A stretch of DNA of 64,000 bases, taken from the NCBI GenBank assembly GCA_963576785.1, contig OY756148.1, positions 1,922,001 to 1,986,000 of the forward strand, in the 5' to 3' direction. Position 1 is the stretch's first letter; each line of letters opens with the position of its first letter. Positions 1 to 64,000 of this stretch are shown here, one piece after another. The stretch is from Chlorophyllum brunneum. Lineage: Eukaryota > Basidiomycota > Agaricomycetes > Agaricales > Agaricaceae. The notes beneath the pieces are model-generated. The model was not told where the DNA came from, did not search any database, and saw only the letters and a list, made by a program, of their open reading frames with translations. The position numbers and the translations under genes were made by a program.

Positions 1-350
1 GGGAAGTTGATTTCATTGGCCATTTCTGATTCTGTCTCTGGTTTGCTATGTTTGTTCTCATAGGTCTTGGTGACTTCTATGTCGGATGTGGCTTCGGCGA
101 TCTCTGTATTGAATGGGGTCTCGGTGACTTCTATGTCGAATGTAGTATTGGCAACTTCTGTGTTGAATAGGGTCTCGAAAAGAGCTGTGTTTTCTTCTAT
201 ACTGTGGTCAGATTTCTGCCATTTAAGGCCTTTAGGGATTTCTGGTTCTATTTGTCGTTTGGATCTGGTGGTTACTGGTGATCCCTGGATATCTGTTGGT
301 CTCAGAGCTCTTGGTCTTCTTGGTGTTCTCAATGAGCTGCTGCTGCTCAT
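1..350 (-). CDS. Gypsy family I gag, N-terminal part, runs off the left edge
   Basis: On the minus strand an ATG at 350 opens a frame that stays open to the window edge, about 116 codons. It starts with Met and a run of five serines, then a basic Arg/Pro stretch, then acidic Thr/Glu-rich repeats built around DIEVT and FNTE. It lies 93 bp downstream of the minus-strand end of the LTR at 444-736, the normal place for gag. A decayed copy with the same start lies at 25211-25536, also beside an LTR of this family. I see no zinc knuckle in the visible part. The plus-strand frame over this region is a shadow. That this is gag rests on position and on the duplicated context, not on a recognised domain. 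Confidence 0.6.
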   Translation of the reverse strand, partial: MSSSSSLRTPRRPRALRPTDIQGSPVTTRSKRQIEPEIPKGLKWQKSDHSIEENTALFETLFNTEVANTTFDIEVTETPFNTEIAEATSDIEVTKTYENKHSKPETESEMANEINF

Positions 351-430
351 ATACTGTCATCCTGGTCGGAGGCTATTATTCCAAGCCTAGCTACGAATAG
401 TGGCACCTCTCTTGCAAGGTGAGTCAAATG

Positions 431-443
431 ACACTTTACCAAA
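431..443 (-). other. Primer-binding site of gypsy family I (self-primer type)
   Basis: The bases directly after the LTR (minus strand TTTGGTAAAGTGT) are the reverse complement of a stretch inside the LTR just downstream of its TATA box. No tRNA 3' end is evident. The match is 12 nt against the LTR copy at 15074-15379 and 10 nt at 25628-25931. In this copy the LTR partner (527-536) has one mismatch in 10. Confidence 0.6.
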
Positions 444-736
444 TGTTACAACCTTAGTCTGAGACTCAGGTTGCAAGTCTTTGGATAAAGACAGGAAGGT
501 AGAGAAGAGAGTAAGGGATGATACAATTAGTAAAGTATAAGGAATACATCAAGTATTACTACACTTTATATACTAGTGATACAAGCTAAGAATAAAGGAG
601 CAGAGTAAAGGAGTCATAGGGGATGAGTAGAGTGAGTCAGTAAGAGTACAGCCATAAGGGGTGAAACAGATACATAGGAATGATAAATGTAATGGGCACA
701 TGATAGGAATATACTGTCTATCTATAGTTCATAACA
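444..736 (-). repeat. Gypsy family I LTR (5' LTR of a minus-strand element)
   Basis: The 293-bp repeat has TGTTA...TAACA ends. Related copies lie at 15074-15379 and 25628-25931 in the same orientation, and a truncated one at 15624-15858 in the opposite orientation. Read on the minus strand it has a TATATAAAG box (572-564) pointing toward gag at 350, which sets its orientation. LINE A sequence begins immediately after its right end. Confidence 0.85.
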
Positions 737-2617
737 AAAGGGACTTGTGAAATCCTCAACAAGATACAGCAAAGCGCAGCCCTCTGGATTACCGGGGCCT
801 TCCGGACTTCTCCCACTGGCAGCATTGAGTCTCTCGTGGGGCTCATGCCCATCAAACTCCACCTCCGAAAGTTGGCCAAACAACAAATGTCAAGACTTCA
901 TACATTGGACGATGAACACGCATTGGCAAGATTGATGAAGGAGTATCATTCTTCCCCCCACTGCCTTCACATCAAGAATTTCACGGAGATTCAGAAGAAG
1001 AAGACACTTGGAGCTGTGATGGACATTTTGTGCCCCACCTCCGAGACTCGGTATATAGAATATTTTAACTCTGTTTCCAAATCTGTCTGGCCCGGACCTA
1101 GGTTACTTGACCACTTCCCTACTAATGTATCTTTTATAGGATTCAACCAGGACAACCCTCACCTCTCAAAGACACTTTGGGATGATGTTACAACAAATGC
1201 GATGACAGACTTCAAGTTCATTATTATCGGCATGGACAGCTTGGTCCATCCCAACTCTAACCCACTTGCTAGCCAGTTCACGGTGGCAGCTACTATTTGA
1301 CACTTAGATGGAGGGAGCTCTATTATGAAGAGACTCAGAGGAACGACGTCAACTGACACCAAACTGGTTGTGCAGTACCTGGGAATCACCAAGGTACTCG
1401 CCACTGATGACTACGACCAGATCGAACACATCCATATATTCACTGACTCCCTCACAGCCTCTCGGCTCCTACTTGATTGCTCGCTGCACTCTTGCCAGCG
1501 ACAGTCTATCCTTACACTGAAGGCACTCCTGGCTTGGTTCAACAAGTCTGACCAACACCACCTCTTATTTTACCACACTCCATTGAAGTGCAAATACAGG
1601 ATACAAAAAGTCACACACAATTGGATCCAAACAGTCACCTGGCCTAACCGGGGTCGAAATCACTGAGTCCCTAACTCTATAGACTACTTACATAAGAAGT
1701 CTGCTGAACGAGCCGTTCACACATGGCAAGTCATGTTTGGCTTCAAAAAATACAGCGGTAGCTCCTTCCTTCATCTCCCGGTGCGAGCAAATGGGGCCTC
1801 TGCTTTACTGTCACACATCAAGTCCAGTCCCTGGATACAAGAATGCAGTTACCAGCCACAGCTTTTCACAAGAGCATGTTGCACCATCCTATGCCATGCC
1901 CCGATTAGTGAATACCGATTATGGTTCTTCCCCAACGAGGATTTATCTTGCCACCACTGTGCCAATCAAATGGTCCAGACTAGGTCACACATCCTCTATT
2001 GTTGTAACACCTTCAATCATCATTTTGGCGTTGACACTATCAAGGCACTAGTCAACTTCTTGCATTGTAACTCTACCATGTTCAGCTTCCCCCTGGAGCC
2101 TGATTGCCCTCGTTTCCACACTGGTTCAATACCCCCGCTACATCATCATCAAGTCCGTCAGAGGTTTGGGTCTGTGCCTGCGTGAATCCTCTTCTTTTTC
2201 TCTTTTTCTTATGCTCTCCTGGTTATGGATTTCATTCCCATTTCTCTATCTCCCCTTTCCTTGCTTGTCTACTATTTTATATAGTTTTCATTCAATGTCC
2301 ATCATTTCCATGGTGTCTGGGCAAAAGCCCTCCCATATGCTAGTACCATTCATTGTTCTCCCTTGTGTTTGTGAGTCGATAGTTCCTTTCTATAAAATAT
2401 CTCTCTTTCACTCTCTCTCTCTCCGAATTCCTCTTATTCTTCTTCCCACTGTTCAACTTAGGTACCAAACATCTCTCTAGTGTACGCGCTAGATGGCGTT
2501 GAGTCTCATGGGGTTAGTGTACATTTAGTCTACTTTCCTTGCTCTGAACATTCTGTACATTCTACCTTTGTATGTATGTACATGCGGACTGCATTCGAGC
2601 ACTACTATATAAATTGT

Positions 2618-2650
<33 letters not shown>
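737..2650 (+). mobile_element. LINE A, 3' part of a Tad1-like non-LTR retrotransposon with poly(A) tail
   Basis: This segment aligns throughout with the 3' part of full-length LINE B on the opposite strand: the end of reverse transcriptase, the RNase H domain, a Cys/His tail and a 3' UTR, ending in a run of 27 A at 2624-2650. Homology to LINE B starts right at the LTR boundary at 736/737. The LTR element therefore probably inserted into this LINE, and more of it should lie left of the window. It interrupts gypsy family II sequence, which resumes at 2651. Confidence 0.85.
738..2188 (+). pseudogene. LINE A ORF2, C-terminal part (RT end, RNase H, Cys/His tail), broken
   Basis: The frame matches the C-terminal third of LINE B ORF2. 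It contains the RNase H core (GMDS at the first Asp site, then Glu in DTKLV and Asp in FTDS) and a C-terminal HCANQ...H zinc-like motif, ending at SVPA. In-frame TGA stops occur near 1298 and 1663, where LINE B keeps CGA (Arg). The first RNase H aspartate region reads MDS instead of TDG in LINE B. The copy cannot make a functional protein. Identification is firm because the two copies align end to end. Confidence 0.8.
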
Positions 2651-2652
<2 letters not shown>

Positions 2653-2659
2653 CCTAACC

Positions 2660-4113
2660 ACACTCCTGATAACAAGGACAACCAGGAAGTGACCATATTT
2701 GATGGTACCATAGTGTACCTCCTCACTGAGGCTGATCTTGATGAAGTATGTCAACATCGTGATATGATCAACCCTGACCTTGATAAGACACCCAATGGTA
2801 ATCTCCCACACAATACTGACTAAGTCATTATTCCAAATGACTCTGGATTGAAACACCAAATCACTGAATGCGCCCACGATGCCTTACCAAACCTCCACCC
2901 AGGAGCAGCAGCTACCCTATCCAAGATATTGGATTATGCCTATTGGCCAGGAATCAAGGACTACATCTCCAAGTATGTCGCTGGATGTCCAAAGTGCCAG
3001 CAATTCAAGATTAAGCATCACCCAACAAAACTACCACTGCAACCTATTCCTGTACCCAAGTCGACCTGTCCATTTTCCCAGATATCAATAGACCTTATTA
3101 CTGATCTCCCCCCATTCTGAGAATATGATTGTATTTTATCCATAGTGGACCATGGATTATTGAAGGGGATAATTCTAGTGCTAACTACCAAAAATGCTGA
3201 TGCACAACAGATTGCGCAACTATTGGTTGACCGCCTCTTTGCCGGGTATGGCATACCTGACAAAATCATCTCTGACCAAGATCCGCGATTTACTGTCAAA
3301 GTAATGCAAGAATTCTATAAACTGCTTAACATTGACCCTGCCTATTCAACAGCCTATCACCCACAAACTGATGGATCAACTGAGCAGATCAATCAGGAAA
3401 TCGAGCTATATTTAGCACTTGCCACTTCAGCTCAACCAAACAATTGGGCAAAGTTCCTCTCACTCTACGAATTTGCTCATAACAACCACCCCTATGCTGG
3501 ATGAAAGAAGTCACCTTTCCAGCTACTCTATGGCTATGTACCAAAAGCATCTCCCACTACTCTGGAACCAACAAATGTCCCTGCCACTAAGGATCACCTC
3601 AAGAAACTATCCAATGCTCGACATTGAGCCCTCGAAGCACACAACCACACCTGTGAAATCATGGCCAAACAAACCACAAATTATAGGTTACCAAACTTTA
3701 ATGAAGAGGATAAAGTTTGGTTAGAAAACAAACACCTATCAATAAACTTTGCAAATAGGAAAATTGCCCAAAGAAGGGAAGGACCTTTCACAATCATCAA
3801 GAAAATCTCACCTATTGTGTTTCAGCTAAAATTACCTGAAACATGGAAGATCTATAACAAGTTTCATGCCTTTCTCCTTACCTCTGCAATCGAAAACATG
3901 ATCTATGGATGATATACGTCTCAACCCCTCCCTCTCCTTGTTGAAGAATACGAAGTTGAGGCCATTCTTCACTATAAAAGGATAAATAATCATTTCAGAT
4001 ATCTAATCAAGTGGAAAGGCTACCACACTTCCGAAAATTCATGGGAACCTGCATCAAATCTCCGAAACACGAAGAAAATACTCAAGACCTATAAAAGAGC
4101 TCACAATATCTGA
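2660..4113 (+). pseudogene. Gypsy family II integrase with C-terminal chromodomain, broken
   Basis: The order seen is a zinc-binding HHCC motif (CAHD, NLHPG, then CPKC near 2988), an rve core with Asp in SIDLI, Asp in ISDQD and Glu in STEQINQE, the GPY/F-like region around REGPFTI, and a chromodomain ([12 protein letters not shown]) ending near 4110. That layout is typical of fungal chromoviruses, where the chromodomain steers integration to marked chromatin. At least four in-frame TGA stops (near 3118, 3502, 3626 and 3910) break it; several stand where Arg is usual, consistent with CGA to TGA change. The three catalytic acidic residues are still present. Confidence 0.85.
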
Positions 4114-5343
4114 ACTCCCTATATCTCTCAATGCTTCCAATACCCACCCAGCCTCAGCACCAGCCACTGCAGCTACTGTTATCAATACCACCAAAATTGC
4201 TGCCAACATCATCAATGGACCATCTGTATCACCAGACCTTGATGATATCCTCCACTCATTGCCCAAGTATTCCATCACCCTCAACAACAAGGAATTTATC
4301 CAGTCCATTGGATTACAGCTGCATACCATCCCTCCCCTACTTGATATCGAATCCGCATGTGACATCACCTGCCTACAACTTCGAAACACTATCAAAAGAT
4401 GACTATCCAATCGCCATCCCAATCTATGAGGGAATAACACATCTGTTGCCCATTGCAACAAATACAGGAATTTGCTTGCTGCTTGCCTTCATAATATGCA
4501 AATGCTTAGTTGATACACCTACACCGTACAACAAAGCTACAACATCCTTACTAGCTGCACTCTACCCAATGGAGTATGTGAGGATTTGCAATGCATCCAA
4601 CACTCCTATTAACTTCTCTGTCACTCAATCAGCACTATCCTTAGTGCATACAGCCGAGGCAGCCCTTTATCGACTCCTGACATTCCCCAACTACCTACTC
4701 AAAACAATGACCAGTCTCAAGAACCTCCACTAGAGCCTTGCCCTATATATCCCACATCGAGAATCCCTTGAGGCCTTTCTTTCCATGATACCACTAACAA
4801 TGGCAATCTGACTCATCAATCAACTCCGGTTCAGACTGATGCCCAAATGGAGCATATACTCGTCGAACCTATGCCTGTCCAAGGCCACCCTGCATGTCAT
4901 GACCCACCTCGATATGAGCATAAACCTCCTGCAGTTCTGCTCAACTATTACTGGACTATCCGAGATTGTCACCAGTATTATGACCATGAAAACAAAAGAC
5001 CCTGCCAGATTTCCTACACTGCAGTAACAATTAACCTAACTCCACAAGTTTATAGACAGCCCATATGAAGTACCCAACCTCAAAATACTCAACTTGTACT
5101 ACAAAGCTGACCCAACTATGATCAATGATATGGCCAAACTACCACTCTGGCTTATCAAACCCAATGACTGGATCCTAACATGCAAGAACTATACAATCAA
5201 CTTAATGAAGTCATCAGCTGTGTTCACAGTTCCAGAAATGGAGCAAGTACTTGAAGCTATCATACTATTAGGCTCAGGCCTCCCCATCCCAATAGACACT
5301 GGTGCTCCAGAACCACCACCACCAGGACCCAAAGCAGCATCTC
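4114..5343 (+). pseudogene. Gypsy family II extra ORF in the env position, first part
   Basis: After the chromodomain stop the element keeps coding-like sequence up to its 3' LTR. The first part is Ala/Thr/Pro-rich, followed by a region with FIQSIGLQLHTIPPLL and, further on, YYKADPTMINDMAKL and VPEMEQVLEAIILLGSGLPI. It continues past LINE B at 12161 and ends with SEISEDE at 13013. A second copy (15859 onward) supports the frame. I recognise no domain: it is neither a typical gag nor a clear envelope protein. Several stops break it, mostly TGA. Confidence 0.5.
5329..5343. repeat. Target-site duplication of LINE B, left copy
   Basis: CCAAAGCAGCATCTC occurs here directly before the T-run (the LINE's A-tail on the other strand) and again, perfectly, at 12146-12160 beyond the 5' end of LINE B. 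The related gypsy copy near 16510 shows the unoccupied site in slightly diverged form. Confidence 0.95.
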
Positions 5344-5363
5344 TTTTTTTTTTTTTTTTTTTT

Positions 5364-5802
5364 AATCAACAATTTATATAGCGGTGCTCGAACGCAGTCT
5401 GTGTGTACATACATACAAAGGCAGAATGTACAGAATGTTCAGAGAAGGGAAAGTAAACTACAAGTAAACTAACCCCATGAGACTCGTTGTCATCTAGCGC
5501 GTACACTAGAGAGATGTTTGGTACCTACAATGTTCAGTGAAAAGAGAGAAGAAAGGGAATTCGAAAAAAGAGAGAGTGAGAGAGAGAAATTGATAGAAAG
5601 AAACTACCGACTCGCAATCACAAGGGGGAACATCAAACGGTACATAGCGTGTGGGCGGGTATTTACCTAGGCACCATGGGAGAGATGAAAGTAGAATGAA
5701 GACTACATAAAAAGGTAGACGAGCAAGGAAAGGGGAGATAGAGAAATGAATTGGAAATCCATAACCGGGAGAGCAAAAGAAAAAAGAGAAAAGAAAAGGA
5801 TC
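5364..5802 (-). other. LINE B 3' UTR
   Basis: No gene is seen here. The sequence is shared with LINE A (2189-2623) and ends in TATATAAATTGTTGATT before the A-tail. It contains purine/pyrimidine-rich runs. A long minus-strand frame over this area (5703-6590) is a shadow of ORF2. Confidence 0.7.
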
Positions 5803-8800
5803 CTACGCAGGCACAGACCCAAACCTCCTTCGGACTTGATGACGATGTAACAGTGGGATAGAACTGGCATGGATACGAGGGTGGTCAGGTTTCGGGGGGA
5901 AGCTGAACGTAGAGGGGTTGCAATGCAAGAAGTTGACGAATGTCTTGATCGTGTCGATGCCGAAGTGGTGATCGAAGTTGTTGCAACGATACAGGATGTG
6001 TGACCGCATTTGCACCATTTGACTGTTGCAGTGGTGGCACAAAAGGTCCTCGTTAGGAAAGAATTGTAGTCGATACTCTCCAATCGGGGCATGGCATAGG
6101 ATGGCGCGACAAGCTCTTGCGAAGAGCTGGGGCTGGTATCCGCATTCTTGTACCCATGGTCCGGACTTGATGTGCGACAGTAAGGCGGAGGCCCCATTCG
6201 CTCACACTGGGAGGTGGAGGAAGGAGCTACCGCTGTAGGTCTTGAACCCGAACATGGCCTGCCATGTGTAAATGGCGCATTCGGCGGACTTCTTGCGTAG
6301 GTAGTTAATCGAGTTTGGTACTCGGTGGTTTTGACCCTGGTTAGGCCAGGCGACTGTTTGGATCCAGTCGTGAGTGGCTTTTTGTATCCCGTACTTGCAT
6401 TTCGATGGCATGTGATAGAAAGAAAGGTGGTGTCAGTCTGACTTGTTGAACCAAGCCAGGAGCGCCTTCGATGTGAGGATGGACTGTTGCTGGCAGGAGT
6501 GTGGCGAACAGTCGAGTAGGAGCTGGGAGGCTGCAATGGAATCGGTGAACACGTGAATGTGTTCGACCTGGTTGTAGTCGGCAGTAGCAAGCATCTTGGT
6601 AATACCCAAGTACTGCGCTACCAGTTCTGTGTCCGTCGACGTGGTTCCTCTGAGCCTCTTCATGATAGAGCTCCTGCCATCAAGATGTCGAATGGTGGCT
6701 GCCGCCGTAAACTGGCTGGCAAGCGGGTTGGGATTGGGGTGGACCAAGCCGTCTGTACCGATTGTGATGGATTTTTTGTCTGTTGTCGCATTCGTCGTTA
6801 CATCGTCCCAAAGCATCTTTGAGAGGTGAGGGTTGTTCCGGTTGAATCCTATAAAAGTTACATTAGTAGAGAAACGGTCAAGTAACCTACGTCCAGGCCA
6901 GAGAGATTTAGAAATGGAATTGAAATGTTCTATATACCGAGTCTTGGAGGTGGGGTGTGAAAAGTCCATCACAGCTCCTAATGTTTTCTTCTTCTGAACC
7001 TCTGTGAAGTTCTTGATGTGAAGTCGGTGGGGGGAAAAGTGGAATTCCTTCGTCAATCTTGCCAGAGCATGTTCATCGTCCAACTTATGAAGCCTCGACG
7101 ATTGTCATTCGGCCAACTTTCTGAGATGAAGTTTGATAGGCATGAGCCCCGCGAGGGACTCTATGCCACCAGTGGGAGAAGTCCGGAAGGCCCTGGTAAT
7201 CCAGAGCACTGCCCTTCATTGCATTTTGTTAAGGATTTCACAAGTTCCCTTGGTGCGGGATCGATCGTGAAACCATAGTCGGAATCCGTATGTTGCAACC
7301 GGTACGACACACAAACGGTAGAGTAGTCTCTTGTTACTGGGGGAAAGACCTCTGATGGAGTTCCCCAGCATTTTCATCACCTTGATGGTGGATATCGCCT
7401 TGGCAGAATAGAATTGAATGTGCTCTTTGAAGGTCAACGTCCGGTCAAAGTAAAAGCCGAGGTACCGCCAGTGAGTCTTTGGTTTGAGGGGGTTGCGACC
7501 CGTGAACGGCGGGGATCCCAAGTCAATTGAGGGATTCGAGTCCTGTCTTGCACGCATGAAGTGAAAGATCTCGGACTTGCCGTATTCAATTTCCAGGCCA
7601 AATTCATTCATGAGCCGCTCCATTTTGTGGTACATGTGTTGTAGGATCTCCACGTTCTTCTCAAGAGACGGGGATTGCGCAATTAGAGTGCCGTCATCGA
7701 TGAATGATAGGACATCAAAGTCCCACTTGTCGTGGTGTTCCTCCATATGGAAGTCGAAGATGTGTAAGAGGGGAGCAAGGAATAGAGCGGAGAGAATAGG
7801 GCTGAGAGCTGAGCCCTGGCCTACTCCTACCGCTGCATCGAATTCTGGGGAAGTTTCATTGTTCCACCGGTATGTAGTGCGGCATTCTTTAAGATAATTG
7901 TTGAAGAACGCAGCGACCTGGGGGGGAAATCCTTGTCATCTTAGAATTTCGATAAGGAAATCATGGTTGAGGGAGGGGAAGAACTGGGCCACGTCGAATG
8001 CAAGCACCGACATTTTCTTCCTTTTCGTCCAAGCTCCCCGGATGATGTGTGTCAGGAAGAGGCCTGCGTCCTCAGTGGACCTCTGACAGATCGCTCCCAA
8101 TTGGTGCGGATGGAGGACCTTGAATTTAATGGCCTCAAATTGGAGTTGTTTAGCTAGCATTTTCTCAATTAGTTTGCCAAACATGTTGAGGAGAACGATC
8201 GGTCAGAACGCCTTCGGAGTGGAGTAGTCGGGTTTGTTGGATTTCGGAATAATCACCGATGTTGACTTCTTGAAGTGGGTAGGCCAGTGTCCGATGTTCA
8301 AACACGTACTACCGATTTTGAGGAACAAGCCGGCACAAGTTTCATCAGCTACAATCTGTTTTAGGTAGAACCAGGAAATATGGTCAGGACCAGGGGAGGA
8401 AGAATTCGAGGTATCCTTGAGTGATTCCATCATCTCCAAAAGAGAGAAATCTACCCAAGTCCTATTCTCCATTCCAATCAGGGGAGGAAGCTTGTCTAAT
8501 ACTGCCATGGTCGTTGGTCTATCGCGTGCAGCATTGTAATGGGAGTCGAGAGCCGTCCACAGATTGTCTAGTGTGAGACAAGGCCGACCGTTATGGCGCA
8601 TGGCTTCCGTGGCTGGGAGTGCGCGGTCTTTAACCCATGGCATGAGATCCCATGGGCGTTTTTGGTCGACGGAGATTTCTTGTATCTTCTTGTCGAAGTA
8701 GGCTCTTTTCGTTTTCCTTGTGGTCTTGCGAAAAGCGTTCCACTTGCGCTTGTTTTTGCGATCTGCGCAATGCATAGCGAGTGCGGTCGAGCACTCCTCG

Positions 8801-9852
8801 TTCCACCAGGTCTTGGATCTAGTGGTGATCTTGGTCTTCTTCGCATTTTGAGTCCACGATCTGTCAAACAAAACTCCCAATTCAGCAACAGCTCTCTCCA
8901 GCTCGTCCGTGTCGTTCATCGGCCAGTTCTTGTTCTTGATTCCTTCTACGATGTCCATCAGGAACCTGGTCTCCTCTTCCGAGTCTTTGGGGATGGTCAA
9001 TCTTTCGATGACAACATCCATTTGCGGAATAGGTAGCCTGATTAGTAGGGGGGCATGGTCTGAGTTGTACCAATTGCCGTCCTGGATAGCATGGGAGGGA
9101 ATGTGTGGAAGCATTCCCAAAACAAAGATCAGGTCTATGACCGTGTCTGGTAAGTTGGGGTCCGAGGCATAGCATGTCGGCTTGGCCTCAAATGGAGTAG
9201 TCCTCACAAGATTGAGGGCTTCGGTGACCATAAGGAGTTGGTCCGCACTCGCAGGATGTTGATCCGTTGAAGGGTCCCAGAACTCCGATCTGATGTTGAT
9301 GTCTCCTCCCAAAAGAAGAAAGGGTGGGAGGTCGAAGAGTCGCTCCTCGAGGAAATAGAGTGCAGTATTACGGCTGTCGTTATAGACATTCAACAGCAGT
9401 AGTTCTTCTCCTCCCGCATATAGTGATATACACAGGAGGTCTCGATGTTCGATTATGTCTCTTCGGATGGAAGGTCGGAGTCATTTTAGCCTTTTATGAG
9501 CAAAGGCGAGGACTCACGGAGTGGTACGGTGTTCCATGTTGACCGTGCATTAAGGGTATCATCGGCATCCCACTTGAAGGACTTCTTCGGCGATAAATGG
9601 GTATGAAAGGAGCGTCCAATCCGGATGAACTGGGCCTCCTACGAGGGGCGATCCGTCGTTAGAGACAGATGAGGGAATGTCTCGGAGGTATCTCCAAGGG
9701 GGTTTTTGTATGAGGAGGAGGTCGACGTCACCTCTACGTGTGAGGACTGTCTCCATCACTCCATACGATCTTCCTACGTTGTGAGAGCAGACCTTCAACT
9801 CATTCAGTAGTGAACGAGGAGGCCTGTCTTGCTCGTCGGGGACGTTATTCAT
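5803..9852 (-). pseudogene. LINE B ORF2: endonuclease, reverse transcriptase, RNase H; ten stops
   Basis: ORF2 starts with an ATG at 9852 that overlaps the ORF1 stop as ATGA. The N-terminus is an APE-type endonuclease (VCSHNVGRS, then LLLIQKPPW, GGDINI, and NSDHAPLLI with the catalytic Asp-His). The usual catalytic Glu of the QEP motif reads Lys here. The reverse transcriptase follows, with motif A (FDVAQFFPSL) and the active site SFIDDGTL. An RNase H domain (IGTDG, DTELVA, FTDS) and a C-terminal CHHC-N-H tail close it. Ten in-frame stops (near 9559, 9550, 9511, 9485, 8203, 7936, 7216, 7100, 6433 and 6202) inactivate it. Nine are TGA, most at sites where Arg is expected or where LINE A still has CGA or CAA. 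Confidence 0.9.
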
Positions 9853-12059
9853 TGAGGGGGGGTTGTCTGGCTTCGACTAGCCTGGGATGGAGAGGAGGCG
9901 GATGACGGAACTCCTTTGTTTGCTCGTAGTTCGAGCGCCTTGTTTGTATGCCAGTCGTGGTCGAAACATTTTCTCCAGAACTGACACTTTCGGTCAGTAG
10001 CGAGGTGGTCCTTGCCACAGTTGGAGCACATTGCCTTGTGGGGGCATGGTTCTCCGAGGGGGGTAGCTGCGATGGGCGGGTTGGCCTTATCATTGCCCTT
10101 GCAACAGTGGGCGAATGATCGGTGGTTGGCAGTGGAATGTGGCCCCTTACAGTGCGCACATGTGAAAAGCCTTGCCTGGCAATGAACTAGGGGGTGGCCC
10201 CATCGGCAGCATTTGCCGCAGAACGGTATTCCTGGATTTGCAGTCGCCTTCCTGATGTGGAAGAGCCCTCCATAAATATTGAGGAACTTGTCCTCGATCT
10301 TCACAATGTTGGTTCCCGCTTTCGAGTCCCAGATTTCGAACCACACTGTACAGGTGTCCGAATGTTTGGAGTTGTGTCGTACCCATGGTTGTGACGCAAA
10401 TTGGATGGCGTCGGAGTGGATTGAACTCCGGATGCTGGAGACCACATCTGCTTTGGTGAGGATCTGGCCTCGGGAGGTGATGTAATTAACATCCGTGACT
10501 TTCACGAACGACTTAGACTTGGGGAGGGAAACGTCACCCGTGGTGATTCCTCCAAACTTCTCTTTGAGCCACGCCTTGATGACATTAAGCTCCGTGGGGG
10601 TTAAGACCTCCGAGGTGTGGACCATAAGGCCCTGCTTACCCTGCGAGGCGGCGATAACCCTCATTTTGGACTTCTCTGCAATAAGGCATACATTGAGAGA
10701 GTCGATGATGGCCCCAAAATTGGTGACGGAGGGACTGGTGAGAAGGGGAATGATCACTTGCTTTCGCAAGGGACCGTTAAGAGTGGAGCGAACAGTACCA
10801 GCTTTTTTGACCGGTTTCTTGTTCGCGAGGGAAGCGGAGGGCGAGTAAGCAGCGTCATACATGGCCACTATTTTCTCATTGGATAGTTCGGGGAATTTGC
10901 TCACAAACTCCAAGAGTTTGAGAGGGTCCCGAGCGTTGGCGGAAGGGCCAGCAGTGGGGCCCTTTTTGGCTGCCATAGCAGCATATGAGGATTTTACTCC
11001 TTCCTGGGGTGTGGTCCTGGCTTCCTTATCGCTGGGCACAGGAGCCGGAGTTTTGGTAGCCTTGGCAGGCGCAGTGGCAGGGGTGGCTTTGGTAGGCACA
11101 ACGGAGTTCGTCTTCCTCGGCTTGGAGTTTCCTGGGGCCGGAGTTCTCGGTTTCCTGGCCTGCTTCTTTTTCCCGTGAGACACGGTCTTGAACTCCGCTT
11201 CAGAGATCATTTGAACGTCATCATTGGAGATACCCGAATGAGTGACCTCATTGGAGATACCCGAATGAGTGACCTCATTGGAGATACCCGAATGAGTGAC
11301 CTCATTGGAGATACCCGAATGAGTGACCTCATTGCCAACGATGATACCCAGAGTGACAATGTGTTCGATGACCTCTATGTGGACGTCGTCAGGTTTGCGC
11401 ATGGGGCCAAAGTTTTTCCCCAACCACCCATGGAGATCACTCTTTCCATCGTCAACCGCTACCTTAAGCCATCCCGCCTTACTCAAGGTCTCTGTCAATT
11501 CCGTGAAGGCTCGCCCGAAAGCCAGTCCTTCATCACTGCTCATGTTGAAGGTGCTGCAGGCTTTTACCCACTCTGAGATCTTACCGACCTCTTTAACAGC
11601 ATCTTCATAGAATTCTTCGGGACCTTCTCTTTGGTCCTCTTGGTTTTCATCGTTGTCTTCTTTGACCTGGACTTTCTTCTTGGGCATGAGCTCTTCTTCA
11701 ACCTGCTCAGCCCAGTTCTCTCCCGAGTAGTATTGGTCTCCGCTAATTCTCGTCCGTTTGGAGACACGGTGGATGGTACGGTCTCCTTCGCCCTGAAGAG
11801 GGTTCGAGGTGACCGAGGTGGGTGTGGTCGGTCTACTACTTTGGACCGACGGGGGAATAGTGTCGCTATAAGCTTGGTTCATGGGTACGAACGGCCTAGT
11901 CGTAGTTGGCGTCCTAGGGAACAAGATGCTGGGGGGTGGCAGATCCGGAGAGGCCGCGAAGATGGACGGGGGTGGAACACGTGTTGTGTTCCCAAAGATT
12001 TCCCCATCGCCGTCAGGCGTGGGCTCTCTAGGAGAGAGATTTGAACGTAATGCAGGCAT
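9849..12059 (-). CDS. LINE B ORF1, zinc-knuckle RNA-binding protein, intact
   Basis: This is an uninterrupted 736-codon frame. The N-terminal 100 residues are Pro/Ser/Thr-rich, followed by an acidic/basic stretch (KKKVQVKEDNDENQEDQ). A perfect fourfold repeat EVTHSGISN lies near residues 245-280, then an Ala/Pro/Thr/Lys-rich linker, a structured region and three C-terminal zinc knuckles (CGKCCRWGHPLVHC, CAHCKGPHS with a following His, and CSNCGKDH...C). Proteins of this kind bind element RNA and form the RNP for target-primed reverse transcription. At least five CGA codons survive, although CGA has repeatedly decayed to TGA in ORF2. The first ATG sits 86 bp inside the element's 5' end. Confidence 0.9.
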   Translation of the reverse strand: MPALRSNLSPREPTPDGDGEIFGNTTRVPPPSIFAASPDLPPPSILFPRTPTTTRPFVPMNQAYSDTIPPSVQSSRPTTPTSVTSNPLQGEGDRTIHRVSKRTRISGDQYYSGENWAEQVEEELMPKKKVQVKEDNDENQEDQREGPEEFYEDAVKEVGKISEWVKACSTFNMSSDEGLAFGRAFTELTETLSKAGWLKVAVDDGKSDLHGWLGKNFGPMRKPDDVHIEVIEHIVTLGIIVGNEVTHSGISNEVTHSGISNEVTHSGISNEVTHSGISNDDVQMISEAEFKTVSHGKKKQARKPRTPAPGNSKPRKTNSVVPTKATPATAPAKATKTPAPVPSDKEARTTPQEGVKSSYAAMAAKKGPTAGPSANARDPLKLLEFVSKFPELSNEKIVAMYDAAYSPSASLANKKPVKKAGTVRSTLNGPLRKQVIIPLLTSPSVTNFGAIIDSLNVCLIAEKSKMRVIAASQGKQGLMVHTSEVLTPTELNVIKAWLKEKFGGITTGDVSLPKSKSFVKVTDVNYITSRGQILTKADVVSSIRSSIHSDAIQFASQPWVRHNSKHSDTCTVWFEIWDSKAGTNIVKIEDKFLNIYGGLFHIRKATANPGIPFCGKCCRWGHPLVHCQARLFTCAHCKGPHSTANHRSFAHCCKGNDKANPPIAATPLGEPCPHKAMCSNCGKDHLATDRKCQFWRKCFDHDWHTNKALELRANKGVPSSASSPSQASRSQTTPPQ
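11222..11329 (-). repeat. 27-bp tandem repeat, four identical units, inside LINE ORF1
   Basis: The unit is 27 bp (9 codons, EVTHSGISN), repeated four times without a mismatch and in frame. All four units keep their CpG. This suggests a recent expansion by slippage or unequal exchange. Confidence 0.95.
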
Positions 12060-12145
12060 TGTGTATCCTAGTGCTATAGACTAATACCGTGTAATCGACT
12101 TTTTGTGAAATCGATGGTAGTGGTATGAGTCAAAGAAGGGATGTG

Positions 12146-12160
12146 CCAAAGCAGCATCTC
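12146..12160. repeat. Target-site duplication of LINE B, right copy
   Basis: Perfect 15-bp match to the left copy (CCAAAGCAGCATCTC). Confidence 0.95.
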
Positions 12161-13013
12161 GCCTCCTCTACCATCTGCTACCTTGACCTTACCACCCTAC
12201 TAGGACAAAAGCCATTATGAGGATCCTTTCTCAGATGTTGGAAGTGGCCAATCACATTAGATACTGACCCATCAAACTATATGGAGTAGAAGAACTCCCT
12301 GAGGACAGTCCTTACTACCGACTGCCTAAGATTGAATGTAACGAAATGGAATTCATTACTAACGAAGGGAATAATGTTATGTCCAAACCTTGAACCTACA
12401 TCATAGGTTACAACAAGTTTCCAGAAGTAATACCACTCATCCTACCACCACGATCCAATGACACCATTATTGATTCTCTACTTTGACTAGCCTGGAAATA
12501 TGCACCATACTTACATGTATGCAATACTGATGGACTCTACTTATGCACCATTGAGAACAACCTCTACAGTACCTGGAATAACAGTTGGAAAGCATGACCG
12601 ACTACTGAAGAAACTATGCAGTACATCCACCCCTACATGTACACTCATGGTCCAGTGCTCAAAGTGCTCATTCACCAACAAGTTGCCGATAGAATCTATT
12701 GCATAGAAATGTGACCCAGAGACTTATCACCAGACAACGAACCTACTATACCCAGTAGTGACAGTGACAATTTTCCCCATCTGCTATTGTGATCTACTCA
12801 AGCCTTTGTCGAGTCACCCAAGTCTTATCTCTCCGAAGAACCAATTGCATCTACGTCATTTCTACTATCCAACTCCAATCATCCTATAGATGCAGTTCTT
12901 CCATCACCACTATTGTTGTCATCACCCTCTACCACTTTGCCCTGCATATCTTGTGACTACAGCTGTTCCGATGAATCTCAACCATCATTATCTGAGATCT
13001 CTGAGGATGAGTA
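12161..13013 (+). pseudogene. Gypsy family II extra ORF in the env position, second part
   Basis: This continues the frame cut by LINE B. Readable blocks include KLYGVEELPEDSPYYRLPKI, LAWKYAPYLHVCNTDGLYL and QYIHPYMYTHGP, then a Ser/Pro-rich tail ending SEISEDE with TAA at 13011-13013, beside the start of the LTR. All seven breaks I counted are TGA. The paralogous copy at 23896-24725 has CAA at three of these sites and CGA at another, so the ancestral codon was CGA (Arg). I recognise no domain. The Trp/Tyr/His-rich core is clearly conserved between the copies. Confidence 0.55.
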
Positions 13014-13510
13014 AGCACTTATCTGTTTCACCTTCATCAGTTTTACTTTGCTCTATATTTAGCTGTTTCATCTTTATCAGTTTCACATTTATCTTTAGTA
13101 GTATTTTACCTTGAGTTTCATATCTATCAGTTTCACATTATGAAATGTGTTTCAGTCTCGTTATCTATACTCCATATTATTTATAGAAAAGAAGTAGTTA
13201 GTATAAATAGCCAACTGTATTAGGAAGTCAAAGCTTAAGCTTTGACCTTCTACAGGGATAGCCTTTTTAATTGCCCAAGAAGAGTTTCCATTGACAGTTG
13301 CTGTCAATTAATAGAAGATTGCTTAACTGCTTATTCTCTACTCACCCTCATCACTTAGAGCTACGAGATAAACAGGATTCCCATTTCTTGGTTGAGTAAT
13401 AACAGTTTGATAATGTTTGCTTATCTGGTTACTTGGCTGAGATAAGTATTAAGGCCATACCCTAGAGGTTACATCCTCTTCAATTGCCCTTAGTAGCTGA
13501 ATCCATAACA
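13008..13510 (+). repeat. Gypsy family II LTR (3' LTR)
   Basis: The right end is set by the point where this copy and the one at about 24720-25210 stop being similar; both end in TAACA. The left end is less certain and is placed at TG beside the stop of the upstream frame. Inside are a GTATAAATAGCC promoter-like motif near 13200, repeated TTTCAC/TTTCAT motifs and an inverted AAGCTTAAGCTT. Confidence 0.6.
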
Positions 13511-13512
13511 TA

Positions 13513-14286
13513 GAGTGCATCAACCAAGAGGTCAAGACATACCTCAGAAATGTAATAAACTATGTGCAGAACAACTGGAAAAAATGATTAGCTATAGCAG
13601 AATTCCAATACAATGACAAAATCCATACCACTACCAGATATTTGTCATTCAAAATAGTTTATGGACAACACCCCTGGAAAGGAGATATAATAAATATTAC
13701 CAAAGCACCTGCAATCACAGAACAAATACAGGAGTTACAAAATATGTGACAAGAGGCGATGAAGATGCTACAACATAGCCAGATACAAATGAAGAAACAT
13801 AATAGCACCAAACCAGAATATGGGTATATTCCAGAAGAACAAGTATGGCTCAAAGCAAGCAATATCAGGACAATGAGACCAACCAAGAAGTTAGATCACA
13901 AATGTTATGGACTGTTCCAAATAAAAGCAAAAATAGGTGAAACAAGTTACCAACTAGAATTACCTGAAACATGGGCAATATATGACATGTTTAACAGTAG
14001 ACTCCTCTCTCCCTATCAGAAACCCAAGTTTGACAACCAGCACACCCCACCACCACCAATGCCCGAGATCATCAACAATGAAAAATAATACAAAGTAGAA
14101 GAGATCTGAGGACACTGTATGAAAGGATGGCAAAATCAATTCCTAGTACACTGGAAAGACTATACCTCCAAGGAAAACACATGGGAGGATGAGTCAGAAC
14201 TGGAAAATGCTAAGGAGGTAGTTCAAGAATTTTTAGACAAGATTTTGAGGACAAAACCTATAAAAAGAGGGGATAAAAAGCAATAA
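13513..14286 (+). pseudogene. Gypsy family I integrase C-terminus with chromodomain, truncated
   Basis: The frame starts inside the integrase core at ECINQEVKTYLR (the region of the third catalytic residue) and continues through AEFQYND, a GPY/F-like module (CYGLFQIK, then YQLELPETW) and a chromodomain (FLVHWKDY, NTWEDESEL). The 5' half of the gene is missing because family II sequence abuts it. Internal stops occur near 13585, 13747, 14086 and 14107. This is the same domain layout as family II, but the two proteins are clearly diverged. Confidence 0.8.
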
Positions 14287-14329
14287 TTATGAACAACAAA
14301 TCTCACATTACAAAAGACTACTACACCCA

Positions 14330-15073
14330 ATGCACCTCATGCTATATCCACTACACCCTAGACTTTGCCAATTATCTCCACAATATACCATATATACCGA
14401 ATACAAACCTACCTCCTTCCCAGCCAACAACACAGAGTTCGAACAAGAACTTAACAACCTCTTTGATGCCCAATCCACCAAAGACCAGATCAAACACTAT
14501 ACTGTCACAATTAAAGGACTCACATACATCACCCATGCCATCAACAACCTCCAAATCCAAGCCAAAGCTCTGAGCCATATCCTACTTGTCACTACCACCA
14601 GAGCCCTCCCAGCTGCCATGTCAACCAGAAAACATGAACTCATGAAGGAATTATTGGACAAAACAGCCACCGATCTCAATGTATTGGTATACTCTGATGC
14701 AAAGTGATGCATCCAAAGTGTCTTAATCATGACAAGTGAAAGACTCAATCATCTCACTGATTCTAGCAACAACCCTACCTACAGACTCGCCCAAAAACTA
14801 ATGGATCTGGACTCATACATCCCCACTACCTTACCTGACAAACCACCCTACCACAAAGATGACGAACAGGAATGGTTAGATGAAGGAATAGAGAGAATCA
14901 ACAAATCAGTCCCAGACCATCTAATGGAACCAAATATGCAAGACAAAGTCAACCACCTCCTTATACAACTACCCAACATAGATCCACCATCTAAACCAAC
15001 AATATTTAATCCACCACCATCTTATCTCACACTCAAGGATGGAGGACAATTTGAAAAAAAACTACTGGGAGGA
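14330..15073 (+). pseudogene. Gypsy family I extra ORF in the env position
   Basis: The frame is open over about 248 codons with one TGA at 14705-14707. Readable blocks are FEQELNNLFDAQSTKDQIKH, ITHAINNLQIQAKAL and LNHLTDSSNNPTYRLAQKLM, then an acidic segment with DDEQEWLDEGIERINK. The composition is helix-rich. The frame is interrupted at its end by a solo LTR. No domain is recognised, and I see no clear similarity to the family II frame in the same position. It may be an accessory or relocated structural protein, but this is unproven. Confidence 0.45.
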
Positions 15074-15379
15074 TGTTACGATCTTAGTCTAGGACTTAGG
15101 TTGCAAGTCTTTTGGATAAAGACAAGGGAGTAGAGAAGAGAGTAAGGGATAATACGATTGGTAAAGTGTAAGGAATACATCAAGTATTACTACACTTTAT
15201 ATACTAGTAGTAAGAACTAAGAATAAAGGAACAGGGTAAAGGAGTCATAAAGACAAAGTAGATGAGTCAGAAGAGGTACAGCCATAAGGGATGAAACACA
15301 TAGGTGAAATGGCTACATAGAAATAATAAATGTGATGGGCACATGATAGGAATGTACTGTCTATTTATAGTTCATAACA
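15074..15379 (-). repeat. Solo LTR of gypsy family I with target-site duplication GAGGA
   Basis: The 306-bp LTR has TGTTA...TAACA ends. GAGGA flanks it at 15069-15073 and 15380-15384. Neither the gag leader nor the primer site follows, so this is a solo LTR left by LTR-LTR recombination. It lies in the opposite orientation to its host element. The 12-nt self-primer match (15158-15169) and the TATA box (15203-15195) are preserved. Confidence 0.9.
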
Positions 15380-15623
15380 GAGGAGATAGTTCATAACCTT
15401 GTTGCTGCTGAGACTAATGACACCGCTACATTCTGAGGATGCACCGTAGCCCTCTTTAGGGGAGGACAAGACCACACCCCCTTCTGGATCGGATGTTGAT
15501 GCAAGTCAGGAACCCCAATGATCAGTCCTACTAAACATCAACTTGTCAATGCCTTACACAAAGAACAAGACAACAAGTAGACCACAACACTTCATGGGGT
15601 CATGAACATAAAAAGAGAGGTAT

Positions 15624-15858
15624 TGTTATGAACTATAGATAGAGAGTACATTCCTATCATGCATCTATTGTACTCATCATTCCTATGTATCCATTTTATT
15701 CCTGTTTCATCCCTTATGGCTGTACTCCTACTGACTCGTTCTACTCATCCCCTATGACTCCCTTACTCTGTTCCTTTATTATTAGCACTCACTATTAGTA
15801 TATAAAGTGTAGTAATACTTAATGTATTCCTTATACTTTACTAATTGTATCATCCCTT
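15624..15858 (+). repeat. Truncated gypsy family I LTR (3' LTR of the plus-strand element)
   Basis: It begins TGTTATGAACTATAG directly after a polypurine tract and matches the reverse complement of the other family I LTRs. It stops at 15858, just past the predicted transcript start, where family II sequence (copy of 4677 onward) takes over. Confidence 0.85.
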
Positions 15859-16534
15859 CTGACATTCCCCAACTACCCACTCAAAACAGTGACCAGTCTC
15901 AAGAACCTCCACCAGAGCCTCACCCTGTATATCCCACATTGAGAATCCCTCAAGGCCTTCCTTTCCATGATGCCACTAACGATGGCAATCTGACTCATCA
16001 ATCAACTCCGGTTCAGACTGACGCCTGAATGGAGTATAGACTCGTCAAACCTGTGCCTGTCCAAGGCCATCCTGCATATCATAACCCACCTCGATATGAG
16101 CATGAACCACCTGCAGTTCCACTCAACTATTACCGGGCTATCCAAGATTATCACCGGTATTATGACTGTAAAAACAAAAGACCCTGCCAGATTTCCTATG
16201 CTGCAGCAACAATTAACCCGACTCCATGAGTTCATAGGCAGCCCATACGAAGCACCCAACCTCAAAATACTCAACTTGTACTACAAAGCTGACCCAACTA
16301 TGATCAATGATATGACCAAACTACCACTCTGGCTTATCAAACCCAATGGCTGGATCCCGACATGCAAGAACTATACAATCGACTTGATGAGGTCATCAGC
16401 CATGTTCACAGTTCCAGAAATGGAGCAAGTACTTGAAGCTATCATACTATTAGGCTCGGGCCTCCCCATCCCAATGGACACTGGTGCTCCAAAACTGCCA
16501 CCACCAGGACCCAAAGTGGTATCTCGCCCCCTTT
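15859..16534 (+). mobile_element. Gypsy family II, second copy, left piece (continues at 23896)
   Basis: This aligns with 4677-5343, the extra ORF of family II, but without LINE B. Together with 23896-25210 it shows the pre-insertion sequence. The frame around 16096-16545 is open for about 150 codons (HLQFHSTITGLSK to VPEMEQVLEAIILLGSGLPI), then is cut by C1. Confidence 0.85.
16530..16534. repeat. Target-site duplication of copia C1 (CCTTT), left
   Basis: CCTTT directly precedes the left LTR and recurs at 23896-23900 directly after the right LTR. Joining the two sides restores the reading of the family II element. Confidence 0.9.
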
Positions 16535-17105
16535 TGTTGAGGAAACGACTATAACGAGTTGTTTGCTGGAGGCAGCAGTAAACGCAGTGGGAGAGAACGT
16601 AAGGTCTACTCACCAAGATAATAAGCTTCTATCTGATACCTGTAGAAAGATAATTCGGATAGACAGATATTATTGATAAACCGGTTGATGTTAGAGTCAT
16701 AGAGATCAAAGTCAATTAAATCGATTGAGGTGTTGTACTCAAAGAGATAGGCAATGGTGAAGAAGTTGTTCGATTGAACAAGATACAGAACTAGGTCTGC
16801 TACATGGGGTTTATATACATATTGTAACATAGGTGAGTCATACTACATAAAATACTAGCATTGCATGGATTGTTCCTTATAACTCCTTTTAACTGTGGCA
16901 TAGTGCCTGCGGAGTACTGCAGAACATAGTATCTAGTCATTAGTACTATGTAGAATAATCTATCAAGTACTTATGACTCTCGTTGTATGCAGAGCAACTC
17001 ATAGGAAGTTACTACGGAATGAAGTTACTGGAAAGTAACGAATCAGTCTATTATTATCATAATGACTTCATAGTCTATTTCTAGAATATGTCCAAAACTT
17101 CAACA
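16535..17105 (-). repeat. C1 3' LTR
   Basis: 571 bp. It contains the same LTR frame as the 5' LTR (16830-16606) with a GTGAGT donor instead of GTAAGT. Confidence 0.93.
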
Positions 17106-17119
17106 CTCCTCCTTGCTCT
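17106..17119 (-). other. C1 polypurine tract
   Basis: On the minus strand AGAGCAAGGAGGAG directly precedes the 3' LTR, the expected primer for plus-strand DNA synthesis. Confidence 0.7.
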
Positions 17120-17140
17120 GTATTGATGTAGAGTTTTTAA

Positions 17141-20100
17141 TCACTCAAACATCAAGCCAAGGCAAGGTCAAAATAGATTGAATTTAATTTTGTCTAAATT
17201 CTTTGTGAGAATATCGGCAGGATTTTCAGTGCCTTTCATAGAGAATATTTCAATCTTTCTGTTTTCTACCAAATCATGAATGTAATGGTATTTGACATCA
17301 ACATATTTTGATCATTTTTCTGTTACTGGATTTTTGGCCCAAAATATTGAACCCTTATTATCACCAAAGAGATAAGGGGCCAATGATTGAATACCAATTT
17401 CTTCCAACAAATTGACAGTTCAAACGAGTTGTCGACTGCAATCTGACAAAGCCATATACTCGGCTTCAGTGGAAGATAATGCAATAGTTTTCTGTTTCCT
17501 ACTTAACCAAGCGATAGCTCCGCTGGCTAATAAACAGAAATATCCAGTTACAGATTTACGACTAATTGGATCACCAGCCCAATCAGAGTCGGAAAAAGCA
17601 TTAAGGCCTTGCATAGAACTTCCATTATAGGTAATTCTATATTTGCGAGTAGCACTAAGATACTTTAGCAAATGTAAGCCTGCATTATAATGCACTTTAG
17701 TGGAATTGGTCATATGTTGTGATAATTTGACAGTGGCGAAAGCTATGTCGGGCCAACTGCCTATCATCAGATACATAACTAATCCTACTAACTGTTGATA
17801 CCTTTTTATGAAGTCAGGTATTGCTTTTCCTGTATTGGATTCGAAGATAAATCCATTTGGTAATGGGATTTCTTTCTTTCCAATCACTTTAAATTGATCA
17901 AGGACTTTTCCTAGATAATCCATTTGGTCTAGGGTGATTGATCGGTTTATAGGATTTTGCGAAATTTTCATGCCAAGGAACTCTTTGGTTGGACCAAGGT
18001 CTCGGCATTCCCATTTCTTCATAAAGAGTGCTCACTTCTCATGTAGAAGTCTAGAGCCTCTAATTCCAACGAACATTGAGTCATCTACATAGACCAGAGC
18101 TATAATAAGCTCTTTGGTTTCAGAGTCATAGTAATAATAGACTCCAGCATCTAGTTTGGATCGGACAAATCCTAGGTCGGTCATTGACTTAGTCAATTCC
18201 TTTCACTATTGTCGTCCGGATTGCTTTAGTCCATAAATGGCTCAGTTTAATTTCCAAACCAAATTACTACGACCTGTATTGAAACCTTCTGGGAGTTCCA
18301 TATAGAGTTCTTCATCCAGTTTTCCGTAGAGATAAGCAGTTTTAACATCTAAACTGAGCATCTCCCAATCATTGAGGGCAGTGACTGCAAATATAAGTTA
18401 TACTGTCTCATAACGGACTACTGGTGAAAATAGTTCATCGTAATCGATTCCCTCTATCTGAGAGAATCCTTTTGCTACTAGTCGAGCATGGTATCGACCA
18501 TCTGATTTGGGTATGAAGACCCATCTATTTTTGACAGCTTTTCTTCCAGGTGGAAGTTTAGCTAAGTCATAAACATGTCTTTCTTTGAGTGAATTTAACT
18601 CTTCTAAGCACGCTTTCCACCATTTAGATTTCTCTTCTGATGGTAGTCAATTTAGATCCTTGAGAGAAATAGGAACTAATGGTGATTCAACTTTTTGAGC
18701 ACACAGATAATCGATTATCCCTACTCCTCCTTCTCTGCATAAGTCTTCTAATGTAGAAGCTTCATGCTGAGAACGTCTATCGATTATTCCAGGTTTGGAA
18801 GCCTCTGATCGAATTTGTCTAACAAGTCTATTCGTAGAACTTGTCAACTTCAACTTAGGAGGTTGGAACATCTCATAGTCCTGGAGTATTTTGGTCGGAT
18901 GCTTTGTAGAACCATAGAAGTTTCCTAGACGTTCAGGTACTTTTCTGGTTCTTTGCAGTCTCTGAGGTATTTTAGGAACCGGTATTTGGTCCAAGTGACC
19001 TCGTGGTACAGAAGGACCAGCATCCCGATTATCTTCGACAGGGGTATAGGGTATGAAAGGCTGTATATCCGGATCATCTCTTTGAGAAGGCGGATGGTTT
19101 GGACCTTCAGGATGATCGGGTGGATCAGCATATGATAATCCATCACTGTCATCATCTTCTGGTGTTTGTGCTTCTCTTGGTGGAAAGAGAATGTTTTGCA
19201 CAATATTATCCCACTCCTCCTGAACATTGGTATTAATATTCAGTGCTTTTCCCTTTCCTTTATTCTTCTTAGGTTCAGGGAAAGGAGTTGGAATTCGTCC
19301 ATGAACAGATCTATAAGTCCTATCTTCTGGAGAACTTTTGGGAGAAGTTCGGGGAATAGGACTCGGTGGTCTATCAATAGGTAAACCAGTAGATGGATCT
19401 GGAGCATGGAAGACAATAACTTCCGAAGGTGTACTTCGAGAAGTAGAAGATGATGGTTGGTTCATCCGTTCTTCTTGCTTCTTCCCAACACATTTAGGGA
19501 AGTGTTCTTCACTGAATATGGCTGTTGGAGATGTATAGATTACATTCTCATTCAGGTGCCTCATGAAACAATAGTTTTTCCTATCTGATGTCCAATCAAG
19601 GAAAATCATGAGTTCTGACTTTGCTATCAGTTTATTGTCTCTTATCTCTTTTGGGAAAAAGACATAAGCACCGCAGCCAAAGACTCTCTCTTTGGAGATG
19701 TCTGGAATCCTCTAATTCAACACTTCATAAGGTGTTTTCCACATGAGCCATGATACCGGTGTTTTATTATAGATATGTATCGCATGATCTATAGAAAACT
19801 CCCACCAACCATCAGGAATACAAGCATGATGCCGCATGGCTTCTGCTTTATCCATTAGAGTTTGGTTCAAGTATTCTGCTCGACCATTTTGTTGGTGTAT
19901 GTGTGGTGCACTGGTCTCATGTATAATCCCTAATGAGCGCAAATGAGATTGCAACTTGTCAGTTACATACTCTCCTCCTTTATCAGTGCAGAGATATTTT
20001 AATTTAGTCTCGTATTGAGTCTGAATTAGTGCAATGAAATTTTTCATTTCTTCTGCTGCTTCTGATTTCTTATGGAGGAAGCAAATCCATCCATGAGAGG

Positions 20101-21208
20101 AAAAGTTGTCCATTATGGTCATGACCCATTTGAATTTATGGTAAGAAAGAATTGGAAGTTCAACTAAATCCGAGTGAATTCTTTCTAATGGATGCTTTGC
20201 ATGTGTAGGGTTCTCTCTAAAGGGTTTCTGGTGCATCTTTCCCTTGGCACAACCGTCACAGACTGGTTTTTGCTCGGGAATCCGTACCAGAGTAAACCCA
20301 ATCGTATTTTTCTCAAAATGATTGAGGATACGATTAGAGGGATGTCCTAATCTTACATGTACAACTTTGTAGCCAACGATCAGATCCACAGTCATAGCTG
20401 CTTGTTCCGAGTATACAATTTTGGTATTAACAAAATGTAAAGTAGTGTTACGACTTGCTGAAGGATATGCTTGAAGAATAGCATTTCCTTCGCTATCAAC
20501 AACTACTGATTTGTTGGCATCTGTTCTAACAGTTTTGCCATCCTGGCATAACTGTCCCACTGACATTAGTTGTTCAGAGGTTCCTTTTAGAAGGAAGACT
20601 GGATATATTAATATCTGCGTTGGTTGAACACTGTCAGTCTTCCCATTATAGACTCTATGCTTAAGCATAACTGCACCAAGACCAACCACATTAAGGTAGG
20701 GACCTTGTGCTCCTACAGTTTTAATTGGGATCGAAACTTTGAGTTCTTCGAAGTTGATAAAGTCTTCTGCATAAGGGGTATAATGACATGATGCCCCTGA
20801 GTCTAATAACCATATGTCACTATATTCTTCTAGTGGCATTATGATTTGATCATTGCTTAGCGATCGAGATCTTATTTGATCTAGTACTCTTAAATACTGA
20901 TCAGGCATGTGCGTTGAGAAACAAGAAAATTGAGAAGTGTTCAAACACTTCTCATTCATTGATTCGCACAAAAATACATTATTATGGGATCCTAAAGATC
21001 CCAATAGTGTATCTATATGCCCAGCCCCCAACGTCCTTTCCCCTTGCCCTTGCCCTTCTTCTTGTGAAGTTGGCCAGTCGGCATATTGGTGACAGGACTG
21101 TGTATCAGGGTTAGTAAGAGTATCTGAGATCAAATGGATCACGTACCCAGCTCCTCCCTTCTTCTTGAAATTGCTTCCGTAGTCGGTCAATGAAAGTCCG
21201 AGAGACAC
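17141..21208 (-). pseudogene. C1 pol: protease, integrase, reverse transcriptase, RNase H; several stops
   Basis: One reading frame covers the whole copia pol order. Protease: WLLDSGASCHY. Integrase: VRLGHPSN with CDGC, then catalytic HSDLVEL, CTDKGGEY and NGRAEYLNQTL. A Pro/Ser-rich linker leads to the reverse transcriptase, with LVYVDDSMFVG near 18085. RNase H: SDSDWAG, SSTEAEYMAL and the usual DILTK tail. Stops include TAG after EVLN (about 19712), TGA after KDLN (about 18647), TGA after RQLV (about 17420) and TGA near the C-terminus. The catalytic residues I can see are intact; point stops, not domain loss, inactivate it. The frame differs from gag, so a frameshift or separate start is needed. 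Confidence 0.9.
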
Positions 21209-21209
21209 C

Positions 21210-23165
21210 TCAGATTAAGGTGCCGAAACAAAAGGTTCGGACTTTGGAGACTTTGGAAGGGGCCCAGAAGAGGGTCCTGCAACATTTGCAAGGTTCCTGG
21301 GGGTCGTGGATGTCGTAGGCAACATCCTGAGCCGGTGCCATAAGGTTGTCAACCTCCTTCTTGCTCTCAAGCCGCTTGAAGGCTTCATCTACCAATACTG
21401 TAAGTATGGCAGGTCGCCTGTCAGCAGTCTTGTTCTTTTGAGTAAGAGAGTATCTCTTACTCTGGAAGTGCTCCATTGGAGGGGAGGCCCTAGGAAGAGG
21501 AGGAAATTCTTCTTCATAGGTCCTTACAGCCGGAGCTACTATTTCCTCTGGAGGAGGAAGGTAGTACGGCTGAACTTCTCCAGGTTCAAGGGAGTCGCCC
21601 CGGGTGACAGAGTCCATGCTAGGAATCTTTACCACATGATGCATAGCCAAATTGAGTTTATTCCCAAATTTGGGAGAAATCAATAAGGTATATGGCAAAT
21701 CAAGGGATAAGAGGAAAGAGAAGCAGATGCGGGTCACGTTAATATCGGGGTTACTATACTTTAGGAACCATTTACTCACCCTCGTGTGTCCCTCACAGGT
21801 ACAACCTGGAGGGTGACCAGAAGGAACTGAAGGTATACTGGGAGGTGTCACCGATCGTCCTTGTTGGGCGCGGGGATGAGAGACCTCGTGCATCCGTCGA
21901 TCATAACGATCGAGGGCACGTTTCTTCACCATTTGCATAGGCAAAGGGCTAGTGATGCGGTTGCGCCAGGTGGTCACCTGTTGGATCCGCAGTGAGTTTT
22001 CGAGCAGGGCGGTGAAACATAAGTTTTGTGCTTCAGCACGCACCTTTTTCTCGAGCTTAGCATGAGCATTCTCTCATGCCTGCTGGACCTTCTTGGGATT
22101 AACCCAAGTAAGAGGTTTTGGTCTCTCACTCACTAGTACATGAGTGGTCGGAGGAGCGGGAGCGGGAACGGGTCGAGGCGCATCTATGTGCCTCATCAGG
22201 TCGAAGAGGGTCATTCCCGGACCAGTGAAGTGACAGACTGCTGGTTCCGTGGCAGCGGCAAAGCCTGCCATGGCTTCCGCCATGTGGGCTTGAGGTTTAC
22301 CCTAGTGCTTTTTGGGCTTCTTCTTCTTCTTCTGGATGTTAATCCAGGTAGGAGTAGGAGGAGAAGGCTGAGGGGGCTGCCCACTCAGATTGGCAGGATG
22401 ACATGGTCCTCTCGCAGGCTGGGCCCTGGTATCACCTCCAGGGTGGAAGCGATTCCAGGGTGGTCCAGGGCGAGTCCTAGGGAAGTTGCCCTGAGGGCGA
22501 GCTTGGTAGTTGGCAGTAGCGGCAAATGAAGCTTGTTGGTTAGACATGGAGGGTCTGGATCCTTCACGTCTTGACCACTCAGCATTTATAGCCTGCTGAA
22601 CTACCTTCCAGGTCATATCTACAACATCGTGATTATTCGCCAATGTTGTTTGTACCACAGCATTCCAATCAGGTGGTAATGCGTTCAAAGCGATCATCGC
22701 ACCAAGAACTTCTGGCAATCTTACTTTAGCTGTTTCTAATTGAGAAGCCATTGTTCTCAATTCAGCTAGATCCATTGCTGGATCTTGATTCCCTGAAATG
22801 CGCTTTCACAGCATTCTTTGGAGAATTGAATACACCGCAGTAGGAGAAGGTGTCCCAAAGCGGGTTTTCAAGTCATCCCAGAGGAATCCAGGAGCATCAT
22901 GCCCATGGAGCAATAGGGAATCAGGTAAGGTGCCATTAATAACAGCTAATGCCTGACCTCTCAATTGTTCTCTCCTTCTATCTTCCTCCGTTAAAGTGGT
23001 AGGATTTGCAGAAGAGAGATCCTGGTTTGTCACAGTCCATCTGGACTGGTCAGAACCAGTGACAGAAATGAGGGTTAGGGCATCCTGAAGCCTTCTAGAC
23101 CAGAATGCATAGTTCTTAGGCCTATTAAGCTTAGGTAAACCAGCGACGATATTATTGGTAGACAT
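21210..23165 (-). pseudogene. C1 gag, long frame with three stops
   Basis: From MSTNN at 23165 one frame runs about 650 codons to a TGA at 21210, broken by TGA (about 22806), TAG (about 22302) and TGA (about 22074). The N-terminal third is a standard copia capsid region (LPKLNRPKNYAFWSRRLQDA, GFLWDDLKTRFG). The middle ends in a Lys-rich run. The last 360 codons are unusual: they contain CTCEGH and CKCC cysteine clusters but no standard CCHC knuckle, and a segment near 21790-21640 looks like an intron (GTGAGT...AG). Upstream, an LTR-encoded exon can be spliced in frame to this start. Confidence 0.75.
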
Positions 23166-23191
23166 AATATCTTCGTCGAGTGTATTTCTTT

Positions 23192-23403
23192 CTAGAAGAA
23201 AATTCTCGTATCAGTAATGATCAAATACAAGGATAACTCTGTCAGGTAAAGCCCTATCATCCTATCTTGGTTAGAGGGGATGATAATAGTTTAACCATTG
23301 GTAAGGCTACCGGGGCCCATAACCTGTTGAGGAAATGAAAATAACAAGTTGTTTGCTGGAGGCAGCAGTAAACGCAGTGGGAGAGAACGTAAGGTCTACT
23401 TAC
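23192..23403 (-). other. Predicted intron from C1 5' LTR to gag, removing the primer site
   Basis: On the minus strand the donor GTAAGT starts at 23403 inside the LTR. A CTGAT branch-point-like motif and a pyrimidine-rich TTTTCTTCTAG acceptor end at 23192. The intron is 212 nt and phase 1. It contains the LTR end and the primer-binding site. The related C2 copy has the same arrangement (26408-26199, 210 nt). Confidence 0.7.
23313..23324 (-). other. C1 primer-binding site, internal (half) initiator-tRNA type
   Basis: The minus strand reads GGTTATGGGCCC directly after the 5' LTR. This is complementary to the anticodon arm of initiator tRNA-Met, the primer site known for Drosophila copia, which uses a cleaved half-tRNA. 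It is not the usual 3'-end TGGTATCAGAG type. It lies inside the predicted intron. Confidence 0.65.
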
Positions 23404-23895
23404 CAAGATAATAAGCTTCTATCTGATACCTGTAGAAAGGTAATTCGGATAGACAGATATTATTGATAAACCGGTTGATGTTAGAGTCGTAGAGATCAAA
23501 GTCAATTAAATCGATTGAGGTGTTGTACTCAAAGAGATAGGTAATGGTAAAGAAGTTGTTCGATTGAACAAAATACAGAACTAGGTCTGCTACATGGGGT
23601 TTATATACATATTGTAACATAGGCGAGTCATACTACATAAAATACTAGCATTGTATGGATTGTTCCTTATAACTCCTTTTAACTGTGGCGTAGTGCCTGC
23701 AGAGTACTGCAGAACGTAGTATCTAGTCATTGGTACTATGTAGAATAATCTATCAAGTACTTATGACTCTCATTGTATGCAGAGCAACTCATAGGAAGTT
23801 ACTATGGAATGAAGTTACTGGAAAGTAACGAATCAGTCTATTATTATCATAATGACTTCATAGTCTATTTCTAGAATATGTCCAAAACTTCAACA
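23325..23895 (-). repeat. C1 5' LTR
   Basis: 571 bp, TGTTGAGG...TTCAACA, with gag downstream on the minus strand. It carries the LTR exon. Confidence 0.93.
23404..23620 (-). CDS. LTR-encoded first exon of C1 gag (72 codons plus one base)
   Basis: Within the 5' LTR an ATG at 23620, preceded by an in-frame TAG, opens a frame (MLQYVYKPHVAD...RYQIEAYYL). It ends at a GTAAGT donor; unspliced, it stops two codons later. Splicing to 23191 continues in frame as ERNTLDEDI and then the gag Met, adding about 81 residues to gag. The C2 LTR encodes a clearly homologous peptide. Over 53 aligned codons I count roughly 19, 7 and 29 differences at codon positions 1, 2 and 3, the pattern of a protein under selection. 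The motifs FFTI.Y, FDLY, CLSEL.FYRY and EAY are shared. The function of the extension is unknown. Confidence 0.65.
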
Positions 23896-25210
23896 CCTTT
23901 ACCATCTACCACCTCAACCTTACCATCCTACCAGGATGAAGGCCATTACAAGGATCCCTTCTCAGACATTGGAAGCAGCCAATCACATTAGATACCAACC
24001 TGTCGAACTATATGGAGTAGAAGAACTCCTCGAGGACAGTCCTTACTACTGACTACCCAAGATTGAATGTAATGAAATGGAATTTGTTACTAACAAAGGG
24101 AATAATGTTATGTCCAAACCTCGAACCTATGTCAGAGGTTATGACAAGTTTCCAGAAGCAATACCACTTGTCCTACTACCATGATCCAATGATGCTATTA
24201 TCGATTCTCTACTTCAACTAGCCTGGAAATATGCACCATACTTACATATATACGACACTGATGGACTCTACTTATGCACCATTGAGAACAACCTCTACAG
24301 CACCTGGAATAATGGTTGGAAAGCATGACTGACTACTGAAGAAACTATGCAGTACATCCACCCCTACATGTACACTCACAGTCCAGCACTCGAAGTGCTC
24401 ATTCACCAACAAATCACCAATGGAATCTATTGCATAGAAATGTGACCTAGAAACTTATCACCAGATGACAAACCCACTGTACCCAGTAGTGACAGCAATG
24501 ATTCTCCCCATCCACTATTGCAATTTACTTGAGCCTTTGTTAAGTTACCCGAGTCCTATCTCTCCAAAGAACCAATCACATCTATGTCATCTCTATTATC
24601 CAACTCTGATTATCCTATGGATGCAGTTCTTCCATCACCACTGTCATTGTCATTGCCTTCTACCACTTCATCCTGCATGTCTTGTGACTGCAGCTGTTCT
24701 GATGAATCTCCATCATCATAAGTAAGCACTCATCTATTTCACTGTCATCAGTTTCACTTTGCTCTATGTTTAGCTGTTTCATCTTTATCAGTTCACGTTT
24801 ATCTTTAGCAGTGTTTCACCTTGAGTTTCATATCTATCAGTTTCACATTGTGAAACATGTTTCAGTCTCATTATCTATACTCTGTAGTATTTATAGAAAA
24901 GAAGTAGTTAGTATAAATAGCCAACTATATTAGGAAGTCAAAGCTTAAGCTTTGATCTTCTATAGGGATAGCCTTCTTGATTGCCTAAGAAGAGTTTCCA
25001 TTGACAGTTGCTGTCAATCAATAGAAGATTACTTAACTGCTTATTCTCTACTCACCCTTATCACTCAGAGCTATGAGATAAATGGGATTCCCATTTCTTG
25101 GTTGAGTAACGACAGTTTGCTTATCTGGTTACTTGGCTGAGATAGGTATTAAGGCCATACCCTAGAGGTCACATCCTCTTCAATTGCCCTTAGTAGCCAA
25201 ATCTGTAACA
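23896..25210 (+). mobile_element. Gypsy family II, second copy, right piece with LTR
   Basis: This aligns with 12164-13510: the end of the extra ORF (to about 24720), then the LTR ending TAACA at 25210. A short deletion removes the polypurine region next to the LTR start. It keeps CGA or has CAA at positions where the other copy has TGA. It meets family I gag sequence at 25211. Confidence 0.8.
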
Positions 25211-25536
25211 ACTTCTATGTTGGATGTTTCAGATTTACTGTATTTGTAGATCTCGGCAATTTCTATATTGGATGGGGCTTTGGCAACTTCTGTGTTGAAT
25301 GGATCTTTGGCAACATCTATGTTGGATGTGGTCTTGGCAACTTCTGTATTGAATAGGATTTCGAAGAAAGCTGTGTCTTCATCTATACTGTAGTCTAATT
25401 TCTGTTACTTAAGTCCTTCAGGGACTTCTGGTTCTGTTTGTCTTTTGGATCCAGTGGTGACTGGTGATCCCTGGATATCTGTTGGTCTTAGAGCTCTGGG
25501 TCTTCTTGGTGTTCTCAATGAGCTGCTGCTGTCCAT
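25211..25536 (-). pseudogene. Gypsy family I gag, N-terminal fragment, broken
   Basis: This is a copy of the gag start at 1-350: ATG at 25536, the same Ser-rich opening and the same acidic repeats. An in-frame TAA near 25415 and truncation at the family II LTR end inactivate it. Confidence 0.7.
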
Positions 25537-25614
25537 ATACTGTCATCCTGGTCAGAGACTATTATTCCAAGCCTAGCTGCAAATAGTGGCACCTTTTGCA
25601 AGGTGAGTCAAATA

Positions 25615-25627
25615 ACACTTTACCAAA
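25615..25627 (-). other. Primer-binding site of the family I fragment
   Basis: Same sequence as at 431-443. It is complementary over 10 nt to 25711-25720 inside the adjacent LTR. Confidence 0.6.
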
Positions 25628-25931
25628 TGTCACAATCTTAGTCTAGGACTCAGGTTGCAAGTCTTTGGATAAAGACAAGGAAGTAGAGAGAAGAGAAAGG
25701 GATGATATGATTGGTAAAGTATAAGGAATACATCAAGTATTACTACACTTTATATACTAGTAGTAGTGCTAAGAATAAGGGAATGGAGTAACAGAGTCAT
25801 TAGGAATGAGTAAAACAAATCAGTAAAAGTACAGCCATACAGAGTGAAACAGGAGATAAAATGGGTACAAAGAAATAATAAGTATGATGGGTGTATGATA
25901 GGAATATACTGCCTATCTATAGTTCATAACA
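25628..25931 (-). repeat. Gypsy family I LTR
   Basis: 304 bp, with TATA box at 25756-25748 on the minus strand pointing to the gag fragment. Its right end joins directly into copia C2 gag. Confidence 0.88.
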
Positions 25932-26172
25932 GTAATGTGCCATTTAAAACAGCCAATGCCTGTCCTTGTAATTGTTCTCTTCTCCTATCTTTATCTGTCA
26001 AATTTTGCAGATTAGTAGGAAAAAGGTCCTGATCAATTATAGACTATCCTGACTGGTTGGTACCAGTGACAGTTATGAGGGTTAAGGTATCTTGAAGCCT
26101 CCTAGACCAGAACACATAGTTTTTAGGTCTATTGAGCTTAGGTAAGCTAGGAGTGATATTATTGGTAGTCAT
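25932..26172 (-). pseudogene. C2 gag, N-terminal fragment
   Basis: The ATG at 26172 reads MTTNN followed by LPKLNRPKNYVFWSRRLQD, as in C1 gag. An in-frame TAG stands where C1 has TGG. Truncated by the family I LTR. Confidence 0.8.
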
Positions 26173-26329
26173 AATACCTTTGTCAAGAAAATTTCTTACT
26201 AGAAGAAAATTCACAATCAGCAATAATCAAAGACAGGAATAACTCTATCAGGTGAAGCCCTATCACTCTATCTCAGTTAGAGGAGGGATAATGGTTTATC
26301 CATTGGTAAGGCTACTGTAGCCCATAATC

Positions 26330-26886
26330 TGTTGAGGAAACAACCATAACAAGTTATTGCAGGGTAGCAGCAGCAAATGCAGTGGGAGAAAATATAGGGT
26401 CTACTCACTGAGGAAGTATGCTTCTAAGAAGTATCTATAGAAAGGTAGTTCAGATAGACAGAGGTTGTTTACAAAATGATTTTTGTCTGTGTTATAAAGG
26501 TCAAAGTTGATTAGGTTGAGATTGGGATTGTGTGTGAGAATATAGGCAATAGTGAAGAACTTGTTCAATTGAACAGAATCCAGAATATGTCTACTACATA
26601 GGGCTTATACATATCTAGGAGAGGTCATACTACATACAGAGTCATATAGACACATGTTGTGTTGGAAATACATAGAACATTCTATCTGACTCTTACTGAG
26701 TACTCTATATATCCTAGTTATTAGAACTACATAGAAAGATCTAAGTACCAATTATCATTACTAGTCATGATTGACTTAGTATGACTTTCATCATATGCAG
26801 AGCAACTCATAGGAAGTTTTGGTTTAGTCTATTATTATTATAACAACTTAAAGTCTATTCATAGAATATGACTAGAAACCTCAACA
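26330..26886 (-). repeat. C2 5' LTR with LTR-encoded gag exon
   Basis: 557 bp, TGTTGAGG...TCAACA. The exon ends at 26409 with donor GTGAGT. Acceptor TTCTAG is at 26199 and gag continues in frame from 26198. Near its start the exon has a 1-nt deletion relative to C1; the remaining 53 codons are open. The primer-site region reads GATTATGGGC, decayed from the C1 form. Confidence 0.8.
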
Positions 26887-27162
26887 GGGTGGGGGCAGGA
26901 AGGAGAAACAAGTTGTTGAAGTAGCAGATGCTTTTGTATCACCAAACCAACCCCATTCCCATGGCGTCCTGCACACCTTTGGCAACCCACTCGGCCAGGC
27001 CACGGCCCAAGTGCCGAGATCGGCACGGCGGCATGTAACACACTGCGCGTTCCTCCTCTGCAAGGCGTTTCCTGCTGCTACAGTTGGACGAACGAGGCCG
27101 ACCAGCCCATATATACAATTTACAGATGAGATAGAGCAGGACGAAATATCTAGCACGGTTCG
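26887..27162. other. Boundary of transposon block; 3' flank of the next gene
   Basis: Host sequence starts here with a visibly higher GC content. It is the 3' flank of the minus-strand gene that ends at 27163. No gene seen. Confidence 0.6.
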
Positions 27163-29018
27163 TTACATATACATCTCCTCGTCCATGTCGTCCCACGGCC
27201 AGTGAGCCATAATCTCCTCCCGTTCCTTCGCCGACTGGGCCCCCGCCAACGCCTCCTCCTTGCACTCCTTGAAGAAAGCCACGGCACCCTCGTAGTCCTC
27301 AACCGGTACCCAGCCCTCCTCCCCGACGCCGCGCATGGACTGTAAGAACTCGAAGCCCCTGGTCGCTTTGCTCAGTTCTTTATCCAGCACCGCCGTCTCG
27401 TCCAAGTCCTTGGCGTCGAACTCGAGGGGACACGGCACACCTCCACCCGTAAGCTCCTCCCACTTGTTCGTGGCTTGAATAAGCGCAGCCTTCAGGTCGG
27501 AGGTCTCGCCCTCCCACGGGCCACCAGCGTGCAGGAAGAGTCGGCCACGGAGCGCGTACAGGCGGTCCGTAAAGGCGGCGTAGTGGAGCGGGTTGCGCTC
27601 CCTCGTGCTGGTGACGTAGAGATAGTGAACGAGGCGACAACGGTAGCGATACTCCTCGCCGTCTCGCTGAGCTTCGCTCATCTCGTCAAGGTTCTCCGGT
27701 CGAGAGGGCGGCGTCATGGACTGCGACGCGCCGTCTGCGTGGTTCTGGAGGCGTTGGGGAATGCCGGCGAGGAGAAACATGGGCAGGATAGACGTGTGTT
27801 GCCAGTCAAACAGGCTGACGATTTTGCAGTCGGAGCCGGGCAACCACGACACGAAGATGTTGTTCGGCTGGAGGTCTGGATGGCGGATGTAGAAACGACT
27901 TAAAGCGGGGTCCCTAGGAACGAGCGACGACGTGATGCTGAGGTACCGCTCCAAGTTCTCGATGTGGTCCGACGGCGACTGCTGCTGGTAATTATAACTG
28001 GGCCTCCTTTCGCGCCGCAGCGGTAGGAGCGGTTGTCCGGAGTGCTTTAGATAGGTGATCTCCTTCTGCGCCGCTGCCGCGAGAGCTGCTTCGGCGCTAT
28101 GATCTATAGATGCCAGTTAGTTTGAGGGCGTAATAATAAGGAGGCGGAGAGCGGCATACATGGTCCTCGATTTACGTCGAGCCCTGCTCTTCTCCCATAC
28201 CACAACGCCAGCTTCGTGTCCGGGCCGACGCAGAAACGCTTGTCCTCCAGAGGCACGCCCAGCCCTGGGGCGACCTTCTCGAGGTCTTTGGTGAAGTACA
28301 GGCTCCCGCCAGCGGGTAATGGCTGAGACATCATGTGTGATTCGAACTGAGTGAGCTGGCGGACGACGGAGATGACTTCCTCGTCCCCGAGGGTGGGCCA
28401 GACCTCGCTGAGCTTTGGGCCGTGAACGAACTCCATAAGAATATACGGGGTTCCAGCGACGTTGTCCGAGTCGGCCGAGTACCCGTATATCTCAGGGACA
28501 GGGATCCCGCAGGACCGCTGGTACTCGATAGTAGCCACCTCGCTGGCGACGGCGTAGTAGTTAGGGACCGTCATGGGGTAGGGAACCCGGGCGACCACCT
28601 GCCGACCGTCGCGCAGAGCGACGACGAAGGTGCGGTTGAAACCGCCCTCAGCGAGCTTGGATATGCTGACGACATCCGTAGGACTTTGATACACAGACTC
28701 GGCTGCAAGTCGACACAGCCCGTCGACATCGAAGGCGACCTTCCGCTCCTTGTGGCGAAGAGCGTCGTTGTAGCTGAACGATAGAGATGACAGTCAGATA
28801 TCTATGCGCTAGAACAACGCTTATGAGGCTTACACCCAACGCCCTGACGTGTAGTCGTAGAGGTCGTTTTGAGACTCGGTCATGGAGGACAAGGCGCGAC
28901 ATGGCAGCGAACGTGTTGTGGAGATGGAGCTCCGGAAGGAAGAGAATAACGGTCGCGGAGAAGCGGGAGCTTTGAGCTTGTTGAAGACGACTGAACTCGC
29001 CCTTCCACGGCGAAGCAT
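27163..29018 (-). CDS. APH/Aim9-like kinase-fold protein with mitochondrial presequence
   Basis: Three exons are proposed: 29018-28834, 28773-28160 and 28103-27163 (579 aa), with introns of 60 and 56 bp (GTAAGC...CAG and GTATGC...TAG) that keep the frame. The first 40 residues (MLRRGRASSVVFNKL, rich in Arg/Ser, no acidic residues) look like a mitochondrial targeting peptide. The body is an aminoglycoside-phosphotransferase-type fold: nucleotide loop LAEGGFNRTFVV, ARVPYP at the Lys position, the Brenner motif HPDLQPNNIFV and the metal-binding LFDWQHTS. Fungal members of this family (Aim9 and relatives) are probably mitochondrial small-molecule kinases; the substrate is not known. The C-terminal extension after the kinase core is acidic. 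Confidence 0.85.
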
Positions 29019-29551
29019 GCCTGAGGTGAGGTCGCGGTGCCCCTTGATTTATTCACATCCACAAAACACACCATCGTCACCTCGTTAACTCAAGCCATGT
29101 CGTCAGCTTTCACCGTGGGAGAGTTCGTTCAAGAAAGCCCGGATGCCCCGCTCTATCCTACCGCTGGCCTAGAACTGAAAGAACCCGACCGTCTGCAGCT
29201 GTTGGCGCATCCTGCTGATGCGGGCACCCCCCTTCCCCCTTACCGTTCTCCCTGTCTCACCCCTATCCAAGGACTCCCTCGACTACGTCAACATATCCCT
29301 TTCGGGCGCTCTCCGCCAGACCCCTAGACCCGATGTCTGAGCGTGTTTCGAAAAATCTGTTGGCTGAATAGCGTGCAGCGTTCACTGCCCTGCCACACCA
29401 CTTCGCTCGTCCGGTAAATGTGAAAAAAATGTGCTATGCTATACTATGAAAAGGAATGAATAGCCGAATGATCTTGTAGTATTGTATCCGAGTCCACACC
29501 GACGCCTGCAACAAGTGGCTTTTCAGCAAAAGTCCTTCGGCTCCGTCTCCT
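29019..29551. other. Intergenic; one short uncertain frame
   Basis: A plus-strand frame with ATG at 29097 (about 76 codons, MSSAFTVGEFVQES) sits divergent to the APH gene. It has no recognisable domain and could be a first exon, a remnant or chance. Nothing else is seen. Confidence 0.3.
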
Positions 29552-30492
29552 TCAGTCAGTCCCACTTGGCACATCCTTCTCTTCCTCGTCCCTACCCCTC
29601 CTCCTGCGTAGTCCGTCATCCAAAACGAGCCCCTCTTTCACCCCCCTGAAGTTCAAAAACTCGTCCGCCATCCAAAATCTTGTCAGGCTCAAGTACACGC
29701 TCTGCCTATCATCCTCACCAAGCGGGGTGCTCGGATCCAACCTAAAGTCATACCACGCACCAACGCACAACGCGCACATAGCACAAGTAACGAGAATACC
29801 AACTGCGGGAGCAAACCAAAAAAGGATCCCGAGGAAGGAAACGAAGATGACGATGTGTGGTCTGCCCAGTGCGCGAATCGATAAATCCCGAAGAGCGGGT
29901 CGAGGTATCCAGAGTGGAAGGTTATAATATCTAGACCTTTGGGGCAGAGGACGATGCTTCCCCCAACTGCAATACACCATGGAAGGAATAAAAGTACACA
30001 GAAGACACTCTTGCAAAACAAATCCATGGTCCATTTTCTATTGAAGAACGCATCGAGCCCCTTGGACTTCTCGACGAAATCCTCAGCCCTGAAGTCATCA
30101 AAGTTACTGACACCCTTTGCATGTTCGTAAATCAACATGTCTTTTTATCGGAAACTAACCTCGCCCTCTTCTTCCTGAATCTCAATAGATATATGTCTGT
30201 TTGGCATTCACGACACCCTCCGGCTATTCGAGATAATAGAGATGTTTCAGAGACAGGGAAATGAACATACGCCAAGCTCGATATTCGAAGAGAAGTACGT
30301 CAACGCCTCTCCGAGCTCCTTAGTGAGGAGGGCCGCGCCATCACGGTCAGCCTCTGAACTAACATAACTGGGGACAACGAGGCCCTCAAAGCCTTTGCTG
30401 CGAACTCTGCACCGGCGTAGGCCATCGACAAAGTTGCCGAGCCCGTGACCACAAAGCCATGAGTGCCTATCCACCTTTCGCACTTTTGTCAC
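29552..30492 (-). CDS. Hypothetical membrane protein, gene structure unresolved
   Basis: Several minus-strand frames together look like one gene. An N-terminal part (30492 to about 30270) contains WLCGHGLGNFV and LTKELGEALTYFSSNIELG and ends at a good GTATGT donor. A middle part begins at MLIYEHAKGVSNFDD and holds a hydrophobic helix (VFCVLLFLPWCIAVGGSIVL). A C-terminal part in another frame holds two hydrophobic stretches (IVIFVSFLGILFWFAPAVGI, LVTCAMCALCVG) and a basic/acidic tail. I could not find introns that join these frames cleanly. A frameshift or pseudogene is possible. No known family is recognised. Confidence 0.35.
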
Positions 30493-33003
30493 TTGGAAAG
30501 GCTAGAACAGCCTTGACCTTTCCAGGGCCTCGTCGGGAGCTCAAGACTATTTTTTGTTAATCCAAGGATAACTACAGATGCAGATCTGGATTTCGTCGTC
30601 TAGATGGCCTATGACGGATCGGTTATGACTGGCCAAAAGTGAATCCCAAATTGGCTCCTCTCGGCGGGGCCAAGTGGGTCGGATGTGGCACCCTGAATTT
30701 TGCAGCAGGCGGTCTCGGTGGGTTGGGCACGTCGGGGCCGGTTTTTTGGATCGACCAGAATCTATGGGCACATCCACACTGTTCAGTTGCCAACTTGATG
30801 TCACTCAATTTTCTTGATTTCCAATCATGGATAAACTGTTCTGGCTAAGTTGTATCTTCATGTTCGATCGGGGGCGCCACCTGTTTTCTGTGATCTTTCT
30901 GGTGAGATCTGGAATATCGTCAGTTAACAGAACCTTTGAATGGAGGGATTACGGGATTGTAGTTCAGGAGATTCCTGTCCATCCCAGCTGCACAGTACCA
31001 AGCCCGAAATCAGAATGATCATTACAACAGGATCTGTCAAGATTTGCGGCGTGCGAGACAACAGTATATTTGTGGGTGGGGGGGAACAAACTTGGCTTTC
31101 TGAGTCATCACAATACCTCGCTTTCCGTACGTAGGTGGATTTCTTTTCGCCTGCTGAAACGTGTATCACCACTGCCCAGCACCCTGATCGGCCCCGCAGA
31201 CCGAGTTGATGCGCTGACTCTTAATTCGAGGCGGCGGTCTATTTGCACGAAGTCTAGACTCTGTGGTCGGCACAATTGCGCTGCCGGGGTTAGTGTTTTG
31301 AGTCGTAGGGTAAGTAGTTCCCGTCGGCTTCGTTCAGGTGCGGTGAGGGAGTGAAGATTTGACGAGTGAGACTGAGGAGTATGGCTTGAAGGTCGTATGG
31401 GAGTGGACTTGCCGGGCATCATCATCATCATCAATGCTTCGGTTTCTCATGAACGATCTTATCCTTGTCCGCACATTGGAAGAACTGACTTAGGAGAGTA
31501 TTGACGACTGATGAGTATTGTAAGTATTACAGATGGTAGAGGTGGTGGTGGAGGAAAAGGAAGTGGGGGGAAATGGGTGGTGTATTGGTGTTGCTCATTC
31601 GAGAGGGTACTATCCCTGTGCAGATGGATGTACGAATTTGTCGAATCGACACACTCCTGGCCAGCGTATTACAACGTCCTACTTGGGACTCTCTGCAATG
31701 GATCCACACAACAAGAGGAGGGTCAGATGAGTGCTACTAGTGGAGAAGTGTTTAAAACGGAACGACCTGCTTCATTTACTTCTCGACAGATGCGGGAACA
31801 TATTTGTTAAGGGTAATCCGGTTACAGTATTTAATATGGAGTACAATGTATAGTCTGCTGCAGATACCTCCTTCCTCAATGACGGCTGCCAGGATATGGT
31901 CAAGTTTGAATGTTTGGAAGACTGCCCTCAGGCCTGCAGAAAAATGTTGAACAAAAGCATTAGGGAAAGAAGCACTTGAGAAGAATGATATACATTATCT
32001 GTGCCCATGGGAAATTCGATTGGATCTATATCGTGCGTCGCGTATTCATTCATAATGTGGCACGTCTCAACAACACAAACTCCGTGTTGATAGTTCTGGG
32101 CAGAGATCATATCCAATTCGACGGTTTTTTTTTGCATGAATTCATATCAAATGCGCGGCTGAGCATACAGTGGTAGCCATCACGCGCCAAAGCCTAGAGA
32201 TGTAGTAAGATGCTGGCACCCGAAACGGAGAGACTTAACTCACCCTCTTCCTTGCAGTTCCATAATTGGCGATGCCTGAGTCCTCCATCGTATCCCTGAT
32301 CATGTCCTCTAAAGTATTAAGCAAAGGTCTTGAAACGGGTTCCGACGGTAGTTCATAAGGTATGCGAGTTATTCGAACTAAGGTCAGTGGGCACAGTGGT
32401 GAAATAGAAACTGCAGGTACATACAAGCTCGAATCAGACGGTCACGATACGAAGCGCCTAGCCCATATACGACGTGGTTGGCAACACCACCGTGTTGCCC
32501 AGGAGATACAACCTGGTGTACGGTCTGGCTGCAGGGCGCATCGGAGAGAATAGCACGTTTGGAGTAGAATTCGATGAGGAAAAATGCAAGGATCCGAGCG
32601 CACACAACCTGATTCTTGGCATGAGGATCAGAGGGGTTGGCACTGTAAAGCTCCACAGCATGGATTTCGGATGCGGTTATAGGCACTTTTGTACAAAGGG
32701 AGGTGCGCAAAAGGCTGAGCCTCGGGTGAAGGGAGAAGAGGCGTATTAAGTGCTGGCGGAGGGGCAAGTGCCATAAGAAGATGAACGTCACTCGTGAAAC
32801 TGTCTGGAAAGACCACCCCAACTTAGGGTGAAATTTGAATGGGTCGCGTGTGGCTCGCCGCCAGTGATAAAAATCTAGTTGTGAGTTCAACCCGGTCAGC
32901 TTACAATCATAATGCTTAACTTATTTTACGGTAACCTCTGCTGGCAATTGTCTAAAGTAGCACAGATATTGATAGCAGAATACGAGTTAATATAAACATG
33001 AAA
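30493..33003. other. 2.5-kb region without a supportable gene
   Basis: Only short overlapping frames on both strands are present. None has codon structure, splice sites or motifs that I trust. There is a short CAT trinucleotide run near 31420. It may hold the 3' end of the ABC transporter gene and regulatory sequence. Confidence 0.5.
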
Positions 33004-36000
33004 TTACGTTTGAGTAGTCATAGCTTTGGCCGCCACCTCCAGTTCGGTGAATGAACCACTCTTCAAACACATATTCCTGAAGATTCCATCCTCTTTCTGT
33101 ATGAGATTCCAGGGTGTGTCAATCTCAGCGATCTAGAACGAGTGATCAACAAAACAAGGTAGCTGTTCAGGCGAGCACACAAACCTGGCCTTTATCCAAA
33201 ACGATGAGTCTGTCATAGTCAATGACGGTCTTCAGCCGATGGGCAACTATATGAGATATGAGATAGATATCCGTATGACAGGACCCAGAACAGACACACC
33301 AGTGAGCAATAGGCTATCCGTGAATTCCTCCCTGATTGTTTGTTGAATCTTGGCATCGGTGGCAAAATCAATGCTGCTCGTAGCTTCATCCAACACGATG
33401 ATCGAGCTCCTCCTCAGCAGTGCCCGTGCCATAGCAATCAGCTGCCGCTGTCCTTGAGAAAAGTTCGTACCACCAGCCGAGACTTGGGTATCCAACGTGA
33501 TTTTGATCTTCCCAGTCTCGACCTCGGTCGGCACACTAGTGGAAGTGAGGATGGAACTGGCGTTGTCGGTGTCAATAGGAGAGGTTAAAATTGGAACATC
33601 ATGGACAGAGGGTACGCGGGATCCCCCAGGCGAGGTTGCAGCAGACTGGTCTTGTGATGTAGAGCCAGGTGTCTTATTAATCATCTGAACACGCTGGAGG
33701 ACATCGAGGCACTCGGCGTCGGTGTGATCATCTAGGCTAATTAAAAGGTGGCCCCTATCAATCAGTTGAATGCCACCTACTGAAGGGATCCAGATTGTCC
33801 CGTAGAGTGCCAGAGAAGAGGGTGGCATCCTGTAATACATCAGTTGAGTCAATGCGAAGCCCAGAAATACATAGACCTTACTTGAGGGATAAAAGTCTGT
33901 ATGCCAGAGTTAGCAAACTGAACACCAGGAACGGACAAGATACTCACAAGTCTGGAACGTAGATCTTGGATGCCAATTGTTGAAATATCGATCCCATCAA
34001 TGATGATCCTGCCTCCCGCGGGGTCGACCTGCAACCCACATTAAAAAGGGTGTTAAATTTCAGAGAGAAAACGCACAAAACGCAAGATGCTCATCGCAAG
34101 TGTCGATTTACCACTCCCAGTACGGCCTAAGAGACCAACACGCTCACCAGCCTTTAGCTGGAATGACACGTCATGCAAAACTGCAGGTAATTCGGGTGCA
34201 TATTTAATGGTTAAGTTCTCTATAGAAACCAAGGATTTGTTATTAGTGCTTGAGGGCCAGTAAGCTGGTACACGGTTAGACTCGATGATAGCTGGAGGCT
34301 CTTGAGGTAGATCTAAGCTATAGGCGTGTGAGACGATATCGGGGGTGCGGATGAGGTTCTGGCTTACTACTCTACAACACGTTCCACAGAGCTAGATAGA
34401 AGTTAGGTCTTGAATTTGTCTAACAGAATTGTATCCACATACTTGAGATCCAATTCAAGCGCTGTTCACCAAGTTTCAGACCCAAAACCCATCAACACGA
34501 TACTATAAAACTCACCGGTCCAGAAGCGACATGCCCAGTACACTGATGCCACAATCAGCTTCGTAGCTCGGACACCCAGGAAACGAAAGACTCACCCGAC
34601 GTTGTGAAAGCCATTGCACTAGTGATACACACGGCAGCCCAACCCGCACCGTCACTCAACGTGGCAATGGAAAATAATGTCGTGACAAGGACCGCCAGTC
34701 CACCAAGGAAATCAAAGTTCAGAAGTAACCAACGATTCGTCATCCAGAAAGAATACCACATCTACCCCACACGGCAAACTTCGTCAGTGGTGTATCGCAC
34801 TCGAGTATCAAAAACACGTGTACCTTCGTAGTGACATCAATCTTCCTGTGCAGATTATTCAGGAATCTATTCTCTACAGAGAACGCCCTGACAGTAACGA
34901 TACCCTCCAACAATTCGCCAAAGTCAGAGAAGATGGGGGAACGAGAATTGGATTCCATTCGTCGAAGGTCACGGCCCGTATTCAGGTACCCGATGGCAAG
35001 CTCACGGTATGCGAAACCAATGAAAAAAGCTGGAACGAGGAAAGCCGGAAAGACAAAGCTAAGGATATTGAGTTTATATTAATCTTCCACATCAACGAGA
35101 GGGTGAGTTTGACACTGACGTGACTGTAAGGATTGCAGCAAAGAAGCTGGCTAGAGAGGAATTGACGGCTTGCAGAGAACCGGCCAGAGACGTGTCGATT
35201 GTTTCAATGTCCTGCGCAGTATTTAACACCCTGGAATCCTTAAAGATAACAAGACCTCACCTTTCCGAAGCGATTCAACATTCGACCTTGTGGTGTCGTG
35301 TCATGGAATCTAAATGTGGCCCTCACAACGGTGACAAGCAATTTCCTGCAATCCCAGGTCAACGGTCTTCCACGGGCGATGATTGGATGTACTTACTTGA
35401 ACAGAATCCTCGAAGCCCTCAACGCTCCCGTATACTGCGCCGTGACTGACAACACGTTCGTCAAGGCAGTCGCAAGACCAATCGCTGCATATATCCCAAT
35501 GTAGAAGTAGGGATGACTCAGGGCGTCCGGCCATTTTATATCGCTGACTCCCAAACCGAAAGTCTTAGGCATAGTCTGGTATGTATGTTGATAATGAGAT
35601 GCCGGGTAACCATCCATAGGGATCTCGTGTTCAATTGCCGTGAGGGCTTTGAAAGCATAGTGAGGGATGTCTTCGGGACGTCCATATGCCTCACCCCAGA
35701 ACTGAATATACTATTAAGATAATTTCCGGGAGCGAGTACTCGGAAGCGTACCTTGACCCATAGCTTTTCTCCGATACCCAGTAGCTGCGTGACGATGATT
35801 AAAGTCCCCAGTATGATCCAAGTCCAATACGAGCTAACAGGTCACAGGTCAATAGATGACGACGAAGGACCGATCGAAGACTTACGAAGCTTTCAAATAA
35901 CTTTTATATATCGACCACTTCACACCACCCGTCTCTCTATGCTCATCCTTGATCAGCTTCCTCGGTTTTTTAGTACCAGTAGCGCCGTTCTTCTTGGCCT

Positions 36001-39000
36001 CTTCAACATTAGCATCACCACTCACGGCGGCTTCCTCAGGATCAATAGCTTCCTCCTCAGCGGCGGCAACTTGTTCCTTCTGTGCCTCGACCTCTGCATC
36101 GTGCGTGATGTGGTCCAGTACACCTTGAGCACCCAAGTCTTTAATAGTCCCGTGTGTGTCAATCCGACCGTCGAGCATACGAACGAGGTAATATGCGCCT
36201 GGGAGGACGAGCTCAACGTGGTGAGTGATCAAGATCTACGACGCAGTGGACTTAGTCTATGATGGGGGTTAAGTGAATGGGGAAGGGGAAACGTACAACT
36301 GTACGATTAGCGAGTAAGGGTCCACGAAGGAGGTGCTCATACAAAAATCGGGACGTATGACTATCCTGTGGTCTTCAATTAGGCAACGTCGAGCATCGAC
36401 ATCTGAGGAATACGTACCACTGCGCTAAGGGGGTCATCCAGTAACACATACTTGGTCCGGGCATAAACAGCTCTCGCAAGGGCAACTCTCGCCTTCTGTC
36501 CCCCAGACAAACTCACACCTCTATCACCATCCATTAGCGACGGCAGCAAGCAATGAACCAGTACAACCCACCTAGCACCGATCTCGGTCTCGTCACCATC
36601 CTCTAACATATCTAAATCTGGTTTCAGGGCACATGCCTCGACAACTGCATCATATCTCTCCTCATCGAACGGGTACCCAAACATAATGTTATCCCTGATC
36701 GATTGATGTCTCAACCACGGAGACTGTGCAGCATACGAAATAGAATGCATGAGCCCATTCGAATCGACCATAGAAGGTTCTTTGCGCATGATAATTCGGC
36801 CAGACGTTGTAGTCAGTTCGCCCAAGAGGGCCATCTAGGAAAGCTCGTCCATCAGATTCGCGTTCCACTGGACATGGAGGATGACTTACCAGTAAAGCAG
36901 TCTTCCCAGATGCCGTGGGACCCGTAACTAGGGTCAATTCTCCCTCAGGGAAAATGATATTCAAATCCTTCAGCTCGAACCGCCGGTCCCCATCCGCCGC
37001 CGCAAAATCTATATCCACAGAAGAACCACCATCGCTAGCGCCTGCAACCGTTGACGCATTGTCATCAACGACTGTACCCGTACTTGTTGTCGCCGTTGAA
37101 GGTTCTGATGTTTTATCCCTTACACCTCCTTTAGCATTATCGGCTTCCTTGTCTTCCGGAACCTCGTTCCACCTGAAAGAGGCATCGGCGAATCCTAGCC
37201 CTACTTCTTCCGAATTTACGGTGGCAGATGGTGGTGTCGAGGCGTCTTTCTTCAGAGAGGAAACTTGCTCGGAGACTTCCTCTTCGTCGAGGTAGACCGA
37301 GATACGTTTGAGAGCAACACCAGCCTGCGAAAAGACTTTGAGTACCTCTTTACCCCACTGGCAGCTCCATGAAAGCTCACTTGAAGGACTTGAACAATCC
37401 ACATAGGAATGACGTTGAGAGGGAATCTATTGAGTGATAAGCATCCAGATCCTGGTGGAGGAAGCCGATCGACATACCGGATCATACTGAACAACGCAAT
37501 AGCCTGATAATAGCACATGAACGACCCAGCACGCCAAGGGACCATAGAAGTCCACATACCGTAAATGCGGTACTGATAGTCAACACATTCCCTTGCATGA
37601 CATACACGAGGAACGAAGTGATCGACACCAATATCGGAGCACACGACCACAGCAAGTAGAACATGACAGAATTAAATCGCGCTACAGTCGAACCAGCATT
37701 AGCCCCTTAGCAAGAAATGGTATAGCAAACATGGGTGGACCTTTAACCATCCACTTGAGCTCGTTTTCTCGAGCATCAAGCGCGCGTTGGATCCACTGAT
37801 CCTCCCAGGCGAAGAATTTGATGAATTTAACCTGCCACGAGAATGGTTGTAAGAAATGCTCAGTCTGAGCAATGAGAAAAGACTCACTGCGCCAATGAGC
37901 TCATTTAAGACACCCATACGTTTATCCCTCGCAGCCAAAACGCCCTTCTGAATCCTCACACTACGCCTCGCGATAAAATTATTGAGCGGCCAACCAATCA
38001 GCAACACAACGAAACCAGCGAAAGCGCTCCACCCAAGAAGTCTACCAGTGATCGATGAGTAAAGAACCAGGAAAAAATCGACAATCTTACTGGAAAAGAA
38101 AGATTCCTGCGATAGTGATCTCGAATGGGGCTCCGTAGAGGAAATACATGCCAGAAACTAGTTGAGAAATCTAAACCGCAGTCAGACAAAGAGTGATCAT
38201 ACAGGCACATTCACATACCCTGTTCGCATCACCGGCCATGAGATTAACAATCTTCCCTATATCTGCCCCAGCCCTCGGATCGTCAGCCTTCGCAGCTCTC
38301 TCTTTCTCAGCCTTCTTCTCGGCTTTGCTCTTCTCTGTGTATACCATGCAAATTACCACAGAGTATGAAAGGGGATAAAAAAACACTCACTCTTAGACTG
38401 GCCATTCTCTGCCGCTTTCTCTTCCTCAGCTCGCTTAGCCTTATCCTTGTCGACAATTCCAGAATAATCTTTCCTCTTGAGAGCTTTGTCATAAATAGCC
38501 GCCATGAGCTCAGATCGGATCCGGGTACACGCGCGACGACCGAACCACAGATGTTGAACATCAGCTTGAGCCTACAAGATATCATTCGACACATGACAAG
38601 AGATATGTAAATGATAGGAGACCTCACCTTGGCTACCGTACAGACGAAGGCCAGGAATGCATATATGTAAGCCTTACTCCTGCTCGCGCGAGTCGTGTTC
38701 TCATGGTCTATCTCGTCAAGAATTCGTCTAATGATTTGTAAGAAAAAGAGGGCGTGGATAAGGATTAGACGGGTACTTGAGGAAGAAGGGACCAGCGTAA
38801 TTGAAGAGGACGCTGATATATGTCAAGCAGAAGTCGAGGCTATGGAATCATGAGTACCGGGCTTTAATACGAAACCCCAGGGTAGCATACACGAGATCGA
38901 GGGAATTCGCGGCCCAGAGTCTTCTCAATAGTGTTGGCCGTCTGTTGTTCTTAATTGAGCACTGGTAATACGGGAAAATCTGCTACTGACTTGGTTTGGC

Positions 39001-39938
39001 TAAACTTGATGAATACAGGTCGAGATTGTTGACTTGGGCTAAGATTCCAGACATCGTCCTCATTGAGAGTTACGTTCCGACCCTGGTGACGTAGCGGTCA
39101 ACATATCCGCACCACTACTGAGAACGAAAACGCACCTTGAGGACTAGAGGGTATACCCAGTTAAACGTGACCCATCCCGCCAGCGTCGTGTAATCTTCTG
39201 TTGTCACAGCATGACCCTATGAAAGATGAATAGACGCACTAGGGCGAGGAAGCATATACTCACAATGTCCTCCTTCTTCACTCTTTCACTTGGTATAGCA
39301 AGCGGCATCTTCAGGACTACGCCCAGCAACCCCGTAGTTGCAACCAAGCTAATCACAATCCCAGCAAGCACAAAGCGATCCGGCAAAGGAATTCCATAGA
39401 CACTGTAGTCATAAAGATATCCTCCCAAATCCAAGATGCCCGCGAAAAGTAGTAGGATATATATTACGAAAATGTCGAAGGGTGGTGTTGGAGACGGGCG
39501 CGCAACAGGACGAATGACAGTGTACAGCCACGCGATGGCAAATATCAAGGCTCGAGTGCCTCTCCACCAGTTCTGTGGCTCTTCGTATAGGAGGTAAGAT
39601 CCATGGGCCAGCCACCACAGCGTTTCAACCATCCCGACGAACGCGAACACGACTGTATGCCAAAGGGTGACCGAATATGGAGCCTCCCTCTCCAGAGTCT
39701 TATCTCTAGCTAATCCTTGTGCATCGAGTGCCTCAGCTTCATGAAGGGTCAAGAAGGGCCGGAATTGTTTTGCAATTGGTTCGAATTTCCGTCGAGCTGG
39801 TAGAGGAAGGGGAATCGAGGAGACGCATAGAGCAAAGACAAAGGCAGCTGGAACGAGTGCACCCCAAGAGGCCCTGACACAGGAATCTCCAAAGTCGAAA
39901 GGACCCTTATCGTCGCAGAGCCTCATGGTCGTTTGCAA
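33004..39938 (-). CDS. ABCC-type ABC transporter (MRP/YBT1-like), many introns
   Basis: Exon 1 (39938-39264, 225 codons) codes for an N-terminal TMD0 with about five helices, which marks the long MRP subfamily. Two transmembrane/nucleotide-binding halves follow. NBD1: Walker [12 protein letters not shown] near 36930, signature [16 protein letters not shown] and Walker [11 protein letters not shown] near 36440. NBD2: [15 protein letters not shown] near 34115, [16 protein letters not shown], signature [10 protein letters not shown], Walker [12 protein letters not shown]-loop VAHRL near 33240. It ends AAKAMTTQT with TAA at 33004. A Ser/Thr/Asp-rich insert of about 65 residues separates the A-loop region (FRWN) from Walker A in NBD1. 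Such pumps export organic anions or conjugates at vacuole or plasma membrane. Exon borders were checked only in part. Confidence 0.9.
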
Positions 39939-40365
39939 AGGGTGACGCGTATGTGAACGCCGAGAGCAACAGCGTTAATAGCGGAATTTCTTAGCAAGCT
40001 CCTGTTCCAAAAGAGAACGCGACACAGCCACCTGCCCATCATTCGTCTTCCCACATATGGAGAGTACTGACCCTGTCAGATGACATATGCACATGTTGCT
40101 ATTAGCCTCCTGTAAGAACGGACTAAACGATAAACCGAGAGGATGCCAGCGCTAGCGGTCCATTTCTCCCTATCAAACTGCCCCAGTGAACAAATGGGAG
40201 TCCATCAAGCGGCGGACTGGGTATATCAACCCGGAATCGAGCGCAAGATCGATTCCCAAACAGAAGCAGCTGATATAATACGTTGTTGTTGGTGAATATA
40301 CTCAATATCTCGAACCACATCCACAACCTTCTTTGCACTACTGTACAAGCTTGTTCAAGCACGTC
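39939..40365. other. Divergent intergenic region between ABC transporter and kinase gene
   Basis: 427 bp between two divergent starts, probably a shared promoter. No motif is clear enough to name. Confidence 0.5.
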
Positions 40366-42314
40366 ATGAAACTGCATGATTTTCTTGTTGAACACGCAAA
40401 GTTCCCATTTCCTCATCCGGATGAAGTTCGGACCGAGCAGACTACGGATATATCTGACATTGATCTTGGTCTCCTCGAGAAACAGTGGAAGCCTAGATGT
40501 GCTGTGCGAGACGATTCTCTCATCCAAAACCTCTGTAGGGTGCTCGAGGACATCCTTGGCGACGTTCCTCTAATAGCGGCCGACAAACATAATCTTTTGT
40601 TGCATTTTTCCCCTAAATTACAAATCGGTCCGTGTAGTAGAGAGGATCGAGCCTGGGCTAGCAATCGAAGTGAAGCAGAGGTATTTATCTTTTCACCAAG
40701 GCCCAACAATTCCCTCTAAACTGCTACACAGAGTCGGAAGTTATTAGACAAAGGATTTTTCGAAGCTGCGCGTTGGTGTTTGGCGACATACGATGAGTCT
40801 GATTTCGAGACCAAACTTGAACACTCGGTCGCGGGAAGCAGGTCCAAGGTCGACTACCTTGTGCTAGTGGACGGTCAACCGCAGGTACTCTGTGAGGCAA
40901 AATCACCATTGGTCATGAAGAAAGCTGGCGAGTTGCTCCCGCCACGCGGTATCAAGTTAAAATGGCTTTCCGGTCCGGATCTAGTACCGAGATTGCTTTC
41001 CAAGGTGGGTGCGGTATTTTCTGTCCATTACAACATTCATTTTCAAGGAAATGTGCAGGCCGCATTGTACTTAGGTTTGAGAAAGATGGAATGGCTGTTC
41101 CTTACCTGCCACAATTATTGGATTGTGTGCCGTCTTGCGAGGAATGACGACCATCCTTATCTTGCGTACTCACCAATGATCACGACTGAAGACTCATCTG
41201 TACCGTTTCGGGCTTTCCTCGGTGCCATTTTATCCACTGTCAAGGGTGTTGCTGTCAAGCCCAGTGGGTACAGTTCAGTTGTGGATATCAAGGTAGAGGA
41301 AGACAACGGTTTCTTACCTAAAAATAACATTGCACATGGTTTTGGAGCATATCCGGGCTTCTCAGGCAGAAGGACCACTACTAGCTACCCGGCCATCCGT
41401 CACGCCAACGAGAATACCGACTCTGAGCTAACTGTTCGCCCATTCCTGGACAGATATCTATTGTTTGGCTTGCTTATATACTCTCAGGTTACTTCGTCCT
41501 CCCCAAATTCACCTCAGGATTTCCAAGTATGGGTGCATCTCTATAGCATGCCCGGCAACACGCTCGTCCTCCCACAGTGCACTGGGAGCGGGAAAGGGTG
41601 CCTATGGCTTATTCGCCCTGTAGGATCAGGGTCTACTGGCAACGTTTGGGAATGTCGTTTTGACAACTGTAGTGACTCGTTCGCCGCCAAGGTCGTTGAG
41701 TTGTTATGCCTTTCTGATGCAGACAATCGACACCGACTCCGTAATGAGCTCAACGCTTATCTTACTTTAGAAAAGGCGTATCAATCGGGTCAATTACGCG
41801 ACCGCATCACTCCGCGCTGCTATGGAGCATTTGAGGGTAAACGCATGGATGTCCTCATCCTTGATTTGTGTGACGGCGTCCTGGATGACTGGGGAGAGCT
41901 CACCGCTCCCGAACAGTAAGTGGTAGTAGTCACAATTATTTCTGAGGACGAACATGGTTCCCCGCAGATCCCAAGTATACAAGTTGGTACAAGGTCTCCA
42001 CCGCATCGGAATGGTACATGGAGACGTCGAACCTAGGAATATTGGTCGTACTCGTGGAGGTGGATTCTGTCTCATCGATTTTTCGGAGAGTAGGATGCAT
42101 GTCTGCGAAGAGAGTAAAGTACGATATATGACCACTTTACTCTCTTAGTTGCTTACAAGTGAACAAGGTCCGTGGGACAGGCCCTCAAGCTGCCTCTGCC
42201 CGATGCCCTGAACTGCAGATATTACGAAAATACTTGAGGAAACGACACCCCCTTCGAGTCGATCGTACGGGAGTAGGTGTATGGGAGGATGCTCCAGAGG
42301 GAATGCAGCCGTAG
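40366..42314 (+). CDS. Nuclease-like (PD-(D/E)XK) plus protein-kinase fusion protein
   Basis: Four exons (40366-40680, 40732-41915, 41968-42113, 42160-42314) give 599 aa in one frame. Intron 1 has a CTCTAAAC branch-point-like motif and hides an apparent TAA stop. Around residues 125-160 the order Glu (SDFETKL), Asp (KVDYLVLV) and CEAKSP matches the E-D-ExK core of PD-(D/E)XK nucleases. The C-terminal 200 residues form a kinase domain: loop GSGSTGNVWEC (about 402), Lys in AAKVVE, catalytic HGDVEPRN (about 517) and LIDFSES in place of DFG. Nuclease-kinase combinations are known among Crinkler-RHS-type effectors of fungi and oomycetes. That link is inference; I saw no N-terminal Crinkler header or secretion signal. 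The first in-frame ATG was used as start. Confidence 0.8.
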
Positions 42315-42636
42315 ACGACTCCTCGTCAACCGCTGCCGGATGAACATCCCGTTCGCGGACGTTGACTTGCTAATCGTACAGCTGTACTCTAACCCCCCAC
42401 CATAGGCTAAGTGCACTACGGCGTAGATCCTGATCACGTACCATGTCGAACTCCCCCTAGACACATATTATCCCGTCCGCACGCTTGGTGGTCGAATTGA
42501 CACACGAGACGATTGAAAACTTGCCTGCTCAAATGTGATCCCATGTTTGTATTATCGCATACTCTGCTATCGATAATTATGCTGATTTAACCGGTCGTCA
42601 ACACGAGGGGCGTTCGAAGAGTTGGGAAAGTGCAAG
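42315..42636. other. Convergent intergenic region
   Basis: The 3' ends of the kinase gene (+) and the acyltransferase gene (-) meet here. Nothing else seen. Confidence 0.5.
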
Positions 42637-44005
42637 TCAAGCTTGATCCCACCAATGGGTGTTCACCACCACGAAGGTGTTATTTAATGCATGCACCCAG
42701 GCCTCTCGCGCACTCGCACCCCTCGCCATAGCCCCTTGCTCAGCATGTATGAAGACCCCATTGGTAGTAGCTGGGTTCGCATTGCGCGTACATACGTCAT
42801 GCGACGACGGGTAGTTGTTCAGGTACCTCCCAACAACGTTTTTCGTCGCGGTCAAGATACATTGGCTATCGGACGGAAGGGAAATTGTGGAGGGCGTGGT
42901 TGTACCAGAGTTGAATGCAAGGAGGAGCTGGTCCTTGAGTCGTTTGACCGGACGATCAACTTCATCAGTATACCAGGTACTTTGGGCTGCAGATTGTGGA
43001 TTAAGGACGAACTCCAGGCAAAGTTATTCACATGGAACTTACGAAGACCAGTAGAGAGGAAGATGGTGTCTGCACGACAAGTTGTCTCTGCCTTTCCGTG
43101 AAATTGTATGAATGAGCATAAAGATGAGGCACAGCCGCCGTGCTGGTTTTGCCATTCCCAAATCGCGCGGTTCGCGTCAAAGAAAGGTTCTTTCTAAGGA
43201 AACACACGACAAATCAGCTCAAGTGAATCCGCAAAACAGGATCAGAGTCTACATACATCATTGTGCGCTGGATCCGTTATGTAATAGATCGACCTGCTGG
43301 AAGTGGGCTGGACGCATGGTGATGGGGCGTAAAACGCGTTCCTCATCCGACCGGGTACGAGAAGACTTTTGGCGCCCGTCTCCCCGAAGATCTGGGCCGC
43401 TTGAGCAGCAGTTTCACCGTCGTAGAGAGGATGGGGTGCAGAGATATGGATGAGGCGAGACGCGTCGTCGCGTGAGGAAGGGACCATCGCGAACCCCCAG
43501 CCCTTCTCGTAATATTTGCTGCATGGGGAGACAGTCCGCTCATAAAGGACACAAAAGGATTTCCCGCTAATATCCTTGAATGAACTAATGGAGTAAATGT
43601 CCTGGATTTCCGAAGGAACTATGGCGGAACTGCAGTTGTTGTGGGTGGATAGGAGGGTATGAACAGCTTGAGACCAAGCCTTCCGCTGTGCGATCGTTGG
43701 TTGAGCTGCGAGATACGTCTGTTGGTCATAGAATCCTTTGAGAACAATGAATTCTTCAAGACATTCTGTAAGGCTGTTCAGTGTCCGAGAGGTTGAGAAA
43801 CAGGCCTCGCTTGGAGTGAGATGAAGTGGGGCGAATTTGGAGAGCAAGAAGCCTAATAAAAAGCCTGCCCAGTTATTCAATAACATCGCAAACTGAAGAA
43901 AGAGACATTAGCACTGTATTGAGAGTTGTTGCGGTCATATTACCGTGAGCATTATTTGAATATGAAGAGGACCTGGAGAGAGCTGAACCCTTGGCGGCCA
44001 CGCTG
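42637..44005 (-). CDS. Condensation/alcohol-acyltransferase-like protein, several exons
   Basis: A large exon (43898 to about 43253) reads FAMLLNNWAGFLLGFLLSK... and contains APHPLYDGE, which fits the HxxxDG catalytic motif of the condensation-domain/acyltransferase superfamily. Upstream, an exon ending LSPGPLHIQIMLT joins through GTAATA...TTCAG. Downstream, KEPFFDANRAIWEWQNQ follows a GTATGT...CTTAG intron. The C-terminal exon reads STWYTDEVDRPVKRLKDQLL and ends THWWDQA at 42637. One junction near 43050 is not solved (only a 31-nt GT-AG candidate), and the first exon is uncertain. The substrate is unknown. Fungal members acylate alcohols or secondary metabolites. Confidence 0.65.
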
Positions 44006-44261
44006 CGTACGCGTGCCGGGGACCAAACGAGGGAACGGGACTCACCGATTATTAAAATAGTTCAAGAGCTAGGCAAGAGTATGAATTGGGTCACTCTGCT
44101 AGCGTCCATTCGTTGTGCGTACACATATAAAGCGCTTCGAGAAAAACGCTCAGGGAGAGCCGAACGGCGGATGCGAATTAAACACTGTCCAAAAACAGAA
44201 TCCGACCAACCACGCGGCCATCCAGCCCAACGCCCAGTTCCGATCAACCATCTCCGATCAA

Positions 44262-44455
44262 CCAGTACCACAGGAAGCACGATCAGAACCTTCATCTTGT
44301 ATCCGTTCTTTGACTGGTCAGACGCGAGTGCCCGGAGTGCTCATTACTTGGAAATAATGCTTGGAGAAGGAACGGCCACAGAAAGCACTTGGCGTGAGCT
44401 CCTGCTACCAGCTCCCCCATTTAAAGTCTTCCTTCCATGCTATCATTTCCATTCT
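44262..44455 (+). repeat. Diverged direct repeat flanking a duplicated gene module, left
   Basis: This segment, beginning AGTACCACAGGAAGCA and including GAGCTCCTGCTACCAGCT, resembles 45531-45715 in the same orientation. The two flank the decayed thioesterase/LPMO copy. Confidence 0.6.
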
Positions 44456-44479
44456 ATGGTCTAGCTACCTTTATCGACC

Positions 44480-45075
44480 CGTGCCTCTCTCCAGAGTCGC
44501 CGTCGAAGCAAAGTAACACCCCTGATCATGCAATTCAAAATATTCGTCACGCATCTCTCAGACACCAGCAGATACGGCGACGACGTCTAGTGACATCTCA
44601 CCATTCTCGTCCACCTCCGTTGGTACATCCACCCAGAAACTTCTGCCACACTCAAAAAAACAGTTGGCTTGGCTTCTAAAGCAGAACGAGATGGCAACAT
44701 GCTTCACACCATTGCTTTCAGTGGTCTGCTTCAAGTTAGGTCGTATCATTGTTCCTCGTGGGCTGGCTATTTCAGCCAATGTCCTGAATGCACCCCCGCC
44801 TGACTCCGGCTCGTCCCTTGTGAAAGGATCCTCCACCGCATTGGGCGAAGGCTAAAGCGGTGATGTTGATTCCTATTGGTGGTAGTCCGAAGGCTTTCAA
44901 GAAGTTGTTCGCGGGTGGCTGGAGGGATGTACCAGAACATGAGAGATGGTGGGATCAGACTGTGTCTGGTGTTGTTTAACAGAGGAAGAAGGTGAGGCTA
45001 GAGGTCGTTGATGGACTTCGAAGTGGAATGGAGGGTGCAAGGGCTTTGATTTCGATGCGATGCTCTAGTATCGGG
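44480..45075 (+). pseudogene. Pseudogene: last exon of the THEM6-like thioesterase gene
   Basis: This aligns with 54388-54985, the last exon of the intact gene 10 kb downstream, across its full length (for example GGCGAAGGCTAAAGCGGTGATGT and CCAGAACATGAGAGATGGTGGG-like stretches, and the final Ser-Met region). Frameshifts and stops abolish the frame. The earlier exons with the hotdog domain are absent, so it never was a complete gene copy here. Confidence 0.85.
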
Positions 45076-45179
45076 GCGATAGATTTCTATGTCTATGATT
45101 GCCCTTGCTGTTTAACTCATTCATTTTGTATTCATAATTTGGTTGATTTCCAAGAAATTGGTTACATAGTAGACAGTCC

Positions 45180-45470
45180 ACTCTCATAAACACATTGTTG
45201 TTTGAAATACTATAAGTATGGTATACTCACTGGGTCGTGAATAACACTACTTACCCAGTCGGGCCCGGGGGTGGTGGAAATGGGTTAACATACCACTGAG
45301 GAGCACCGATAACATGCAAGCCCGTCTGCTGAGGTACTAGATGGAGGGAGTGGCGGTCAACTTGCTGAGGTTGTGGTCAGTGAAACCAAATGGGTTAAAT
45401 GTGGCACCCCAGCAGTCCGTTAAAGTAGAGATAAGTTGAGATCACTTAACAAACAGATCAATAGACAACC
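45180..45470 (-). pseudogene. Pseudogene: 3' part of the AA9 LPMO gene
   Basis: This aligns with parts of 55130-55620, the C-terminal half of the intact LPMO gene, with internal deletions of roughly 150-200 bp. It lies in the same order and relative orientation to the thioesterase remnant as the intact pair, so both were copied as one block. The signal peptide and N-terminal histidine exon are missing. Confidence 0.8.
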
Positions 45471-45530
45471 CTACAAAAAAGGTTAGATCATATGAGCCTT
45501 GACCTTCTCCAACTCAGCTTTTGATCGCTC

Positions 45531-45715
45531 AGTACCACAGGAAACAGGATCAGAACCCCTCATCCTGGGTCCGTTTCTGGTCAGAAGCAGATGAATTACG
45601 TGGAACTACCGCGTGGGAAATGAAGGAACTACAAATGGCAAATGCATTTAGTGTCAGCTCCTACTACCAGCTATACCCCCAGTTAAGAGGCATTCAACCA
45701 TGCCATCACCTGGTC
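45531..45715 (+). repeat. Diverged direct repeat flanking the duplicated module, right
   Basis: Partner of 44262-44455. It keeps the opening AGTACCACAGGAAACA and the CTCCTACTACCAGCT core. Confidence 0.6.
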
Positions 45716-46519
45716 CGACTGCCGATATTAACCGCGTGACTCCATCCATTCGCCTCTGAAACGATCAATGCGTACTCCTTTGATAAAGAAGCCTTAAGAT
45801 GCATGTGGATATGCATTAAAAATGCCCCTCTCTGACTGATTGGGGGGTCAATGTCAACGTCAGTCTTCAGGTCCACTATCAAAGGTACATTCTCAGAGTC
45901 GTGATACAAAACCTCTATTGCTCTGATGGCTGATTGGTTGGTGTAACAACAGATGGCGTGCGCGAGGTGGAAAATGATGTCAAATGGGTCGTACCGAAGT
46001 CCACAGATGCCTGGAGCATGAATTCCGAACCAGCCTGATGGCAAACTAAGTAAGTAGCTGCGTGTGCTTTTTGGATACATAGGAGTTCTAAGGTTGTAAG
46101 TCGTCCCAGTCAGAATTTAAAAAACCTACTGATACGGTTTATGTGCCTAGGAGACAGCCCTCCTTTCATGCCGCCATCATTCGGCAAGATTTTTTCGATT
46201 TCCAGAACACGCTTACCGTCGGACTACCCGACGTTTCACTCTCATCCCTCATACAGTTTACCCACGTTACGTCTCCGGTATTGAGATAACTCGTTCGGGG
46301 AATCCATGAAACCTCGTGCGTTGGACTTCTTTCACGTCTCAACACCAGTCCATCAAGCATCCATCTGGGATCTATCGCGGATTCAGTTATTAATATCTGG
46401 GTGGGAGCTGGGTAGCTCGTCTCCCTCCCACCCCCGCCTTCTCTTCTGAAGGTCAGAACATGGATACCGCAGCTCTCACAATCATTGTGAATGATACCTA
46501 CGGTGAGCCACCTCATCAT
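45706..46519 (-). CDS. Hypothetical gene, possibly two exons
   Basis: Two open minus-strand stretches lie close together: 46519-46166 (117 codons, MMRWLTVGIIHNDCESCGIH, ending near WKSKKSCRMMAA) and 46080-45706 (124 codons, MYPKSTRSYLLSLPSGWFGI, ending SRTR). I could not place a convincing intron between them. Neither matches a family I know. Composition is ordinary, with no signal peptide or membrane helix. It may be one spliced gene, a remnant or chance. Confidence 0.25.
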
Positions 46520-46528
46520 ACCTCACCA

Positions 46529-48416
46529 ATGACATATTCGGATGGTGGAACTATCACCTAGGGGCGGGTTACGTTGGAGCGATAGTCGCAGCGGCGTAAG
46601 AAGCTGGATAACTTTCTCGTTGAACATGATGTTGATATTGGGTCTTATCAAGCTTGTATGGCCTTACGACACTGCAGGTTTGTTGCTTCTGTTGCAAGCG
46701 GAAAGTCCGGCTAATCGGTTATTTAGACGTATTTCTACTACGTCCACTATCCGGAGGATAAATTAGAACTCAAAGCACTTGTAAGCCGTCAAGTTCGTCC
46801 CATCCCCGTCCAAGCCGATATCTTACGCCACATAGGTTTGCCTGATATGGTGAACGGCGATAGTTAGTGTATGCGTCATACTTGGAGCTAATTATGAACC
46901 CAGGACGCTCGATACCCTGCACATATCAATTGGTACGCATCAACCAAGATCTTTTGATAATCAATTTCCTAATATAAATCCAGTGTCATATTGCATCTAT
47001 TATTATTTAGTATGTCCGTTCGTTTTGCGGAGGAGCTTTCGATCGACGGCTATCCCAGGTCATAAACTATAACAATCCTATAGCCCTTGGCGTTGGTCAC
47101 TGGTAAGTCGCACTTCTTGGCGCAACTTCCTGTGCTAACTTTACGTGGGCAGGTCCTTATTTGTGAGTTCCGCAATTAAGCTAGTCGCTCCCATTGACCG
47201 ATCTGTACAACTAGATTTCCATGGCACTCAATGTAAGCCCTTTGCTCTTTCCTCTGGAGGGGTCGGCACAGATTGACAATCTTACAGGTCCTCATCGCAT
47301 TCATTGTTCAATGGTGTGCAAGACGACTCGTATGATTCCATGCCACTTACACACTCTACAGCTACTTCACAAAGAAGATTCACTCACGTAAATACTAGTC
47401 TTGTCCCGCCTAATTTTGATTCTGACTGAAATACTTTAGTTTGTCGGCCAAGGCTGAAGTGGTTCGTCACTGTGATCCTCGTGAGCTTTCAATCATTCGG
47501 ATACATAGCGACTCATGCTCAGCGTAATTTCTGCACTCAGGGAATTTCCGTTCTCGCGCATCTTGGTTTTGGAATGGGTGAGTGGAAAGGACACAATCAA
47601 TACACAGGAGTTGACGGTTGTCTTCCAGAAACCGTCGTATTTCTGTAATAACCAAATCCCATCGTTACCTTACCTGGGACTAACTTGTCAATAGATTCAT
47701 TAAGAAAGACCTTTCGCGGCTTTCTGAAATAACGGTGAGGGTCGAAGTCTCGATATTCAGTGGGTCTCATGTGCTCACTCTTTTGCCTATACAGTTAATC
47801 GCGGCTACGCCATTCGCGATCATGGCCGTTTTGTCTGATATATTCATCGCTGCCGCTCTGTGTTACCTTCTTCATGGTAGTAAAACCAATTTCAAGCAGT
47901 ACGCCGCTAAAGCTCGCAAATTCACTAGTGGAATCCCACTGACGTGACCACCAGTACCAACACCATCATTTCCAAGCTCATTGTTTATGCTATTAACCGT
48001 TGCCTACTAACATCGTATGTCATCCCTACATGTATCGCTATACCTAATCTTACGTCGTCCACCCAGACTGGTGGCAATCGGGGAGGTCATAGCTGTGAGT
48101 CGTCAAATAGGCTATGCACTCCTACCTTCGGCTGACACGCAGCCACAAGTTCTCAGCATCACCACACTCCTTATGGTTTCTCGCTATCGACTTTGTGATA
48201 GGCAAACGTCAGTTTGTTCATCTAGCGCCTGGGTTTGTGTTATGATGCTCAATTCTAAATCTCGTAGTTTACGCCAACAGTCTACTCGCAACTCTCAACA
48301 GCAGACAATCCATTAAAGAGTCTGGAAATACTGCGAACAGTGTCCATTTGTCTGATATCGAGTTTGAAAGTGGGACCAGTCGCGGAGTACGTTATACCTC
48401 TCCGACTGGCGAGTAA
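46529..48416 (+). CDS. DUF6534-type seven-helix membrane protein, many small exons
   Basis: Reading through about ten short GT-AG introns gives the familiar order of this mushroom-specific family: GAGYVGAIVAAA, LYGLTTLQTYFYYVHYPEDK, TLDTLHIS, NYNNPIALGVGHWSLF, ISMALNVLIAFIVQCYFTKK, LCRPRLKWFVTVIL, KKDLSRLSEIT, FAIMAVLSDIFIAAALCYLL, TIISKLIVYAINRCLLTS and a terminal VYANSLLATLNSRQSI followed by a polar tail ending TGE (TAA at 48414). Each helix is hydrophobic. The function of the family is unknown; it is presumed to sit in the plasma membrane or an internal membrane. In exon 1 the ATG at 46529 meets a TAG unless the frame shifts by one base, so the start is uncertain or the gene is damaged. 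Confidence 0.75.
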
Positions 48417-49018
48417 ATGCTGAGATAATTTCTACCAGCGTTCTGAACGTTCAGGGGTGAGAGTGGTGTCATGCCCCATTTCTAGTAGTGATTAACTGGG
48501 TTATAGCGCAACGTTTTTGTCGACTTCCGATACGAGACGAGTACCCAGACATTTACCGATCGAAGCAGCCCCAAACTCGTATGTATCTGAGGTTTTTACT
48601 CGTCTCGGTTACTAAACGCGATCTTGCGCAGAGCGCTGGGAGTTCTAGTAAGAGCGAGACCCTGAGGATAGGCAAAGTTTAATGTAGTCGGGAAGCGTTC
48701 CACCGGGTGTCGATAGATGCACAATTATCGTTACATTTCTTGTTTTTTGTTATAGTCATGACGAATCCCTCCATGATCTCTGAAGGCAGTATTAGTGTGA
48801 CCGATTCGGCCAATACCTCGTAGGAGACGAGGTCTCGAGCTTCCGTCTAGGTGTTTATCATTAAGCAACGATGTTGTTCGATGACGTTGGACCACGACAA
48901 AAATAGAATTGTACTAAGCCCAAATCCTGCTTGCGTCTCCTCATTAAACGCGGCCACCTTTGACTGAACGCGGGCGATAGCATATACCCAGGCCTCTCAA
49001 AAGCGATACTCTCCAAAC
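48417..49018. other. Intergenic region
   Basis: No supportable gene. It should hold the promoter of the next gene. Nothing specific is recognised. Confidence 0.5.
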
Positions 49019-49804
49019 ATGGTCAACACCACACCTCCACGCCGCTACAGGTTCTCCATCTCGCGTTTTGAAGCATATGAAGGCCAGAATGAAATTCATA
49101 CCCCCGATAAAGACCAATCGACAACGCCCCGAGCTGGTGGTTTTCCTATTTCAAATCGCCGATACTCAACACCGTTTTTGTCAAAGGAGAACTCTGTTGA
49201 CGATGAGTTTGGGAATGGAAACGTTAAGGATTTGGAGGCGCTTAGGAGTTCGTTTAGGCCTTCGAGGATTTCGTTCTTGAGGGATATGTTGGGGGGTCGG
49301 ATTACGTATTCGTATCTGAGCCGGGAGGCGGAATTGGATGATGAAAATGCGGAACTGGGACCTTTACCTCCTAGGATGTGTTCCGAAATTGGGCCGGGGG
49401 ATGTGTTTGGTTGTTCTCCGGAGAAGGTGACCATACCCGAGACTAGCAGGCGGTTTAGCGAGATCTTGGCTGGACGTGAACGACCTTCTCCTCGAGCGAA
49501 GTATAAGTCTAGTCGCTGTGCAGACCGCTCAATTCATGATCCGGCTTTCATCGTGGATGTAGAATCGGGTGGGATGGGAGGCGGGAAGTTAGAACTGGGC
49601 TTGGAGAGAGCAAAAACGCCGATGGCAACCCTGGGAGAGGAAGGTATTGCAATGGAACGACCACGCGCACAAGATTCGGAGCCGAGCTTTGGGAAACTTG
49701 ATCTAGAGACTAAGAAGAGGAGGGTGGCGATGATAAGGAGGAGGAGATTTAGCATGATGATGAAGACGAGTAGTGTTTGGGCTTCTGGGAGTGGATCCTT
49801 CTAG
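49019..49804 (+). CDS. Hypothetical Ser/Arg-rich protein, single exon, 261 aa
   Basis: The frame is long and uninterrupted, starts MVNTTPPRRYRFSISRFEAYEG and ends SSVWASGSGSF. The composition is Ser/Arg/Glu-rich with few hydrophobic blocks, so it is probably largely disordered. A short basic cluster (KKRRVAMIRRRRFSMMMK) near the C-terminus could be a nuclear localisation signal. No domain is recognised. The coding call rests on length and on lack of stops in a region where frames are otherwise short. Confidence 0.6.
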   Translation: MVNTTPPRRYRFSISRFEAYEGQNEIHTPDKDQSTTPRAGGFPISNRRYSTPFLSKENSVDDEFGNGNVKDLEALRSSFRPSRISFLRDMLGGRITYSYLSREAELDDENAELGPLPPRMCSEIGPGDVFGCSPEKVTIPETSRRFSEILAGRERPSPRAKYKSSRCADRSIHDPAFIVDVESGGMGGGKLELGLERAKTPMATLGEEGIAMERPRAQDSEPSFGKLDLETKKRRVAMIRRRRFSMMMKTSSVWASGSGSF

Positions 49805-50091
49805 GCATTTCGTCAAAGTTCCGCTCGCTTGTGTTTTTTTTCGGCGTTCATTTGATTTGTTGTGGGTGGTCGGGCCCATGTCACGCTGTTTGGCTATTGG
49901 AACGTATAAGCATGGTTGATTGGTATGAGATTACAGGGAAAGAAAACAGATTGCGAGTACTATTAGATACAGACTAGATGAAAAGTCAGCTTTCGTTTTT
50001 TTTGCCTTGAAAGGAGGCAATAGACTCACCATGATTACTACAACGTGAGAAGAGGAAAGCGATGGGACTGCCCAGTGTCTATCTACCTGAT

Positions 50092-50568
50092 CTATTTCTT
50101 CTTCTTGGGCTTTTTCTTTTTGACGCCACCGGCAGTAGAAGCAGATGGGACGAGAACAGGTGGCATTGGATTTTCGGCTATTTTGTCGACTACGGGAGTG
50201 GGCTCTGCTATTGGCTTTGGTTGCTCGACCTTGCGTCGATTTTGCATTTTCTCGATCAGTGAGAGGTTCAAAGCCTCAAATCGGTTAAGGAATATTGAAG
50301 AGAAGGTTTTGAACTTGATACACTACGAAAGATTGAAATGAGTACAAATCACGATGAAAAAGAATTCACAGACGTACGGTGGTATCATCAGTGATTTTCA
50401 AAACGAGTTTGCCTTCGGAAGATTTCCATTTTACGACATAGCGTGCCTGGAGGAAGATGGGTTGGGATGAGAAGATCAGCTGTGAAGGAAACTAACCTTG
50501 TTGGGAGACTTGGAGTAGAGGGTCTCTGCCGCATCCTGGAACTCCTGCCAGGAGTGGATGTAGACCAT
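50092..50568 (-). CDS. SRP9: Signal recognition particle subunit SRP9 (fungal SRP9/SRP21 type)
   Basis: Exons 50568-50497, 50446-50378 and 50322-50092 join to 123 aa, all introns GT-AG and phase 0. The N-terminus MVYIHSWQEFQDAAETLYSK and the following ARYVVKWKSSEGKLVLKITD and CIKFKTF are the SRP9 fold, which with SRP14 binds the Alu domain of SRP RNA and delays elongation during targeting to the ER. The C-terminal half after about residue 75 is an Ala/Pro linker ending in a Lys cluster (GGVKKKKPKKKK), as in fungal SRP21 proteins. Divergent from the carrier gene, with 169 bp between starts. Confidence 0.9.
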
Positions 50569-50737
50569 CGTGCATCCTCATCAACACACATACCGCGCGT
50601 CACTCGTTGTCCACCCGTCACTGATCGTGTGACAGACGATAAACCAGGAGCTTACCCAGTCTGCCGGACCTCCTTCCGCACACAACTTGAGCCTATACCA
50701 CCACCTCCCCTCCCCTAATCCCCAGCACTCAGTCGCA
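50569..50737. promoter_or_regulatory. Short shared promoter of SRP9 and carrier gene
   Basis: 169 bp separate two divergent ATGs. No clear TATA box is seen. The right part is pyrimidine-rich (CCACCTCCCCTCCCC) close to the carrier start, common upstream of fungal genes. Confidence 0.45.
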
Positions 50738-52357
50738 ATGGCAGCAGAGCACAAACCTAAGCGTAAGCTAGAGCTGATGCATTTCAACTTGTGTCCTGGC
50801 TGATAAATATGAGCATAGCTCTTCCGTTCATTGCCAATTTTGCGGCTGGTGCTATTGCTGGAATTTCCGAAATTCTTACCTTCTATCCTCTTGGTGCGTC
50901 GTGCTTTTGGTGCACCTTACTCTCTCCCACTCAACGAACCACCCTAGATGTCGTATGTCATATTCTTCCATCACTGTCAGACCATGTGGTCACACGCACA
51001 CGCATGTTAGGTGAAGACCCGTATGCAACTGGCAACTGGAAAGTCCCAGGGCCTCGTCGGGACATTCTCCTCAATTGTTAAGGAGGAAGGGTACGTGTTC
51101 TTGACCGTCCTTTGTACTCTATTGTCCGTTCTAACAACAAAATTTTGTCCGTCAGTGTTGGTCGGCTTTATCGGGGTAAATATCAAATTCGGAGTAAATC
51201 CGCCCACTCCTGTTGATACAATTTATTTCAAGGCCTCGTTCCACCACTCTTACTGGAAGCACCCAAGCGTGCTGTCAAGTTGTACGTATGGTCGAACATT
51301 CTGCGGAAGCCTTATCTCACATGACCGAAGCGCTGCCAATGACTTCTGGGGCAAGACTTACCTAGGCTGGTCTGGCGAGTCCAAAATGACGCAGAGTCTG
51401 TCAATTGTGACTGGTTGTAGTGCTGGAGCAACGGTATGTCGCATGGGCAAAAATCACTCGTAGCATTGTCTGACGCGAGAACAGGAAAGTTTCGTTGTGG
51501 TGCCATTCGAACTTGTCAAGATCAAGTTAGTCCATTTTCGGACTATGTGTTTATCACTTTCCTAATGTGTTCGCAAGGCTTCAAGACAAGACGAGCACGT
51601 ACAAGGGTCCGATGGACGTCGTGAGACAGATCGTCCGAAAGGAGGGTCTTCTCGGCCTCTATGCTGGTATGGAGTCCACTTTCTGGCGGTGCGTAAGCAT
51701 GTTGCGTATTTCCCTCATCTGAGGTATTAATCGCTTAACCAGTCATCTCTATTGGAACGGCGGTTATTTTGGTACAATTTTCACTGTCAAGAAATACCTA
51801 CCAGCGGCGAATGTACGTTGATGATTAATGTCACTAACACCAGCTTGCTCATTTCCCATAGACCCCCAAAGAACAACTCCTCAACAACTTCATCTCCGGT
51901 AGTATTGGTGGTTTCTGTGGTACCGCTCTCAATACTCCGTAAGACCCCTCTTTCTTGAACTTCTGTGGTTTATGTATCTAAAACGCGCACATAGCTTGGA
52001 TGTAGGCGTTTTCGCTGTCATGCGCGAACCGATAAATGAAATTGACGCAATGACGTGCTATGAATAGGTCGTGAAATCTCGCATACAAGGAGCCGAACGC
52101 GTCCCAGGTGTTACACCTAAGTATAACTGGACATACCCAGCCCTCGTTACTATTATGCGTGAAGAGGGTGTCGTTGCACTGTACAAGGGTTTCGTGCCGA
52201 AGGTACTCCGACTTGCACCGGGAGGTGGTGTGTTGCTATTAGTCGTTGAGTTCACACTTGGTGTCTTCAGGAAGAGTACGTCGCTATCTTTTTGAATTTG
52301 TCTTTGAGCGCTGGAGTTGATTCGCGTTTACTAGCCCTCGGGCCTCCTTACATCTAA
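50738..52357 (+). CDS. ODC1: Mitochondrial 2-oxodicarboxylate carrier (ODC1/ODC2 type)
   Basis: Exon 1 (50738-50762) joins to 50819 in frame, and about ten introns follow. The protein begins MAAEHKPKPLPFIANFAAGA and contains three mitochondrial-carrier repeats with PxDxxK-type signatures (PLDVVKTRMQ, PFELVKIKLQ, PLDVVKSRIQ). Sequences such as LLEAPKRAVKFAANDFW, GMESTFWRHLYWNGGYFG and the end FRKTLGPPYI are characteristic of the oxodicarboxylate carrier branch. It would exchange 2-oxoadipate and 2-oxoglutarate across the inner membrane, linking lysine metabolism to the matrix. The stop TAA is at 52355. All splice joins I checked keep the frame. Confidence 0.88.
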
Positions 52358-53509
52358 GCGCACGCCTTCGGGAAAACACTAATGGTAATCGCAAAAACAT
52401 TATTGCCCTTTGTTTTTGCGTAGAGTTTAGACACATGAACGTGATCGATTGCTGAGGTGATTTTTTTTATCGAGCGTTGTATGATACCCTCACTTGGAGG
52501 TCAATGTTTATAGAGAGGCCTTGTTAACACGCTTGTAATACACCCTAAACGCGTTTGGAGTTTGATATGATTTCTGAGATTTCTCATGTGGATTGAGGCG
52601 TGGGTTTAGCCGTTAGGGAAGCAGAGCGAGGATTTGATAGCGGTAGAGTGGTTTTTGCGAAGGATGGAAATAGCTACTAACGAGAAAATCAAGCTATTTT
52701 CTGCTCACCGAAGTTCATGCCTTCTCCATCCGAACGGGGAATGTTCGGGAGGTGTGCTGAGTCCTAGCCGCTGGATAAAACTTGCTTGAGGTTACACCAG
52801 TCAGTTCATAGAATCACTGCTTTCGGATACCGGGAGAAACCAGGGTTTACTTCAAGAAACCCTCAAAAAGGAGTTAAGATATTACATGTTGGTGTGATGA
52901 AAATAACAAAGGGTCTACAGTTAAACTAATTTAACGGATAAATGAGAGATGAAGACCTCGGCTCATGCTGTTGGCTTCGATTACACTCACCAGGGAAAGA
53001 GTTTACTAGGCCCGTCAGTCTATGAGGAAGGCGTATGATAAATGCTCCCTAGAATTGAGTACTAGGGGGAGGCTACGTGTCCCGGAAGTCGGACAGTGCA
53101 CGGAATTTAAAACTGTGTCCCCACGCGATAAAGATGAAGGCACTGATGAATCCTAGAGGCAGCATTCGAGTCCGAGTCTTAACTGTAAGGTGTAGGTCCA
53201 GATGCCTTATACATATCATCGGGTTACCAACCACTGTCTGACAGCTGTATTCCAGTGCCCAGCTGTTGGCCCCGTATGAATTGCGAAGGGAGAAATTGTA
53301 AAGTTCCCTTTACAGAATTTCTGAGAAGGCAGTCCGAAAATACGAAATGAAAGAATTAGAGCAAGGAATTTGTTGTCTGATAAAGAGGACCGGATCACGA
53401 TGCCGAGGCCAAAGTGATTCCCGAAACGCGCCCATGTGAAATTCGCAGTAATTGACACGCTATACATTCATCATTTGAACGAGCACACACTGGAACCCCA
53501 CCACCCGTC
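52358..53509. other. 1.15-kb intergenic region without a supportable gene
   Basis: Only short frames. No repeat or transposon is recognised. It should contain the carrier 3' UTR and the promoter of the next gene. Confidence 0.5.
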
Positions 53510-54969
53510 ATGTCTGTGCAGAGGAGGACCGCAAACCTTTTCGCTTCAAACAGGCCCATGTTCAAAGCTCTAAAAATCATCATACGAAATGTGCCAGCAG
53601 TCGCTAAATGGCTGGCTATCTTGGTGTTCTTGGTCAACGTGAAATCGTGGCCGCTGATGTGGCATTGTGAGTTTGCTTACCGTTCGAGTTGTATACTTCA
53701 ATTAATGTTGTATAGTTCGCGTTTTTCGACCTGTGTTTCGTATTCGAGGCGAATACCGGCTACTGTTATGGCGTACTATGTTTTGGTCTAAGGAAGCTCA
53801 AGCGAAACGTATTGACCAATGGCTGGATACTATAACGCCTATTGGTGACGATCCGTTTGATAAGATAACTGTGTACAAGGGCGGAGCGAGTGAGTTATGT
53901 GTGTCTATAGTAGTTTCGTGTGTGCTGATTTTATCCTCGCAGCAATCGATGATTGTGACTTCAATGGTCATCTGAGCAACTCCAGCTACGCCAAAGTGTG
54001 TGCATCGTGGCTCTGACTTTCCTTGCTATTAATTTCATTTCAGACCTTGGACAGCGCCCGGTTTAACATGGCTATAGCGATGTTCCCAATGTTTTTCCGC
54101 GCTGGCGGTTGGATGGCTCTTGGAGGTATGTGTCGTGGCTAGTTTCCTTCGAGATTTAGCTTGCTTATGGGTCCTCATCCAGGGACCCACTTCATGTATC
54201 TTCGTGAGATTCCCATGATGGTCAAGTACGAAGTGAGATCATCAGTAATTAGCTGGGATCAGAAATGGGTAAGTATTAGTTTACCTGCCGCTCGAAAGCA
54301 CACTCACTTACGAGTATATGGTAGCTCTTTGTCATTCACAGGTTTGTCAGTAAACCCAAAGGCAAGAAATCGAAGAAAAAATCTGTAGAGTCACCCTCGA
54401 AGCAAAATGGTACCACTGATCAGGCTGTTCAAAATATCCTTCATGCATCTCTTCGGACACCAGCGGATACCGCGACGTCTAGCGATATCTCACCATTCTC
54501 ATCCACTCCCGTTGGTACTTCCACCCAGGAAACCTCTGCCGCACTCAAAGCAGCAGCAGCCAGCTTGTCCTCTACAGAAGAACCAGACGGCTCCGTGCTT
54601 CATACTATTGCGGTTTCAGAAGTCTGCTTCAAGGTAGGCCGCATCACTGTTCCTCCCGCGGTGGCTATTGCGGCCAATGGCCTGAGTGCACCTCCATCCG
54701 AGTTCGGGTCTTCCCTCGAGAAATATTCCGGAACGAATCCTCCACCACATTGGGCGAAGGCTAAAGCGGTGATGTCGGTTCCTATTGGTGGTAGTCCGAA
54801 AGCTTTGAAGGACTTGTTCGCTGGTGGTTGGAGGAATGTTCCAGAACATGAGAGATGGTGGGACCACGCTGTTTCTGGTGCCATCGAACAGAGGAGGAGG
54901 GCGAGGCTGGAAGTTGTTAGTGAACTTAGGAGGGGTATGGAGGGTGCAAGGGCTTTGATTTCGATGTGA
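53510..54969 (+). CDS. THEM6-like (4HBT_2) hotdog thioesterase, membrane-anchored
   Basis: Exon 1 (53510-53666) and exon 2 (from 53716) join as WHFRVFRP; later exons give YKGGATIDDCDFNGHLSNSS, TLDSARFNMAIAMFPMFFRA, THFMYLREIPMMVKYEV and a long last exon to TGA at 54967. An N-terminal hydrophobic helix (VAKWLAILVFLVNVKSW) anchors it. DCDFNGHLSNSSY is the DxDxxxHMNN-like motif of THEM6/4HBT_2 acyl-CoA thioesterases. The C-terminal 200 residues hold a Lys-rich stretch, a Ser/Thr linker and a conserved tail ending EGARALISM. Substrate unknown. It is convergent with the LPMO gene, whose stop lies 223 bp away. Its last exon was duplicated to 44.5 kb. Confidence 0.8.
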
Positions 54970-55192
54970 TGCTCTAGTACCGGGGTCAATTCTTCTCCCT
55001 TGTTTTTCTTCTTCTCTAGATTTCTATGTGTATAATACCCTTGCTCCTTGCCGTTAGACTCGTTTGTTTTGTTATCGTTATCCGCTGATTTTCAGGGAGT
55101 TGGTTACAAAGTAGATAGACACTTTAATAAGTATATTGTTGTTTTGACATAGTACAAGTATGATACACCCAATGGCTCGTGAATAACGCCGC

Positions 55193-55973
55193 TTATCCAG
55201 TCCAGGGGCGGGGTCCGGGAACGGTATAGGCGGTGGGAACGGGGTAATAGATATCGACAGTCAAGCCGGGATCTGTCAGTAATAAAGTCAACCCAAATGC
55301 TCGTAATTGGAAAGTATGATCATTGGGACTGACCGTCGGGTTGAACGTATCCAGGGATAGAGACCTTGGATGGGTTTCCAGATCCGCCACCAGTGACGTT
55401 GATCTGAGCACAGGAGACAAACCACTGAGGAGCACCGACGACATGCAAGCCGATTTGCTCAATGCGGACGAGATACTGGCCGGAGGGAGTGGCGGATGGG
55501 ATAGTGGTGGTCAACTCGCTGAGATTGAAGTCGGTGAAAGCGAATGGGTTAAATGTGGCACCCCACTCAGCAATCTGTAAAATTAGACATGTGTTGAGAT
55601 CACTTTAACAAAGGGATCATTGAACTGCAATGGAACGGACCTTGAACCAGTTAGTGCCAGAGCCATCCCAGTCGGCAGCGGTATCTGGAGCCTTGCCGAG
55701 GTAGATGGCGGCAGGGCCTTGGTGGTAGATGGTGTTGTCGAGTTTGAACCCGATGGTGCTTCCAGCAGCGACGTTGACGGTCTCTGTGGCGGGGGTGGGG
55801 TTGACGTTGCAACGAATATCAGTTGAAGTTACATCAGTGACGGGGGAGTTCGTAAGGGGCATGCGAACAGCAGCACTCGAGGTTGTGCTACCAGCAACGA
55901 GGGTGTTCCAGATGTAGTGAGCAGAGACGCTCTGGGAGAGGACGGCGAGACTGACGAGAGAAAGGAGCTTCAT
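55193..55973 (-). CDS. AA9 lytic polysaccharide monooxygenase, catalytic domain only
   Basis: Exons 55973-55641, 55574-55334 and 55272-55193 give 217 aa. A signal peptide (MKLLSLVSLAVLSQSVSA) would be cut to expose HYIWNTL, the N-terminal histidine that forms the copper brace. The second His is in NTIYHQGP. The C-terminal motif reads PQWFVSCAQINVTG: the Gln is kept, but the position normally held by the axial Tyr is Phe. There is no cellulose-binding module; the protein stops soon after the catalytic domain (PGPRPWTG). These enzymes cut cellulose or hemicellulose oxidatively outside the cell. The protein is short for the family. A truncated copy lies at 45.2-45.5 kb. Confidence 0.9.
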
Positions 55974-56013
55974 TTTCGCAAGATTTCTCGTGCGGTTGAT
56001 GATACCCCGGAAT

Positions 56014-56035
56014 GCGGGGTGCTTTTATAGCGGGG
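56014..56035 (-). promoter_or_regulatory. LPMO promoter: TATA box between two CreA-like sites
   Basis: Upstream of the LPMO ATG (minus strand) lies TATAAAAG (56029-56022), about 50 bp from the start. On the plus strand GCGGGG occurs at 56014-56019 and 56030-56035. Both match SYGGRG, the consensus of the carbon-catabolite repressor CreA/Mig1. Binding is inference. Confidence 0.4.
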
Positions 56036-56764
56036 AATGAATGTGTTGGTAGCAACTCGGGTGGTTTCATGTTTGACCAGTTTATCCGAACGAGCAGCGG
56101 CAGGAAGAATAAGATGCGTCGGGACTCACGGAAGACGCATGAGTGAAGGCAGGATGACCCAAATGGAACTTTATTGAGAGGCTTTCGGGTAGGTTTGTTC
56201 GTGGGGATTTCTTCTCCGGAATAATTGAGGGCGGTATTCTTCCAGATGGGCATCACCATGTTCAATACCGGATGTGTTTTTAGTGAAAGAAGCAGTACTC
56301 CACAATAAGCGCCAAGCAGCCAAGTAACCTCGGATATTCGTGGGGTTCAGATGACCTACCTATGGTGCTGAATCGCTAAATACGACATGAGAAGCAGACA
56401 TCCGAGAGGTGCGAGGTAGTCAGGCAACAGTTAATAGAATTGTGTTTTCAGCCTTCTGAAGAGGGGGGTTTGTGTCGGGATATGGCGCATCGGCATGTGG
56501 AAGAAATACATATGGCGAAAGCTGTGATCATAATTACCTCGAGAGTTAATGACCATATGCATGATGTGAAGGCCAAGGAGACTCGGCTACGGCGACTCCG
56601 CGAGGAACTCGTGCGGCACCAGGAAGATACAAGGTCTATTTTTGGCGTGCCATCAATAGTCCATCAGCAGTGTGAACATGTTCATTCCGACTCTCGTGAG
56701 TCTCTCCACGATACCCTTCAGCGACTATTAGTATTCAGTTTCCATTTCGGTTATTCGTAAACAA
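56036..56764. other. Divergent intergenic region, LPMO promoter side and TSC10 promoter
   Basis: A plus-strand frame at 56440-56760 (106 codons) has no motif and ends four bases before the TSC10 start; I treat it as chance. The region otherwise holds promoter sequence for the two divergent genes. Confidence 0.4.
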
Positions 56765-58180
56765 ATGTTCGGCCTTTTCTCGAAAAAATGGAATCCAGAC
56801 GGTCTGGTGGGTCTTTCCGCCTTTTGACTCCGTGTTGATACTCCTTCTCACCTTACCTCGCGGATAAGCATTGCTATGTCACGGGAGGTAGTACTGGTCT
56901 TGGGTTGTCCTTAGCGAAGATACTGGCGCGGAGGGGAGCGAATATATCAATCGTTGCACGGAACCAGACGAAGTTGGATGCAGCGCTTAAGGAGCTTGAG
57001 GTACGTGGCACCTTGGTGTAGTGCTGCCTATGTTGACTAGGCAGGACCATTAGGCAGAAAGACGATCTCCAAACCAAAAATTTTACGTCTACTCATTCGC
57101 TTTGGACACTGCTCAAGCTTCGACAGAAGCTCTTGAAGCGGTTTGTGCACCGTATAATGGCGAAGCACCCGACGCGACGTTCACGTGTGCTGGAGCTGCG
57201 CGTCCTGGTTTCTTTGTTGAGCAGACTGAGGAGGACCTGGTGAAGGGCATGACCAACGGATACTGGGTACAGGCATGGACTGCTTGGGTGAGTAAGAGCA
57301 GTGGTGGCAACAGCCCTACATACTGAGAACAAGTATAGGCAGTCTCGAAGAAAATGGTCAAGCAGGGAAGGAAAGGAAAGATCACTTTCGTTTCATCAAC
57401 TTTGGGGTACATGTCGATCCTTGGCTATGCATCATATTCGCCCGCGAAGCACGCATTGCGAGGTAAATGAATACATTACTCCAGGTTTTAAGAATTCTTT
57501 CTAACGCACATCACAGGGCTAACTGACACTCTTCACTCGGAAATGTTGCTATATGGAATTGATGTACACGCTTTCTTCCCACCCACAATGTTCACCCCAG
57601 GATACGAAGAAGAAAACAAAACGAAGCCAAAAATAACCTTGAAAATTGAGGAATCGGATGATGGTCTTACCCCAGACCAGGCCGCATTGGCATTATTCCA
57701 GGGTATGTCTTCTTTATTCTGACTAGAGGGTTTAGTGAAGCAGTGCCTTTACCGGGGGCCTGAGCCCGAGTCGTTCCGTATCTCTATGCAGAACGAGAAA
57801 TCGGCGCGAAGCTCCGTCTACACTCTCCGTTTCAAACATTCTAGCAGTATACGAGAGTGGTTCGTTCTGACCACGACTTTTCTCGCAGGTGTCGAGAGAG
57901 GGCAGACCCATATCACCGGGGATTTCATTACAAGCATGTTCCGAGCATCGACACGAGGGGCTACTCCAAAAAATAATTGGATCATTGATGGTTTGTATGA
58001 TTTGATTGGATTTGTGAGTAATATGATTGTCGTGTTCATGTTGTCCGAGGGATATGGCTAACTGGGGGCGGGGTGATTTAGGTTGCAACCCCGGTTTGGC
58101 GAGCGTCAGTCGACAAGGCCGTAGTTGCACATGCTACAGAGCATCGCGAACATCTCAAAGAGCGGGGGTTCTACTCTTAA
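56765..58180 (+). CDS. TSC10: 3-ketosphinganine (3-ketodihydrosphingosine) reductase
   Basis: Exon 1 reads MFGLFSKKWNPDGL and joins to HCYVTGGSTGLGLSLAKILA, the NADPH-binding Rossmann motif (TGGSTGLG). Further on are NGYWVQAW, the catalytic Ser in FVSSTLGYMS and YSPAKHALRG (YxxxK), then PTMFTPGYEEENKTKP and a C-terminal hydrophobic helix (WIIDGLYDLIGF) followed by HREHLKERGFYS. TAA is at 58178. This short-chain dehydrogenase catalyses the second step of sphingolipid synthesis at the ER, reducing 3-ketosphinganine to sphinganine. At least six introns; every join I followed keeps the frame. Confidence 0.9.
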
Positions 58181-58709
58181 GTTATCGTTGTAGGTATGCT
58201 CTAATATTGTTTCTGTGTTGTGCTGTCCCTGCTCGTCTTCTCTTTGAGAAATATATACCCTAATGTCCGAGAATGGTTTCTTGTTCAGACGTTCAGGGTT
58301 GGGGTGCGTTCCGCGGATACCCGGCAAGCGTCTAGGCCCAGGTATTTTACGAGATGCATATGGGTTTGTTTTATTTGTCTCGCCCGTATCCAGTGTACCT
58401 GCAAAATCACCGCATTGTCGGCGAGTTTTACTGATGGGGCCGATAACGAACAAAGCTGATGGATAGCGACGATGGCGCAAGTAGCATACTACCTAAGAAC
58501 TCTGAAGAAGGGGAGAGGTAGAAATACAGAGGAATAGGAGCCAGAATGGGATCGGAAGGAGAGGAGAACCGATGACGTCGATAAGCTCGACAAAATCAAC
58601 ATCGCTTCAAGTGGAACACTGATCTCTGACATATATAGCAATCCCTTATAACCCCGCCTTCTTTGCCTCCTCCCTTTCTCTTCCTTATCCTCTCCCACTC
58701 ATCTCGACG
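58181..58709. promoter_or_regulatory. Glycogen phosphorylase promoter region
   Basis: 529 bp between two plus-strand genes. ACATATATAGCAATCCC near 58630, about 80 bp before the ATG, is a TATA-box candidate, and a pyrimidine-rich tract (TTGCCTCCTCCCTTTCTCTT) follows it. Confidence 0.4.
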
Positions 58710-61700
58710 ATGACTTCTACCATCGATCCGAAGACCATTGGTAAACCACAACGGCAAAGGAGGCACGTGCGCACCCTCACAGGTCCGCCTTCTCTCCTTT
58801 TCGTTTGGTATGCGCTAAGTTTAGATAGGCTACCTCCCTGAGGTCGATGCGGCTGGTAAGGAGAAGTGGCCCAAGGGCGAGGAGAAGGTCTGGAAGGCTG
58901 GAATGCGCCAACCCGATAAGGGTGCGTTTGAGGCATATAGCAACGTTTCATACCATTCACCCATCTAGATGTCCCCGGAATTACCAAGAGTTTCGTCAAC
59001 CACGTCCAAACCTCACTTGCTCGTCAGCCATACAATCTTGGTATGTTATCTATTTCATAGGAGCTGGAGCTAGGTCACAAGCTGATGGAAAATAGATGAC
59101 CTGGGCGCATACCAGGCTGCAGCTCTCTCTGTCAGGGATAATCTTCTTGTAAGGCGAATTCATAATTAGGTAGTCGTTACCCTGAAATGGTTGGCAGGTC
59201 AACTGGAACGAGACCCAGCTCAACTACACGCGCAAAGCCCCCAAGCGTGCTTACTATCTCTCCCTAGAGTTTTTGATGGGTAGAACCCTAGACAATGCTG
59301 TACGTCGTCTGACAGACGTTTCCTCTATACTTCAACTGATATTTCGTAACAGCTTCTTAACCTCGGTCTCAAGGACAAGTACAGGGAGGGAGTGGAGAAG
59401 CTTGGTTTCAATATGGAAGATCTCCTTGAGAAAGAACGTGATGCTGCCCTTGGTAATGGCGGCCTTGGCCGTTTGGCTGCCTGTTATCTTGATTCGTCCG
59501 CTTCCCAGGTACGGTGACGTCTTTCAACTCTTTCGCCAGGAGCCAGGAGCTTAATTTAACCCAGGAACTCCCAGTTTGGGGTTATGGTTTGAGGTACCAG
59601 TACGGCATTTTCCAGCAGCTTATCTCGCCCGAAGGAAACCAGTTGGAGGTTAGTGGATTACCCTGGTAAACGGGCATGGGTCTCATTGTTTCTCCAGGCT
59701 CCCGATCCATGGCTCGAGCACCAAAATCCCTGGGAGGTAACGTCAAATACTCACGCTCCATCTGGGGTTTCCTGATGTGTAATTCATAGCTTCCCCGCCT
59801 TGACGTCACCTACGAAGTGCGCTTCTATGGCCAGGCGGAACGCTGGAACGATGATAGTGGTCGTGCAAATTGGTCCGGAGGTCAAGAAGTTATGGCAGTC
59901 GCTTATGATGTCATGATTCCTGGTTACAAAACCAAGACGACGAACAATTTGAGGCTGTGGGAGAGCAAGCCCAAGCGAGGCTTCGATTTGAACTCTTTCA
60001 ACGGTGGGTCATCGTTAGCCACATGACGCCGTCTGGAAACCTAATGGTTTAATAGCCGGTAACTACGAGGGTGCCGTCGAGTCATCAAACAGCGCAGCAG
60101 CTATCACCTCCGTTCTTTACCCCAACGATCACACGTGAGCTCTTTTCAGTATGTGTCCGATTCCTGTCAAATACTAATATCAATACTCTAGTTCATGTAA
60201 GTCTTACTGGTCCGTTTCTCCACTGTCGCTAACGAGGCTCAAGTCGGCAAGGAGTTGAGGTTGAAGCAACAATAGTATGTTTGTTGGCTCAAGACCCTGG
60301 ATACATTCTCACCTTCATATAGTTTCTGGACTGCAGCCAGTCTGGCCGATATCCTTCGTCGATTCAAGAACCTTGGCAAGCCCATTTCCGAGTTCCCTGA
60401 CTGTAGGTTCCGCGGGTTCCGTGGTGATTGAATACATCTGATGTTCCTTTTCAGATGCCGCAATCCAGCTTAACGATGTAAGAAATGGATTTTCGCCCTG
60501 AGCTTAAACTGAATGTGGTATCTGCAGACTCACCCCACACTCGCTATTCCCGAATTGATGCGTATCCTTCTTGATGAGGAAGAGCTTTCCTGGGGCCAGG
60601 CATGGCAAATCGTGACCAACACTTTCTTCTATACCAACCACACCGTCTTACCTGTACGTTTCTTGTGTAAAGCACCGCTTTTCCAAAGCTAGGTGGCTGA
60701 TGTAAACTTTAGGAAGCCTTGGAGAAATGGCCTGTTCCCTTGGTTGAACATGTTCTTCCCAGGTATGGCGTTTTATTCTCGGGGTCCTCCGTCAAGTACT
60801 CAACGCACATCTACTTAGGCACATGCAGATCATCTATGACATCGTGAGTCTGATACTCCGTAGTCACTCACTCACTATTGACCGATGGTTCTTCCTAGAA
60901 CATGTTCTTCTTGCAGGCGGTCGAGAAGAAATTCCCCGGTGACCGCGACAGGCTCGGGAGGATGTCCCTGATTGAAGGTTCGACATTCCTTTATTTGTAA
61001 ATATCACCATTATTAACATCACTTCAGAAGGCTTCCCTAAACAAGTTAGGATGGCGCACTTGGCTTGCATTGGTATGCAAATTGTCCTCTTATGCACAAC
61101 TCTTCCCTGATCGCAGCAATAGGCAGTCGCAAGGTGAATGGTGTCGCCGAGGTAAATGAGATCTCCTCTTTCTCCCCCCTAGAATGCTCACAACGATTCA
61201 GCTCCACTCTGACCTTGTAAGGACAACGATTCTCAAGGACTTCGTTGAATTTGAGGGTGTCAGCAAGTGCGTATTTATAAACTTCGGTTTCGCCTGGATT
61301 CTGACGTTTGGATAGGTTTGGAAATGTCACAAACGGAGGTGCGCAGTAATACCATTGCTGTTCGCTCGATGCTGAATATTATTTACAGTTACCCCCCGTC
61401 GCTGGCTCGATCAATGCAACTACGAACTTAGCGATCTTATCACCAAGGCGCTGAAGGTTGAGAAGAATGTCTGGCTCAAGGATTTGAACAAACTTGAAGG
61501 TCTCCTCGCATTTACTGAGGACAAGAAATTCAGAGAACAATGGGCTGCCATCAAGCAACGCAACAAGGAGCGCTTGGCTAGGTATGTTCAGACCGCCCTC
61601 GGGCTCATAATCCGAACGGATGCCATGTTCGATGTCCAAATCAAGGTGAGCTTATGGCACCTCATGATTCGCATATTGCTTACCCTCGTTTTCCAGCGTC

Positions 61701-62965
61701 TGCATGAATACAAGGTACCTTATTGCTCATGTGGGTGGGTGGAATGCTAACCTTTTACAGCGTCAAACCTTGAACATTCTCGGTGTTATTCACGTGAGTC
61801 GTGTCAGTTGGAGCCGTACATTCTGTGGTTGACGGCTGTGAAATAGCGCTACCTCACCCTGAAGGGCATGACTCCTGCTGAGAGGAAAAAATGTAACCGC
61901 AAGGTTGTCTTCTTCGCCGGAAAAGCTGCCCCTGCTTGTGAGTGATTCCTGACCGTCAGAGACGCCGATACCCATGACGTTACTCTTTCAGACTACATTG
62001 CCAAGCTGGTATGTTGTCCCCATCTAGAAGGCTCTTATTCTTGTCTCATAGCAACCACCCTAGACTATTCGCCTCATTGTTAACGTTGCCCGCGTCATCA
62101 ACGATGATCCTGACACCAAAGACTTCTTGCAGCTCTACTTCCTACCTGATTATTCCGTGTCACTCGCTGAGGTCCTGATCCCTGCTTCTGACCTCAGCCA
62201 ACACATCTCGACGGCCGGAACTGAAGCTTCGGGTACTTCCAACATGAAGTTCTGCTTGAATGGAGGCCTTTTACTTGGTACAGTCGGTGGGTATTAGGCG
62301 TTTTAATCTCGTTCCTGCTTTTGACTTCGTGTGTAGACGGTGCCAACATTGAAATCGCTGAAGAAGTCGGCGAGAACAACGTCTGTAAGTGAAGCCTGTA
62401 AATGGATTACGGCCTAGTTGCTTACATGTCTCTTTCAGTCTTCTTTGGTCATTTGACGCCGTAAGTGTTTTCTGCCAGACACCCTCCACCCCCAGCTGAC
62501 TAGTTACTCTCAGTGCTGTTGAGGATCTCCGATATCAGCACACCTACCACCCTATTCCTATCGAGCAGAAGTGTCCCCCTCTTGCAAACGTCCTCAATCA
62601 AGTTTCAGCTGGCTTGTTTGGTGATGGTGGTGTCTACGAGCCGTAAGTGCACAAGTGTGGTTCATCACTGCATTGTTGACCCTCTGCTCTTCTAGTCTTC
62701 TCAACACCATCCGTCAAGGAGATTACTACCTTATCACTGATGACTTTGACTCCTACATTGCCGCCTTGGCTATGGTCGATGAGGCCTACCTTGACAGGGA
62801 TGAGTGGATCAAGAAATCGATCAGGACGACTGCCAAGGTATGGTTATACTTAAGTCTTCGCACATTCGCTCATGCTTTCGTTAGATGGGCAAGTTCAGCT
62901 CCGATCGCGCAATCCTCGAGTATGCAGAGAGCTACTGGAACTTGGAGCAGGTGCCCGTCGCCTAA
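58710..62965 (+). CDS. GPH1: Glycogen phosphorylase
   Basis: Many short introns. The order matches family GT35: [89 protein letters not shown] and [20 protein letters not shown]. Further on come [55 protein letters not shown], then [11 protein letters not shown] with the pyridoxal-phosphate lysine, and [15 protein letters not shown]. It ends [11 protein letters not shown] with TAA at 62963. The enzyme releases glucose-1-phosphate from glycogen in the cytosol. The N-terminal tail has an Arg-rich segment with Thr ([10 protein letters not shown]), a possible phosphorylation site; this is inference. Confidence 0.95.
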
Positions 62966-63582
62966 ATTTCGCCAAGATACACCTAAAATCTCCTTTACTT
63001 CGATGGACGAGTTACGGATTTCCATGACTATACGTTCTGTCCCCATTTCCACATACATACCGGTCGAACCTAAAAATACAACTTCATTTTCCCTTGAAGT
63101 TTTGCTCAGCGAACATGTACGACACAGATGGTTGAGCATATAACAGAGACATCAAAGAAAATCAAGGCTAAATAAGATGGATAGGGATATAAGATAACGA
63201 AAAAAGGATTCCAGAGTGAGTGTTGAAGTGCTACATGGATATCAAGGTTGGAAGTGATTGAAGGGCGGACCCAACATGACACAAATAGGAGTGAAGGTTG
63301 GGATACAGATTAAGCAGGGGTATCATCGTCCATAATTACAACGACTGTTAAGGGGTGAGACCAGGACTCAGGAAACACGGTGGTCTGGCTCAACGTGAGT
63401 TGGATGTTGGGGAAGGAAAGTTTGAATACGAACTAGGGTAACGTTTCTACATTGGTCCTTAGTCGTCTTTGGCAGTCGTGGACGTGATCTCAGAAGGTTC
63501 AGAAGGGACTAATCAAAGCTTCAACAAAGACATGTGACTAATGCGGAATATTTCTTACCTTGGGCTTGGATAAGTTCGGCAT
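62966..63582. other. Convergent intergenic region
   Basis: The 3' flanks of glycogen phosphorylase (+) and of the next gene (-). No gene or repeat is recognised. Confidence 0.5.
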
Positions 63583-63999
63583 CTAATATTGCTCATCAAT
63601 AAGGGAATTCAATTCAACGAAAGAAAAGTGCCAACCATCATCAGCGGCTGGTAACTCAGCAGGTATCTCTTCGGTAATATCCTCCTTCTCGGTGGTATTC
63701 GTGTAGTGGCCGTTGCCATTCGCCACCTCGGGAGTAGGGATAGGTGTGGCTTCGCCGTTGGTTGTAGTTACTGCAGCAGTAACATCGTCGGGGCTTGCAG
63801 CAGGAGGTTCAGTTGTGGTCTCAACTGCTCCTGCAGGTTCGTCTGCGGCGGGGGGAGCGATAGAGGGTTCTGCAGGTTCGGAGGCAGGTGGGGGAGCAGA
63901 GGCGTCGATGGCATCTTCATCTATTACTGCGGGTATGACATCCACAGGCTCAACAGGTTCGGCGGCAGGTGGGGGAGCAGAGCTGTCCATAGCATCCTC
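63583..63999 (-). CDS. C-terminal part of a Pro/Ala/Glu-rich protein, runs off the right edge
   Basis: The minus-strand frame is open from the edge to TAG at 63583, about 138 codons. It has degenerate repeats built on DSSAPPPAAEPVEP and DASAPPPASEPAEP, with DEDAMD/DEDAID between them, then a Thr/Ala-rich part and an acidic C-terminus (EKEDITEEIPAELPAADDGW, HFSFVELNSLIDEQY). Such sequence is disordered. The Met at 63990 is internal, not the start. No domain is visible; the real start lies beyond the window. Confidence 0.6.
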   Translation of the reverse strand, partial: EDAMDSSAPPPAAEPVEPVDVIPAVIDEDAIDASAPPPASEPAEPSIAPPAADEPAGAVETTTEPPAASPDDVTAAVTTTNGEATPIPTPEVANGNGHYTNTTEKEDITEEIPAELPAADDGWHFSFVELNSLIDEQY

Positions 64000-64000
64000 A

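Follow-up and report, generated by a model that had tools for sequence, protein, structure and literature searches.

The stretch of DNA analysed here (the window) comprises 64,000 nucleotides of Chlorophyllum brunneum (contig OY756148.1, positions 1,922,001 to 1,986,000) and carries on its minus strand a copia-type LTR retrotransposon, hereafter C1. Its 5' LTR, 571 bp long and bounded by TGTTGA...TCAACA (23325-23895), is 96.9% identical in a repeat comparison to the 3' LTR at 16535-17105, and AAAGG flanks the element on both outer sides as a short target duplication. The two TG...CA LTRs with this duplication are what is expected of a Ty1/copia element, and so is the order of the enzymes, with the integrase preceding the reverse transcriptase in the element sense: a Pfam rve match within 19712-21208 lies upstream of a C-terminal RVT_2 match within 17420-18022 (both on the minus strand), the latter scoring 23.5 bits, under the Pfam cut-off of 31.6. 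The first organism-named matches of the integrase are Ganoderma sinense proteins. Upstream of the 5' LTR, the flanking sequence (23896-24400) matches 12165-12669 with 88% identity over 505 nt, and C1 may thus sit in another repeat.

All the features that concern us lie on the minus strand, between the middle of the 5' LTR and the start of gag. A likely TATA box, TATATAAA (23600-23607), belongs to a block conserved in 79 copies of the family, and transcription would be expected to begin about 30 nt downstream of it, near 23575. Further down, an open frame leads to a GTAAGT donor (23403-23398); the part of this presumptive exon 1 that codon tests and indels mark as protein-constrained spans 23545-23404 (codons 13-59 plus one base) and opens with a candidate non-AUG start codon, AUU (23545-23543, with A at -3), proposed from its conservation. 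The putative intron (23403-23192, 212 nt), delimited by a conserved donor, branch region and acceptor, includes a CTGAT-like branch site (23214-23210) and ends in TTCTAG (23197-23192). It would also contain, from the first base after the LTR, the probable primer binding site (23324-23305), recognized by its position and conservation. The sequence of this site, GGTTATGGGCCC, presumably resembles the complement of the anticodon arm of the initiator tRNA, as in half-tRNA-primed elements, and a search for an initiator tRNA matching it retrieved none. Exon 2 would start with a junction codon and eight further in-frame codons (23191-23166) before the gag ATG (23165-23163), from which the gag frame extends to 22302 with one in-frame stop in the C1 copy. 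Pfam returned no family either for this gag piece or for the LTR-encoded extension. The 3' LTR has the same exon frame, and the block 23545-23405 differs between the two LTRs at 3 of its 141 nt. A second element, C2, shows by comparison with C1 an equivalent arrangement (26199-26550, minus strand), with an exon at 26550-26409, a GTGAGT donor, an intron of 210 nt (26408-26199) and its acceptor, next to a broken and truncated gag.

Most of this architecture had been recognized in a preliminary description made from the letters alone, and holds on re-examination: the frame 23620-23404 is open and followed by GTAAGT, the TTCTAG acceptor ends at 23192, the join of 23404 to 23191 is in frame with gag (adding 72+9=81 residues when translation is taken from 23620), and C2 has its donor, acceptor and exon end at the equivalent places and is likewise joined in frame. 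A recount of the C1-C2 differences at the three codon positions returned the same figures, 19, 7 and 29 over 53 codons.

In order to evaluate the frame across the family, 120 copies (L009-L128) were extracted from this genome (38.9 Mb, 14 contigs), taken from 20 of the 40 scored matches in each of two DNA searches and, for 80 of them, through searches with the exon-frame peptide. After dropping L098 for its exon coverage, the final set consisted of 121 copies (119 fetched, C1 and C2), of which 67 include the leader and the gag start; an earlier set of 82 was reduced to 79 by the removal of three mis-oriented loci. The family has at least as many members as the copies taken. Some rows are near-identical or represent both LTRs of one element, hence not all are independent, and the tests were tree-based. 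Two approaches were used: a neutral model, built from U3 and the intron and including neighbour effects such as CpG, which gives w (the N/S ratio relative to neutral), and a codon model with fixed-omega nulls on a grid of kappa values. In the neighbour-aware test, among others, the pattern of changes was reconstructed by parsimony. Since 80 copies had been found by peptide, the codon test was repeated on the 42 that were not chosen in that way. The neutral changes themselves were mostly C to T and G to A, with the highest levels at CpG and CpA/TpG, as expected from methylation or RIP-like mutation.

Under the neutral model (121 copies), codons 13-59 of the exon gave w=0.47 (0.37-0.57), close to the value for gag, 0.53 (0.45-0.63), whereas U3 and the intron ranged from 0.85 to 1.23 in every frame and the two other frames of the exon reached 1.32 and 1.80. 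The codon model agreed, with an omega of 0.357 (2dlnL 144) for the exon in 79 copies and of 0.278 (2dlnL 107) in the 42-copy set, where gag gave 0.347. The control frames in U3 and the intron yielded omega values of 0.69-1.56 with 2dlnL up to 22.7, and the two wrong frames of the exon 1.3 and 2.0 with 2dlnL of 8 and 41, for which reason only large 2dlnL values count. A chance open frame is rejected by these frame controls, and a bias from the peptide-based fetching by the stronger result in the 42 other copies; no clear constraint was seen in any U3 frame with either model. Changes on internal branches (79 copies) were distributed over codon positions 1, 2 and 3 as 84/43/138 in exon 1 and 236/158/379 in gag, and without a coding pattern in U3 (80/56/87) and the intron (70/53/63). 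In the same copies, codon 30 encodes Leu in 76 of 79, by means of six codons, and codon 22 encodes Ser in 64 of 79, through both AGY and TCN codons. Indels common to at least two copies point in the same direction: there are none in the exon (where five single-copy indels occur) and none from the acceptor to the ATG, one in gag (a multiple of three), three between 23624 and 23546, thirteen in U3 and nine in the intron, none of these nine a multiple of three. For a 52-residue exon piece, AlphaFold proposed three helices at low confidence (mean pLDDT 62).

The constraint does not extend over the whole open frame. Neither 23620-23582 (w=1.20, 0.68-2.41) nor codons 1-12 (23581-23546; w=1.07, 0.62-1.83) could be distinguished from neutral in the 121 copies, and for the latter codons the free codon model fell below the fixed one in the 42-copy set (2dlnL -7.3), so that value is uninformative. 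Codons 13-18, on the other hand, gave w=0.36 (0.18-0.63). From about 23560 or 23545 to the donor, the LTR is, judging by these substitution patterns, under protein-level selection in the frame of gag and with a gag-like strength. The earlier proposal of an LTR exon under protein-level constraint is in this way extended from two elements to 121 copies, with U3 and the intron near neutral in the dN/dS comparison that it had called for: the constraint, the conserved splice sites and the in-frame join stand, and the constrained part is restricted to about 23560/23545-23404.

The signals for splicing are almost invariant. GTGAGT or GTAAGT forms the donor in 115 of 121 copies, and TTCTAG the acceptor in 65 of 67; at least 51 of 67 copies have CTGAT 18-22 nt before the intron end, and 7 have CTAAT (considering the top patterns). 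Exon 1 joins gag in frame in 65/67 copies, 56/67 being fully open from codon 13; the distance from the acceptor through the gag ATG is 29 nt in 66/67, and that ATG is present in 63/67. The nine codons from the junction to the ATG gave omega values of 0.25 and 0.28, with 2dlnL of 17.6 and 10.5 that fall within the range of the non-coding controls, and w=0.77 (0.37-2.37) in the neighbour- and CpG-aware test. A genome search for spliced genomic copies yielded 0 matches at up to 3 mismatches. Taken from the genomic copies, splicing of the LTR exon to gag is strongly indicated, and we consider it probable that the Gag mRNA has the R/U5 part of the LTR as its first coding exon, with splicing and a non-AUG start providing a longer Gag. 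Could the frame instead encode a stand-alone peptide of about 49 residues, translated from the unspliced RNA up to a TAG after the donor, the fusion to Gag being incidental? This TAG is present in at least 115 of the 121 copies, and the w of the short stretch after the acceptor leaves its constraint unproven. However, the conservation of the TAG carries little weight, as it forms part of a block that is conserved throughout, the donor, the acceptor and the phase of the join are all conserved, and such a peptide would likewise be without an AUG; we regard it as unlikely.

Where, then, would the translation of a spliced LTR exon start? The preliminary description began the exon at the ATG at 23620, which can no longer be maintained: such an exon would overlap TATATAAA, the segment shows no protein-level constraint, and this ATG shares the phase of the exon in 78 of 121 copies and is out of phase in the other 43. 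The out-of-phase copies include most of the shortest-branch clade, in which GTTCTG is immediately preceded by an in-frame TAA, the loss of phase being due to one-base differences just before GTTCTG together with other changes. With 23620 discarded as a start, the extension shrinks from about 81 to about 56-61 residues and a non-AUG start is needed. Indeed, from 23575 to the donor all three frames lack an ATG in 113 of 121 copies, and the sole in-frame ATG between 23581 and the donor among 79 copies is codon 7 of L048. This scarcity goes beyond what the encoded residues impose, with 10 ATGs in the exons of 65 open copies versus a mean of 24.6 (lowest 16) in 200 synonymous permutations; gag codons 2-60 have no such shortage (155 observed versus 111 by permutation, 38 copies). 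Around the TATA box (23582-23624), the minus strand is ATG-rich (2.7 per copy in 78 copies), next to the ATG-poor exon, and it includes a conserved ATGTAG start-stop.

A scan for the start of the constraint peaked at 23560 (score 85.2), with a nearly equal value at 23545 (84.9). The codon at 23545 is ATT, ATC or ATA in 120 of 121 copies (ATC in 18, ATA in 5, and GTT in the remaining one), preceded by A at -3 in 121/121 and followed by G at +4 in 101/121, and on the basis of this conservation the AUU is perhaps the best candidate for the start codon. AUU is generally a weak initiator, and the identity of the start codon is the least secure step of the model. A CUG at 23578 scored lower in the same scan (71.3 for coding from codon 3, against the best value of 85.2) and was rejected, and so was a lineage in which a stop at codon 18 would have moved the start downstream, given that the nine copies with TAG or TAA are scattered, several of them beside CAG sisters. 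An ordinary initiation could be preserved if an upstream exon, or a cap site further upstream, supplied an in-frame AUG. The position of the transcription start is, after all, deduced from the TATA box, the 23620 ATG is in phase in 78/121 copies, and in most copies codon 18 is NAG and follows a pyrimidine-rich segment, a combination that might be taken for an acceptor. Against it, TATATAAA is no more than 27 nt away from the exon, 43/121 copies are out of phase with that ATG, the U3 frames lack clear constraint, and codons 13-18 are protein-constrained (w=0.36, 0.18-0.63), unlike the end of an intron; this alternative appears improbable, to about the same extent as the stand-alone peptide. A plain 5'-UTR intron after a non-coding exon 1, whose open frame would be due to chance or a by-product of the lack of AUGs, would suit a nearly AUG-free exon and a gag with its own conserved AUG (63/67), but it is strongly disfavoured, with hardly any probability left to it, by a synonymous bias of gag strength in a single frame, by the absence of shared indels in the exon, and by the interchange of Leu codons (codon 30) and of AGY and TCN Ser codons (codon 22).

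A coding LTR exon spliced to gag would most simply be explained by a transcript with two roles, expressed in the following way. The RNA starting near 23575 would, if unspliced, retain the primer binding site and could play the role of genome, its upstream AUGs hindering Gag synthesis: when the last ATG is counted as that of gag, all 55 of the unspliced leaders have one or more ATGs upstream of it, mostly three to five. Splicing would remove the primer site and the AUGs of the intron, committing the RNA to translation, although the gag ATG is the sole ATG in only 42 of the 55 spliced leaders. Within the LTR exon, some ribosomes would initiate at a codon other than AUG, for which AUU 23545 is the best candidate, and synthesize a Gag with 47+1+8=56 additional N-terminal residues (61 if from 23560), and the remaining ones would traverse the nearly AUG-free exon and initiate at the gag AUG; initiation at both codons would result in two forms of Gag from one mRNA. 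In its full form, this scheme makes the LTR at once a promoter, a genome end and a coding exon, and splicing an irreversible switch from genome to messenger that brings about the extended Gag via a non-AUG codon, a proposal to which we would give even chances. It would represent a testable design for the separation of translated from packaged RNA, based on an intron that holds both the primer site and the upstream AUGs.

Some of these traits have counterparts in other elements. Ty1, also of copia type, has a 53-nt 5' UTR, an RNA beginning with R and an LTR of 334 bp (PMC5454406), figures that, by arithmetic, place the Gag AUG inside the LTR, which then codes for the N-terminal end of Gag. In the C1 family the constraint begins inside the LTR and the start codon would be a non-AUG one, whereas Ty1 uses an ordinary AUG, contributes about a dozen codons and has its primer site within the gag coding region, with no splicing described in the portion of that account considered here (PMC5454406). 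In murine leukaemia virus, glycoGag is a Gag extended N-terminally by initiation at a non-AUG codon that precedes the gag AUG, through a region that is generally devoid of AUGs in gammaretroviruses (PMC5778647); the extension amounts to 88 residues (PMC5120145). The C1 family resembles it in having an in-frame, AUG-poor upstream extension that lacks an AUG start and is under protein selection, a likeness proposed for the way of working only. Unlike the putatively spliced LTR exon, glycoGag is, in the parts of these accounts used here, read from the genomic RNA with no splice between the extension and gag. The barley copia element BARE1 has spliced and unspliced RNA pools with different roles, but its intron, of 104 nt, is found at the end of gag instead of across the LTR/leader junction, and its splicing ends Gag rather than extending it (PMC3735527). 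Regulated splicing also controls Gag expression in Drosophila copia, where it separates Gag from Gag-Pol (PMC2194720). Finally, the LTR retrotransposon Cer1 of C. elegans produces a multi-exon coding mRNA that shares exons with gag, although its product, CERV, is a regulatory protein in its own right, for which an ATG is predicted, and an LTR coding exon is not described in the sections consulted (PMC10309623). The combination of features of the C1 family was not found in the portions covered of these accounts of Ty1, murine leukaemia virus, BARE1, copia and Cer1, nor did searches of the open-licence PMC literature bring up an LTR exon spliced to gag, although one may have been described elsewhere. 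A protein database search for an annotated extended Gag (covering lengths of at most 1.75 times that of the query, about 325 aa) gave 43 candidates, none of them with E<=0.001.

Regulatory DNA is what LTRs are commonly taken to be, and gag is annotated from a point downstream of the leader. In the C1 family some 140 nt of the LTR show a constraint like that of gag, so that the protein would be mis-annotated, and the models for LTR dating would be wrong for that block. Under the full scheme, the many 3' and solo LTRs would become portable units of promoter, coding exon and donor that might be joined to host exons. The 3' LTR of C1 (16535-17105) and many LTR-only loci do keep the TATA box, the open exon and the donor, and could therefore act as first exons for neighbouring sequence. 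Lastly, at 23558-23569 (minus strand), just below the putative transcription start, GTTCAATCGAAC occurs in 46 of 121 copies, the perfect palindrome GTTCAATTGAAC in 31 and GTTCAATCAAAC in 28; this conserved motif is possibly a signal for RNA pairing or dimerisation.
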